Below are positions 1 through 36,255 of a stretch of 36,255 bases of DNA, in pieces (position 1 is the first letter of the stretch; every line of letters begins with the position of its first letter). The DNA comes from a virus. The notes below the pieces were generated by a model that was not told the origin of the DNA, did no database searches, and worked only from the letters and a program-made list of their open reading frames with translations. The translations under genes and the position numbers were made by a program. The stretch covers positions 1 to 36,255 of IMG/VR virus record IMGVR_UViG_3300009130_000074. The stretch is one strand, 5' to 3'.

Positions 1-833
1 ATTCTTGTAACAAAACTTTGTACAGAATTGTTAGTTATTGTTTGTGAACTTGTCAATGTCAATTGCACTCCATCTGTTGTTTGCCCTGTTTGTACATATG
101 AGCCTCCTGCAATATCAGATAACATAGCAACAGTTCCTGATTTATCAGGCATTGTCCATGCTCTATCAGCAGTTATTGCTGATGGTGCTAACATACCATC
201 AAATGTATTGCCACTTGGTTGTAAACTTATTTGATTAGTATATGGAGTGTTACTTGTTTTTACAGTTAAACTATCACCCCCTAATGTTAATGACCGACTT
301 ACACCAGAGTTAATTGTTGAATTATTACTATTAAGAAACAATGCTCTGTTAGATAATGTTGAACTACTTTTAGAAGCACTTGCATTATTTTTTATTTGTA
401 TAGTAGAAAAAATAACTGCTGCTTCATCGCCAAAACCCATTTGGTTTAATCCTAAATACATATAGGCATCACCAATAAGTCCTGAAGCACTATTGCTCAT
501 GTACATTTTCGCTGAAGATGTTGCAAGTGTAATTCCTGAATCTGCTCCTTGCTCCATAAAAACAGATGTCCCATCTCCCCAAATATAACTTGTTTGAAAT
601 TCTGTTGAGCCATTTATAACAGAGGAGAATGTAAGTAACCAAGCACCAAGTGTATCATTTAAAAGAAGTTGACTATTTGTACTTTTGATAGCATCAGAAC
701 CACTTAAAACAATACTTTGCCCACCTGTAGTATTACCTGCCAAAAGAGTTGCTTGTAAATCACCTCCTCCTGGGCCTGCAGGATTAAGTTCTTGAAAATT
801 TTCTTCTAATAATGGATTATATTTTAAAGCCAT
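1..833 (-). CDS. Tail appendage / fibre-like protein (partial, C-terminus outside window)
   Basis: An open reading frame of 277 codons with no stop, running off the left edge. It starts at the ATG at 833 (MALKYNPLLEENFQELNPAG). The sequence is low in charge and rich in Ser, Thr, Asn and Gly, with a glycine patch near the start. Around residues 220-245 it carries a segment of the form ADRAWTMPDKSGTVAMLSD, which closely matches a recurring segment of phage fibre and appendage proteins (TANRTYTLPDKSGT-type). By inference it is a receptor-binding or appendage protein of the virion. It is the most distal gene of the leftward virion block, one base beyond the stop of the preceding 94-aa gene. The fibre-type motif is visible; the exact role is inferred. 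Confidence 0.7.
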   Translation of the reverse strand, partial: MALKYNPLLEENFQELNPAGPGGGDLQATLLAGNTTGGQSIVLSGSDAIKSTNSQLLLNDTLGAWLLTFSSVINGSTEFQTSYIWGDGTSVFMEQGADSGITLATSSAKMYMSNSASGLIGDAYMYLGLNQMGFGDEAAVIFSTIQIKNNASASKSSSTLSNRALFLNSNNSTINSGVSRSLTLGGDSLTVKTSNTPYTNQISLQPSGNTFDGMLAPSAITADRAWTMPDKSGTVAMLSDIAGGSYVQTGQTTDGVQLTLTSSQTITNNSVQSFVTR

Positions 834-834
834 A

Positions 835-1119
835 TTATGATAAGGTTATTGTAGCTACATGGTAAGTGCCTGCGCCACCATTATAAGTAAATTTTTTAGT
901 AACTGTCAATCCTAATATTGCAGAAACATATGTTATAGTATCAGGTCTTTGATCTGATGTTCCACCATCAAGCCATACATAAGTAGTAACCAAATCATTA
1001 GCTTGAGTTTCAAGTATTTGCAAATTACTTTGTGTAGATAAAGAAGATGTATTATCAACAATAGCACAAAGTTTTTTCTCAATACAATCTATTTTATTTC
1101 TATAGAATTTCTGATTCAT
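835..1119 (-). CDS. Small hypothetical virion-block protein (94 aa)
   Basis: 94 aa, starting MNQKFYRNKIDCIEKKLCAI. A TTG codon 9 nt upstream could also open the frame, but the ATG at 1119, 2 nt after the stop of the previous gene, fits the tight spacing better. The N-terminal half looks helical; the C-terminal half is rich in Thr, Gly and Tyr and looks like beta strands (TKKFTYNGGAGTYHVATITL). It lies between a Cys-rich virion protein and the appendage gene, with 2-nt gaps on both sides, so it is probably co-translated and may be a small tail or fibre-attachment component. I do not recognise the family. Confidence 0.6.
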   Translation of the reverse strand: MNQKFYRNKIDCIEKKLCAIVDNTSSLSTQSNLQILETQANDLVTTYVWLDGGTSDQRPDTITYVSAILGLTVTKKFTYNGGAGTYHVATITLS

Positions 1120-1121
1120 TG

Positions 1122-2249
1122 TTAACAATTTAATTCATCAGGACATACTATCCTAATATAATGTTTTAATATTTTTTGTTTAGCTTCTCCACAACAATCT
1201 ATTCCATAAATTATAGATTGATATTGCTTTTTAACCTGTGATGTAAGATTACATATATCTTCAGTAGAATCACATAAATCAGAATCTATACATTCAGCAG
1301 TTTGACAATCTATAAATTGATTATTTTCAAGACAAATCTCATTATCATTTACATCTACTTCACATATCTTTACTCCATATAAAGCAGGATATAATACAGA
1401 AATACCATACAATGTATTTAAACTTAATTGCAAATTATCAGGTATTGTTGGATTTACTCCACCACTTAATGTAAAAGTTTCTCCTGTTCCTATCCAGTTT
1501 GCTCCTGCAATATATGTCAAGGTTACTGTGTTAGTAGGATTGTTTGTGTTCCAATCATTTACCCAAAAATCTAAATTATTAATCCCATCTGTAGTAATTG
1601 CAATATTACCTACAGTTCCTACATTATCTGCTACAATTTCGACAACTATATTAGGTCCAATTTGTAATCCTATAATTCCAGTAGTAGCAAATTTACCACC
1701 ATAAGTAGGTTGTTCTATTATAGCAGGTAAATCATAAATAGAATTAAAACTACCTAATGTATAATCACAATTGGTAGCACCTGCTTGTGTTAATACAAAT
1801 GATATTCTATATTCAAACCCATCAACAGTATTTACTTTAAAATATAAAGTAGTTGGACTAGCTGCTATATTACCTAGTGAGCCAAATAGTATATAAGTTG
1901 ATGTTTTAATTATACTTGCATCTGGAAAACAAGTAGTATATGTAGGATCACAAGCTTCTATTGTAGAAACAAAATCAGGATTTATACCTGTTAATTTAAA
2001 TACATAATCACCATCACTAACAACTAAAGTACAACTTTCTATTTCTACATTTAAGTTATAATTTGGAGGAACATCTACAGTTACTTCATCCTTACAATTT
2101 GTAGAATATGTTACTGTATACTTTCTTACATTAGTAAAATCTTTAACTTTGTTTTTAAAAATATAATCAACAAAAGTCAAATCCTGTATAGGAGTATCTA
2201 CCCCTACATCATTGCAATTATCAGTATTTAGGAAATTTAAATTTGACAT
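1122..2249 (-). CDS. Cys-rich virion-type protein (375 aa), unknown family
   Basis: 375 aa from the ATG at 2249. The body is beta-rich and low in charge, typical of tail or appendage proteins. The last ~75 residues hold a dense set of cysteines (CLENNQFIDCQTAECIDSDL, then CDSTEDIC, then GIDCCGEAKQK) followed by a helical basic segment and a final CPDELNC. A similar arrangement, Cys cluster then helix, ends the neighbouring 183-aa protein, which suggests the two share a C-terminal domain. The cysteines could form disulphides or bind metal; the sequence alone cannot decide. Position in the virion block suggests a structural role. No family recognised. Confidence 0.65.
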   Translation of the reverse strand: MSNLNFLNTDNCNDVGVDTPIQDLTFVDYIFKNKVKDFTNVRKYTVTYSTNCKDEVTVDVPPNYNLNVEIESCTLVVSDGDYVFKLTGINPDFVSTIEACDPTYTTCFPDASIIKTSTYILFGSLGNIAASPTTLYFKVNTVDGFEYRISFVLTQAGATNCDYTLGSFNSIYDLPAIIEQPTYGGKFATTGIIGLQIGPNIVVEIVADNVGTVGNIAITTDGINNLDFWVNDWNTNNPTNTVTLTYIAGANWIGTGETFTLSGGVNPTIPDNLQLSLNTLYGISVLYPALYGVKICEVDVNDNEICLENNQFIDCQTAECIDSDLCDSTEDICNLTSQVKKQYQSIIYGIDCCGEAKQKILKHYIRIVCPDELNC

Positions 2250-2257
2250 TGTTAATA

Positions 2258-2809
2258 TTATTTACAACATAAACAAGCTTCTGTATTATTTAGTATCTCA
2301 TACAACTTTCTATAAAGATAACACATTTCATCACAGTTACAATTACAATTGCTTCCATTTATTAATCCAAAATGTAAAAGATGAGCATCTGTGTCAGTAT
2401 CTGTTTTTAATAAACTCTTTATATGTTTAGCAACCTGACAAGATGTAGCACAATCTAAAAAGAAACAATTGCTTTCAGATACTACAACAGTACCATCAAT
2501 ATTAGTCAATGTAACTATAATTTTATACACTCCATCTGTCCAGGTTGTTGCAGATGCATCTACTATCTTCGGATTTAACTCCATAGAAGTTCCATTAAAT
2601 AGATAAACATCTGTTTCAAAAATTGGAAAAGCAGCAGGAGCATCCCTTGTTATATCAACATCATAACCATCACAATCACAGCAATTGCGATATATTGTTA
2701 TTTTAATATCTGTATAAGGATCAGGACTACCACCAAAAGCAGTATCTAATAACTCTGAAGTTACTAGAATAAGAGAACAATCTGAATTCTGAGATATTGT
2801 TAGTGCCAT
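2258..2809 (-). CDS. Cys-rich virion-type protein (183 aa), unknown family
   Basis: 183 aa from the ATG at 2809 (MALTISQNSDCSLILVTSEL). The N-terminal ~115 residues read as a beta-sandwich-like domain (alternating hydrophobic strands, TDIKITIYRNCCDCDGYDVD, then VYKIIVTLTNIDGTVVV). The C-terminal ~65 residues carry clusters CATSC, NCNCNCDEMC and a terminal CLCCK around short helices. This resembles the C-terminal part of the neighbouring 375-aa protein. It is the first gene after the terminator of the 483-aa protein gene, so it may start a separate transcript. A tail or appendage adaptor is plausible but not shown. Confidence 0.65.
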   Translation of the reverse strand: MALTISQNSDCSLILVTSELLDTAFGGSPDPYTDIKITIYRNCCDCDGYDVDITRDAPAAFPIFETDVYLFNGTSMELNPKIVDASATTWTDGVYKIIVTLTNIDGTVVVSESNCFFLDCATSCQVAKHIKSLLKTDTDTDAHLLHFGLINGSNCNCNCDEMCYLYRKLYEILNNTEACLCCK

Positions 2810-2836
2810 ATTATATTATAATAATTTTAACTTAAA

Positions 2837-2869
2837 AAAGGCTTTGCCTTGAGATAAGACAAAGCCTTT
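2837..2869 (-). terminator. Intrinsic terminator after the 483-aa structural gene
   Basis: A perfect 10-bp stem (2837-2846 with 2860-2869, AAAGGCTTTG / CAAAGCCTTT) with a 13-nt loop. Read on the minus strand the second arm runs straight into a T tract (CAAAGCCTTTTTTAAG), the form of a Rho-independent terminator. It lies 27 nt beyond the stop of the 483-aa gene and before the 183-aa gene. Confidence 0.8.
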
Positions 2870-2895
2870 GTGATATATAGCGAAATTAAAACAAT

Positions 2896-4347
2896 CTATC
2901 CTAGACCATCTTCAGCTCCTGATTTATCTTCAGTAAGGTTTAAGTTACAGTCACAAGCTACTAAATCATCTGCTTTAGGATCAAAATCTGTAAGTAAAGC
3001 ATCCATGACAGCAGCAAAATCAGCTGCAGCAGCATCATTGCCACAAGGAATAACAATTGATGTATTTAGATTATTTTTATAATCCAACCACCCTGAATTA
3101 GATTCAAGATCATAAGTGATATCAATTTTGTTATATACCCCTGCTTTATCAACAAGACTTGAAAAACCTTGGAAAGCAACACCTAATGCAGTACCAGTTC
3201 TGTAAACACTTGGTTTTCCTGTAAAGCCACCTGCTTTGTATTCAATGTTTGCCATGTCATATCCCATTCCTTCAGATATTACATTGTCTTGAACAGTAAC
3301 AATTGTTCCATTACAATCAAATCCTAAAGAAGTAGTATTTGCCTGAGCAAAAGAAACTGTAAGAGTAGTGTTTCTAACATGGTAATACATAGTATTAACA
3401 TCACAGTACTGCTTAATAGATTCAGTTACAGAAGTAAGTCTTAAGGTAGGACAAGCTCCTGGGTTAGCTACTGCGAATGCAGCAACATCAGCAATTGCAG
3501 TTGAAATAACATCTACTATTGCAGGTGCAGTAACTGCTGTAGTACCTGCTGCAAAAGTAATTGTTTGAGCAACAGTAACGGCAGCACCATCAGCCAACAC
3601 AATAGAAACTGTATCTACACCATCACTTGTTGCAGTATACTTAGAATTTGCAGTAATTGCAGCAGCAGCTTTGGCAGCAATATCTACTGCTGTATCTCCA
3701 CCTGCAACAGTTACAGTCACAGGAAGATCAGTTCCTACTTGTACTGTAAAATCTCCTGCTACTGTAGGAGCACCTGCTACAAATTGAATACTACCAATGT
3801 TGGCAACAGCACTTGCTACTATAAGAGCATCTTCATCTGCATTAATTTCTGCAATTAACAAAGATACTAATTCAGCACAATCACCTGATGGGCAACCTTC
3901 ACAACCTTCACAACAACTTGTCTTTACAACAAATGTTTTAGTAAGTTGATTGTATCCATAGTTCATGTATTTTTGATCATTGTTCAGTTCTACTTTCAAA
4001 GCATATTGTGTATCACAGCTAGCAGTAAAGTTTTGAACATCAATAATCTGGGATTGTCCTGGAGTATAACATCTTACATTATAAGAAGATACCAATCCTT
4101 TTTGGATATGAGTACCTGCTGATTCTACATAATCATTAACAACTGAACCTCCTGTTGTATCCACAGCCATAGCTATGAAAAATTTTCTAACTGATCCTGC
4201 ACCTGCAGCATCAATAGATAATCCTGTGTCGTAATCAAAAATACCTACTTGTCCTACTGTTAATTCTGATTTTGGAAAACCTGCATCCATCAAGTCATCA
4301 TCATTTTGGAAAGGTATAATTGTATATACATCATTATTTTTAGCCAT
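2896..4347 (-). CDS. Virion structural protein with Cys knob and inserted beta domain (483 aa)
   Basis: 483 aa from the ATG at 4347 (MAKNNDVYTIIPFQNDDDLM). The N-terminal ~145 residues and the C-terminal ~170 look like one beta-rich structural fold. Between them lie a cysteine knot-like run (TSCCEGCEGCPSGDCAEL, about residues 143-160) and a segment at about 180-290 almost wholly of Ala, Thr, Val, Gly and Asp. The latter has a helix of the type DTAVDIAAKAAAAITANSKY between strands, a pattern common in phage tail and head-decoration domains. A further CDCNLNL lies near the C-terminus. Its position among capsid and tail-ring genes of a crAss-like block points to an abundant virion protein (decoration, head fibre or tail). 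I cannot choose among these. Confidence 0.7.
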   Translation of the reverse strand: MAKNNDVYTIIPFQNDDDLMDAGFPKSELTVGQVGIFDYDTGLSIDAAGAGSVRKFFIAMAVDTTGGSVVNDYVESAGTHIQKGLVSSYNVRCYTPGQSQIIDVQNFTASCDTQYALKVELNNDQKYMNYGYNQLTKTFVVKTSCCEGCEGCPSGDCAELVSLLIAEINADEDALIVASAVANIGSIQFVAGAPTVAGDFTVQVGTDLPVTVTVAGGDTAVDIAAKAAAAITANSKYTATSDGVDTVSIVLADGAAVTVAQTITFAAGTTAVTAPAIVDVISTAIADVAAFAVANPGACPTLRLTSVTESIKQYCDVNTMYYHVRNTTLTVSFAQANTTSLGFDCNGTIVTVQDNVISEGMGYDMANIEYKAGGFTGKPSVYRTGTALGVAFQGFSSLVDKAGVYNKIDITYDLESNSGWLDYKNNLNTSIVIPCGNDAAAADFAAVMDALLTDFDPKADDLVACDCNLNLTEDKSGAEDGLG

Positions 4348-4364
4348 CTTTTATCAAGATTTAA

Positions 4365-5087
4365 TTAATTAATTAAATTTAATTTCTCACGTTTAATATT
4401 ATAGTCACTATATTGCAGTTGACCAGTCAGAACTAATGCAGCAATATCTACAATCTCTGTATGGGTTTGAAAGGGAAGTTCACAGTCTTGAAAGCCTGTT
4501 AGTGTCACCCCATCAGGGAGTATATATTGAGAACTTGTTCCGAAATCTTCAGCATTATGCATGTAGACTGGCTTCTTTATATAATCCAATTGTAATGAAT
4601 TTATTACAAAAGTTCCATCTGAAAAAGCCTTTATACCTCCATCATAAAATCTTATATTAACTTCTCTCCATTCAAAAGATGATTTATCAAAAGGAGAAAA
4701 TTCAAAACTATCATCATGTTGTCTGAAAACACATTCTGCTTTAATATTAAAACAATTGTTTTTAGATACTGTAGCTTTACATGATACAAGATACATATAA
4801 TCTTCAGGCAATTCAACTTTATATTTTAAATCATCTATTTTAATTGCCGTTTGTGTTACATTGTCTTTTACAATGGTTCTTATATCATCTGTGTTTCTTT
4901 GGTTTTTTTCAAAACCAAAATCAAACATCTGCTGCATTTTTCTTGGCTCTGCAATATTCTTGATAAATATATTCTGTGCCTCATTTAATGCCCAATCAAT
5001 CTCAGGAATTAACAAATTCCTATATTGTTGAGAATCAACTTTATTAAGTTTTACCTTAAGATCATAATGCATTCTTTTTATACTCAT
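4365..5087 (-). CDS. Tail ring / P22 gp4-like tail stabilisation protein
   Basis: 240 aa from the ATG at 5087, which overlaps the stop of the previous gene (TAATG on the coding strand). The N-terminal half is helical and charged, with LIPEIDWALNEAQNIFIKN as a long helix. The middle has a LPEDYMYLVSCKATV strand followed by beta-rich sequence and IKKPVYMHN, and the C-terminus ends in a helix (TEIVDIAALVLTGQLQYSDY). The order helix bundle, LPxDY strand, KPxY strand, C-terminal helix matches the head-tail connector family that includes P22 gp4 and crAss-like ring proteins, which dock under the portal. Length fits. The call is by pattern and gene order. Confidence 0.6.
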   Translation of the reverse strand: MSIKRMHYDLKVKLNKVDSQQYRNLLIPEIDWALNEAQNIFIKNIAEPRKMQQMFDFGFEKNQRNTDDIRTIVKDNVTQTAIKIDDLKYKVELPEDYMYLVSCKATVSKNNCFNIKAECVFRQHDDSFEFSPFDKSSFEWREVNIRFYDGGIKAFSDGTFVINSLQLDYIKKPVYMHNAEDFGTSSQYILPDGVTLTGFQDCELPFQTHTEIVDIAALVLTGQLQYSDYNIKREKLNLIN

Positions 5088-5899
5088 TAGCTATCTGTTA
5101 ACTTCTCAAGTATAGATACTTTTAATGTTTGATTTTGAGGGTCTACGAAATAGATTACTGCATCTTCATAAGTATTTGCAATCTTATCTCCCATGTAATA
5201 AATACTAGCCCCCTCTTTTGTTAAAATATTTTTATGAAGTGCCTCTAACAAAGATGCCCGGATATACATTTCCTGAGCATCCATCTTAGCATATCTTAAA
5301 AATAATTTAGCATTTGTTTCAATTAACTCATCTAACTGCACATCTAAGAAATCTCTACTTCTTCCTCTTACAGTTTTCTCATTTGTAACAGTTAATATAT
5401 TTACAATCTTATCAGTTGACAACTCTTGTGCTAACTTATAACATTGTTTCTTTAACTGAACTTTTGTAGCTTTAATTTCAATTTGTTCTACTTCATCATA
5501 AATTACATGAGTAGCTTCAGGATATTTATTTTCATGATATTCCTTCATTGAATTTGCTACCAAATTAGAAGATTTTAGATTTTGAATTCTTACAAATTCC
5601 AAAGGAATTGTAGGATCTAAAAATATAGGATAGTTAGGTAATTTAATCTTAGAAGCACTACTATCCCAATAAGGGTGTGCTTTTTGAGGATTAAAAGTTC
5701 TATCTAAACTTACTCCTAATTTTTTACTATACTCTTCTTCTTGTTCTTCTGTCAAACCTGTAGCATAAGCTCCAGTAGCATGGTCATACAATACTCTTAT
5801 AGTAATTGGTTGAGCAAAAGATTCTTTGCCTATCATACCATGCCATTTATTTATTTCAATAGGTCTTATTTCAACCAGTGCTTTTTTTCCGCTTTCCAT
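5087..5899 (-). CDS. Capsid-associated structural protein next to MCP (270 aa)
   Basis: 270 aa from the ATG at 5899 (MESGKKALVEIRPIEINKWH). In crAss-like genomes a conserved ~250-aa protein occupies this place, directly downstream of the major capsid gene, and is usually annotated as a structural protein without a defined fold. The sequence is mixed: beta-like at the start, a central helical stretch with a KNLKSSNLVANSMKEYHENK-type run (about 118-138), then a long helical part (150-240) and a beta end. It overlaps the ring-protein start by one base, so the two are translationally coupled. Role in head completion or connector assembly is inferred from position only. Confidence 0.6.
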   Translation of the reverse strand: MESGKKALVEIRPIEINKWHGMIGKESFAQPITIRVLYDHATGAYATGLTEEQEEEYSKKLGVSLDRTFNPQKAHPYWDSSASKIKLPNYPIFLDPTIPLEFVRIQNLKSSNLVANSMKEYHENKYPEATHVIYDEVEQIEIKATKVQLKKQCYKLAQELSTDKIVNILTVTNEKTVRGRSRDFLDVQLDELIETNAKLFLRYAKMDAQEMYIRASLLEALHKNILTKEGASIYYMGDKIANTYEDAVIYFVDPQNQTLKVSILEKLTDS

Positions 5900-5922
5900 T
5901 TTTACATTTTTATTTTACAAAA

Positions 5923-5944
5923 GGGGAAGGCATTTCCTCCCCCT
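5923..5944 (-). terminator. Possible weak terminator after the capsid gene
   Basis: An imperfect GC-rich hairpin: GGGGAAGG at 5923-5930 pairs with the CCTCCCC arm at 5936-5944 with a one-base bulge and a short loop. On the minus strand it is followed by TTTTG only, so the T tract is weak. Its place between the capsid gene and the next gene suggests partial termination or mRNA processing that would set the capsid message apart. Confidence 0.45.
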
Positions 5945-5970
5945 TATTATTTACCACAAAAAAAACAAAT

Positions 5971-7431
5971 TTAGTTTCTTTTTAGAATTAACTCACCACA
6001 ACGAGATACATCTTCAATGTGAATACCACACTGATCTTTAACATGCATCTCATAGTAATCACCTGCGTGTGAAGCAAGACTATTACCTGTAACAGGACCA
6101 AAAGGAGAAGCCATACCACCAACGTAAATTAGTGACATACCACCTTTCTTCTTAACCTTAACAATGTTTGAATCTTTACCCTGACCTGAAAAATCAAGGA
6201 ATGTAAATCTCATTGATTCAGTTGGATACCCTGTAAGTGGGTCAATTTCAAAGTTGATTTCTCTATCATCATACAATGGCAAGTGAACAAGTTCTAAAGT
6301 AGAACCATTAGCCATTTGATATTTAGTGAACTGATAACCTGCAGACCAAGCATTATCATGATAATCAGATTTAGTCTGTTTAACAGAAAACTGATCAACA
6401 ATCTTAATGAAACCACTTCTTTGCATCCAATCATTAACTGCTCTGTGGAACAACAACATACCATACTCACCTGTAAAGGCTTTAATATGTCTTTGAGAAC
6501 CAGGCTTAACTCTTGAATAGAAAATATCCATAAGATATTCTTCAATCAATTCAGCAGTCAAATGTGAATAAGCTTCTCTGTGTGAATCCTCTAATTGCTC
6601 CTGAATACCAGGTCCATTATAAAGAGGTCTACCATTAGCACCAAGTACAGTATCAGTACTACGAGAATACCAAAATCCTCTTTCCAATTCTCTGTACCAT
6701 TGTTGCCAATATTCTACTTCAGCATATTTGATCCAAGATTTGTGCATAGCACCTTTTGAATCAGGAATAGCTACTGCTAATACTTCTGTACCAGCATCTC
6801 CTGTAACACGATATTTTTTTCTAAATCGTGAATGTCTGTTTTTCAAAGTAATAGGCAATGCATACTGAGTACTACCTGATTGCTCAGAAGCTTCTTCATA
6901 CATAGAGAATAACTTTGCCCATTGAGTACCTGGTCTTAGATAAGTAAGCGGTAAAGAAGCAGTTACATTATCATCCATCAATCTAACAGTATAAATCCAA
7001 CCATTACCATGTCTTTGTGGTTGTTCTTGGATTCTACATTGAAACTTCTTATTAGAAGTACCCGGATGTATAATATCACCTGCTACAAACCAATTTTCAG
7101 ATAACTTAATCTTAAAGTTAGTTCTTCCTTGACCAGGAGCTGTAATAGCAGTACTTAGTACATTTTCCAATACGACCAAAGGTTTTGTAGAAGCAGTTTT
7201 CAATCCCCATTCCCATTCATTACTTGTAATTTCTCTTTCTCTGCCTGAAGCAATAAGAGAAGAAGTTAATGAGTTATCTGAAAAGTATTTTTTGGAAGAA
7301 AAAATTTCTGCCATTTTACCTTCAAATTGAGCAGGTCTTGCATGAAGAGATGCACCTAAGTGGTTTAACTCAGTCATATTAGCATGCCATGCCATCTGTT
7401 TTGTAACTAATTTATTTTTAACTCTTGCCAT
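5971..7431 (-). CDS. Major capsid protein (HK97-fold, crAss-like)
   Basis: 486 aa from the ATG at 7431 (MARVKNKLVTKQMAWHANMT), close to the ~490 aa usual for crAss-like major capsid proteins. The order TerL, portal, scaffold-like, this gene is the standard order for the family. The sequence is an even alpha/beta mix with many aromatic residues (EVEYWQQWYRELERGFWYSR around 240-260), a long acidic helix after it, and a beta-rich C-terminal part ending in a Cys-containing strand (IEDVSRCGELILKRN). It would form the shell of the icosahedral head. The call rests on length, gene order and overall likeness; no single catalytic motif exists to confirm it. Confidence 0.8.
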   Translation of the reverse strand: MARVKNKLVTKQMAWHANMTELNHLGASLHARPAQFEGKMAEIFSSKKYFSDNSLTSSLIASGREREITSNEWEWGLKTASTKPLVVLENVLSTAITAPGQGRTNFKIKLSENWFVAGDIIHPGTSNKKFQCRIQEQPQRHGNGWIYTVRLMDDNVTASLPLTYLRPGTQWAKLFSMYEEASEQSGSTQYALPITLKNRHSRFRKKYRVTGDAGTEVLAVAIPDSKGAMHKSWIKYAEVEYWQQWYRELERGFWYSRSTDTVLGANGRPLYNGPGIQEQLEDSHREAYSHLTAELIEEYLMDIFYSRVKPGSQRHIKAFTGEYGMLLFHRAVNDWMQRSGFIKIVDQFSVKQTKSDYHDNAWSAGYQFTKYQMANGSTLELVHLPLYDDREINFEIDPLTGYPTESMRFTFLDFSGQGKDSNIVKVKKKGGMSLIYVGGMASPFGPVTGNSLASHAGDYYEMHVKDQCGIHIEDVSRCGELILKRN

Positions 7432-7444
7432 CGTTTTTTGTTAT

Positions 7445-8542
7445 TTAATCATCAAAATATTCAAAAAGAGCTTTCTTTCTTCTTCCTGTTGAGGAGTTAG
7501 AACTCTTCATTTTAGTGGACTTCCTTTCAATTTTATCTTTAGTTTTTCTGGTCACTTTTGTCTCTGTATCCCTAATAACATCTGATACATCAAAATCATT
7601 ACGTAATAACTTGGCAATAATTAAGATCTTCTCAGGATCTTGAAATACATTTTGCAAATCTGTTTGCATTTGGGTCATATATGTATCCTTACCTACTTTT
7701 ACATTAGCTCTTGTCATATATGAATGCAAATGTTTCTTATCTTTTTTGCTAAATGTAAATTGACCTATTGTATCAACTTCCTCTAATTTATCTTTCAATT
7801 CCTGAGAAAGTCTTTCTCTTTGTTTAGCCTGCTCTTGTGCTTCTATCTTTTGTTGCTTAACTATTTTTTCTTTCTCTATAGCTTTAGCATTGTTAATTTT
7901 AGCTTCATATTTCTGAGCATGTCTTTTCAACTTAGCACCTTCTTTAAGCCACTCTATCTTATCATTGATATCTTCTTCATCATAACCTTCAAGCTTCATT
8001 CCATGTTTTACAACACTTTCCTGATAATTTTCATCGTCAAGATCTCCTGAGGGAGTACTATTGAATTTGTTATAAGCATTTAAAAAGTCAGAAGTCTTTC
8101 CTCCATTCTTCTTAAATTTAAGAAAAGCAATACCATCTTCATCCATTTCATCAAAGAAACTTTCCATAGTTTCTTCAACTCTAGCATCAACTTCTTTATC
8201 AATCATATCAGGTAAATCTTCATCAGATAAACCATCTGCAAACTCTTCATCTTCAAGAGCAGCAAAAATACCATTGTCTTTAAGTTGAGATATCAAAGAA
8301 GAATTTACAGAAGAAACCTCTTCACTATCTTCATCTTCTACAAAGTCTATATTGTCAAAATCTATTTCTTTTTCTTCAACATCTTCTTTAATTTCTTCTT
8401 TAGCTTCAACCTCTTCTTTTTCAGGTTGAATAATTTCTTCTTTTTCAGGTTGCTTTTCAGCTTCTTGTTTAGCTTCTCCTAAAGAAGCTTCATCCCAAGT
8501 ATCCCAAGAAAAATTTTCCAGCTTTTCATTATTCTCTGCCAT
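7445..8542 (-). CDS. Scaffold-like / head assembly protein (365 aa)
   Basis: 365 aa from the ATG at 8542. The first ~90 residues are extremely acidic (repeats of PEKEE, then EEKEIDFDNIDFVEDEDSEE). Residues ~195-250 form a charged coiled coil (KAIEKEKIVKQQKIEAQEQA and on). The C-terminus is basic (KRKSTKMKSS-like, then STGRRKKALFEYFDD). An acidic N-terminus, long helices and a basic capsid-binding tail, placed between portal and capsid genes, is the profile of phage scaffolding proteins, which line the inside of the procapsid and are lost on maturation. No protease motif is visible. Function is inferred from composition and position. Confidence 0.65.
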   Translation of the reverse strand: MAENNEKLENFSWDTWDEASLGEAKQEAEKQPEKEEIIQPEKEEVEAKEEIKEDVEEKEIDFDNIDFVEDEDSEEVSSVNSSLISQLKDNGIFAALEDEEFADGLSDEDLPDMIDKEVDARVEETMESFFDEMDEDGIAFLKFKKNGGKTSDFLNAYNKFNSTPSGDLDDENYQESVVKHGMKLEGYDEEDINDKIEWLKEGAKLKRHAQKYEAKINNAKAIEKEKIVKQQKIEAQEQAKQRERLSQELKDKLEEVDTIGQFTFSKKDKKHLHSYMTRANVKVGKDTYMTQMQTDLQNVFQDPEKILIIAKLLRNDFDVSDVIRDTETKVTRKTKDKIERKSTKMKSSNSSTGRRKKALFEYFDD

Positions 8543-8624
8543 GATACAAATTTAAGTTTAATTATTTAAAATATTTAAGTTTGGTTCTTAACTTTTTATT
8601 AGAAAACAGAAATAGCTTTAAATA

Positions 8625-11051
8625 CTATTTACTATCTTTCTTCTTTTTATCATTCTTTATTTTCTCCTTATTTAACTTTATTTTTTCTTCATCTATTTTC
8701 TTCTGATGTTGAAACTTACTTTCATCAAGGTTTTGTTTCCTGACTAACATCTCAGCATCTAAACCATGTTGTGCGACCTCTAAAATATCAGGTTTACCAT
8801 CTCTATCTACATCTTTATCTTCATTGAAACCCATTGACATAATAGTTTGTCTATGTAAATCAGCAGCGGCTTTTTTATCTGCTAATATAATTTGTGTTTC
8901 TCTGTCAAACATATCTTTCTCTTTCTGAGCAGCAATTGCTTTCTCTTGTTGCTCTGCTTGCATTTGTTGCATTTTCTCCTGATGTTCATTAGTTTGTTTC
9001 CTCTTAGTATCTTCAGCAACTTTAAGGAAATCTTCAGCTTCCTGTAAACCATCAGATTTAACAATCTTAATAATATCAGACATGTTAATCATCTGATTCT
9101 GAATACCTGCATGAGCCATTTGCTTAACTAATTCCTTAGCCTCATGTGCTAATGAAGCAGAAGCAACAGTAATACCATAAGTAGAATTACTCAATAAAGC
9201 AGCATTCATTTCAAGCATTCCTATACTTAAATCATCAAGAACATACCTCAACATTTTAGCCTTAGTTCCTGCATAAGCTTCTTTAGCAACATCCAACAAT
9301 CTTTCTATAACATTCCTTTTTACATAGTTATGCATCTCAAATAAAGGTTCTAAGATATTGGAAGCTGCTGATACAGTTTGCCTTACATTACCTACAGATT
9401 GCCCTGCTGTAATCTGACCTTCTAATTCTTTATGAATACCAACAGCATCTCCTGCCTTTCTCTCTATAAGCATTGCAAGATTAATATAGTTATTAATATC
9501 AGAAGCTAAAGACATATCTAACACCCTGTTGATCTGAGAAGTATCTATATTTCTATTTCCTTCTTCATTAGGATTTACCCAAGCAACCTTAGTAGCTTCA
9601 GCATAATAGTGCCACTTCTTAATATCTATGCCTGCACTTTTAGGAATAGAATTTATATTCATCATCAAAATCTTACCTTTATCAGATGCCATCAAAAGCT
9701 CTATCCTATACATAATTATATTATAATAATACTGATAAGCTTTTATTCTATCTATAATAGAAGTGGTTTCTGAATTCAAATTATCATATACTACACCTAC
9801 ATAAGGTAGTTTACATTCATAAAGATTGTCCATATCTTTAAACTGCCCTTCCATAGGTCCTAAACCTACATATATAGCAGTAGACAATTTAATCTTATAC
9901 CCTTGATGAACTTCAGGAATCCATTTCCATGTAAGACTTAAATCTCCTAAATCTTTATTCTTCTTATAAGTCTCATCAACAATCTTTTCCTGTAGATTTC
10001 CTTCAGTATCAATGTATTCTAAAAACCCTATCTTTCTAAGACCTTTCCATACTACATGCAATACCCTTATAGTATCATCTGTACCATCAGAAGTATCATT
10101 TTCAAAACTCCAGAATTCTTCAGTAAAAGAAGAAGGTCCTTTTCCATAAGATTTATATATCTCATCAATCTCACTATTTTTCAATTCATCCCCAAACATG
10201 GTAACTATCTGAGATGGAGTAAATCTATATTCACAGACTGCCCATTCTCCATCCTCTATAAACTCAGCATCAGGAGATTTATCATAATCAAAATATAAAG
10301 GATTAACTACAGAACAATGTGGTACACCATTCTGAATACCAATATGATATATCTCTTCTCCAGCAATACATGCATGCTTAAACCCTTTATTAAATCTCCT
10401 TTTTAAATCTAACTTCTTCTTTAAATAATTTAAAAGCTGTTCTGCCAATGCCTCAGCAGGGTCTTGATGTTTTCTTGCCATATATACAGCAATCTGAGGA
10501 GGAGTCATTGCCTGAGTTTGTTGCTCTATCTGTTGTTGAATTTGTTGTTGTTGCTCAGGTGTAAGTTCTTGACCTTGAGTTTGTTCTTGTGCTTGTTGTT
10601 GAATCTGCATTTGAATAGGATCCATTATCTGCTTAATAACATAATCCTTAATTCTCTTAAATTCTTCCTGTTCTATTCTTGTAGTAGCCTCATCATTTGT
10701 AGCTACCACCTTATAAGAAAAAGGTCTTTTTTCTTCCATACCAAGTAATGCCTTAATCTTACCTGATATAATATCCCTATTGGTTAAATTAGCAGGAAGT
10801 TCTCCCTGTTCAGAACCATAAGGTTTACATACATATTCAAAGTCAGCTAAGTTTACAATATTATTAAATAAATCATAATTAACTTTCTTTTGTTTGTATC
10901 TACTTACATTATTTTCTTCAGTAGCATAATTAGTATTACTATAAGACCTTATATCTAAAAGATCTACCTGATCCTTATAATACTGCCTGCTAAATTTATT
11001 TTTTTGAAACTGTGTAACTCTTTGTGTTTCTTTCAAATTTGAATGTGACAT
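8625..11051 (-). CDS. Portal protein
   Basis: 808 aa from the ATG at 11051, directly downstream of TerL with 2 nt between them. Portal proteins of crAss-like phages are this long and sit here. Residues ~150-195 are a striking Gln-rich run (QMQIQQQAQEQTQGQELTPE, then QQQQIQQQIEQQTQ), a probable surface insertion. The core has the usual alpha/beta mix with an aromatic stretch (KAYQYYYNIIMYRIELLMAS) and a long helical segment around residues 535-600. The last ~150 residues are a continuous charged helix (EHQEKMQQMQAEQQEKAIAA and on) ending in a Lys-rich tail, which fits the barrel region that reaches into the head. It forms the dodecameric DNA channel to which TerL docks. Confidence 0.8.
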   Translation of the reverse strand: MSHSNLKETQRVTQFQKNKFSRQYYKDQVDLLDIRSYSNTNYATEENNVSRYKQKKVNYDLFNNIVNLADFEYVCKPYGSEQGELPANLTNRDIISGKIKALLGMEEKRPFSYKVVATNDEATTRIEQEEFKRIKDYVIKQIMDPIQMQIQQQAQEQTQGQELTPEQQQQIQQQIEQQTQAMTPPQIAVYMARKHQDPAEALAEQLLNYLKKKLDLKRRFNKGFKHACIAGEEIYHIGIQNGVPHCSVVNPLYFDYDKSPDAEFIEDGEWAVCEYRFTPSQIVTMFGDELKNSEIDEIYKSYGKGPSSFTEEFWSFENDTSDGTDDTIRVLHVVWKGLRKIGFLEYIDTEGNLQEKIVDETYKKNKDLGDLSLTWKWIPEVHQGYKIKLSTAIYVGLGPMEGQFKDMDNLYECKLPYVGVVYDNLNSETTSIIDRIKAYQYYYNIIMYRIELLMASDKGKILMMNINSIPKSAGIDIKKWHYYAEATKVAWVNPNEEGNRNIDTSQINRVLDMSLASDINNYINLAMLIERKAGDAVGIHKELEGQITAGQSVGNVRQTVSAASNILEPLFEMHNYVKRNVIERLLDVAKEAYAGTKAKMLRYVLDDLSIGMLEMNAALLSNSTYGITVASASLAHEAKELVKQMAHAGIQNQMINMSDIIKIVKSDGLQEAEDFLKVAEDTKRKQTNEHQEKMQQMQAEQQEKAIAAQKEKDMFDRETQIILADKKAAADLHRQTIMSMGFNEDKDVDRDGKPDILEVAQHGLDAEMLVRKQNLDESKFQHQKKIDEEKIKLNKEKIKNDKKKKDSK

Positions 11052-11053
11052 AT

Positions 11054-13141
11054 TTATCTATTTTTTTTAAATAAATCTAAATAGAATTTCTGCAAATCTT
11101 TTTCATTGCCTGTTAATTCATCCCCATATTCCTTTCCTAATTCATCTTCTTCTATCTGAAACATCAACATCATAAAAGACATAACTCTATCAAAGTTTCC
11201 TTTTCTATTATAATTAATTAATTCTTCTAAAAGACCGGAATCATATATAGTCTCTAAATTAAGAATTTTATTTCCATTTTCATCTATATCTCTCTCAGTA
11301 AGTAACCATCTCTTTATATATTTTTCTCCTGCATCCTTTATCTTCTCATTCATATGGATACCATAAACTCTTGCTACTTTAGAATTTTTTATATTCTTAG
11401 ATATAACAGCATCAGGTTGCAAAGCTAACAAATGTAACAATTTATGATTAGTAAAATAACTCTTTACAGAAGTTACTTCATTCTCATACATTATCTCAGC
11501 ATTATAAAACTGAGCCAAAAGAGCTACCTGCCTATTAAAATCATCTGTGGTATTTGGTCTACCTACATAAAAAGCAACTATAGTATCTCTTGTAAAAGAT
11601 GCCTTATGAATACCCTTATACACATAAACAGCACCTAAAGAAGTTCCACCACTTTGGTCTTGCCTATAAGGGTCATACCCTATTTTATACAACCCTTTTG
11701 GTGAATTTGTTACAGGAGATTCAAAAATAATAGGACAACCTCTCAAATCAGTTGTCTTTGGTTTATAATCCCATAGAGGAGTTAACCTATTTTTTAAATC
11801 AGGTTTTGCTATTACTTTTCCTTCCTTTTTAAATATAGTAACAGGAGTACCTTTCTTAATATGAAGATTGTCAGCAACAACCTTCCTAAGTTGATTTCTT
11901 AATTCTTCAACAGGAAAATCATTTCTACTTACCATTAAAAAAGCTTCAGCAGGACACAAAGGATATTCCTGATTATGTTGATTTAAAGTTGATGCACCAC
12001 TTGAATTCTTCCTAATCTTATCTCTTGTTTTCTTTTCAGCTTTCTTAGCACTTTCAATATTAGAATTACCCTGCTTATCATAATGCCCCTCCATATTCCA
12101 AAATACAGGATGAAAAAACCCACAATTAGAATTTTCAGAATCTTTATCCCATACATTAACAAATGGTAAAAGATCATAAGGAACAGGATTATAAAACATC
12201 TTTGCGAAATCCTTAGTACCACTTTCCATATCACCACCAGTACCAAATATAATCATCTGCCCAGTAGTATAAGCACCTGCTTCCAAAGCAGGTTTAGTAG
12301 CCATATAAGCTTTCTCTAAATTGGGAAACTTACCTGCCTCTTCAAATAAAACAACTCTTGCATCTTTTCCCCTTGCAGCATCAGGATTATCTTTAAAAGT
12401 TAATGCAGTAATCTCTGACTTATATCCTTTCTCAATATTATCTTCTTTATAAGAAGCCTTCTTATGATGTATCTTATCTACATAATCTCTGCTTTTTCTC
12501 CAAGCAGTATGCTCATCTATATGAGATATATATGCATTTACCATTGACATAATACCTTTAGGATATAAATACTCTTTCATAAAAGCACCTGCAATGTTCA
12601 ATGAATTCCTATACATACTATAGTTATTAACAAGCAAAGCAGCATTCTTAAAAGAATAACCTTTCCTTCTTGATTTACCAACTATCATATGATTCCCACC
12701 TTGTAAATACTCAGGACTTATCTTTACCTCTAACTTTAAAGAATCTATATCTTTAATACCAAGATTGTCAAGACCATAAAAAGCAACATCTTTTGCCCAA
12801 TAATAATTATAATCTCCATCCCAAAAATCAGGCATATCTTCTATTTTAGAAGCTACCTTACTATCAGAAGTATTAGATAAATCAACCTTTATAATAGGAT
12901 AAAAATTAAGATAAGCATAATGATCTCCTGTAATAAAAACCCCTCCTACACTATATCCTTCTTTACACCTTTTAGTCTGCTCATCCCAATATTCAAAATA
13001 ACCCGGAGAACCAGGAGGGTCTGCACAATAATATCCATACTTAGAAAAGTGTATTGCTTCTTCTCTAAATACTTGAGTATTAATCCAAATACCATTAGAA
13101 TTCCTAATAGCATCTAATTTGCCATGTGCATATCCTTCCAT
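11054..13141 (-). CDS. terL: Terminase large subunit
   Basis: 695 aa from the ATG at 13141. The packaging motor: an N-terminal ATPase and a C-terminal RNase H-like nuclease. Visible motifs: an adenine-region segment around EVKISPEYLQGGNHMIVGKS; a Walker A variant VGKSRRKGYSFKNAA (residues ~154-168), of the type seen in crAss-like terminases; Walker B ARVVLFEEAG (261-270) with the catalytic Glu at 267/268; a coupling motif MIIFGTGGD (296-304); and the start of the nuclease fold GLYKIGYDPYRQDQSGG with a metal-binding Asp at 490. Its 5' end is preceded by a long imperfect stem-loop. It translates DNA into the head through the portal encoded next door. Confidence 0.92.
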   Translation of the reverse strand: MEGYAHGKLDAIRNSNGIWINTQVFREEAIHFSKYGYYCADPPGSPGYFEYWDEQTKRCKEGYSVGGVFITGDHYAYLNFYPIIKVDLSNTSDSKVASKIEDMPDFWDGDYNYYWAKDVAFYGLDNLGIKDIDSLKLEVKISPEYLQGGNHMIVGKSRRKGYSFKNAALLVNNYSMYRNSLNIAGAFMKEYLYPKGIMSMVNAYISHIDEHTAWRKSRDYVDKIHHKKASYKEDNIEKGYKSEITALTFKDNPDAARGKDARVVLFEEAGKFPNLEKAYMATKPALEAGAYTTGQMIIFGTGGDMESGTKDFAKMFYNPVPYDLLPFVNVWDKDSENSNCGFFHPVFWNMEGHYDKQGNSNIESAKKAEKKTRDKIRKNSSGASTLNQHNQEYPLCPAEAFLMVSRNDFPVEELRNQLRKVVADNLHIKKGTPVTIFKKEGKVIAKPDLKNRLTPLWDYKPKTTDLRGCPIIFESPVTNSPKGLYKIGYDPYRQDQSGGTSLGAVYVYKGIHKASFTRDTIVAFYVGRPNTTDDFNRQVALLAQFYNAEIMYENEVTSVKSYFTNHKLLHLLALQPDAVISKNIKNSKVARVYGIHMNEKIKDAGEKYIKRWLLTERDIDENGNKILNLETIYDSGLLEELINYNRKGNFDRVMSFMMLMFQIEEDELGKEYGDELTGNEKDLQKFYLDLFKKNR

Positions 13142-13152
13142 AATATTAAATT

Positions 13153-13216
13153 TCCAGACAAAGAAAGAACAGCAAAAATTAAACCCCCGTTTTATTGACG
13201 TCTTTCAATGTCTGGA
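13153..13216 (-). promoter_or_regulatory. Long imperfect stem-loop in the terL leader
   Basis: TCCAGACA (13153-13160) pairs with TGTCTGGA (13209-13216), 8 bp. After a 2x2 A/A internal loop, GAAAG (13163-13167) pairs with CTTTC (13202-13206). The ~34-nt loop holds a C5 run flanked by AAA and TTT. The terL-proximal arm ends 12 nt before the ATG. On the minus strand no T tract follows, so this is not a simple terminator; a translational control element, a processing site or a packaging-linked site are all possible. The rest of the 143-nt gap 13142-13284 shows no gene. Confidence 0.55.
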
Positions 13217-13284
13217 TTTTTATACAAACAAAAGAAGAGTAAAATATTTTCCTACCAAGAATAGATTTAGACTCCCCTAATGTT

Positions 13285-13635
13285 TTATTTTTTAGCATCT
13301 ACTACAAACTGTATAGTATCTCCAATTTCTATAATAATATAAAACAACCTTTCTGCAAACTCCTGAGCAAAATCATCATCAATGTCTAACTCAGACTTCA
13401 CAAGCTGCTGAATCTCTGCCTTTTCAGTCTCATCCAAATCCTGCCACTCTGCACCAATCTCCTTGTAATTACCAAGAATAGGAAACAACTGAAAAAGATT
13501 ATCTAAAAACTTCAGAGCAACCCACCCTGTAATTTTTCCTTTTTTCTTTTTCTTCTTTTCTACTAAATCAAAAATCTCATCTATAAGATCAGTGTGCCAA
13601 ATAACTACCTTCTTTAAATTTTCAATACCTTTCAT
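13285..13635 (-). CDS. Hypothetical protein upstream of terL (116 aa)
   Basis: 116 aa from the ATG at 13635 (MKGIENLKKVVIWHTDLIDE). The N-terminal part is a helix followed by a lysine run (KKKKKKGK, residues 27-34), then a hydrophobic stretch KITGWVALKFLDNLFQLFPILGN too short and polar for a clear membrane span, then acidic helices. The C-terminal helix (FAERLFYIIIEIGDTIQFVV) is strongly hydrophobic. It might be a membrane-associated lysis or packaging accessory protein. It sits at the end of a run of small membrane-type genes. Family not recognised. Confidence 0.6.
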   Translation of the reverse strand: MKGIENLKKVVIWHTDLIDEIFDLVEKKKKKKGKITGWVALKFLDNLFQLFPILGNYKEIGAEWQDLDETEKAEIQQLVKSELDIDDDFAQEFAERLFYIIIEIGDTIQFVVDAKK

Positions 13636-13646
13636 GTTATATATAT

Positions 13647-13757
13647 TTATATAAGTTCTAAAAAACTATAAATAATAAATGCCAATGCACCTATTACAGC
13701 TATTACTGCTCCTGGTAAATAACCATATTCTTCAATCTTTTCCTTTATCTTTTTCAT
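13647..13757 (-). CDS. Small single-span membrane protein (36 aa)
   Basis: 36 aa, ATG at 13757, stop TAA at 13647-13649. The sequence is a charged amphipathic start (MKKIKEKIEEYGYLPG) followed by one clear transmembrane helix (AVIAVIGALAFIIYSFLELI). The start overlaps the end of the upstream 48-aa gene in another frame, so it is likely translationally coupled. Size, topology and nearness to the endolysin suggest a holin-like or spanin-like lysis component, but such small proteins cannot be assigned from sequence alone. Confidence 0.55.
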   Translation of the reverse strand: MKKIKEKIEEYGYLPGAVIAVIGALAFIIYSFLELI

Positions 13758-13878
13758 TTTTCATCTTATTAAGCTTGCTATTTAAAATCTCAAAAGACTT
13801 GCGAGCACCTTCTATAATCTTATCTGATACTTCTTTATCACTCAACTTCTTATTTTTGTTATCTTTTTCATCTTTCAT
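13732..13878 (-). CDS. Small charged protein (48 aa)
   Basis: 48 aa from the ATG at 13878, which overlaps the stop of the preceding gene (TAATG). It is almost wholly charged and helical (MKDEKDNKNKKLSDKEVSDK, then an EGARKSFEILNSKLNKMKNE helix), with no membrane span or cysteine. It lies between two membrane-type genes and overlaps the start of the 36-aa gene. A soluble partner of the neighbouring membrane proteins is possible. Not recognised; the call depends on the tight overlaps at both ends. Confidence 0.5.
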   Translation of the reverse strand: MKDEKDNKNKKLSDKEVSDKIIEGARKSFEILNSKLNKMKNEKDKGKD

Positions 13879-14135
13879 TATATAAGTTTTTTCTCTTCAG
13901 GTTTATAATTAAAAAATTCTAATAAAATTGCAGCCAACATAATGCCCAACTTAAAAATCTTAAACAACCTGAAAAATCCTTTAGCTGTTTGTATTTGTTT
14001 TGCAATAGGAACACACTTATCAAACAATTGCTGTGTAAATTGCTGAAGATTATAATTCTCAATCTTCAACGCCATAATCTCATGCTTTAACTTAATGTTT
14101 TCATTTGTACTCATTATAAATAATTTATCTTTCAT
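13878..14135 (-). CDS. Small coiled-coil membrane protein (85 aa)
   Basis: 85 aa if started at the ATG at 14135 (MKDKLFIMSTNENIKLKHEI), which has AAGGAAA about 9 nt upstream and overlaps the upstream gene by 11 nt. A later ATG at 14114 would give 78 aa. The first two thirds form a helical coiled-coil-like segment (NIKLKHEIMALKIENYNLQQ, then FTQQLFDKCVPIAKQIQ). Near the C-terminus a hydrophobic helix (FKLGIMLAAILLEFF) precedes a charged tail. One membrane span with a coiled coil fits a lysis-type (spanin- or holin-like) or membrane-anchored role. The family is unknown. Confidence 0.55.
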   Translation of the reverse strand: MKDKLFIMSTNENIKLKHEIMALKIENYNLQQFTQQLFDKCVPIAKQIQTAKGFFRLFKIFKLGIMLAAILLEFFNYKPEEKKLI

Positions 14136-14679
14136 AAAAATTAATTTCCTTACCACCTTTAGTTTTAGAAGCCTGATATAACTCTTCTTCTACCTTAGTC
14201 TTTAAAGAAGTCAAAGACTTTAAAACCTGATCTGCCTCCTTTATACCTCTTACAACATCATTAAACTTATGTACAGGCATACCCGCTCTATTTCTTTCCT
14301 CATAATCTAACCCCGTATTCAAATAATTTATAGTCTTTTGCAAAGCAGATAAATTAGCTTCATAATATCTAACAGTAGGAGAAGCTTCTACTTGCCAACT
14401 ATCATACAACTCCATAGCCTCTTTTATAAACTTGTCAGGTTTCCACCCATCATCTTTAATAACCCCTTCAATAATCTTGCTTTCCCTAATAGAATCTTCA
14501 TACCCCTTATAAGGATTAGTCTTTTTCTTAGAAACCATAAACTCTATATACGCAAACTCCTGCATAGCTTTTGATTTAGACTTACTCTTATCCCTCTTCC
14601 ATATCTTATTAAACACTTTCACAGCAAGAATAGAAGGTGTAGGTCTTACAACATGTCCACTTATCTCAAATATCTCCAT
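14125..14679 (-). CDS. Conserved-type protein near terminase (184 aa)
   Basis: 184 aa from the ATG at 14679 (MEIFEISGHVVRPTPSILAV). The N-terminal part has strands and a basic patch (KRDKSKSKSKAMQEFAYIEF), then the run KKTNPYKGYEDSIRESKII, then a long helical C-terminal half that looks able to form coiled coils (YYEANLSALQKTINYLNTGL; EADQVLKSLTSLKTKVEEEL). I associate this profile with a small helical protein often found near TerL in crAss-like genomes, but I cannot name it. A packaging accessory or small virion protein is a reasonable guess. Confidence 0.6.
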   Translation of the reverse strand: MEIFEISGHVVRPTPSILAVKVFNKIWKRDKSKSKSKAMQEFAYIEFMVSKKKTNPYKGYEDSIRESKIIEGVIKDDGWKPDKFIKEAMELYDSWQVEASPTVRYYEANLSALQKTINYLNTGLDYEERNRAGMPVHKFNDVVRGIKEADQVLKSLTSLKTKVEEELYQASKTKGGKEINFYER

Positions 14680-14696
14680 ACCATAAATTTAAATAA

Positions 14697-14785
14697 GGAA
14701 GGGGGTAATTTAATTTAGCCATAAAATAAATATACCAACCCATTATTAAATAATAAAATTAAGTAAAAATAGTTTCTCCCCTTCC
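14697..14785. repeat. Inverted repeat in the gap upstream of the 184-aa gene's partner block
   Basis: GGAAGGGG (14697-14704) and CCCCTTCC (14778-14785) are perfect 8-bp inverted repeats about 73 nt apart in an otherwise very AT-rich gap (14680-14865). Between them the sequence is nearly all A and T. It may fold with the terminator just downstream in the window, or frame a promoter for the leftward genes at 14679 and beyond. No gene above 25 codons is visible in the gap. Confidence 0.4.
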
Positions 14786-14797
14786 CATATCTTAAAA

Positions 14798-14867
14798 AAG
14801 GTAGGTTGGCTCCCAAAATTATCAAGTCCCAAACACTTTGTTTAAAAATAATTGCCTAGCCTACCTT
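14798..14867 (-). terminator. Intrinsic terminator at the end of the endolysin gene
   Basis: AAGGTAGG (14798-14805) pairs with CCTACCTT (14860-14867), extended by GGC (14808-14810) with GCC (14854-14856). The loop is long (~43 nt). On the minus strand the arm 14805-14798 leads into a T tract (CCTACCTTTTTTAAG), so transcription from the endolysin side would end here. The stem begins inside the endolysin stop codon. Confidence 0.7.
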
Positions 14868-15771
14868 ATATACTCATTATTACATCTACCAATCCTGGAT
14901 CAGGATAACAATCATATTTATCCTTCCTAACATTAGTATGTGTCAACAACCCCTTAACCTTACCATCATATGCATCTTGATGAAAACCAAAAGCCTTTGT
15001 AGGGCCATACTTCAATATCCATTGTTGCAACCCAACACGCATATCTATACCATCCCTCTCACTTATATACTCTATCCACTTACCTACTTGCTCTAACTGT
15101 TTATCACTATACCTATTCCAAAATACCTTATTCCTAAAAGGTTCAGATAACTTACACACCTGTGAAGATAAACACTTACTATTAACATAAGTCCTATAGT
15201 TGCTATCCAAATACCCCATAGAACATATCTCTATACCAACACTAGCCTTTCTCATCTTAGAAGAACCTACCTTTCCTAAATGATATGCAAAATTCCCCTC
15301 AGGAAAAGCTTGCACCATCTCTCCATCATAAGAAGTACTTCCTGTAGTATGACTAATACCACCCAAAACAAACTCAGTACCCACTCTCCCTCTATCATCC
15401 CTACCCCAGGAGTCTACAACCCTATAAGGATTCTCCCTACCTGCAGTATGATGCAAAAAAGCATATTCATTATCATATCTCTCATGCACATACTCATTAC
15501 TAGGCAAATAATACCTATTAACAATCATACCATTAGGAGTAACATAAACATTTGGGTCTGAATCTAAATTACCATCCGGACTATACTTCTTTAATGCACT
15601 CCATGTAGCACTACCCACAATCCCATCAGGTTGCAAGTCATGCCTCTGCTGAAATCCTATGACAGCACTCTCTGTTTTCTTCCCGAATAAACCATCTGCC
15701 TTTATACCCAATAGATTCTGCAACTCTACAACCTCTACACCCTTTGAACCAATCTTCAATAAACTACTCAT
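14866..15771 (-). CDS. Endolysin: peptidoglycan-binding domain plus N-acetylmuramoyl-L-alanine amidase
   Basis: 301 aa from the ATG at 15771. Residues 1-65 are a classic peptidoglycan-binding repeat domain (SKGVEVVELQNLLG, DGLFGKKTESAVIGFQQRH, DGIVGSATWSAL). Residues ~95-300 are an amidase_2/PGRP-type domain, which cuts the bond between N-acetylmuramic acid and L-alanine in peptidoglycan. Visible zinc-site candidates are the first His of YAFLHHTAG, the His of LLTHTNVRKDKYDCYPDPG and the Asp or Cys in the same segment; the AYHLGK segment matches the usual second strand. No signal peptide is seen, so export would need a holin-type partner, and small membrane genes lie just downstream. It overlaps the next upstream gene by 8 nt. 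Confidence 0.88.
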   Translation of the reverse strand: MSSLLKIGSKGVEVVELQNLLGIKADGLFGKKTESAVIGFQQRHDLQPDGIVGSATWSALKKYSPDGNLDSDPNVYVTPNGMIVNRYYLPSNEYVHERYDNEYAFLHHTAGRENPYRVVDSWGRDDRGRVGTEFVLGGISHTTGSTSYDGEMVQAFPEGNFAYHLGKVGSSKMRKASVGIEICSMGYLDSNYRTYVNSKCLSSQVCKLSEPFRNKVFWNRYSDKQLEQVGKWIEYISERDGIDMRVGLQQWILKYGPTKAFGFHQDAYDGKVKGLLTHTNVRKDKYDCYPDPGLVDVIMSI

Positions 15772-16069
15772 GAACCTTAGCTTTTATTTGTAAATCATAA
15801 TTAACAACCTTCTTATCCTCTATCATAGTAACCTGAACAAACTTCAAAGAATCATATTCACCTTTTCCCATTGCCCTCAAATGAGGAGCAATATCTCCCG
15901 GTGTATAAGTAGTATTCAATACAGAATTTGCACTATCCCAACTTGCCAATGTACATCCACAACTTGTCTTTGATTGAATATACCTGCCATCACCAACATA
16001 CTCAAACCCTATCTTTACAGGAACCTTTGCCTTTACTTTACCTAAATCTATTATTTGCTGTTTCCACAT
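15764..16069 (-). CDS. DUF1573-like beta-sandwich protein (101 aa)
   Basis: 101 aa from the ATG at 16069 (MWKQQIIDLGKVKAKVPVKI). It has the hallmarks of the DUF1573 / ASH-like domain: a strand leading to GFEYVGDG, then SKTSCGCTLASWD, then YTPGDIAPHL and a final pair of strands. Full-length bacterial members are usually secreted or periplasmic; this one lacks a signal peptide and is just one domain long. It overlaps both its neighbours (endolysin by 8 nt, the Cys-rich gene by 19 nt), so it belongs to the same operon and may act in lysis, at the envelope or in the virion. The domain call is by motif; the role is unknown. Confidence 0.65.
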   Translation of the reverse strand: MWKQQIIDLGKVKAKVPVKIGFEYVGDGRYIQSKTSCGCTLASWDSANSVLNTTYTPGDIAPHLRAMGKGEYDSLKFVQVTMIEDKKVVNYDLQIKAKVHE

Positions 16070-16464
16070 GCCTTTTCCAATTTATCAGATTTTTTACCAA
16101 AATATAATTCTTGATCTACAAACTTCCAATACAAACCACCCTTATACACAATCTCCCCCTTCTTAAAAAATACCCACTCATGCCACCACATCATCGGAGG
16201 ATAACACATACCATCACAAACCTTATTACACATCTGCAAAGCAGTAGTCTGACACCCACATATCACACACTCCCCATTGTCAAAACACTCTCTCCTCATC
16301 ACAGAAATCCTAAAACCAATCTGCTCCCTTATATGCCTCCTTATAAAAAACTTCCACCCAGAATAATATAACCTATACCTAAAATTCCCCTGCAAATAAT
16401 ACCAAACATCTGCAACGGAATGATTTCCCTTAAACAAATTAATCAGATGATTTTTTAAACTCAT
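16051..16464 (-). CDS. Cys-rich protein, probable metal-binding (137 aa)
   Basis: 137 aa from the ATG at 16464 (MSLKNHLINLFKGNHSVADV). The N-terminal third is basic and aromatic (WYYLQGNFRYRLYYSGWKFF, then IRRHIREQIGFR). The centre carries a cysteine cluster (RRECFDNGECVICGCQTTAL, then QMCNKVCDGMCYPPM), eight cysteines in ~35 residues with CxxC and CxC spacing that would suit a zinc site. The C-terminal part is aromatic and beta-like. It overlaps the DUF1573-like gene by 19 nt and its upstream neighbour by 26 nt. The clustered overlaps suggest that it works with the DUF1573-like protein, itself Cys-containing. Family not recognised. Confidence 0.65.
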   Translation of the reverse strand: MSLKNHLINLFKGNHSVADVWYYLQGNFRYRLYYSGWKFFIRRHIREQIGFRISVMRRECFDNGECVICGCQTTALQMCNKVCDGMCYPPMMWWHEWVFFKKGEIVYKGGLYWKFVDQELYFGKKSDKLEKACGNSK

Positions 16465-16738
16465 GCTTGTTCAAATAATTAGTTATCAACTCTTTCTTCC
16501 TATTATACTTACTCTGACTCATATACATCTTCTTATTCTCCAAACCCTTCAAATACTGTTTCAACCTTGACAAGGCAGGTCTAAAAACACCAAATCCCTT
16601 TAACCTGATATCAGGAAGGGATGGCATCTTCATACAAACTTTGAAATAATTGAAAAAACAAAGTATAGCATCATTAACTACATCTTCATCTTTCCCTATT
16701 TCCTTAGCATATTTCTCTATAAATGAATTTTTAGGCAT
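16439..16738 (-). CDS. Small basic protein, possibly HU/IHF-like (99 aa)
   Basis: 99 aa from the ATG at 16738 (MPKNSFIEKYAKEIGKDEDV); a TTG at 16762 would add 8 residues. The N-terminal half is two helices of the HU/IHF kind (helix, turn, long helix with FFNYFKVCMKMP). Then comes DIRLKGFGVFRPALSRLKQY, which resembles the strand LxGFGxF of HU-family proteins. The C-terminus is basic and helical. HU/IHF-like genes are common in crAss-like phages, but the DNA-embracing arm with its proline is not evident, so the likeness may be partial. It overlaps the winged-helix-like gene by 8 nt. Confidence 0.5.
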   Translation of the reverse strand: MPKNSFIEKYAKEIGKDEDVVNDAILCFFNYFKVCMKMPSLPDIRLKGFGVFRPALSRLKQYLKGLENKKMYMSQSKYNRKKELITNYLNKHEFKKSSD

Positions 16739-17096
16739 TGGTAAGAATTGAAGAGTGATCAATCAACTTAAAACTATATTGCTGAACACCTTCTCTTGGT
16801 ATAACTATACTCGCTATATAAAAAGCACCACCTTTCTTATATACAAAACCTTTAGTCTTTAAAGACTTCAAATAATTCCCTAATCCACCAGGAGTAATAC
16901 CTAACTTTCTCCTGACTACCTTCCTCCCTGTAGTGCCAAATCTATCTTCTGCCAACTCTCCTTCAAGAGCCATAAATGCAGCCAATACTTCTATCTCCTT
17001 TGGAGTCAACTTTATAGGAAGGAATGGGTTAATAATCTCTAAGTGCTTTGCATAGAACCCATCTCTATCCAGCTTCATTACCTTCTTGATTTCCAT
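16731..17096 (-). CDS. Winged-helix-like DNA-binding protein (121 aa), first leftward gene
   Basis: 121 aa from the ATG at 17096 (MEIKKVMKLDRDGFYAKHLE). The middle reads as a helix-turn-helix with wing: LTPKEIEVLAAFMAL as helix 1, a GRKVVRRKLGITPGGLGNYLKSLKTKG stretch in two parts (GRKVVRRKLGI, then TPGGLGNYLKSLKTKG) as helices 2 and 3, and FVYKKGGAFYIASIVIP as the beta wing. The helix-3 segment is basic. It is the first gene of the leftward block, beside the divergent switch region, an apt place for a regulator of late transcription. Could instead be a small-terminase-like DNA-recognition protein. Confidence 0.6.
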   Translation of the reverse strand: MEIKKVMKLDRDGFYAKHLEIINPFLPIKLTPKEIEVLAAFMALEGELAEDRFGTTGRKVVRRKLGITPGGLGNYLKSLKTKGFVYKKGGAFYIASIVIPREGVQQYSFKLIDHSSILTNA

Positions 17097-17364
17097 TTTT
17101 TCAGTTTTCCCTTATGTGCTTATTTCCTTTTCCCCACCCCGTATTAAAAAATACTAAGTTATCAATTATATTTCTAAATTAAAAATTTTTAAGAAGAAAG
17201 TTTATGTTAAATATTTTAGCACCCCTATAACCCCCTGTAAATCACACTTGAAATTTTATAAAAAATTTATACTTTGAAATTTTTGTAGAATTTATGAGCT
17301 CGTTTGTGTCCTTAGAAGCATCACCCATAAGGAGGAATTTTTCAAATTCCCCCCTACTTTACTG

Positions 17365-17380
17365 CTCATCTCTTTCTAAT
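17365..17380 (+). repeat. Direct repeat copy 1 (CTCATCTCTTTCTAAT)
   Basis: First of three copies of CTCATCTCTTACTAAT, here with one mismatch. The likeness to copy 3 extends about 11 nt upstream (TACTTTACTG versus CACTTTCCTG). It stands 45 nt before the ATG of the first rightward gene and just after a hairpin. Candidate phage promoter element. Confidence 0.55.
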
Positions 17381-17400
17381 GTTGGACTATTTATTATTTA

Positions 17401-17416
17401 TTATTCACTAAAAAAA
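17401..17416 (+). promoter_or_regulatory. Early-gene leader copy 1
   Basis: TTATTCACTAAAAAAA, a shortened copy of the consensus TTTATTCACTCACTAAAA (one CACT unit missing), 10 nt before the ATG at 17426. Confidence 0.6.
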
Positions 17417-17425
17417 CTTATTGTT

Positions 17426-17797
17426 ATGAAAACTATCACAATGAAAATTGAGTCATCTGTTCAGCACAACTCTGAAGACTATCTCACAACTCTCTCTTAT
17501 AAGAGAACAAATGGGCAGTTTGGTAAGAGAGGTTTCCCTACCAAGTATTATGCTTGGGGCTCACAAATAACCGCTGAAACTATGGAGATTGATCTCGCTG
17601 ACTACAATGTCCAGCACCACTACAAACTCAAAGAGTTTGACGGAGTTCAGAAAATCTGTTGCTTCAAGGTGCTCGAAGATATCAATGACCCAATAGCTGA
17701 AATAATGCCTGCTAAGACGCAAGCAGAACTCAGGATGATGCCAGAATTCGCAGAATACTTCGCGAAATTAGATGGTGAAGAGAAAACACCATTCTAA
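17426..17797 (+). CDS. First rightward (early) gene, hypothetical 123 aa with acidic-aromatic tail
   Basis: 123 aa. The frame is open upstream to 17294, but the ATG at 17426 (MKTITMKIESSVQHNSEDYL) is preferred because it follows the early leader by the usual distance. Mixed alpha/beta sequence with many aromatic residues (FGKRGFPTKYYAWGS; NVQHHYKLKEFDG). It ends DGEEKTPF, acidic residues then Pro-Phe, like the protein-recruiting tip of bacterial single-strand DNA-binding proteins. Its third codon positions hold more C and G than its neighbours, which could mean strong expression or recent transfer. A strong terminator follows directly. Function unknown; a DNA-binding or host-takeover role is a guess. 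Confidence 0.7.
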   Translation: MKTITMKIESSVQHNSEDYLTTLSYKRTNGQFGKRGFPTKYYAWGSQITAETMEIDLADYNVQHHYKLKEFDGVQKICCFKVLEDINDPIAEIMPAKTQAELRMMPEFAEYFAKLDGEEKTPF

Positions 17798-17802
17798 AAC
17801 AC

Positions 17803-17835
17803 GAGTGCAGTATACACACAAAGTATACTGCACTC
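17803..17835 (+). terminator. Strong hairpin terminator after the first early gene
   Basis: A perfect 13-bp stem: 17803-17815 (GAGTGCAGTATAC) with 17823-17835 (GTATACTGCACTC), 7-nt loop, followed by ATTTTC. It starts 5 nt after the stop codon. Confidence 0.8.
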
Positions 17836-17860
17836 ATTTTCACTGCGTTATACTTCACTT

Positions 17861-17884
17861 CTCATCTCTTACTAATTCTTGCAT
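17861..17884 (+). repeat. Direct repeat copy 2 (CTCATCTCTTACTAATT-CTTGCAT)
   Basis: Shares 17 consecutive bases, CTCATCTCTTACTAATT, with copy 3 at 22235, and a TGCAT shortly after. It comes 25 nt after a strong terminator and opens a structured leader, as expected of a promoter. Confidence 0.6.
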
Positions 17885-18178
17885 TGTTATTTTTTTTAGC
17901 TTTTTCATTAGAAGAAGTGAGAAAGAATAACAATACAACGATTATTCTTTAGAAATATAAGAGGGAAGATATCCCTAATATACTATAAACAATAGCGTTT
18001 TGTGTTGCTTGAGACACACTAAAAGGCGTATAGTCAAGCTGATACTGTATGGGGTAGGGAGCATCCTACATACAGTTATACAAGAGGAACTTCCAGGCAG
18101 TAACTACTATTGTTACTGCCAAAACATTTAATAGGTCACTAGGCTAAAGACTAGTTATAAATAAGAGAACCTATTATT
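17883..18178 (+). ncRNA. Structured noncoding stretch upstream of the 93-aa gene
   Basis: About 300 nt with no ORF of note but with successive hairpins: ATTGTTATT/AATAACAAT (17883-17891, 17926-17934); GTGT/ACAC near 18002; ACTGTATG/CATACAGT with inner TAGG/CCTA (18044-18076); a perfect 9-bp GGCAGTAAC/GTTACTGCC (18096-18104, 18112-18120); and AATAGGT/ACCTATT enclosing ACTAG/CTAGT, ending just before the leader. It may be a long 5' leader of the gene at 18205 or a separate small RNA. Confidence 0.5.
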
Positions 18179-18197
18179 TTATTCACTCACTTAAAAA
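18178..18197 (+). promoter_or_regulatory. Early-gene leader copy 2
   Basis: TTTATTCACTCACTTAAAAA, 7 nt before the ATG at 18205 and immediately after the AATAGGT/ACCTATT hairpin. Confidence 0.65.
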
Positions 18198-18204
18198 TAA
18201 GATT

Positions 18205-18486
18205 ATGTTTTTCAAAACCAACAAAGGTTATGACACCAATAAATTTAGCATATTGGTATGTGAAAAATTTAATAAAATAGAATTATTTTATGATGGTGAT
18301 TATACAGAACCAATTGATTGTGTTCTATATTCTGCTACAGAATATATAATATTATCTGCTAATGATGATTTTGCACAAGCTGAAGTATATGTTTATATTT
18401 CATGTGCAAGAAAATTAGTAAAGATATTTGATTCTTTTACAGAATTTGTAGAACACTACAATCAATTTTGTGTCATGCCATTCTAA
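18205..18486 (+). CDS. Hypothetical early protein (93 aa)
   Basis: 93 aa from the ATG at 18205, which follows leader copy 2. Small, acidic, alternating beta-strand pattern (FSILVCEKFNKIELFYDGDY; EYIILSANDD; AEVYVYISCARKLVKIFDSF) with a C-terminal helix ending QFCVMPF. Three cysteines, not clustered. No known domain seen. It is one cassette of the accessory array, where small host-directed proteins would be expected. Confidence 0.65.
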   Translation: MFFKTNKGYDTNKFSILVCEKFNKIELFYDGDYTEPIDCVLYSATEYIILSANDDFAQAEVYVYISCARKLVKIFDSFTEFVEHYNQFCVMPF

Positions 18487-18540
18487 TCTAATCTGAGTAA
18501 GACTCTGGGCAACTATGCCTGTAAACAGAAAATAGTCACA

Positions 18541-18558
18541 TTTATTCACTCACTAAAA
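18541..18558 (+). promoter_or_regulatory. Early-gene leader copy 3
   Basis: TTTATTCACTCACTAAAA, exact consensus, 8 nt before the ATG at 18567. The hairpin before this copy is weak (GGC/GCC around 18508-18520). Confidence 0.65.
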
Positions 18559-18566
18559 TCCAAGAA

Positions 18567-18791
18567 ATGAAAATTTTCAAAGATTACCACACAGCTAAAA
18601 AGTTCTGTGAAGAACATGAAGGCTATCAGGGTTGTGGTTGTGGATGTGGTTCTGGCACAATGAGAGAATTTGATATACGTGGTGAAAACGTATATGAGAT
18701 TCAACATAGTGTTGACCTCAATCTCAACCAAGAAACATGTGAGTTCAAAATTGGATTCATATGGATTAACAATAATAATCCCTATTTATAA
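18567..18791 (+). CDS. Hypothetical early protein with CGCGCG motif (74 aa)
   Basis: 74 aa from the ATG at 18567 (MKIFKDYHTAKKFCEEHEGY). Residues ~20-30 read YQGCGCGCGSGT, three alternating cysteines in a Gly-rich loop, with further Cys at 14 and 58. The close CxCxC spacing suggests metal binding or a redox site. The C-terminal half is beta-like and ends in an Asn run whose codons form one arm of the terminator hairpin. No family recognised. Confidence 0.65.
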   Translation: MKIFKDYHTAKKFCEEHEGYQGCGCGCGSGTMREFDIRGENVYEIQHSVDLNLNQETCEFKIGFIWINNNNPYL

Positions 18792-18805
18792 TAGGGATTA
18801 TTATT
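18771..18805 (+). terminator. Hairpin terminator overlapping the end of the 74-aa gene
   Basis: A perfect 15-bp stem: 18771-18785 (AATAATAATCCCTAT) with 18791-18805 (ATAGGGATTATTATT), 5-nt loop, then TTTG. The stop codon lies in the loop and first base of the second arm. Leader copy 4 begins 2 nt later. Confidence 0.8.
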
Positions 18806-18806
18806 T

Positions 18807-18824
18807 TTGTTCACTCACTAAAAA
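18807..18824 (+). promoter_or_regulatory. Early-gene leader copy 4
   Basis: TTGTTCACTCACTAAAAA-type copy (A to G at one position), 9 nt before the ATG at 18834. Confidence 0.6.
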
Positions 18825-18833
18825 TAAGAAAAA

Positions 18834-18908
18834 ATGAAATTATTATTAATCGTTTTGTCAATCTGCTTTTTCAAGTGGTTGACAGGACTAGTAAACTGCG
18901 AGCTATGA
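18834..18908 (+). CDS. Micropeptide with hydrophobic helix (24 aa), coupled to the next gene
   Basis: 24 aa, ATG at 18834, TGA at 18906-18908. It has a hydrophobic core (MKLLLIVLSICFFKWLTGLV) and ends NCEL. The placement after leader copy 4 at the usual distance supports translation. Its stop overlaps the start of the 56-aa gene (ATGA), so ribosomes ending here could restart on the next gene. Either a small membrane peptide or a leader peptide that sets expression of the membrane protein downstream. Confidence 0.5.
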   Translation: MKLLLIVLSICFFKWLTGLVNCEL

Positions 18909-19075
18909 AAATTCTAATGATAATCATTACAGTATTAATCCCAACATTCTGTGCTCTTACAGCACTTGAAAATTTGGATTTCCTGTTTGCAGGTGGAATA
19001 TTCCTGCAATTCATGTGGAGTACTATGCTCCTTATTCATATTCTTTCAGAGGAGGATTTATTCACCTTTGATTAA
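18905..19075 (+). CDS. Small two-span membrane protein (56 aa)
   Basis: 56 aa from the ATG at 18905, chosen over earlier in-frame codons because it overlaps the micropeptide stop (ATGA). Two hydrophobic helices are visible: ILMIIITVLIPTFCALTAL (about 3-21) and FLFAGGIFLQFMWSTMLLIH (about 26-45), with an acidic tail SEEDLFTFD. Probably sits in the host inner membrane. Superinfection exclusion or a change in membrane function are possible roles; nothing in the sequence decides. Confidence 0.6.
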   Translation: MKILMIIITVLIPTFCALTALENLDFLFAGGIFLQFMWSTMLLIHILSEEDLFTFD

Positions 19076-19111
19076 AACCTTGACCTGAGCAAGTCAGAAA
19101 CTGCTTAATTT

Positions 19112-19130
19112 TTTATTCACTCACTTAAAA
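19112..19130 (+). promoter_or_regulatory. Early-gene leader copy 5
   Basis: TTTATTCACTCACTTAAAA, 7 nt before the ATG at 19138. A small hairpin with GAGCA and TGCTT arms (about 19086-19105) stands just before it. Confidence 0.65.
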
Positions 19131-19137
19131 AGAAATC

Positions 19138-19365
19138 ATGTACGGAGATTATAACGAGAAAAAAGAAATTAATGAGAAATATATTTCCTCATTAATTAAA
19201 AAAGGATACATCGAATTAGGTTGGGCAAATAGTGGAGCTAAATTTAACAATATTGATTCTGAAAAAGAATCAATTGATTGTTCTTTATACGTTAACAGAG
19301 GAACTAAGATGTGTTATATAGATAACACATCTAAAGAAATTCTGTATGTTGATATGGGAGATTAA
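19138..19365 (+). CDS. Hypothetical early protein (75 aa)
   Basis: 75 aa from the ATG at 19138 (MYGDYNEKKEINEKYISSLI). A charged N-terminal helix is followed by a beta-like half (YIELGWANSGAKF; CSLYVNRGTKMCYIDNTSKE; ILYVDMGD). Acidic, no membrane span, two cysteines. It reads like a small soluble alpha/beta protein. It follows leader copy 5 and is followed by a weak GAGC/GCTC hairpin and leader copy 6. Not recognised. Confidence 0.6.
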   Translation: MYGDYNEKKEINEKYISSLIKKGYIELGWANSGAKFNNIDSEKESIDCSLYVNRGTKMCYIDNTSKEILYVDMGD

Positions 19366-19420
19366 TCTTGACATAAGCATCCTGAGCATGAGGCTAAACT
19401 GCTCAAAACTTTGACATTTA

Positions 19421-19437
19421 TTTATTCACCTCTAAAA
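19421..19437 (+). promoter_or_regulatory. Early-gene leader copy 6 (variant)
   Basis: TTTATTCACCTCTAAAA, a diverged copy, 10 nt before the ATG at 19448. A GAGC/GCTC hairpin (19384-19404) precedes it. Confidence 0.55.
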
Positions 19438-19447
19438 TTTCACTACC

Positions 19448-19576
19448 ATGAAAAAGAAAGAGAAAAAGACAACGAAAGTTGTCAAGGAAGTACAACCTGT
19501 GTACTCCAAGTCAGCTCCCAAGCTGAACTTGAGAAGTAAGGGGGAACTTCCATCTTACAAAAGACGTATGATATAA
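19448..19576 (+). CDS. Very basic small protein (42 aa)
   Basis: 42 aa, ATG at 19448, TAA at 19574-19576. Nearly a third of the residues are Lys or Arg (MKKKEKKTTKVVKEVQPVYS, then KSAPKLNLRSKGELPSYKRR). No hydrophobic segment. It is likely to bind nucleic acid or an acidic partner. Codons ending in C or G are more common than in neighbouring genes. Start supported by the leader upstream; its last codons form one arm of a 14-bp hairpin. Confidence 0.55.
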   Translation: MKKKEKKTTKVVKEVQPVYSKSAPKLNLRSKGELPSYKRRMI

Positions 19577-19596
19577 TATATCTACGTCTTTTGTAA
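19555..19596 (+). terminator. Long hairpin across the end of the 42-aa gene
   Basis: A perfect 14-bp stem: 19555-19568 (TTACAAAAGACGTA) with 19583-19596 (TACGTCTTTTGTAA), 14-nt loop containing the stop. No T tract follows, so it may protect or process the RNA rather than end it; the true terminator is the next hairpin. Confidence 0.6.
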
Positions 19597-19634
19597 ACGG
19601 GTAAGCCACACCTAGGAACAGAAGTGGTTTATTT

Positions 19635-19675
19635 AACCTCGATAATCAATCTTGTAAGATTGTAGAGGTTTTTTT
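19635..19675 (+). terminator. Intrinsic terminator before the 104-aa gene
   Basis: AACCTC (19635-19640) pairs with GAGGTT (19665-19670) and an inner CAATCT/AGATTG hairpin with loop TGTA fills the gap. A run of seven T follows. Leader copy 7 starts 5 nt later. A CCAC/GTGG hairpin lies just upstream. Confidence 0.8.
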
Positions 19676-19679
19676 ATAT

Positions 19680-19697
19680 TTTATTCACTCACTACAA
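19680..19697 (+). promoter_or_regulatory. Early-gene leader copy 7
   Basis: TTTATTCACTCACTACAA, 10 nt before the ATG at 19708 and just after an intrinsic terminator. Confidence 0.65.
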
Positions 19698-19707
19698 ACA
19701 AAACATC

Positions 19708-20022
19708 ATGCCAGAACAAAAAAAATGGTATATTACAAATATACCAGATGGAGGAAAATATATCCTTCATCTAACAGAAGAAAACATAGCTGATATGTAT
19801 ATCAGCTATGGAGATGGTCAAGGTCAACTCCAAAGAGGTTATTTCTGCGAAGAAATACCTAAAAAAGAATTAATTATTGAAACAGAAGATATAGAACTTG
19901 GTTCTTGTTCTTTCTGTGGAGGTCCTCTTGTAGCTGGTGCTGAAAAGATCAGCTACAAAGGAAAAGTAATTTCCAACCACAACCCCTCTTGGGGTGCTTG
20001 TTGGGATTGTGGGGCAATTTAG
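19708..20022 (+). CDS. Small protein with C-terminal zinc-ribbon-like motif (104 aa)
   Basis: 104 aa from the ATG at 19708 (MPEQKKWYITNIPDGGKYIL). The first ~65 residues look like a small beta-rich domain. The C-terminal ~35 hold CSFCGGPLVAG and GACWDCGAI, two CxxC pairs about 30 residues apart, the layout of a zinc ribbon. It may therefore bind nucleic acid or a protein partner. Ends with TAG, which shows that TAG is a normal stop here. Its last codons form an arm of the next hairpin. Confidence 0.65.
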   Translation: MPEQKKWYITNIPDGGKYILHLTEENIADMYISYGDGQGQLQRGYFCEEIPKKELIIETEDIELGSCSFCGGPLVAGAEKISYKGKVISNHNPSWGACWDCGAI

Positions 20023-20032
20023 CCTCACAATC
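20005..20032 (+). terminator. Hairpin overlapping the end of the 104-aa gene
   Basis: GATTGTGGGG (20005-20014) pairs with CCTCACAATC (20023-20032) over 10 bp including one G-U pair, 8-nt loop with the stop codon. Followed by TATTT and then leader copy 8. Confidence 0.65.
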
Positions 20033-20034
20033 TA

Positions 20035-20052
20035 TTTATTCACTTACTAAAG
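20035..20052 (+). promoter_or_regulatory. Early-gene leader copy 8
   Basis: TTTATTCACTTACTAAAG, 11 nt before an ATG at 20064 and about 25 nt before the first helix of the large structured RNA. Confidence 0.6.
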
Positions 20053-20063
20053 TAAATTATATT

Positions 20064-20144
20064 ATGGCTACTATTTTTACCATACTCTTGAACGTACACC
20101 CAGAGTACATGTACAGGCTAGCTTTATGTATATGTATGCTTTAA
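20064..20144 (+). CDS. Possible micropeptide (26 aa) at the 5' end of the structured RNA
   Basis: 26 codons from the ATG at 20064 (MATIFTILLNVHPEYMYRLA), ending TAA. Its only support is the leader upstream at the usual distance. Its codons overlap the first arm of an 11-bp helix of the structured RNA that follows, so the sequence is more likely under RNA-structure constraint and the ORF may be accidental. Confidence 0.3.
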   Translation: MATIFTILLNVHPEYMYRLALCICML

Positions 20145-20696
20145 AAGTTGTGTTACTTACTGGAGGCTTAGGCCGACGAAGGGCTAGAGTATGGTAGTTG
20201 TTATCTTTCTCCTATAAGGGCAAACTGTACAAGGGAAGCTAGAAAAGATAACAGTGTTTGTTAAGAGCCTGCAAAGACAAACACATTTTAATTAACCAAA
20301 GAAAAGAGATTGCTAAGGAGTCCAAGTGTTTGCAACACAAACTTGGTAAAAGCAACCTAATATGAAAACTTTTAGCGGAGTTAGTAATATTGCCTGTTTT
20401 AAAGTAGGGCGTTAAGGTTAATGCATAACTGTTGTATAGCAATATAAGGTCAAGATAGTTTACTATCTTAAGTGGGTGCAATTCCCACTCTTTTCACCAA
20501 AAGTATAGTACCACAAATGTGTAATAGCACCCAGCAAGTGCTAAATTACGTGGCTTTATGTTTTTTAACATAAAAGGGTTCGAAACCCTACAGAGGTACA
20601 TTGCTAGAAGAATACATGAATAAAACAACCTATTTTAGGATTGTATTCTTTGACAACACTTGATTAGTAGAGGTACTATGATAGTGTTGTTTTTTA
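20078..20696 (+). ncRNA. Large structured noncoding RNA candidate A
   Basis: About 620 nt without a real gene, made of ordered helices: TACCATACTCT/AGAGTATGGTA (20078-20088, 20186-20196); GTTATCTTT/AAAGATAAC (20200-20208, 20244-20252); GTGTTTG/CAAACAC (20254-20260, 20278-20284); TAATATTGC/GCAATATA (20385-20393, 20439-20446); AAGATAG/CTATCTT; GTGGG/CCCAC; CCAC...GTGG with inner GTAAT/ATTAC and AGCAC/GTGCT; TTTATGTT/AACATAAA (20555-20574); AGGGTTCGAAACCCT, a tRNA T-arm-like hairpin; and closing GTACC/GGTAC. It ends in an intrinsic terminator: ACAACACT (20653-20660) with AGTGTTGT (20683-20690) then a T run. Size and ornate form recall phage-borne GOLLD and ROOL RNAs, but I cannot assign it to either. 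Confidence 0.6.
20653..20696 (+). terminator. Intrinsic terminator of RNA candidate A
   Basis: ACAACACT / AGTGTTGT, 8-bp stem with a 22-nt loop, followed by six T. It marks the likely 3' end of the structured RNA. Confidence 0.75.
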
Positions 20697-20843
20697 CTTA
20701 TTAATTCCTGCATAATAAATAAAGCAGGTGGTCTCTTAGGAGATATACGTAAGACCATCGGGGTACACTTCATATTGAATGTGTGCATAGTCAGTTAATC
20801 ACATTACATGGTCGCAGAGAGAATTACTGATGAAGCTCTCAAT
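20697..20843 (+). ncRNA. Short structured leader region before the 46-aa gene
   Basis: About 150 nt without a gene. Hairpins: CCTGC/GCAGG (about 20709-20730), GGTCT/AGACC (about 20730-20755), ACAC/TGTGT, and GAGAG/CTCTC (about 20818-20841) directly before leader copy 9. It follows the terminator of RNA A, so it may be the 5' part of a new transcript. Confidence 0.4.
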
Positions 20844-20861
20844 TTTATTCACTCACTAAAA
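20844..20861 (+). promoter_or_regulatory. Early-gene leader copy 9
   Basis: TTTATTCACTCACTAAAA, exact consensus, 8 nt before the ATG at 20870. Confidence 0.65.
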
Positions 20862-20869
20862 ACTAAATT

Positions 20870-21010
20870 ATGAAAAAAGAAGAAAAAACCTTAAAAGAAA
20901 GGTATATAGAAATGATAAGAAATTGCCCAGTTATCAAAGATTTTAAAGAACATTTTAATATTGATGATCAAAAAAATAAAAATCATGAAATGGAAAATGG
21001 CAAACGGTGA
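20870..21010 (+). CDS. Hypothetical early protein (46 aa)
   Basis: 46 aa, ATG at 20870 after leader copy 9, TGA at 21008-21010. Highly charged and helical (MKKEEKTLKERYIEMIRNCP, then VIKDFKEHFNIDDQKNKNHE). It overlaps the next gene by 26 nt in another frame, so the two are probably coupled. No motif recognised. Confidence 0.55.
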   Translation: MKKEEKTLKERYIEMIRNCPVIKDFKEHFNIDDQKNKNHEMENGKR

Positions 21011-21272
21011 AGAAATAGAGATTTTTGACATGGATGACAACCATGCAAGAAACTCTATAAATATGCTTGTGAGAAATTCTTCTCCACAAGCAATCTTGTT
21101 GTTAATCTGTGAAGCTAATCAGGCTAGAATAGATTACAATGAGAAATTGAAGAACAGAAGAAAATTTGCTGGGCTTAATGGAGACATGGCACAGCAATTT
21201 AACAGCATGTCAAGAGACATGCAAGAATGGGGAGATTATCCCTACGAAGAAAGTCCATTTGATGGACTATAA
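20985..21272 (+). CDS. Small conserved-type phage protein (95 aa)
   Basis: 95 aa from the ATG at 20985 (MKWKMANGEEIEIFDMDDNH). The frame is open a little further upstream, but this ATG sits at the end of the 46-aa gene and gives the expected N-terminus. The opening, a Trp/Lys strand, NGEEIEI, then DMDDNHARNSINML, is a pattern I know from a widespread small phage protein of unknown role (W-x-x-x-x-G-x-x-I-x-I-x-D-M-x-x-x-H-x-x-N-x-I-x-M-L). The rest is helical and ends acidic (YPYEESPFDGL). Likely an accessory replication or host-interaction protein. Confidence 0.65.
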   Translation: MKWKMANGEEIEIFDMDDNHARNSINMLVRNSSPQAILLLICEANQARIDYNEKLKNRRKFAGLNGDMAQQFNSMSRDMQEWGDYPYEESPFDGL

Positions 21273-21275
21273 AAT

Positions 21276-21350
21276 AAACTGCGGACTATATAACACTTCC
21301 TTCTCAAAACAGGATATAAAACAGTGTTATTAATTCCCGCAGTTTTCTTT
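21276..21350 (+). terminator. Two-tier hairpin terminator
   Basis: Outer stem AAACTGCGG (21276-21284) with CCGCAGTTT (21337-21345); inner stem ATAACACT (21290-21297) with AGTGTTAT (21323-21330). A T-rich tail TCTTTT follows. It starts 3 nt after the 95-aa gene and is followed by leader copy 10. Confidence 0.75.
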
Positions 21351-21368
21351 TCACTTAACTCACTAAAA
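21349..21368 (+). promoter_or_regulatory. Early-gene leader copy 10
   Basis: TTTCACTTAACTCACTAAAA, a variant with a two-base insertion, 9 nt before the ATG at 21378. Confidence 0.55.
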
Positions 21369-21377
21369 AACTAAGAA

Positions 21378-21575
21378 ATGAAAATTAAAATTTATTATTT
21401 AACCAACCTCAGTAAAGGTTGGTGGTTACAAGTTATTGCAGAAGATGGTTCTGCAGTAACAGCTTCCCAATCAATTTCAAGAGAATATGCAAAACTGCTA
21501 TTCTCAAGAAAAATATGGAAATCTACATCTGAAACTTTTTGTAACAGAAAAGTTAGAGGATTTATATCACTTTAA
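21378..21575 (+). CDS. Hypothetical early protein (65 aa)
   Basis: 65 aa from the ATG at 21378 (MKIKIYYLTNLSKGWWLQVI). Beta-rich start with a WW pair, then a Ser-rich helix (TASQSISREYAKLLFSRKIW) and a basic C-terminus. It lies 10 nt before the next gene, so both form one operon. No family recognised. Confidence 0.6.
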   Translation: MKIKIYYLTNLSKGWWLQVIAEDGSAVTASQSISREYAKLLFSRKIWKSTSETFCNRKVRGFISL

Positions 21576-21585
21576 AATAAGAAAA

Positions 21586-21957
21586 ATGAAACTACTAATA
21601 CTAATGACTGTAATTAGCATGTTTAACTCAAACATGTTAATTACAAAAAACTTCTCTTCAGAAAAAGAGCTTCTTGTTATTGAAGCTCAAGGAGAAGTAA
21701 AACTTGTTACCTGCAAAGGTAGCAGGGTAATTGTTGAGACACAAATCTCAACAAATTTCCCAAAACATATTGCTGTAGCAATAATGTCAAGATGGACTTT
21801 TGAAGTTCATAATGACTTTGCTATGGGAATTACAAGAGTCAAACTTCTTGTAGATGGTAGGGAAGTAAAATATAAAAACTCTTCTCTTGAAGAGAATTTT
21901 GTAACCACTGTATATGTTCCTGAAGATATACAGAGAGTAAAAATACTGAACAGATGA
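21586..21957 (+). CDS. Possible exported or membrane-anchored beta protein (123 aa)
   Basis: 123 aa from the ATG at 21586 (MKLLILMTVISMFNSNMLIT), chosen because it lies 10 nt after the previous stop and makes a signal-like hydrophobic N-terminus; the open frame runs upstream to 21487 inside the previous gene. The remainder is all-beta in appearance (LLVIEAQGEVKLVTCKGSRV; IVETQIST; TRVKLLVDGREVKY; FVTTVYVPEDIQRVKIL), like the repeating short strands of DUF4097-type adhesin-like proteins. It could act at the inner membrane or periplasm. Its stop overlaps the next start (ATGA). Confidence 0.55.
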   Translation: MKLLILMTVISMFNSNMLITKNFSSEKELLVIEAQGEVKLVTCKGSRVIVETQISTNFPKHIAVAIMSRWTFEVHNDFAMGITRVKLLVDGREVKYKNSSLEENFVTTVYVPEDIQRVKILNR

Positions 21958-22121
21958 CATTATACAAAATAGTCTGGATGGAGGACTCTGCTCAAGAGTT
22001 CTTTGTTTGGACTTTAAATAAAGAAGATGTAGAAATACATCTTGAAAACCATCTCGGATATCTCCCTTCTTGGTGGTCTGCTACTAAAGTAGACCCTGTA
22101 GAAGGTAAAATTTTCAATTAA
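21954..22121 (+). CDS. Small hypothetical protein (55 aa)
   Basis: 55 aa, ATG at 21954 overlapping the previous stop (ATGA), TAA at 22119-22121. Acidic and aromatic (MTLYKIVWMEDSAQEFFVWT; HLGYLPSWWSATKVDPVEGK). The W-rich C-terminus might bind a partner protein. Too short to classify; the overlap and lack of other frames support it as real. Confidence 0.5.
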   Translation: MTLYKIVWMEDSAQEFFVWTLNKEDVEIHLENHLGYLPSWWSATKVDPVEGKIFN

Positions 22122-22140
22122 TGACAGTATTACTTGTCAA

Positions 22141-22175
22141 TCATTTTAGTGAGTGATTGATAAGTGAATAATGAG
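22141..22175 (-). repeat. Inverted copy of the early-gene leader
   Basis: Read on the minus strand this stretch gives TTATTCACTTATC followed by AATCACTCACTAAAATGA, a copy of the leader with an insertion. On the minus strand only a 4-codon frame follows, so it drives no gene there. On the plus strand it forms a hairpin TCAATCA/TGATTGA. It may be a remnant of an inverted cassette or part of a hairpin. Confidence 0.5.
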
Positions 22176-22183
22176 TGTCAACC

Positions 22184-22216
22184 GAGGTAAGCCTGAAAGT
22201 GGCTTACCTCATTTTT
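22184..22216 (+). terminator. Intrinsic terminator at the end of the cassette array
   Basis: GAGGTAAGCC (22184-22193) pairs with GGCTTACCTC (22201-22210), perfect 10 bp, 7-nt loop, followed by ATTTTTT. AACCG and CGGTT on either side could extend the pairing. Confidence 0.85.
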
Positions 22217-22234
22217 TCGGTTACCACTTTCCTG

Positions 22235-22258
22235 CTCATCTCTTACTAATTTCTGCAT
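22235..22258 (+). repeat. Direct repeat copy 3 (CTCATCTCTTACTAATT-TCTGCAT)
   Basis: Identical to copy 2 over 17 nt, and to copy 1 over a longer upstream part with few mismatches. It comes 19 nt after a strong terminator and ~75 nt before the 206-aa gene, the layout of a promoter. Confidence 0.6.
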
Positions 22259-22333
22259 CATGTTAATTTAATTATTTAAACCATTTCAAAATAAGACAAT
22301 GACATCTATTTTGAAATATAAAACACTTATCTA

Positions 22334-22954
22334 ATGGAAGTATCTAAAAAAGTATCTTTAGGAGAATTGACAATTGATTCAGTTAAAGCATCTAAGTACC
22401 AAAAAGCTGGTACATTAACTGTTCAATTCAGACAAGTAATTACTACAGTAACTACTTACCCAAGCACAAATATATCAGATGGAATATCTGATAATTTATT
22501 TTCTATGAATGAATTTAATGTAGGAGAAGGAAAATCCTACACCAATACTGAAACCAGAATTGCCTGGATTAATGTGCCTGATACAGCTACTGTTCAGGTA
22601 TTAAATGCAAAACTTGCTGCTCTTGTAGCTGCAGGTAAAACTCCCTGTATTGCTAAGAAAATTAGCAATTTTCCTATTCTTTCTGAAAACCAAGAGGTTG
22701 CAATAACAAAAGGGTTTAAGACAATGGATGATTTTGCCAACTCACAAGTTGTGAGATATGGTAGTAATCACGCTAATGCCGGTGCCCTTATCTTAGACGA
22801 TAACGGCAATCCTATGTATAAGCGAACTTACTTTAAGGAAGATAAAGTAGAGGATGAGAATGATTGTGGAATGAGTGAAGTTTACATTTCCTCAGAAATT
22901 GGAGCAGAACTTGCTGCATCTGTAGAACAAGATGACACAATTGCTTTGTTCTAA
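22334..22954 (+). CDS. Early protein with SSB-like acidic tail (206 aa)
   Basis: 206 aa from the ATG at 22334 (MEVSKKVSLGELTIDSVKAS). The first ~120 residues are beta-rich with a TVQFRQVITTVTTYPSTNIS strand pair. Then come short helices, an aromatic, basic stretch (NPMYKRTYFKEDKVEDENDC) and the end SVEQDDTIALF. The last residues are acidic followed by hydrophobic-aromatic, like the tip of bacterial SSB that recruits replication proteins. Standing alone between its own promoter candidate and a strong terminator, it is probably made in quantity. A single-strand DNA-binding protein or other nucleic acid binder is plausible, not shown. Confidence 0.65.
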   Translation: MEVSKKVSLGELTIDSVKASKYQKAGTLTVQFRQVITTVTTYPSTNISDGISDNLFSMNEFNVGEGKSYTNTETRIAWINVPDTATVQVLNAKLAALVAAGKTPCIAKKISNFPILSENQEVAITKGFKTMDDFANSQVVRYGSNHANAGALILDDNGNPMYKRTYFKEDKVEDENDCGMSEVYISSEIGAELAASVEQDDTIALF

Positions 22955-22970
22955 GAAAGATGATAAATAT

Positions 22971-22999
22971 AGTCACACTACTATTGCAGTAGTGTGACT
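22971..22999 (+). terminator. Strong hairpin terminator after the 206-aa gene
   Basis: A perfect 12-bp stem: 22971-22982 (AGTCACACTACT) with 22988-22999 (AGTAGTGTGACT), 5-nt loop, followed by TATTTTGTT. Confidence 0.8.
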
Positions 23000-23049
23000 T
23001 ATTTTGTTACCTTTAAAAACTTAAAAATCCAAAATGTTTTGTCTTACAG

Positions 23050-23175
23050 ATGAATGCGCATATATGCTGTTTGAATTTTCTTACTCAATCATGGGGAGCA
23101 CATTTGGTTGAAATAGTGTATCACTTGTTCGCCTGGTTATCCAGAGAAAAGAGTGTGAAGAGTAGTGAAAATTAA
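23050..23175 (+). CDS. Doubtful small ORF (41 aa) in a 200-nt gap
   Basis: 41 codons from the ATG at 23050 (MNAHICCLNFLTQSWGAHLV), ending TAA. It lies in the gap 23000-23207 between a terminator and the 92-aa gene. No leader copy or ribosome-binding site is near, and a 25-codon frame overlaps it at 23034. I see no other structure in the gap. It may be noncoding. Confidence 0.25.
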   Translation: MNAHICCLNFLTQSWGAHLVEIVYHLFAWLSREKSVKSSEN

Positions 23176-23207
23176 ATTTTATTTTTTAATCTTTTAAATT
23201 AACCATC

Positions 23208-23486
23208 ATGAAAATTAGATGTAAGTTTACTGTTGAAGATTACTTTGAATATGTAGGAAGCAGAGGTACTACTTCTGGTTTAGTAGATAGAGTAAAATCT
23301 TCAATGCCAAGTGAATTTCGTGATGGTTACAACATGAAATTTAAAAAGTTGAAAAATGGATATTATACTTGTTATAGAATATCCATTACTGTAAGAAAAA
23401 GTGAAAAGCAGATTCAAGATTTTCTTGAATTTCAAAAAGATCATTGTAATAAAGCCAATAATTTTTCTTATAAAATTATAGGTTAA
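23208..23486 (+). CDS. Hypothetical early protein (92 aa)
   Basis: 92 aa from the ATG at 23208 (MKIRCKFTVEDYFEYVGSRG). Basic, with strands at both ends and a central GLVDRVKSSMPSEFRDGYNM helix region, then a YYTCYRISITVRKS strand and a helix QIQDFLEFQKDH. The upstream leader is of a different kind (AATTAACCATC), not the cassette leader. It is directly followed by structured RNA candidate B. Family unknown; the basic charge could suit RNA or DNA binding. Confidence 0.6.
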   Translation: MKIRCKFTVEDYFEYVGSRGTTSGLVDRVKSSMPSEFRDGYNMKFKKLKNGYYTCYRISITVRKSEKQIQDFLEFQKDHCNKANNFSYKIIG

Positions 23487-23497
23487 AAAAATGATTA

Positions 23498-24195
23498 AAG
23501 TCAGCCTTCGTGACTTAGGATAACCTCAGCAATGGGGATAAAGTGAACTAGCTCTCATCAAGGGAGTGTTTGCGTAGCTATGAAGCTATCCACAGAAAGG
23601 TAATATGTTATATATTTCTTGGTGTTCTTGTGCTCTAACGAGTGATGAACAGAGAGATATAATTCTTCGCAGGTGGAGAATTTGAGGTAGAAATACCAAT
23701 AAGAAGCATGTTAGATAATGATAGTACCAATTGCCAGTTGGGAAGTTGTTATCAGTTAATATTGTAATGGTTGCAGAAATGCACTGTTATAGCAATATTA
23801 GGAACAGTTATTAAGGTTGGCACCTGAAAGCAGAGAGTGGTTGTATCTAAACTTGTCAAAAGCAAGCATGATACAAACTTGTACTAACCACTTTTATTAA
23901 CCTGTACTTGATTAACTAAAACTAAGGTTTAAATTAACCAAGCAAAACATGTATGAGGCTCTTAGATTACAATGTTCTTATTCTGCTGTAATATGCAGAC
24001 ATTTGAAGCTCGCAAGGCTGATAATGAAGTAGACAAGTATTATCTTTCTAGTAGGTGGCAACCTATTTATCCAGGCATGGAAGAAGGTAAGAAAGAAAGC
24101 TTATATATCTAAGTGCAGTATTGGCGAGCAATTTAACTCGTGAACATGTTATCTACTTGTAGAAATACAAGTGTGTGTAAAATCAGGAAACTGGT
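23498..24195 (+). ncRNA. Large structured noncoding RNA candidate B, rich in GAAA tetraloops
   Basis: About 700 nt with no real gene. Hairpins in order: AAGTCA/TGACTT (23498-23516); TAGCT-ATGA-AGCTA (23575-23588); AATTCT/AGAATT (23661-23682); GGTA-GAAA-TACC (23686-23697); TAATATTG/CAATATTA (23757-23764, 23793-23800) enclosing TGCA-GAAA-TGCA (23772-23783); AGTGGTT/AACCACT with inner GTATC/GATAC (23836-23892); CTGC/GCAG (23983-23998); TAGGT-GGCA-ACCTA (24052-24065); CGAG/CTCG (24124-24140); ACTTGTA-GAAA-TACAAGT (24155-24172); ATCAG-GAAA-CTGGT (24182-24195). Four stems are capped by GAAA, a GNRA tetraloop known for tertiary contacts. This points to a compact folded RNA. The 3' end is unclear; no strong terminator is seen before PolB. 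Confidence 0.6.
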
Positions 24196-24482
24196 TAAAA
24201 TGATAACACTAAAAAGTTAACACTCAGCTTTTAATTTATTTTCTTTTGTCCAATTGGATTTGAATAATGAAAAACAATTTGGCACCTCTACTAATATACC
24301 CTTAGTACTGTGAACCTCTCAAAAGAAGTTAAAACAAATTATTTTAAGTCGTGTGCGTTTTATTCATCTTACAAAACTGTCAGGGATAAGGACCTTGCAA
24401 AAGAAAATATTTTTTATTGTAAACTCTGTCTTATGATTGGGTTTACCTACTTTTTTCCATTACCACTACAAAAAGATATGCT
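24196..24482 (+). promoter_or_regulatory. Leader region upstream of the DNA polymerase gene
   Basis: About 290 nt between RNA candidate B and the PolB start. It contains the palindrome CCAATTGG (about 24250) and ACCTCTACTAAT (24284-24295), which is exactly complementary to the terminator loop of RNA candidate A. An open frame of 77 codons (24310-24543) overlaps the PolB start but looks accidental. A promoter for the replication operon should lie here; I cannot point to its boxes. Confidence 0.4.
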
Positions 24483-26435
24483 ATGCTCATTTACGATATT
24501 GAAATGTATCCTAATTTCTTTTTGGTTGTGTTTTATAATATAGAAAATGATGAACATTTCATATTTGAAATCAGTCAGAGAAAAGATGATACAGCATCTC
24601 TTGCAAGATTTCTTGCAAAGAATAAAGGATGCACTCTAATAGGATTTAATAATGTAGCATATGATTATCCTATGTTACATTACTTCATATTACAACTAAA
24701 TAAAAACCTAAAGCCAAGCAGATTAGTAGGAAGATTGTTTAAAAAATCTGTGAATCTTGGAAGTAATATGAAGAAAGGTTTTACACCTAAAATACAGAAA
24801 CCGCTATTTAAGAATATTGACCTTTTCTTAATTAACCATTTTAATAATAAAGCAAAAATGGTTTCTCTTAAAGAACTGGAATTTAATCTTAAAATGCAAA
24901 ACATTCAAGAGCTCCCATTCCCATTTGATAAAGCAGTAACATCTAAACAGATGGATACTCTAATAGAATATTGTAAACATGATGTCCATGCTACATATTT
25001 ATTCTATAAAGAGTGCAAATCAGCAATCTCTTTTAGGGAGAGAATGTCAGAACTATATAATATAAATCTGACAAATGCTAATGATGTAAAGATTGGAGAA
25101 GAAATTCTCATATCTGCTTTATCTAATAAATTGGGATGGGAAAGAGATGAAATAAAAAAGATGAGAACATACAGAGATGCTATGGAAATAGCAGAAATTG
25201 TATTATCTTACATATCCTTTTCATCTATAGAATTGAACAGTTTTCTGCAATGGTGGAAAACAAAAGTTATCACTGAAACTAAGGGTCAATTCAGTGAAAT
25301 ACCATTATCAGAAGTTGAAGATATTTTTCAATATACTGATAAAGTTACCAAGATCAGGAATACAAAATTGGCAAAATTAAATATAATTTATAAAGATTTC
25401 CAATTTGATTTTGGTACAGGAGGGATACATGGTATTAAAAGTGAGGGTGTATGGAAAGCAAGTGAAACTCATGAACTTATATTAGTAGATGTATCTTCAT
25501 ACTATCCTAATTTGAGTTCAAAGAATGGATTTCACCCTGCTCATTTTCCTAAGCAAGTATTTGTTGGAATAGTAGATATGCTATATCAACAGAGAATGCA
25601 AGGGAAAAAAGATGGAGACATGGAAATTGTCAAAGCTATAAAATTAGCTCTGAATGGAGCTTTATATGGAAAAAGCAATGACAAATACTCATGTATGTGT
25701 GACCCACAGATGATGATGTCTATTTGTGTTAATGGACAACTGTTACTAGTTATGCTTGCAGAACAATTTTTAGATGCAGACATAGAAGTAGTACAGATAA
25801 ACACAGATGGCATTTTAATATATGTGCATAAAGACAAGGTTAAAATAGTAGATAATCTATGTAATGACTGGATGAAATTGACATCACTCAAATTAGATTA
25901 TGACCATTTTAACCTTGTAGCACAAAAGGATTGCAATAACTATGTTGCAAGATATACTAATGGAAAAATTAAAACCAAAGGTGCTGCATTCTCCTATGAA
26001 AATCTTGATTGGCATAAGAATCATTCTGCTCTGATAATACCAAGAGCAGTATGTGAATACTTTCTTAATGGAACAGATCCAAAAGATTTTATTCCCAACC
26101 ATGCTAAATCTCCAAAGAACTTATATGACTTCTTTTTAAGAGCAAAGCTTGTAAAAAGAGAGTATAAGCTATATGGTAGATTGGGAGAAAAAAGACATAG
26201 ACTTCAGAAGATTACAAGATATTTTGTAGCTAAAGAAGGAATGACTTTAGAAAAAGAGATGCCTCCTTTGAAAGGTAAGGTAGATAATAGAATATCTGCT
26301 ATTGAAAAAGGTTTTCAGGTTATACCATGTAATGATTTAGGAAATTTTACTCCTGATGAAATGGTACATAATCTGAATTACCAGTATTATATCACAAAAG
26401 CTCTAAAAATTATTAATAACGTTAAAAAAAAATAA
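24483..26435 (+). CDS. Family B DNA polymerase
   Basis: 650 aa from the ATG at 24483 (MLIYDIEMYPNFFLVVFYNI). Copies the phage genome, with proofreading. Exonuclease motifs: Exo I DIE (D5, E7), Exo II GFNNVAYDYP (residues 54-63, D61), Exo III YCKHDVHATYLFY (Y163, D167). Polymerase motifs: A DVSSYYPNL (336-344), B KLALNGALYG (387-396), C INTDG (439-443), where the usual DTD reads NTD. The protein is short for the family, with reduced N-terminal and thumb parts, as in some crAss-like phages that carry PolB. First gene of a tightly packed operon of helicases and other replication proteins. Confidence 0.93.
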   Translation: MLIYDIEMYPNFFLVVFYNIENDEHFIFEISQRKDDTASLARFLAKNKGCTLIGFNNVAYDYPMLHYFILQLNKNLKPSRLVGRLFKKSVNLGSNMKKGFTPKIQKPLFKNIDLFLINHFNNKAKMVSLKELEFNLKMQNIQELPFPFDKAVTSKQMDTLIEYCKHDVHATYLFYKECKSAISFRERMSELYNINLTNANDVKIGEEILISALSNKLGWERDEIKKMRTYRDAMEIAEIVLSYISFSSIELNSFLQWWKTKVITETKGQFSEIPLSEVEDIFQYTDKVTKIRNTKLAKLNIIYKDFQFDFGTGGIHGIKSEGVWKASETHELILVDVSSYYPNLSSKNGFHPAHFPKQVFVGIVDMLYQQRMQGKKDGDMEIVKAIKLALNGALYGKSNDKYSCMCDPQMMMSICVNGQLLLVMLAEQFLDADIEVVQINTDGILIYVHKDKVKIVDNLCNDWMKLTSLKLDYDHFNLVAQKDCNNYVARYTNGKIKTKGAAFSYENLDWHKNHSALIIPRAVCEYFLNGTDPKDFIPNHAKSPKNLYDFFLRAKLVKREYKLYGRLGEKRHRLQKITRYFVAKEGMTLEKEMPPLKGKVDNRISAIEKGFQVIPCNDLGNFTPDEMVHNLNYQYYITKALKIINNVKKK

Positions 26436-26441
26436 TAAAAA

Positions 26442-26576
26442 ATGGAAAAGATAATGTTCATATTATTAAATATAATAATCCTATCATTAATGCCTAAAAC
26501 ACTTATAATACTTGGCATTATTTATTTTACAGATTGGACAGGTTTACCTAATAAAAGAGAACTTAAAAATGGATAA
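26442..26576 (+). CDS. Small membrane protein (44 aa) between PolB and the 135-aa gene
   Basis: 44 aa, ATG at 26442, TAA at 26574-26576. One long hydrophobic segment (MEKIMFILLNIIILSLMPKT, LIILGIIYFTDWTG) then a basic tail. Its stop overlaps the start of the next gene by 8 nt (ATGGATAA), a typical coupling. May anchor something at the membrane or serve as a leader for the next gene. No family. Confidence 0.5.
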   Translation: MEKIMFILLNIIILSLMPKTLIILGIIYFTDWTGLPNKRELKNG

Positions 26577-26976
26577 AGAAAAAAAGAAATTGATTGCCAA
26601 ATTAGAATTGCTTGAAGAAGATTTCAAATTATTTATAGATGATAATTGGTTTCCTGATATCAACAGTATAACTGCTTCATTAAAAAATATACAAGAAATT
26701 AAAAATATTATAGAAATGTCTAAAGAAGAGAAACTTCAGAAAGTAATTGAAAGGCAGTATATCTTTGCCTATAGTGGAGTAAAATTTCCTCAACAATATG
26801 ATGATGCAGGTAAAGCATCAGGATGGTTGAAGATGACCTGCAAATTAGATGAAGGCAATCTGAGAAGATGGCTTGAAGAAGCAGGTTATACTAAAGAGGA
26901 AATTGAAAATCTACAAGACCAGGCAAAAGATAATACTGAACTTTTTAAACAACACAACATAAAAAGATTTGAATGA
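26569..26976 (+). CDS. Hypothetical replication-operon protein (135 aa)
   Basis: 135 aa from the ATG at 26569 (MDKEKKKLIAKLELLEEDFK), preferred over upstream in-frame codons because it sits at the 44-aa gene's stop. The first half is a charged helical region (LKNIQEIKNIIEMSKEEKLQ). The second has FPQQYDDAGKASGWLKMTCK, then DEGNLRRWLEEAGYTKEEIE, which reads as a small helix-turn-helix-like domain. Its stop overlaps the next start (ATGA). It could be a helicase partner or DNA-binding accessory protein. Not recognised. Confidence 0.6.
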   Translation: MDKEKKKLIAKLELLEEDFKLFIDDNWFPDINSITASLKNIQEIKNIIEMSKEEKLQKVIERQYIFAYSGVKFPQQYDDAGKASGWLKMTCKLDEGNLRRWLEEAGYTKEEIENLQDQAKDNTELFKQHNIKRFE

Positions 26977-27197
26977 CAAATAATTTTAAAGTGTTTTCAG
27001 TACTAATTACAGAACAAAATTTTGACTTATCTGATGACTTAATGGAATCTTTCTTAAATAAAGAAATGATTCCAATTTGTTCTATACAGAAAGGTGATGA
27101 ATTTGATTCTGTTTCTAAACAGTTAAAAGATAGTGATGATGACATCTTACTATCTATTGTTCACTTAATAAAATATGATAAAAATTTTGAAGCATGA
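26973..27197 (+). CDS. Small acidic protein (74 aa)
   Basis: 74 aa from the ATG at 26973 (MTNNFKVFSVLITEQNFDLS), joined to both neighbours by ATGA overlaps. Acidic, with a first strand (FKVFSVLIT), a helix (DDLMESFLNKEMI) and a Ser/Asp-rich helix (DSVSKQLKDSDDDILLSIVH). A compact alpha/beta protein that may bind a helicase. Family unknown. Confidence 0.6.
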   Translation: MTNNFKVFSVLITEQNFDLSDDLMESFLNKEMIPICSIQKGDEFDSVSKQLKDSDDDILLSIVHLIKYDKNFEA

Positions 27198-28285
27198 GAG
27201 ACTTAATTCAAAAGCAAGCTCTTGATAAAATTATAAGCAATAACTACTCTGGAATAGTAGATGTTGCTCCAAGAGTTGGAAAATCTAAAATTGCTATTGA
27301 TGCTATGAAAGTGCTTAATAAAAAAGTGCTTATTACAGCACCATTCAATTCAATTTTAGATTCATGGGAAACAGAATTCCAAAAGTGGGGTATGAAAAAT
27401 CCTCCTGATGTTATTAATCAGAGAAGTTTGGAGAAAGTAAATCTCCAGGATTATCACTTAATAATATCAGATGAAATTCATACTTTGTCTGATAGACAAT
27501 TAGATGCATTATCCGGAATAAAAGTCTTAGGGTTTAGTGGAAGTATTGCTAATAAGACCAAGAAAAAACTAAAAGAAACTCTTGGCATAAAACCAATATA
27601 TACTTACTCTATAGAAGATGCCATTAAAGATGGTATCATTTCAGATTATAATATTACTGTCTTGAACTGTAGGTTAGACCAAACAAATAAATACATTCCT
27701 GCAGGAAATAAGGCAAAACCATTTAAAACTACTGAATTTGCAAACTATAGCTATTTAAGTTCTATGTTTGACAAATTTAAAAAATTAGCATGGTCAGATG
27801 ATAGGAAATACACACCTATCAAATACTCATTTGCTTCTAAAAGAGCAAATCTCATATATAAATCCAATACTAAAATTCAGGCTTGTAAGAAATTACTGAA
27901 AGAGTTAGATAGAACTTTAATTTTTACAGCAAGAACTGAAGTTGCAGATATATTAGGAGATTCCTCTTATCATTCTAAAGTAAAAGAAAATACTTTAGAA
28001 CAGTTTATAAATGGTGAAATTGATAAGTTAGGAGTATGTGAAATGTCCTCTATGGGTATCACTATTCCCAACTTGAAAACAGGTGTATTTCATCAAATGA
28101 AATCCTCAGAAGAGTCTGCTATTCAGAAAGTTCTGAGGATGTGTAACTGGGAAGATAATGAAGTTGCACAGATATATATATTTATGTATATCAATACACA
28201 AGATGAAATGTGGGTTAATAAAGCAATTGACCCTTTTGATCAAAGTAAAATCACATTTACTAACATTAATAAATTACTGAAATGA
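27194..28285 (+). CDS. SF2 DEAD/DEAH-type helicase
   Basis: 363 aa from the ATG at 27194 (ATGA overlap). Uses ATP to unwind or remodel DNA. Motif I is APRVGKSK (residues 25-32), a variant of GxGKT with Arg-Val in the loop; Ia-like LITAPFNSILDSW; motif II DEIH (93-96); motif III GFSGS (~114-118). In the C-terminal lobe, TLIFTARTEVADIL and MSSMGITIPNLKTGVFHQM match motifs IV/V, and SAIQKVLRMCNWEDNE is a weakened motif VI with Arg. A compact helicase of the kind common in phage replication modules; it could act at the origin or in repair. Confidence 0.85.
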   Translation: MRDLIQKQALDKIISNNYSGIVDVAPRVGKSKIAIDAMKVLNKKVLITAPFNSILDSWETEFQKWGMKNPPDVINQRSLEKVNLQDYHLIISDEIHTLSDRQLDALSGIKVLGFSGSIANKTKKKLKETLGIKPIYTYSIEDAIKDGIISDYNITVLNCRLDQTNKYIPAGNKAKPFKTTEFANYSYLSSMFDKFKKLAWSDDRKYTPIKYSFASKRANLIYKSNTKIQACKKLLKELDRTLIFTARTEVADILGDSSYHSKVKENTLEQFINGEIDKLGVCEMSSMGITIPNLKTGVFHQMKSSEESAIQKVLRMCNWEDNEVAQIYIFMYINTQDEMWVNKAIDPFDQSKITFTNINKLLK

Positions 28286-28824
28286 AGAAGATTAATGAGA
28301 ACATCATTAAAACTCTCACTTCAAATGCAATAGGAGATGAAGGTATTATATACCTGCTATCTATCTATTTTAATTTGGATGTGAAATGCATTCCACAGAA
28401 AATTCAAACTAAAGTGAACCTGTTGAAAATAGTTGAAAGAGACTATGATGCAGCTTCCTTTAGTGTGAAGTGGAATGAACCTCTATTTGAAGGAGAGAGT
28501 CCTACTCAATCTCATTGGGATTGGGTAGAAGATTGGAGAAAATTATTTAAAAGAGTAAACCCTGAGCGTGATGGCACAAAGAAATATTGCATCACCAGGA
28601 TGAAGAAATTCTTTAGTAAGTTTCCCAATTACAGACAAGAGGATGTGATGATAGCAACAAGAGCCTATTTAGGTTCAGTAGCATCACCACAATATTGCAA
28701 GAAAGCACACAAATTTATCTTTGAAGGGTCAGGAGTAAATGAATATTCCCTTCTGTTAGAATGGTGTGAAAGAATGAAGAAAGTTGGAAATAAATCAATA
28801 ACTTTCAAAAAGATGGGAGAGTGA
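28282..28824 (+). CDS. Replication-operon protein (180 aa), unknown
   Basis: 180 aa from the ATG at 28282 (ATGA overlap with the helicase). Helical throughout with many aromatic residues: SHWDWVEDWRKLFKRVNPER in the middle, then KKYCITRMKKFFSKFPNYRQ and EDVMIATRAYLGSVASPQYC, ending AHKFIFEGSGVNEYSLLLEW. It lies between two helicases and is joined to both by overlaps. A helicase loader or primosome factor would fit the place. No recognised motif. Confidence 0.65.
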   Translation: MKKINENIIKTLTSNAIGDEGIIYLLSIYFNLDVKCIPQKIQTKVNLLKIVERDYDAASFSVKWNEPLFEGESPTQSHWDWVEDWRKLFKRVNPERDGTKKYCITRMKKFFSKFPNYRQEDVMIATRAYLGSVASPQYCKKAHKFIFEGSGVNEYSLLLEWCERMKKVGNKSITFKKMGE

Positions 28825-29942
28825 ATTTTATAGAAACTTTCAAAGCAGGACAGGAGGGTAAGAATTTTGGTCTACCAACAGGACTAAAAGGTTTAGACTA
28901 TGCTATAGATGGTGTTCAAAAGAAATCTATGTATGGTATTACTGCTGCTCCAAAAGTAGGTAAAACTACTCTTACTGATTTCTCATTTGTGTTAAATCCT
29001 TTCCTATTTCTTCTTGAAGAAAAGAAAAGAGACCCTGAAACTCCTTTGGATATTCAATGGCATTACTTCTCATATGAAATAAACAGATTGAGAAAAGAAT
29101 TTGATTTTGCGTCATTCTTCTTTCATTATGATTATGGAATTGATGAATTTGAACATGAAGGAAACATCTACAAAATGTCTGCAAGATACCTGTTAGGTAG
29201 ATTAAAGACTATTGAAGATGGTAATATCATTGCTGTATCTGATGAGCATAAGGAAATTCTAAAGAAGATTTATCACTATAGAATTATCCCTCTCTTTGGT
29301 CAATATGATACTTCAGGGAAACAGATTAAAACAGGATGTATCACTTTTCTTGAAGAAAAAGATAATCCTACAGGAATGAGAAACCTGTTATTACAATGGT
29401 ATAAGGATAATGGTGAATTTATTCACCAGGAATATGAAACTCTTATTAATGGAAAAAGAGCTAAACAAAAAAAGATTATTGGGTATAAACCTGATAATCC
29501 TGATAGATACCATATTGTAATAACAGACCATATTAGAAAACTCAGAAGGGAAAGAGGGTTTTCAAGAAAAGAGAATATTGACAAGTGGATAGAATATAGT
29601 GTAGAATTTAGAAACTGGTGTTCATCAACTTTTGTACACATTTGTCATTTAAATAGAAATTTAGGTGACATACAGAGAATAAAGTTTGAAGCTGAAACTA
29701 TCCACCCTACAGGAGATGATGTAAAAGACACAGGAAACTTGAGTGAAGAATGTGATTATCTTCTGACAATGTTCAACCCTAAAGAAGAAAAGTATAAGTT
29801 AGATAGCCACTTTGGCAATGACTTATCTATGTATCCTGATTACAGGTCAATTCACTTGGTAGAATCAAGAGATACTGAATGTCCACAACACTTATTTACT
29901 CAGCTAATTGGTGGAACAAAACATTTTAGGGAAATCTTTTAG
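28821..29942 (+). CDS. SF4 DnaB-like replicative helicase
   Basis: 373 aa. The start is a GTG at 28821 overlapping the previous stop (GTGA). RecA-fold helicase that would unwind DNA ahead of the polymerase. The N-terminal LPTGLKGLDYAIDGVQKKSM is the typical entry into the DnaB fold; Walker A is APKVGKTT (43-50); HYFSYEINRLRKEF (81-94) is an H1a-like helix; Walker B is HIVITDHI (231-238); FVHICHLNRN (271-280) resembles motif H3. No N-terminal DnaB domain is present, as in other crAss-like SF4 helicases. It ends with TAG. Confidence 0.85.
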   Translation: MNFIETFKAGQEGKNFGLPTGLKGLDYAIDGVQKKSMYGITAAPKVGKTTLTDFSFVLNPFLFLLEEKKRDPETPLDIQWHYFSYEINRLRKEFDFASFFFHYDYGIDEFEHEGNIYKMSARYLLGRLKTIEDGNIIAVSDEHKEILKKIYHYRIIPLFGQYDTSGKQIKTGCITFLEEKDNPTGMRNLLLQWYKDNGEFIHQEYETLINGKRAKQKKIIGYKPDNPDRYHIVITDHIRKLRRERGFSRKENIDKWIEYSVEFRNWCSSTFVHICHLNRNLGDIQRIKFEAETIHPTGDDVKDTGNLSEECDYLLTMFNPKEEKYKLDSHFGNDLSMYPDYRSIHLVESRDTECPQHLFTQLIGGTKHFREIF

Positions 29943-29990
29943 AAAAAATCAATTTAAATCTATTTTTTAACTTAAAAACTGTATATTAAT

Positions 29991-30713
29991 ATGGCAAAAT
30001 CTATTGCTATTGTTGCAGACTCAGGATTTGGAAAGTCTACTGCCTTAGCACCTATCAAACAGATAGGTCATATTGGCTTAGACCCCAAGAAAACTCTAAT
30101 TGTGAATGTGAAAAACAAGCCATTGCCTTTTAAGGGATGGAAGAAAAACTACACTCCAATAAAAGATAAGTCTGGTCTGGCAACAGGAAATTATTTAGCT
30201 ACTTCTGATTATGCTGTTATCATTGATACTTTAAAGTATTTTAATGAAAACAGAAAAGAAATTACCAATGTGGTAATTGATGATTTTCAGTATGTTATGG
30301 CTGATAATTTTATGAAAGATGCATTGAAATCAGGTTATGACAAGTTTAACAAGCTTGCTAAAAGAACTTATGATGTTATCAATGCAGGATTACATATGAG
30401 GGATGAAGTGAATTTTGTTATTCTTACTCATTCTGAAATTGTAGAAACTCAGGACTTTGGTACTTCCTACAAAATGAAAACCATTGGAAAAATGCTTGAT
30501 GATAAAGTCAAGTTAGAGGGATTATTTACTGTAGTACTCTATGGTAAATCCTCTTGGGATGGTAAAGAAGGTGTTGCCAAAAGAAATTTTGTCACAAACA
30601 GAGATGGTCAGTATCCTGCTAAGTCTCCCTTTGGAATGTTTGATGACTTGTATGTGCCTAATGACTTAGGAAGAATCATAGAAACAATGAATGCCTACTA
30701 TGAGGGCGAATAA
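29991..30713 (+). CDS. RecA-like ATPase of the AAA_24 / Sak4-like family
   Basis: 240 aa from the ATG at 29991 (MAKSIAIVADSGFGKSTALA). Walker A is ADSGFGKST (9-17), Walker B is ITNVVIDDFQY (91-101), and VNFVILTHSEIVE follows as a sensor strand, with the KMKTIGKMLDDKVKLEG stretch after it. This order is that of phage nucleotide-binding proteins related to Sak4 single-strand annealing ATPases, which act in phage recombination and replication. The neighbouring helicase and SSB candidate genes fit. It has its own 48-nt leader. Confidence 0.8.
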   Translation: MAKSIAIVADSGFGKSTALAPIKQIGHIGLDPKKTLIVNVKNKPLPFKGWKKNYTPIKDKSGLATGNYLATSDYAVIIDTLKYFNENRKEITNVVIDDFQYVMADNFMKDALKSGYDKFNKLAKRTYDVINAGLHMRDEVNFVILTHSEIVETQDFGTSYKMKTIGKMLDDKVKLEGLFTVVLYGKSSWDGKEGVAKRNFVTNRDGQYPAKSPFGMFDDLYVPNDLGRIIETMNAYYEGE

Positions 30714-30751
30714 ATTAATTATTATTTACTAACTGAAAAAATGTAAAAAAC

Positions 30752-31111
30752 ATGACTCAGAAAACTAAGATTACTGTAAGTGGAATACTTACAGATTTGG
30801 AAAATGGATTAACTAGAACTAAAACTAGTAAAAATTACAATGAAGAACTTGGTTGTATTCAGGATAAATACAACCTTACTAATTATGATTTGGAGATGCT
30901 GTTTAAGCATCCTAAACTAAAAGGTAAGAAAACCCATGCTGTGAAAACAGTATCTTTTATCCTTGAAGATGATGTTGATGAAGTTGTTGAAGAAGTTGAA
31001 AATGTTGTTAAGCTGGTTGAACCAGTTACTACTCAAAACAATGAAGAGAGTTCTGAAAACAATGTTGTAAACAATACTGAAACTGCAAATGAAGTAGATG
31101 CAGGTTGGTAG
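30752..31111 (+). CDS. Hypothetical protein with long acidic tail (119 aa)
   Basis: 119 aa from the ATG at 30752. Residues 1-70 form a small, mixed domain with basic patches (GLTRTKTSKNYNEELGCIQD; HPKLKGKKTHAVKTVSF). The rest is a disordered acidic tail (EDDVDEVVEEVENVVKLVEP and an Asn/Glu run) ending EVDAGW. The last residues are like the end of the next protein (NLSGW). It lies between the RecA-like ATPase and an SSB candidate, so a DNA-binding accessory protein with a recruiting tail is plausible. TAG stop. Confidence 0.6.
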   Translation: MTQKTKITVSGILTDLENGLTRTKTSKNYNEELGCIQDKYNLTNYDLEMLFKHPKLKGKKTHAVKTVSFILEDDVDEVVEEVENVVKLVEPVTTQNNEESSENNVVNNTETANEVDAGW

Positions 31112-31121
31112 AACACAAAGA

Positions 31122-31152
31122 AAGCTAAAGGGGAGTTATTCCTCTTTAGCTT
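31122..31152 (+). terminator. Intrinsic terminator between 119-aa and SSB-candidate genes
   Basis: AAGCTAAAGGGGA (31122-31134) pairs with TCCTCTTTAGCTT (31140-31152), 13 bp with one G-U pair, 5-nt loop. The tail ATTAAAAATTTT has a weak T run, so termination may be partial. Confidence 0.65.
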
Positions 31153-31187
31153 ATTAAAAATTTTAAATTACTAAAAAAACAATACAC

Positions 31188-31937
31188 ATGAGTAATGAAA
31201 TGTTATTTGGAGGATTTGTAAGTGATGATACATCTTCATCATCCTCTGCTTTAAAGTTTGGTTTAAACCAAAAAGTAAAACTCACCAAATTTGAGTATAA
31301 TCCTGCTATTGAATTCAAAAATGGTGATTCTGCTGAAGGTATTGAAGCTGAAGTCAATGTCAATGGTATGACATTGAGAATGAATATATATCCTACTACA
31401 AAGGTATATTTCAAGAATGAGGAGATTACTAATCCTCAACACCCTGAATTTAGAAAAGGTGTTACCCTTTTGAAGAAAAGAATTTTTCATATTGCTAAAT
31501 GTTTTGCAAGTGAAGCTGCTCTTATTGAAGCTGTAGCTATACCTAAAACATTTGGTGATTTTGTTAATTCTATTATTGACACTTTTGAAGATGGATGGCA
31601 AGAGAAAGAATTAGATCTCTTTCTTCAATATCAATGGCAACTAAAAGAAGGTGCTGAAAGAAAATATTTGGAAATTCCTAAGAAAACCTCACAAGGAGCT
31701 TTCTTAATTCCACATGTTAATTCAGTATTTTCTGAAGTAAGAGTCAATGATGGTAAGGTAACAGTAGGAGGAGAGTTAATTGAAAACTTTGATGTCAAAC
31801 TACCTAAGAAAGATACTGCCTTAGCCTATTTGGATTTCAAAAATGAATTTCACCCCTTTCACAGAGGAGAGTGGTTTATGGAAAATGGATGGGGTCAGGC
31901 TGATGATGGTGCAGAAGATAATTTAAGCGGTTGGTAA
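31188..31937 (+). CDS. Putative single-strand DNA-binding protein (249 aa)
   Basis: 249 aa from the ATG at 31188 (MSNEMLFGGFVSDDTSSSSS). The core from ~25 to ~215 is beta-strands with aromatic residues (VKLTKFEYNPAIEFKNGDSA; MTLRMNIYPTTKVYF) plus helices, ending with a LAYLDFKNEFHPFHRGEWFM strand region. The tail is acidic and ends DDGAEDNLSGW, like the recruiting tip of SSB proteins. In a replication operon with PolB, helicases and primase, an OB-fold SSB is the missing piece, and this is the best candidate by size and tail. Its own terminators on both sides suggest separate, strong expression. No OB motif can be proven by eye. Confidence 0.55.
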   Translation: MSNEMLFGGFVSDDTSSSSSALKFGLNQKVKLTKFEYNPAIEFKNGDSAEGIEAEVNVNGMTLRMNIYPTTKVYFKNEEITNPQHPEFRKGVTLLKKRIFHIAKCFASEAALIEAVAIPKTFGDFVNSIIDTFEDGWQEKELDLFLQYQWQLKEGAERKYLEIPKKTSQGAFLIPHVNSVFSEVRVNDGKVTVGGELIENFDVKLPKKDTALAYLDFKNEFHPFHRGEWFMENGWGQADDGAEDNLSGW

Positions 31938-31948
31938 TTAATTTCAGT

Positions 31949-31983
31949 AGTGGATAGGGAGAAATTCCTATTCACTTTTTTTA
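31949..31983 (+). terminator. Intrinsic terminator with GAAA loop
   Basis: AGTGGATAGGGA (31949-31960) pairs with TTCCTATTCACT (31965-31976), 12 bp with two G-U pairs, capped by GAAA, followed by seven T. Clear Rho-independent form. Confidence 0.85.
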
Positions 31984-32001
31984 TTTTTAAACTCTTATGC
32001 T

Positions 32002-33036
32002 ATGGTGTTATTTGGTGGATTAGATGGATTAGTATCTCTTAACAAAGAAGAAATTCTTAAAAGAGTAAGTCAACAGGATATATTTCTTATAGTTTTTGAA
32101 ACTGTTGATATTGGTAAATACTATATTAATCCATTAAGAGAAGATTCTACTCCAGGATGTTTCTTCAATTGGCACAACAACAAACTTTGGTTTTGTGATT
32201 TTGCTGATGATAAAGTCTCAAGAGACTGCTTTGAAATGATTAAAGATTATTACAACCTGAATTTTTATCAGGTATTGGAATATATCAATGACCATTTTAA
32301 ATTGGGATTAAGTCATGGAGAAGTTCCTATCCCTGTTTCAAAAGAGATTATTACACAACCTGTAGTAGAAAAACCTAAAAACTATATAACATACCAAGCT
32401 AAAAGTTTTGACAAACATCATAAATCCTATTGGACTAAATATCAAATTACCAAACAACAGTTGCTTTCTGACAATATCTATCCTACAATATGGTATAGAT
32501 TCTGGTCAAGCAAAAAACAAAATTGGGTAATAATAAGACCAATGGCAAGTGATGTTACTTATTCCATTAATCAATGGGATGATGCTGTTAAAATTTGTAG
32601 AGCTAAACACAAAGGTATAGGTAAGTGGATTACCAATTGTACAAAGAATCATATTGGAGGTTTAGACAAACTTTCTTTTGCAGGAGAGAAGTTAATAATT
32701 ACCAAATCCTATAAGGATTGGAGAGTATTAACTAATAATGGACTGTCCTGTATATGGTTTCAAAATGAAGGAATGTTTCCTGATAAAGACAAATTAGATG
32801 CTATCACTTCTACTTATAAAAAAGTAGTAATATGGTTTGATAATGACTCTACAGGAATAAAAGCTTCTAATAAACTTTGTCAACTAGCGTCAAAATATCA
32901 TAAAGATGTTAGTAAAGTTCACTTACCAATAAGATGTCTTAAGAAAGGCATCAAAGATCCTGCTGATGCTATCAGCAAGGATAATCTATTTTTTCACAAT
33001 TTTCTAAAAACAAATTTATTATGGAAAGAGAAATAA
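32002..33036 (+). CDS. DnaG-type TOPRIM primase
   Basis: 344 aa from the ATG at 32002. Makes RNA primers for the phage replisome. The N-terminal part has YINPLREDSTPGCFFNWHNN, then KLWFCDFADD, the fold of the primase zinc-binding domain but without its cysteine ligands. A middle region leads to the TOPRIM domain (about 225-300): KLIITKSYKDWRVLTNNGLS, WFQNEG, and VVIWFDNDSTGIKASNK with the metal-binding D280/D282 pair. In the first motif the usual Glu is Lys (K235 in TKS); the TKSYKD form recurs in related phage primases as I know them. Its last 16 nt overlap the next gene. Confidence 0.85.
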   Translation: MVLFGGLDGLVSLNKEEILKRVSQQDIFLIVFETVDIGKYYINPLREDSTPGCFFNWHNNKLWFCDFADDKVSRDCFEMIKDYYNLNFYQVLEYINDHFKLGLSHGEVPIPVSKEIITQPVVEKPKNYITYQAKSFDKHHKSYWTKYQITKQQLLSDNIYPTIWYRFWSSKKQNWVIIRPMASDVTYSINQWDDAVKICRAKHKGIGKWITNCTKNHIGGLDKLSFAGEKLIITKSYKDWRVLTNNGLSCIWFQNEGMFPDKDKLDAITSTYKKVVIWFDNDSTGIKASNKLCQLASKYHKDVSKVHLPIRCLKKGIKDPADAISKDNLFFHNFLKTNLLWKEK

Positions 33037-33782
33037 AAATATTCTCAACCCTTACAAGAAAAAGATTAAATTCATCTGCCACTACATGGTCAGAACTTCA
33101 GGCTGAACTAAAAAATGAGTCTATAAAGTTTGAAAACATGAAAGCAGCAGTAGGTAAATCAAAAATCTCTTTAGAATATCCGGGAGCACAATTACCTTCT
33201 GAACCTTTTACTCTATATCTTATGCCTACTAAAACTAAAAGTGGCTTAGATGTAGAGAACATGTCTTATTCTGAAATCAGAGCAGCAATAAGACAGTTGG
33301 TAACAACCAGTGAAAATGCTCATAATCATTTTAATGATGAGAAAAATTACACTAACAAGAAAGCTGATGAACTGAGAAGCCTTTTGGCTTCTTGGTTAAA
33401 TTCAGTTAACTCTCTTAAACAAGAGAAAGAAGAGGTAATAGAGAAAGAAGAATCATTTAGAGAAAAATTAGGGCATAAAAATGCTCAAGCTTTTGTAACA
33501 GCAATTATTGATGATTACAAAAGAGAAGATGGTCTTACTCAAGTTGTTACTGATGAAACTTTTCTTTCATATATCATAGGTCAGTTGAAAAATTTCTCAA
33601 CAGATAAAGACCATGTTGCTGATGCTTTAAGAAATGCTATTTCAGTATTACAGGATGCATTAGAAGATTGGACTGAAGAAGAAAAGGAGTTTGAAGAATT
33701 GATGGCAGTTGCAAATCACGAAAATGATGAAGATGACTATGAAGATTATGATGAAGATTATGATGATGAAGGACCCTACTAA
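33021..33782 (+). CDS. Ubiquitin-like beta-grasp protein with helical and acidic extension (253 aa)
   Basis: 253 aa from the ATG at 33021, overlapping the primase by 16 nt. Residues ~3-75 read as a beta-grasp: strands EIKIFSTLTRKRLNSSAT, helix TWSELQAELKNESI, loop KFENMKAAVG, strands SKISLEYPGAQLP and PFTLYLMPTKTKSG. The order beta-beta-alpha-beta-beta and the LPxxPFTLYLMP strand resemble ubiquitin-like proteins of phage and PRTRC-type systems. The domain ends ...KTKSG75 and is followed by a helical coiled region (~80-225) and a tail of almost only Asp, Glu and Tyr. Followed by genes for E2-like, JAB and E1-like proteins, so it is the probable modifier. The SG at 74-75 may be where a peptidase frees the domain. 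Fold call is by eye. Confidence 0.7.
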   Translation: MEREIKIFSTLTRKRLNSSATTWSELQAELKNESIKFENMKAAVGKSKISLEYPGAQLPSEPFTLYLMPTKTKSGLDVENMSYSEIRAAIRQLVTTSENAHNHFNDEKNYTNKKADELRSLLASWLNSVNSLKQEKEEVIEKEESFREKLGHKNAQAFVTAIIDDYKREDGLTQVVTDETFLSYIIGQLKNFSTDKDHVADALRNAISVLQDALEDWTEEEKEFEELMAVANHENDEDDYEDYDEDYDDEGPY

Positions 33783-33806
33783 AAAATTTTATTTTAACCT
33801 ATAAAG

Positions 33807-33838
33807 AGCTTGGTTTTAATTAATCAAGCTTTTTTTTT
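33807..33838 (+). terminator. Intrinsic terminator after the ubiquitin-like gene
   Basis: AGCTTGGTT (33807-33815) pairs with AATCAAGCT (33822-33830), 9 bp with one G-U pair, followed by eight or more T. It stands between the ubiquitin-like gene and the E2-like gene and would keep the latter at a lower level unless it has its own promoter. Confidence 0.8.
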
Positions 33839-33850
33839 AACTCTAAAAAG

Positions 33851-34921
33851 ATGAGAGAAAATGAGCTTTATGAAAAAGCAGTTGATTCTATCAACAAAAC
33901 AGAGTGGTACAGAGATGAAAAATTCTTAAGCAAATTGCCAAAGAGAGGATTTAATGAAGAGTGTGTTAAAATTTTAAAATCAATGGTTGAAGAATTAACT
34001 GATATCTTTGAAGATAAATTTCACTTAGAAATAGTAATAGAATCTGTAAATTATTTTAGTATTTATTCATTTAAGTTATTTATTCATTATCCTAAATTAA
34101 CTATTATAAACGAAGATGGTCAAAGTATAAAATTAACTAACCATTTTCAACGAGTAGTAATTCATATTGGTACAAGTTATTGTAGTATAAATCACGAAAT
34201 GAGTTGTATAACAGTAAATCCTACTGCTCAACAATTTGTAAGAGGATATAACCATTCACATACTTCCAGTAGAAGTTATTACAATAATGAGTTCAAAAGA
34301 TTTTGTTTAGGAAGTAATACTGAATTTGGTAAATTACTTGGGCAATTTACCAATAACCCATATGATGCAGATATATTTCATATGTTCTGTATAAATCTTA
34401 TTACTATGGCTGAAACAGAATCTTTAGCAGGGAAACCTCATATAAGATTAGCTGCTGTAGCAATTAGTGGAGATTTATCTTCTGATAGAATAAGACATTT
34501 TCTAATAGAAGGGTATATGAACAAGTATAAAGATTCGTATGCTCTAAAAGCTGTTGATTGGAAAGTAACTTCAGGAGTATTAGAAGTTATTGATAATGAA
34601 AAACTTGAACAGCATTGTCTTATTTTTGAACACAATGTTGATGAATATCACAACATTGGAGGCATCATAGTATGCAAAGATTCTGTTGGAAATTATTATA
34701 GATATACTGATGATAACAATACATCAGAATACAATATTGAATCTATAGATTGGCATATCCAATTTAAAGATAAACAATATAAATTTGGTTTGGCAGATGG
34801 TGCCATTTTAAAACCTGAAACATTTTTTATTCATCCACAAATTAAGAAACATGTCAAAAAACATTTGGAAGAAAAAGCAAACATCAAGCTTATCAAAGAA
34901 AGTATTACCACCAAAGCCTAA
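33851..34921 (+). CDS. E2-like (ubiquitin-conjugating-type) protein, 356 aa
   Basis: 356 aa from the ATG at 33851. The N-terminal ~60 residues are helical. Residues ~60-200 have the order of an E2/UBC-type fold: strands (FHLEIVIESVNYFSIYSFKL; FIHYPKLTI), then ITVNPTAQQFVRGYNHSHTS with H135 and H137, then FKRFCLGS with C152, then a helix with ETESLAGKPHI. The pairing of an HSH segment with a following CLG is that of prokaryotic E2-like families, in which the Cys carries the modifier as a thioester. The C-terminal ~130 residues are a separate beta-rich domain. It overlaps the JAB gene by 71 nt. Its setting with ubiquitin-like, JAB and E1-like genes supports the call. Confidence 0.65.
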   Translation: MRENELYEKAVDSINKTEWYRDEKFLSKLPKRGFNEECVKILKSMVEELTDIFEDKFHLEIVIESVNYFSIYSFKLFIHYPKLTIINEDGQSIKLTNHFQRVVIHIGTSYCSINHEMSCITVNPTAQQFVRGYNHSHTSSRSYYNNEFKRFCLGSNTEFGKLLGQFTNNPYDADIFHMFCINLITMAETESLAGKPHIRLAAVAISGDLSSDRIRHFLIEGYMNKYKDSYALKAVDWKVTSGVLEVIDNEKLEQHCLIFEHNVDEYHNIGGIIVCKDSVGNYYRYTDDNNTSEYNIESIDWHIQFKDKQYKFGLADGAILKPETFFIHPQIKKHVKKHLEEKANIKLIKESITTKA

Positions 34922-35999
34922 TTTAAAAGTTATTGAAAAAAAGGTTAATGTTCCTGTAATAATTTCAGAAGAGATACTTAATAAAATAAAATATCTCTGT
35001 ATGGAAATACCTAAAGTAGAATGGTCAGGAGTATTGTTCTACAAGGTTATAGGTAGTATTACTAAACCTGCTGGCTTTGAATGTATAATTACAGATATAC
35101 TACCTATGGATATGGGTAGTAAAACATACACAGAATATCAATTTGATCAGACTGTAGCTGATTATATTGAACAAGATGATGAAAGATTTGACTGGAAAAT
35201 AGGACATATTCATAGCCATAATACTATGAAAACCTATTTTTCAGGAACAGATATGTCAGAATTAAATGACAATTCTGAATTTCACAACTACTATCTATCC
35301 TTGATTGTTAATAATTTTATGGATATGACTGCAAAGATTGCTTATAGAGCCACTACAGAAGGTTTTTCTTATACAGCAATAGATGAGAATGGTAATAACT
35401 ATTCTAAAAAACTTCACCTACCACAGACTTATCTGATAATACACAATTGTACTATTGAATCTCCTACTGAAGAAATTAGCATTTCCAAAGAATTTGCTGA
35501 TAGAGTAGCATATATCAAGAAACCTAAGAAAGTTGCCAAAAGAATAGGATTTAGTTCTATTGATATTGGTGCTGACTGGGATATTGATAAAGATCTTTTA
35601 GGTATTAAAGATAATCAACTTAGTTTGGATATTGAAAAAATTTCAGACCATTTTGATTTTACCAAATGCTTATTAAGATTAGGAACAAAAGTTTCAGGGG
35701 ATTCTGTAGAAGGTGCTATTGATGATTTGTATTCTCAAATTGGTGGAGAAGAACAAGGTATACAAGCTGTTAAACAAATGGCAGAAGAATATGAAGATTT
35801 GTTTGATTACTTTTTCCAGGGGAAATATGAATATTATTCTCAAGACAGCCTTGAAATTTTGCAGAAAGTTCTTAAAATTCTACAAGAATATGCTGATTTG
35901 TGGTCTGAAGAAGAAGATAACGAAGATCCTGTTTGGATATTAATTAACCTTTTAAAAGAAAAACACAATGAAATTGAGTACTATCAGTCAGAGATTTGA
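34851..35999 (+). CDS. JAB/JAMM (MPN+) metallopeptidase, deubiquitinase-like, 382 aa
   Basis: 382 aa from the ATG at 34851, 71 nt inside the E2-like gene. The JAB fold covers ~30-185. The zinc site is complete: Glu57 in VEWSGVLFY, then GHIHSHNTMKTYFSGTD with His121, His123, Ser131 and Asp134, matching ExnHxHx7SxxD. Such enzymes cut after the C-terminal Gly of ubiquitin-like proteins, to mature them or to free them from targets. The C-terminal ~190 residues are a helical, acidic region (EEQGIQAVKQMAEEYEDLFD) of unknown use. Start: the first ATG after the overlap; the basic N-terminal 30 residues are not needed for the fold. Confidence 0.85.
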   Translation: MSKNIWKKKQTSSLSKKVLPPKPNLKVIEKKVNVPVIISEEILNKIKYLCMEIPKVEWSGVLFYKVIGSITKPAGFECIITDILPMDMGSKTYTEYQFDQTVADYIEQDDERFDWKIGHIHSHNTMKTYFSGTDMSELNDNSEFHNYYLSLIVNNFMDMTAKIAYRATTEGFSYTAIDENGNNYSKKLHLPQTYLIIHNCTIESPTEEISISKEFADRVAYIKKPKKVAKRIGFSSIDIGADWDIDKDLLGIKDNQLSLDIEKISDHFDFTKCLLRLGTKVSGDSVEGAIDDLYSQIGGEEQGIQAVKQMAEEYEDLFDYFFQGKYEYYSQDSLEILQKVLKILQEYADLWSEEEDNEDPVWILINLLKEKHNEIEYYQSEI

Positions 36000-36255
36000 T
36001 AGATTTTCTGATGCAATTTGGTTTACACTGGCTAAAGATACCAAAACACTCATAGGAGGGTGTGGAGGTATTGGTAGCTGGTTATCTTTGTTTCTATCAA
36101 GAGTAGGATGTGTTCCTTTAATATTTGACTTTGATAGTGTTGAACAACACAATATTGGAGGACAATTATTTAAGACATCTCATTCTGAAAAAGCAAAGGT
36201 AGATGCTATTTCTGAAGTAATTCAGGAATTTACAGGAGACAATAATTTTCATATT
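35968..36255 (+). CDS. E1/ThiF-type adenylating enzyme (partial, C-terminus outside window)
   Basis: First 96 residues of a gene cut by the right edge; ATG at 35968, 32 nt inside the JAB gene. Residues 28-37 are LIGGCGGIGS, the nucleotide-binding loop of the E1 / ThiF / MoeB family, followed by WLSLFLSRVG, strand PLIFDFDSVE with D54/D56, then the HNIGGQLF motif (in most family members N-x-x-R-Q; here the Arg is Gly, as in some phage and PRTRC-type ThiF proteins), then K75/K77. E1 enzymes adenylate the C-terminal Gly of the ubiquitin-like protein and pass it on. The catalytic Cys region lies beyond the window. Confidence 0.85.
   Translation, partial: MKLSTISQRFDRFSDAIWFTLAKDTKTLIGGCGGIGSWLSLFLSRVGCVPLIFDFDSVEQHNIGGQLFKTSHSEKAKVDAISEVIQEFTGDNNFHI

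Follow-up and report, generated by a model that had tools for sequence, protein, structure and literature searches.

A putative ubiquitin-like conjugation module of PRTRC kind beside the replication genes of crAss-like phages

Known modules and the crAss-like locus

The closest described counterparts of the genes reported here are the PRTRC operons of plasmids (TIGR03735/03736-type; type 6d of Iyer 2006), which encode a modifier (protein C), an E2-like protein (B), a JAB protease (A) and an E1 (ThiF). The E2 of type 6d has no His before its Cys and one after it (PMC1779556). The Bil system (BilABCD) likewise joins modifier, E2, JAB and E1 in one operon; BilA consists of two Ub-like domains, BilB carries a CEHH motif, and BilD combines an inactive and an active adenylation domain (PMC11354881). 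The chemistry of E1, E2 and JAB is also common to type II CBASS Cap2/Cap3 and E1-E2 fusion operons (Iyer types 6a-6b), and bacterial E1/E2/JAB systems serve anti-phage defence (PMC10097602). A phage Ub-like domain plus JAB occurs in the lambda/T1 tail-assembly pair TAPI/TAPK, which lacks E1 and E2 and for which cleavage of TAPI at a Gly was predicted (PMC1779556). Processing of a Ub precursor has an archaeal precedent in CsRpn11 (PMC6043591).

The window analysed here, a stretch of 36,255 nt (IMG/VR record IMGVR_UViG_3300009130_000074, positions 1 to 36,255), belongs to a crAss-like bacterial virus and carries four adjacent genes resembling a ubiquitin-like tagging kit. Between 33021 and 36255, all on the plus strand, these are a beta-grasp modifier precursor (33021..33782), an E2-like protein (33851..34921), a JAMM/JAB metalloprotease (34851..35999) and the first part of a minimal E1 (35968..36255, open at the contig end). 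A sequence-only reading had placed the four open reading frames at exactly these positions and had named all four products; every assignment survived testing, that of the E2 with weaker fold support. The E2-like and JAB frames overlap by 71 nt (34851..34921, from the first ATG of JAB to the E2 stop), and 90 of 91 relatives also have these frames overlapping, by a median of 80 nt. Directly 5′ of the modifier gene lies a DNA primase (32002..33036, plus strand), which is context and not a part of the module; the two genes share 16 nt.

Gene order, E1 and JAB tie this module to the PRTRC / type 6d operons, and for these three the suggested PRTRC link was borne out. The plasmid order C-F-B-A-ThiF (loci L171, L172, L173, L174 and L179) is collinear with the phage order, the four protein kinds standing in equal relative positions; one further plasmid accession had no PRTRC E1. 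The phage E1 aligned with PRTRC ThiF at an hhalign E of 1e-16, and TIGR03736 matched seven of eight E1 members (best 1.8e-10). The JAB proteins aligned at 4e-6 and share a similar signature (HSH...FFSxTD), and PRTRC_A was the only NCBIfam match of the phage JAB. In both systems, the modifier domain closes with a Lys and, soon after it, a Gly, and replication/partition genes are neighbours.

The differences are nevertheless clear. The phage modifier carries a tail, the module is phage-borne rather than plasmid-borne, and the invariant His of the E2 (H137) precedes the Cys (C152), whereas PRTRC protein B has its His after the Cys (C172 and H201 in the alignment). A DGR motif in the phage E1 takes the place of the D-x-G-N of PRTRC. 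The match of the E2-like protein to the protein B profile was not significant (0.16), although it falls on the Cys, and hhalign of the modifier against PRTRC C found no significant similarity with two alignments. Curated NCBIfam cut-offs were unmet: the window JAB scored 11.9 bits against 101.8, and the E1, with its best E of 1.8e-10, must fall short of 144.75 bits. None of the scanned neighbour proteins matched a PRTRC model, be it ParB, E or F, and the modifier gene is followed by that of the E2 with nothing F-like in between. The module is a phage-specific variant of the PRTRC / type 6d kind. A link to Bil had also been suggested and holds for the kind of parts and nothing beyond, since the phages have one Ub-like domain, no CEHH spacing in the E2 (its next invariant Glu lies 38 residues past the Cys) and a single-domain E1. 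Compared with the CBASS types, the phage genes are unfused, the modifier is separate, and no CD-NTase was recognised in the gene block.

We propose, with a probability of roughly three in four, that these phage genes make up a self-contained pathway of the PRTRC / type 6d kind for conjugation and deconjugation of a ubiquitin-like protein, placed within the replication-recombination block.

Distribution and genomic position

The kit occurs in one order beside DNA-copying genes in more than 100 related viral sequences, including that of the cultured gut phage crAss001. All four families were found in fixed order and strand at 74 of 90 first-scan loci and at 48 of the 60 loci of a second set, so the arrangement is not due to chance; departures were mostly contig ends, introns or splits. 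None of the predicted key residues varies across the 91 complete and non-redundant loci (91/91 each): G75 of the modifier, H137 and C152 of the E2, E57, H121, H123, S131 and D134 of the JAB, and R12, K77, D116 and C182 of the E1. Ratios of dN/dS between the window and a near relative (L010) were below 1 for every gene, ranging from 0.06 to 0.37.

A full set in a crAss-like phage had been called notable. This is right, but the set is general in its group, being present in all Steigviridae and Fipvunavirus records examined as well as in crAss001 and DAC15. It was undetected in four phages from three other Crassvirales families. Bacterial genomes scanned with E1 patterns gave no match, and those scanned with JAB patterns gave only a 6.8-kb MAG contig (L167) with the same four genes. 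Plasmids searched with the phage E1 returned distant ThiF proteins only.

The position of the module bears on another explanation, in which the same chemistry mainly tags or disarms host immune proteins or interferes with host Bil or CBASS conjugation. The defensive use of bacterial E1/E2/JAB systems cited above is in keeping with this, as are weak matches of PADLOC E1-E2 and JAB models to the phage E1 and JAB. However, in nearly all loci the module sits within a conserved primase-Sak4-exonuclease block and not in a variable accessory region (a primase is near it in 54 of 55 loci), and it is kept across phages of different hosts (Bacteroides, Flavobacterium). A role in counter-defence is thus possible but unlikely as the main function.

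The four proteins

The modifier precursor (253 aa; phrog_15560; homologue of crAss001 gp79) was identified by its reading frame, alignments, AlphaFold and fold search. The lack of a beta-grasp fold in this gene would have refuted the assignment; AlphaFold predicts the fold confidently, for residues 1-75 (33021..33245) and not for the whole protein as the sequence-only reading implied. The remainder is a helical tail of 178 aa (33246..33779), whose removal is predicted. Predicted secondary structure follows the order E3-9, E13-18, H23-32, E40-44, E63-69, with a pLDDT of 94-97 over most of residues 1-70, and PDB fold matches of the model were mainly ubiquitin and Ub-like domains, with ubiquitin among the top. 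The domain ends in K73-S74-G75, with S74 in 89 of 91 loci. As modelled, the protein is a Ub-like beta-grasp with a flexible C-terminal Gly. Neither modifier nor E2 had a credible family match in Pfam or NCBIfam, and a PDB sequence search with their profiles found nothing relevant. A FAA_hydro_N_2 match on the modifier (5.9e-5) was rejected, as it is under the model's cut-off and inside the tail.

The modifier never ends at K-S-G, and every relative has 2-217 extra residues, which suggests that the JAB probably trims the protein to expose Gly75 (predicted cleavage between 33245 and 33246). Conservation is lowest in the tail, whose length varies among relatives. The tail is only 3 aa long in L077, while the cr106_1 modifier ends 2 aa past KSG and a tail-like domain occupies a separate ORF; a group I intron was considered for this split and dropped, as no intron model matched. 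Among PRTRC loci, two with a tailed protein C have protein A (JAB), but some tail-less PRTRC modifiers also accompany a JAB, so the presence of JAB alone does not show processing. The protease of the window (382 aa; crAss001 gp77) displays the exact JAMM motif, E57...H121-S-H123-x7-S131-x2-D134, matching E...HxHx7Sx2D and confirming the zinc site first read from the sequence.

The E2-like protein (356 aa; phrog_15310; crAss001 gp78) was assigned by conservation and fold search. Its invariant residues are S136, H137, C152, G154 and E190. C152 (codon 34304-34306), which had been put forward as the E2 Cys, follows the strands and is preceded by a His, as expected of a catalytic candidate. A UBC fold had been predicted for this gene; the helix-strand order of the model is UBC-like and its best 17 PDB matches are all E2/UEV, yet Foldseek E values are 0.095 or worse, and fold support is weaker than for the modifier. 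PF14460 (Prok-E2_D) gave no match in the window, but gave none in the control either.

The E1 fragment covers the N-terminal 96 aa of a ThiF/UBA5-like adenylation domain, according to its reading frame, alignment and a Pfam ThiF match above the cut-off (E=1.2e-11). The loop motifs GGCGGIGS, DFDSVE and HNIGGQ noted earlier are present, and the superfamily signature is met (GxGGxGS, D-x-D, N..Q, K, DNxxxR). HNIGGQ departs from NxxRQ in lacking the canonical Arg: Gly65 stands there in 91 of 91 loci (47/47 where aligned with PRTRC, whose Arg65 is kept in 10/10), and ATP handling must therefore differ or be impaired. A separate catalytic and thiolation domain had been expected past the contig end, and there is none in complete relatives, which are single-domain with one invariant Cys and about 225-250 aa long in most cases. 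In L010 the complete E1 (239 aa; L010:8450-9166) has R12, K77, D116, R144 and C182, the last aligned with the invariant C195 of the likewise single-domain PRTRC E1. The phage E1, full length also in crAss001 as gp76, is a minimal enzyme of UBA5/ThiF size. UBA5, the eukaryotic E1 of UFM1, is likewise a minimal E1, holds its catalytic Cys inside the adenylation domain and gave the E1 profile its best PDB match (1.4e-11), although this alignment is confined to the adenylation half and UBA5 has Arg where the phages have Gly.

The best NCBIfam matches of the E1 are ThiF models (1.1e-20) and public records name it a thiamine biosynthesis protein, which would suit a ThiS/MoaD-like sulfur carrier: JAB would free Gly75, E1 would make a thiocarboxylate, and sulfur would pass to a metabolite, tRNA or DNA. 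However, the set always includes an E2-like protein with an invariant Cys, the scanned neighbours contained no recognisable sulfurtransferase or thiazole/molybdopterin gene, and the modifier ends in K-S-G and not in the usual G-G; we regard this explanation as improbable. That JAB and modifier merely form a protease switch releasing an active tail domain, with E1 and E2 now scaffolds, could draw on the lost ATP-contacting Arg and the separate tail-like gene of cr106_1 but is hardly tenable, because the remaining active-site residues of E1 and E2 are invariant, purifying selection is strongest on the E1 fragment (dN/dS about 0.06; 96 codons, only 5 differences) and the tail is poorly conserved and nearly absent in L077.

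Proposed cycle and implications

Returning to the conjugation pathway, we infer the following cycle; conjugation itself has not been shown. The modifier would be made as a tailed precursor and cut by the JAMM protease after Gly75. The minimal E1 would adenylate Gly75 with ATP and form a thioester, probably on the equivalent of Cys182 of L010. The modifier would then be handed over to Cys152 of the E2-like protein, which would attach it to phage or host proteins through an amine group, most probably that of a lysine. No E3 was recognised. The JAMM protease may also reverse the tag. Each chemical step, the direction of transfer and the targets, whether host proteins or the replisome, are inferred, and the most likely role, control of the phage's replication-recombination machinery or of commandeered host proteins, is inferred from location only.

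We lean, with limited confidence, towards a broader view, in which a large tailed-phage lineage has, as a core and replication-linked component, a full tagging and untagging pathway with a protease-matured modifier, and jumbo phages have a JAB-less relative of it. The lineage meant comprises Steigviridae, Fipvunavirus and many environmental relatives. We know of no earlier full E1-E2-modifier-protease set in viruses of bacteria, and a search of the available literature on crAss phages with ThiF or ubiquitin found nothing relevant. If true, this would be the first such set in bacterial viruses of which we know, serving phage genome replication rather than defence. The four products are annotated in crAss001 as hypothetical, hypothetical, metalloprotease domain and thiamine biosynthesis protein ThiF; taken together, they predict that widespread gut phages carry their own ubiquitin-like pathway. 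Since cultured hosts exist (crAss001, DAC15, FpV4), the function of PRTRC-type modules becomes testable, and the expected proteomic trace is lysine carrying a Ser-Gly remnant (+144.05 Da) in tryptic digests.

A related E1 is encoded by two near-identical jumbo phages. No JAB was detected in them, and the patterns of this E1 found no relatives in IMG/VR; the gene lies beside that of a tail-less protein ending in -SGG.

Gene content and conservation of the quartet

The coordinates assigned by the sequence-only reading to four consecutive reading frames were confirmed, all on the + strand: a modifier (33021-33782, 253 aa), an E2-like protein (33851-34921, 356 aa), a JAB (34851-35999, 382 aa) and an E1 (35968-36255, 96 aa) that is open at the contig end. 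This E1 cannot be completed from its own record, since the record stops at 36255. The near-relative IMG/VR contig L010 encodes a complete E1 of 239 aa and shares 93% (modifier), 94% (E2) and 88% (JAB) identity with the window. Between the two, dN/dS was about 0.18 for the modifier domain, 0.36 for its tail, 0.33 for E2, 0.37 for JAB and, based on few differences, about 0.06 for the E1 fragment. The window also encodes a portal, large terminase, major head protein, DNA polymerase, DnaB-like helicase, Sak4-like protein and primase, consistent with the crAss-like label proposed earlier. ARAGORN detected a tRNA-Tyr (anticodon ata, 98 nt) mid-window, at 20402-20499.

The E2 and JAB reading frames overlap (34851-34921), so some DNA may be coding in two frames; measured from the first ATG of JAB, 90 of the 91 relatives keep such an overlap, with a median length of 80 nt.

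JAB and E1 queries (tblastn) matched 74 phage records each, including Steigviridae (crAss001, DAC15, cr106_1, cr111_1 and cr128_1) and Fipvunavirus (FpV4 and Fpv1). At most 80 relatives were taken per IMG/VR scan, i.e. a subset of matches; for JAB, sequences were retrieved for 80 of 439. The exact modifier-E2-JAB-E1 order and strand occurred in 74 of the 90 loci of a first set (the window, its own copy L001, eight annotated phages and 80 contigs), with exceptions mostly at contig ends or split genes. A second set of 60 loci, seeded by E1, contained 48 full quartets and four more with a split JAB; six loci had E1 only, two of them jumbo phages and the rest cut close to a contig or locus end. 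This arrangement exceeds chance. At the sensitivity used, E1, JAB and E2 were not detected in Intestiviridae (one genome), Crevaviridae (one) and Suoliviridae (two), crAss001 and FpV4 being positive in the same comparison. Across 84,980 bacterial and archaeal genomes, targeted scans recovered the quartet only from one short MAG contig; the peptide patterns used were narrow, and relatives can be missed by them.

Residues invariant in all 91 non-redundant loci (drawn from 117 complete ones) were modifier G75; E2 S136, H137, C152, G154 and E190; JAB E57, H121, H123, S131 and D134; and E1 R12, D56, N62, K77, D116, R121, D142, R144 and C182 (L010 numbering). Because the quartet retains both a JAMM enzyme and an E2-like protein with its Cys, all key residues being invariant, we consider conjugation the best reading, judged from sequence. 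Rivals to this reading are a counter-defence use of the same chemistry, processing only, and sulfur transfer. Our literature coverage was partial and without preprints, and a prior description of the phage module cannot be excluded.

Predicted folds of the modifier and the E2-like protein

The proposal that 33021-33782 encodes a beta-grasp protein was supported by its AlphaFold model, which displayed strands at 3-9 and 13-18, a helix at 23-32 and strands at 40-44 and 63-69 (pLDDT 94-97 across most of this part), followed by a less certain linker (~71-80) and helices. Ubiquitin and further Ub-like proteins made up most of the PDB fold matches, with probabilities reaching 1.00 and target TM-scores reaching 0.69. 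All E-values exceeded 0.001, probably owing to dilution of the query by the 178-aa tail.

With rare exceptions, the last residues of the modifier domain are (K/R/A/S)-S-G, and the sequence always runs on beyond the domain, by 2 to 217 aa (median 133). These tails are poorly conserved compared with the domain (mean majority fraction 0.21 vs 0.52). Natural markers of the boundary are the termini KSGEVV (relative locus L077) and, in cr106_1, KSGKF, two codons past KSG (L004:5426-6629). In the latter, an HNH endonuclease gene comes next, and after it a separate tail-resembling ORF matching the modifier-family profile. We infer that JAB frees Gly75. Archaeal JAMM enzymes such as CsRpn11 cleave Ub precursors (PMC6043591), and precursor cleavage by JAB has likewise been proposed for lambdoid phage TAPI/TAPK (PMC1779556).

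The E2-like protein had no sequence-family match. Its model (pLDDT 84, pTM 0.82) displayed a helix at 36-53, a series of strands, the HSH and Cys region and then helices, the order of UBC folds, and its 17 best PDB matches were all of Ubc9, UbcH7 or UEV/Mms2 types. With E-values of 0.095 or worse, this is suggestive of a UBC fold, not proof. Strong BFVD matches were unannotated viral proteins, several crAss-like. Among E2-like variants (L063:8155-10071 and L077:8034-10143), one is enlarged (639 aa) and another consists of two adjacent ORFs.

JAB, E1 and the relation to PRTRC

All eight JAB members matched Prok-JAB (best 1.1e-6), and PRTRC_A was the only NCBIfam match, in six of them; PDB relatives were CSN5, archaeal JAMM1 and an Rpn11-like protein, with weak E-values. 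The best PDB relatives of E1 were UBA5, MccB and eukaryotic E1 subunits. E1 aligned with PRTRC ThiF at 1e-16, C182 falling on the invariant Cys of the latter. The NxxRQ Arg is replaced by Gly in all quartet phages; that R144 substitutes for it is a guess. A D-G-R motif is common to quartet and jumbo-phage E1 and absent from PRTRC.

The plasmid PRTRC order (ParB-E-C-F-B-A-ThiF) is collinear with the phage quartet. PRTRC C usually ends in Gly, often TKG; two of nine continue into a tail, of 5 aa in one and about 60 aa in the other, JAB being present in both cases. The sole segment aligned by hhalign between the E2-like protein and PRTRC B surrounds the Cys (FCLGS to VCTGN) and is not significant. 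The phage module works like PRTRC and is evolutionarily linked to it, yet is not classed as a member, because it falls below PRTRC family cut-offs, no ParB, E or F is recognisable with it, and its E2 His placement departs from the published 6d description (PMC1779556).

Neighbourhood, jumbo phages and insertions

Upstream of the module, 55 loci displayed primase (54), Sak4-like (51) and DnaB-like helicase (48) genes, and an exonuclease lay downstream in 44. The link to replication is positional, and neither targets nor benefit were identified. Directly 3′ of E1, FpV4 encodes phrog_15446 (L002:9870-10958), which has no Pfam or NCBIfam match and has relatives in 30 of the 55 loci; crAss001 gp75 occupies the equivalent position. 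This gene may represent a fifth component.

Two jumbo phages of about 228 kb whose sequences are near-identical in this region, Xanthomonas phage PhiXhv-15 and Erwinia phage Ep032, also encode this type of E1 (E 5e-26), at a locus that lies between genes for DNA ligase and topoisomerase (L237:2817-6696 and L238). Adjoining the E1 are a 141-aa protein whose C-terminus reads -ASGG and a Cys-rich protein of 892 aa; the latter contains ...HPH...CLG..., which resembles the E2 motif by eye. JAB was not detected in either phage. If confirmed, the joint absence of tail and JAB would match the prediction of modifier maturation by JAB; the evidence comes from a single pair of phages and from motifs.

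The Fpv1 JAB (L003:8288-9283) is split by an opposite-strand endonuclease gene without a match to the group I intron model, and that of FpV4 is intact. Several relatives have group I introns (Rfam RF00028) inside or next to their JAB, E2 or E1 genes (L026:12120-12400, L214:3513-3759, L198:4307-4519, L204:2261-2492 and L184:3663-3922), and the positions of these introns suggest that conservation of the module genes is sufficient for them to serve as homing targets.
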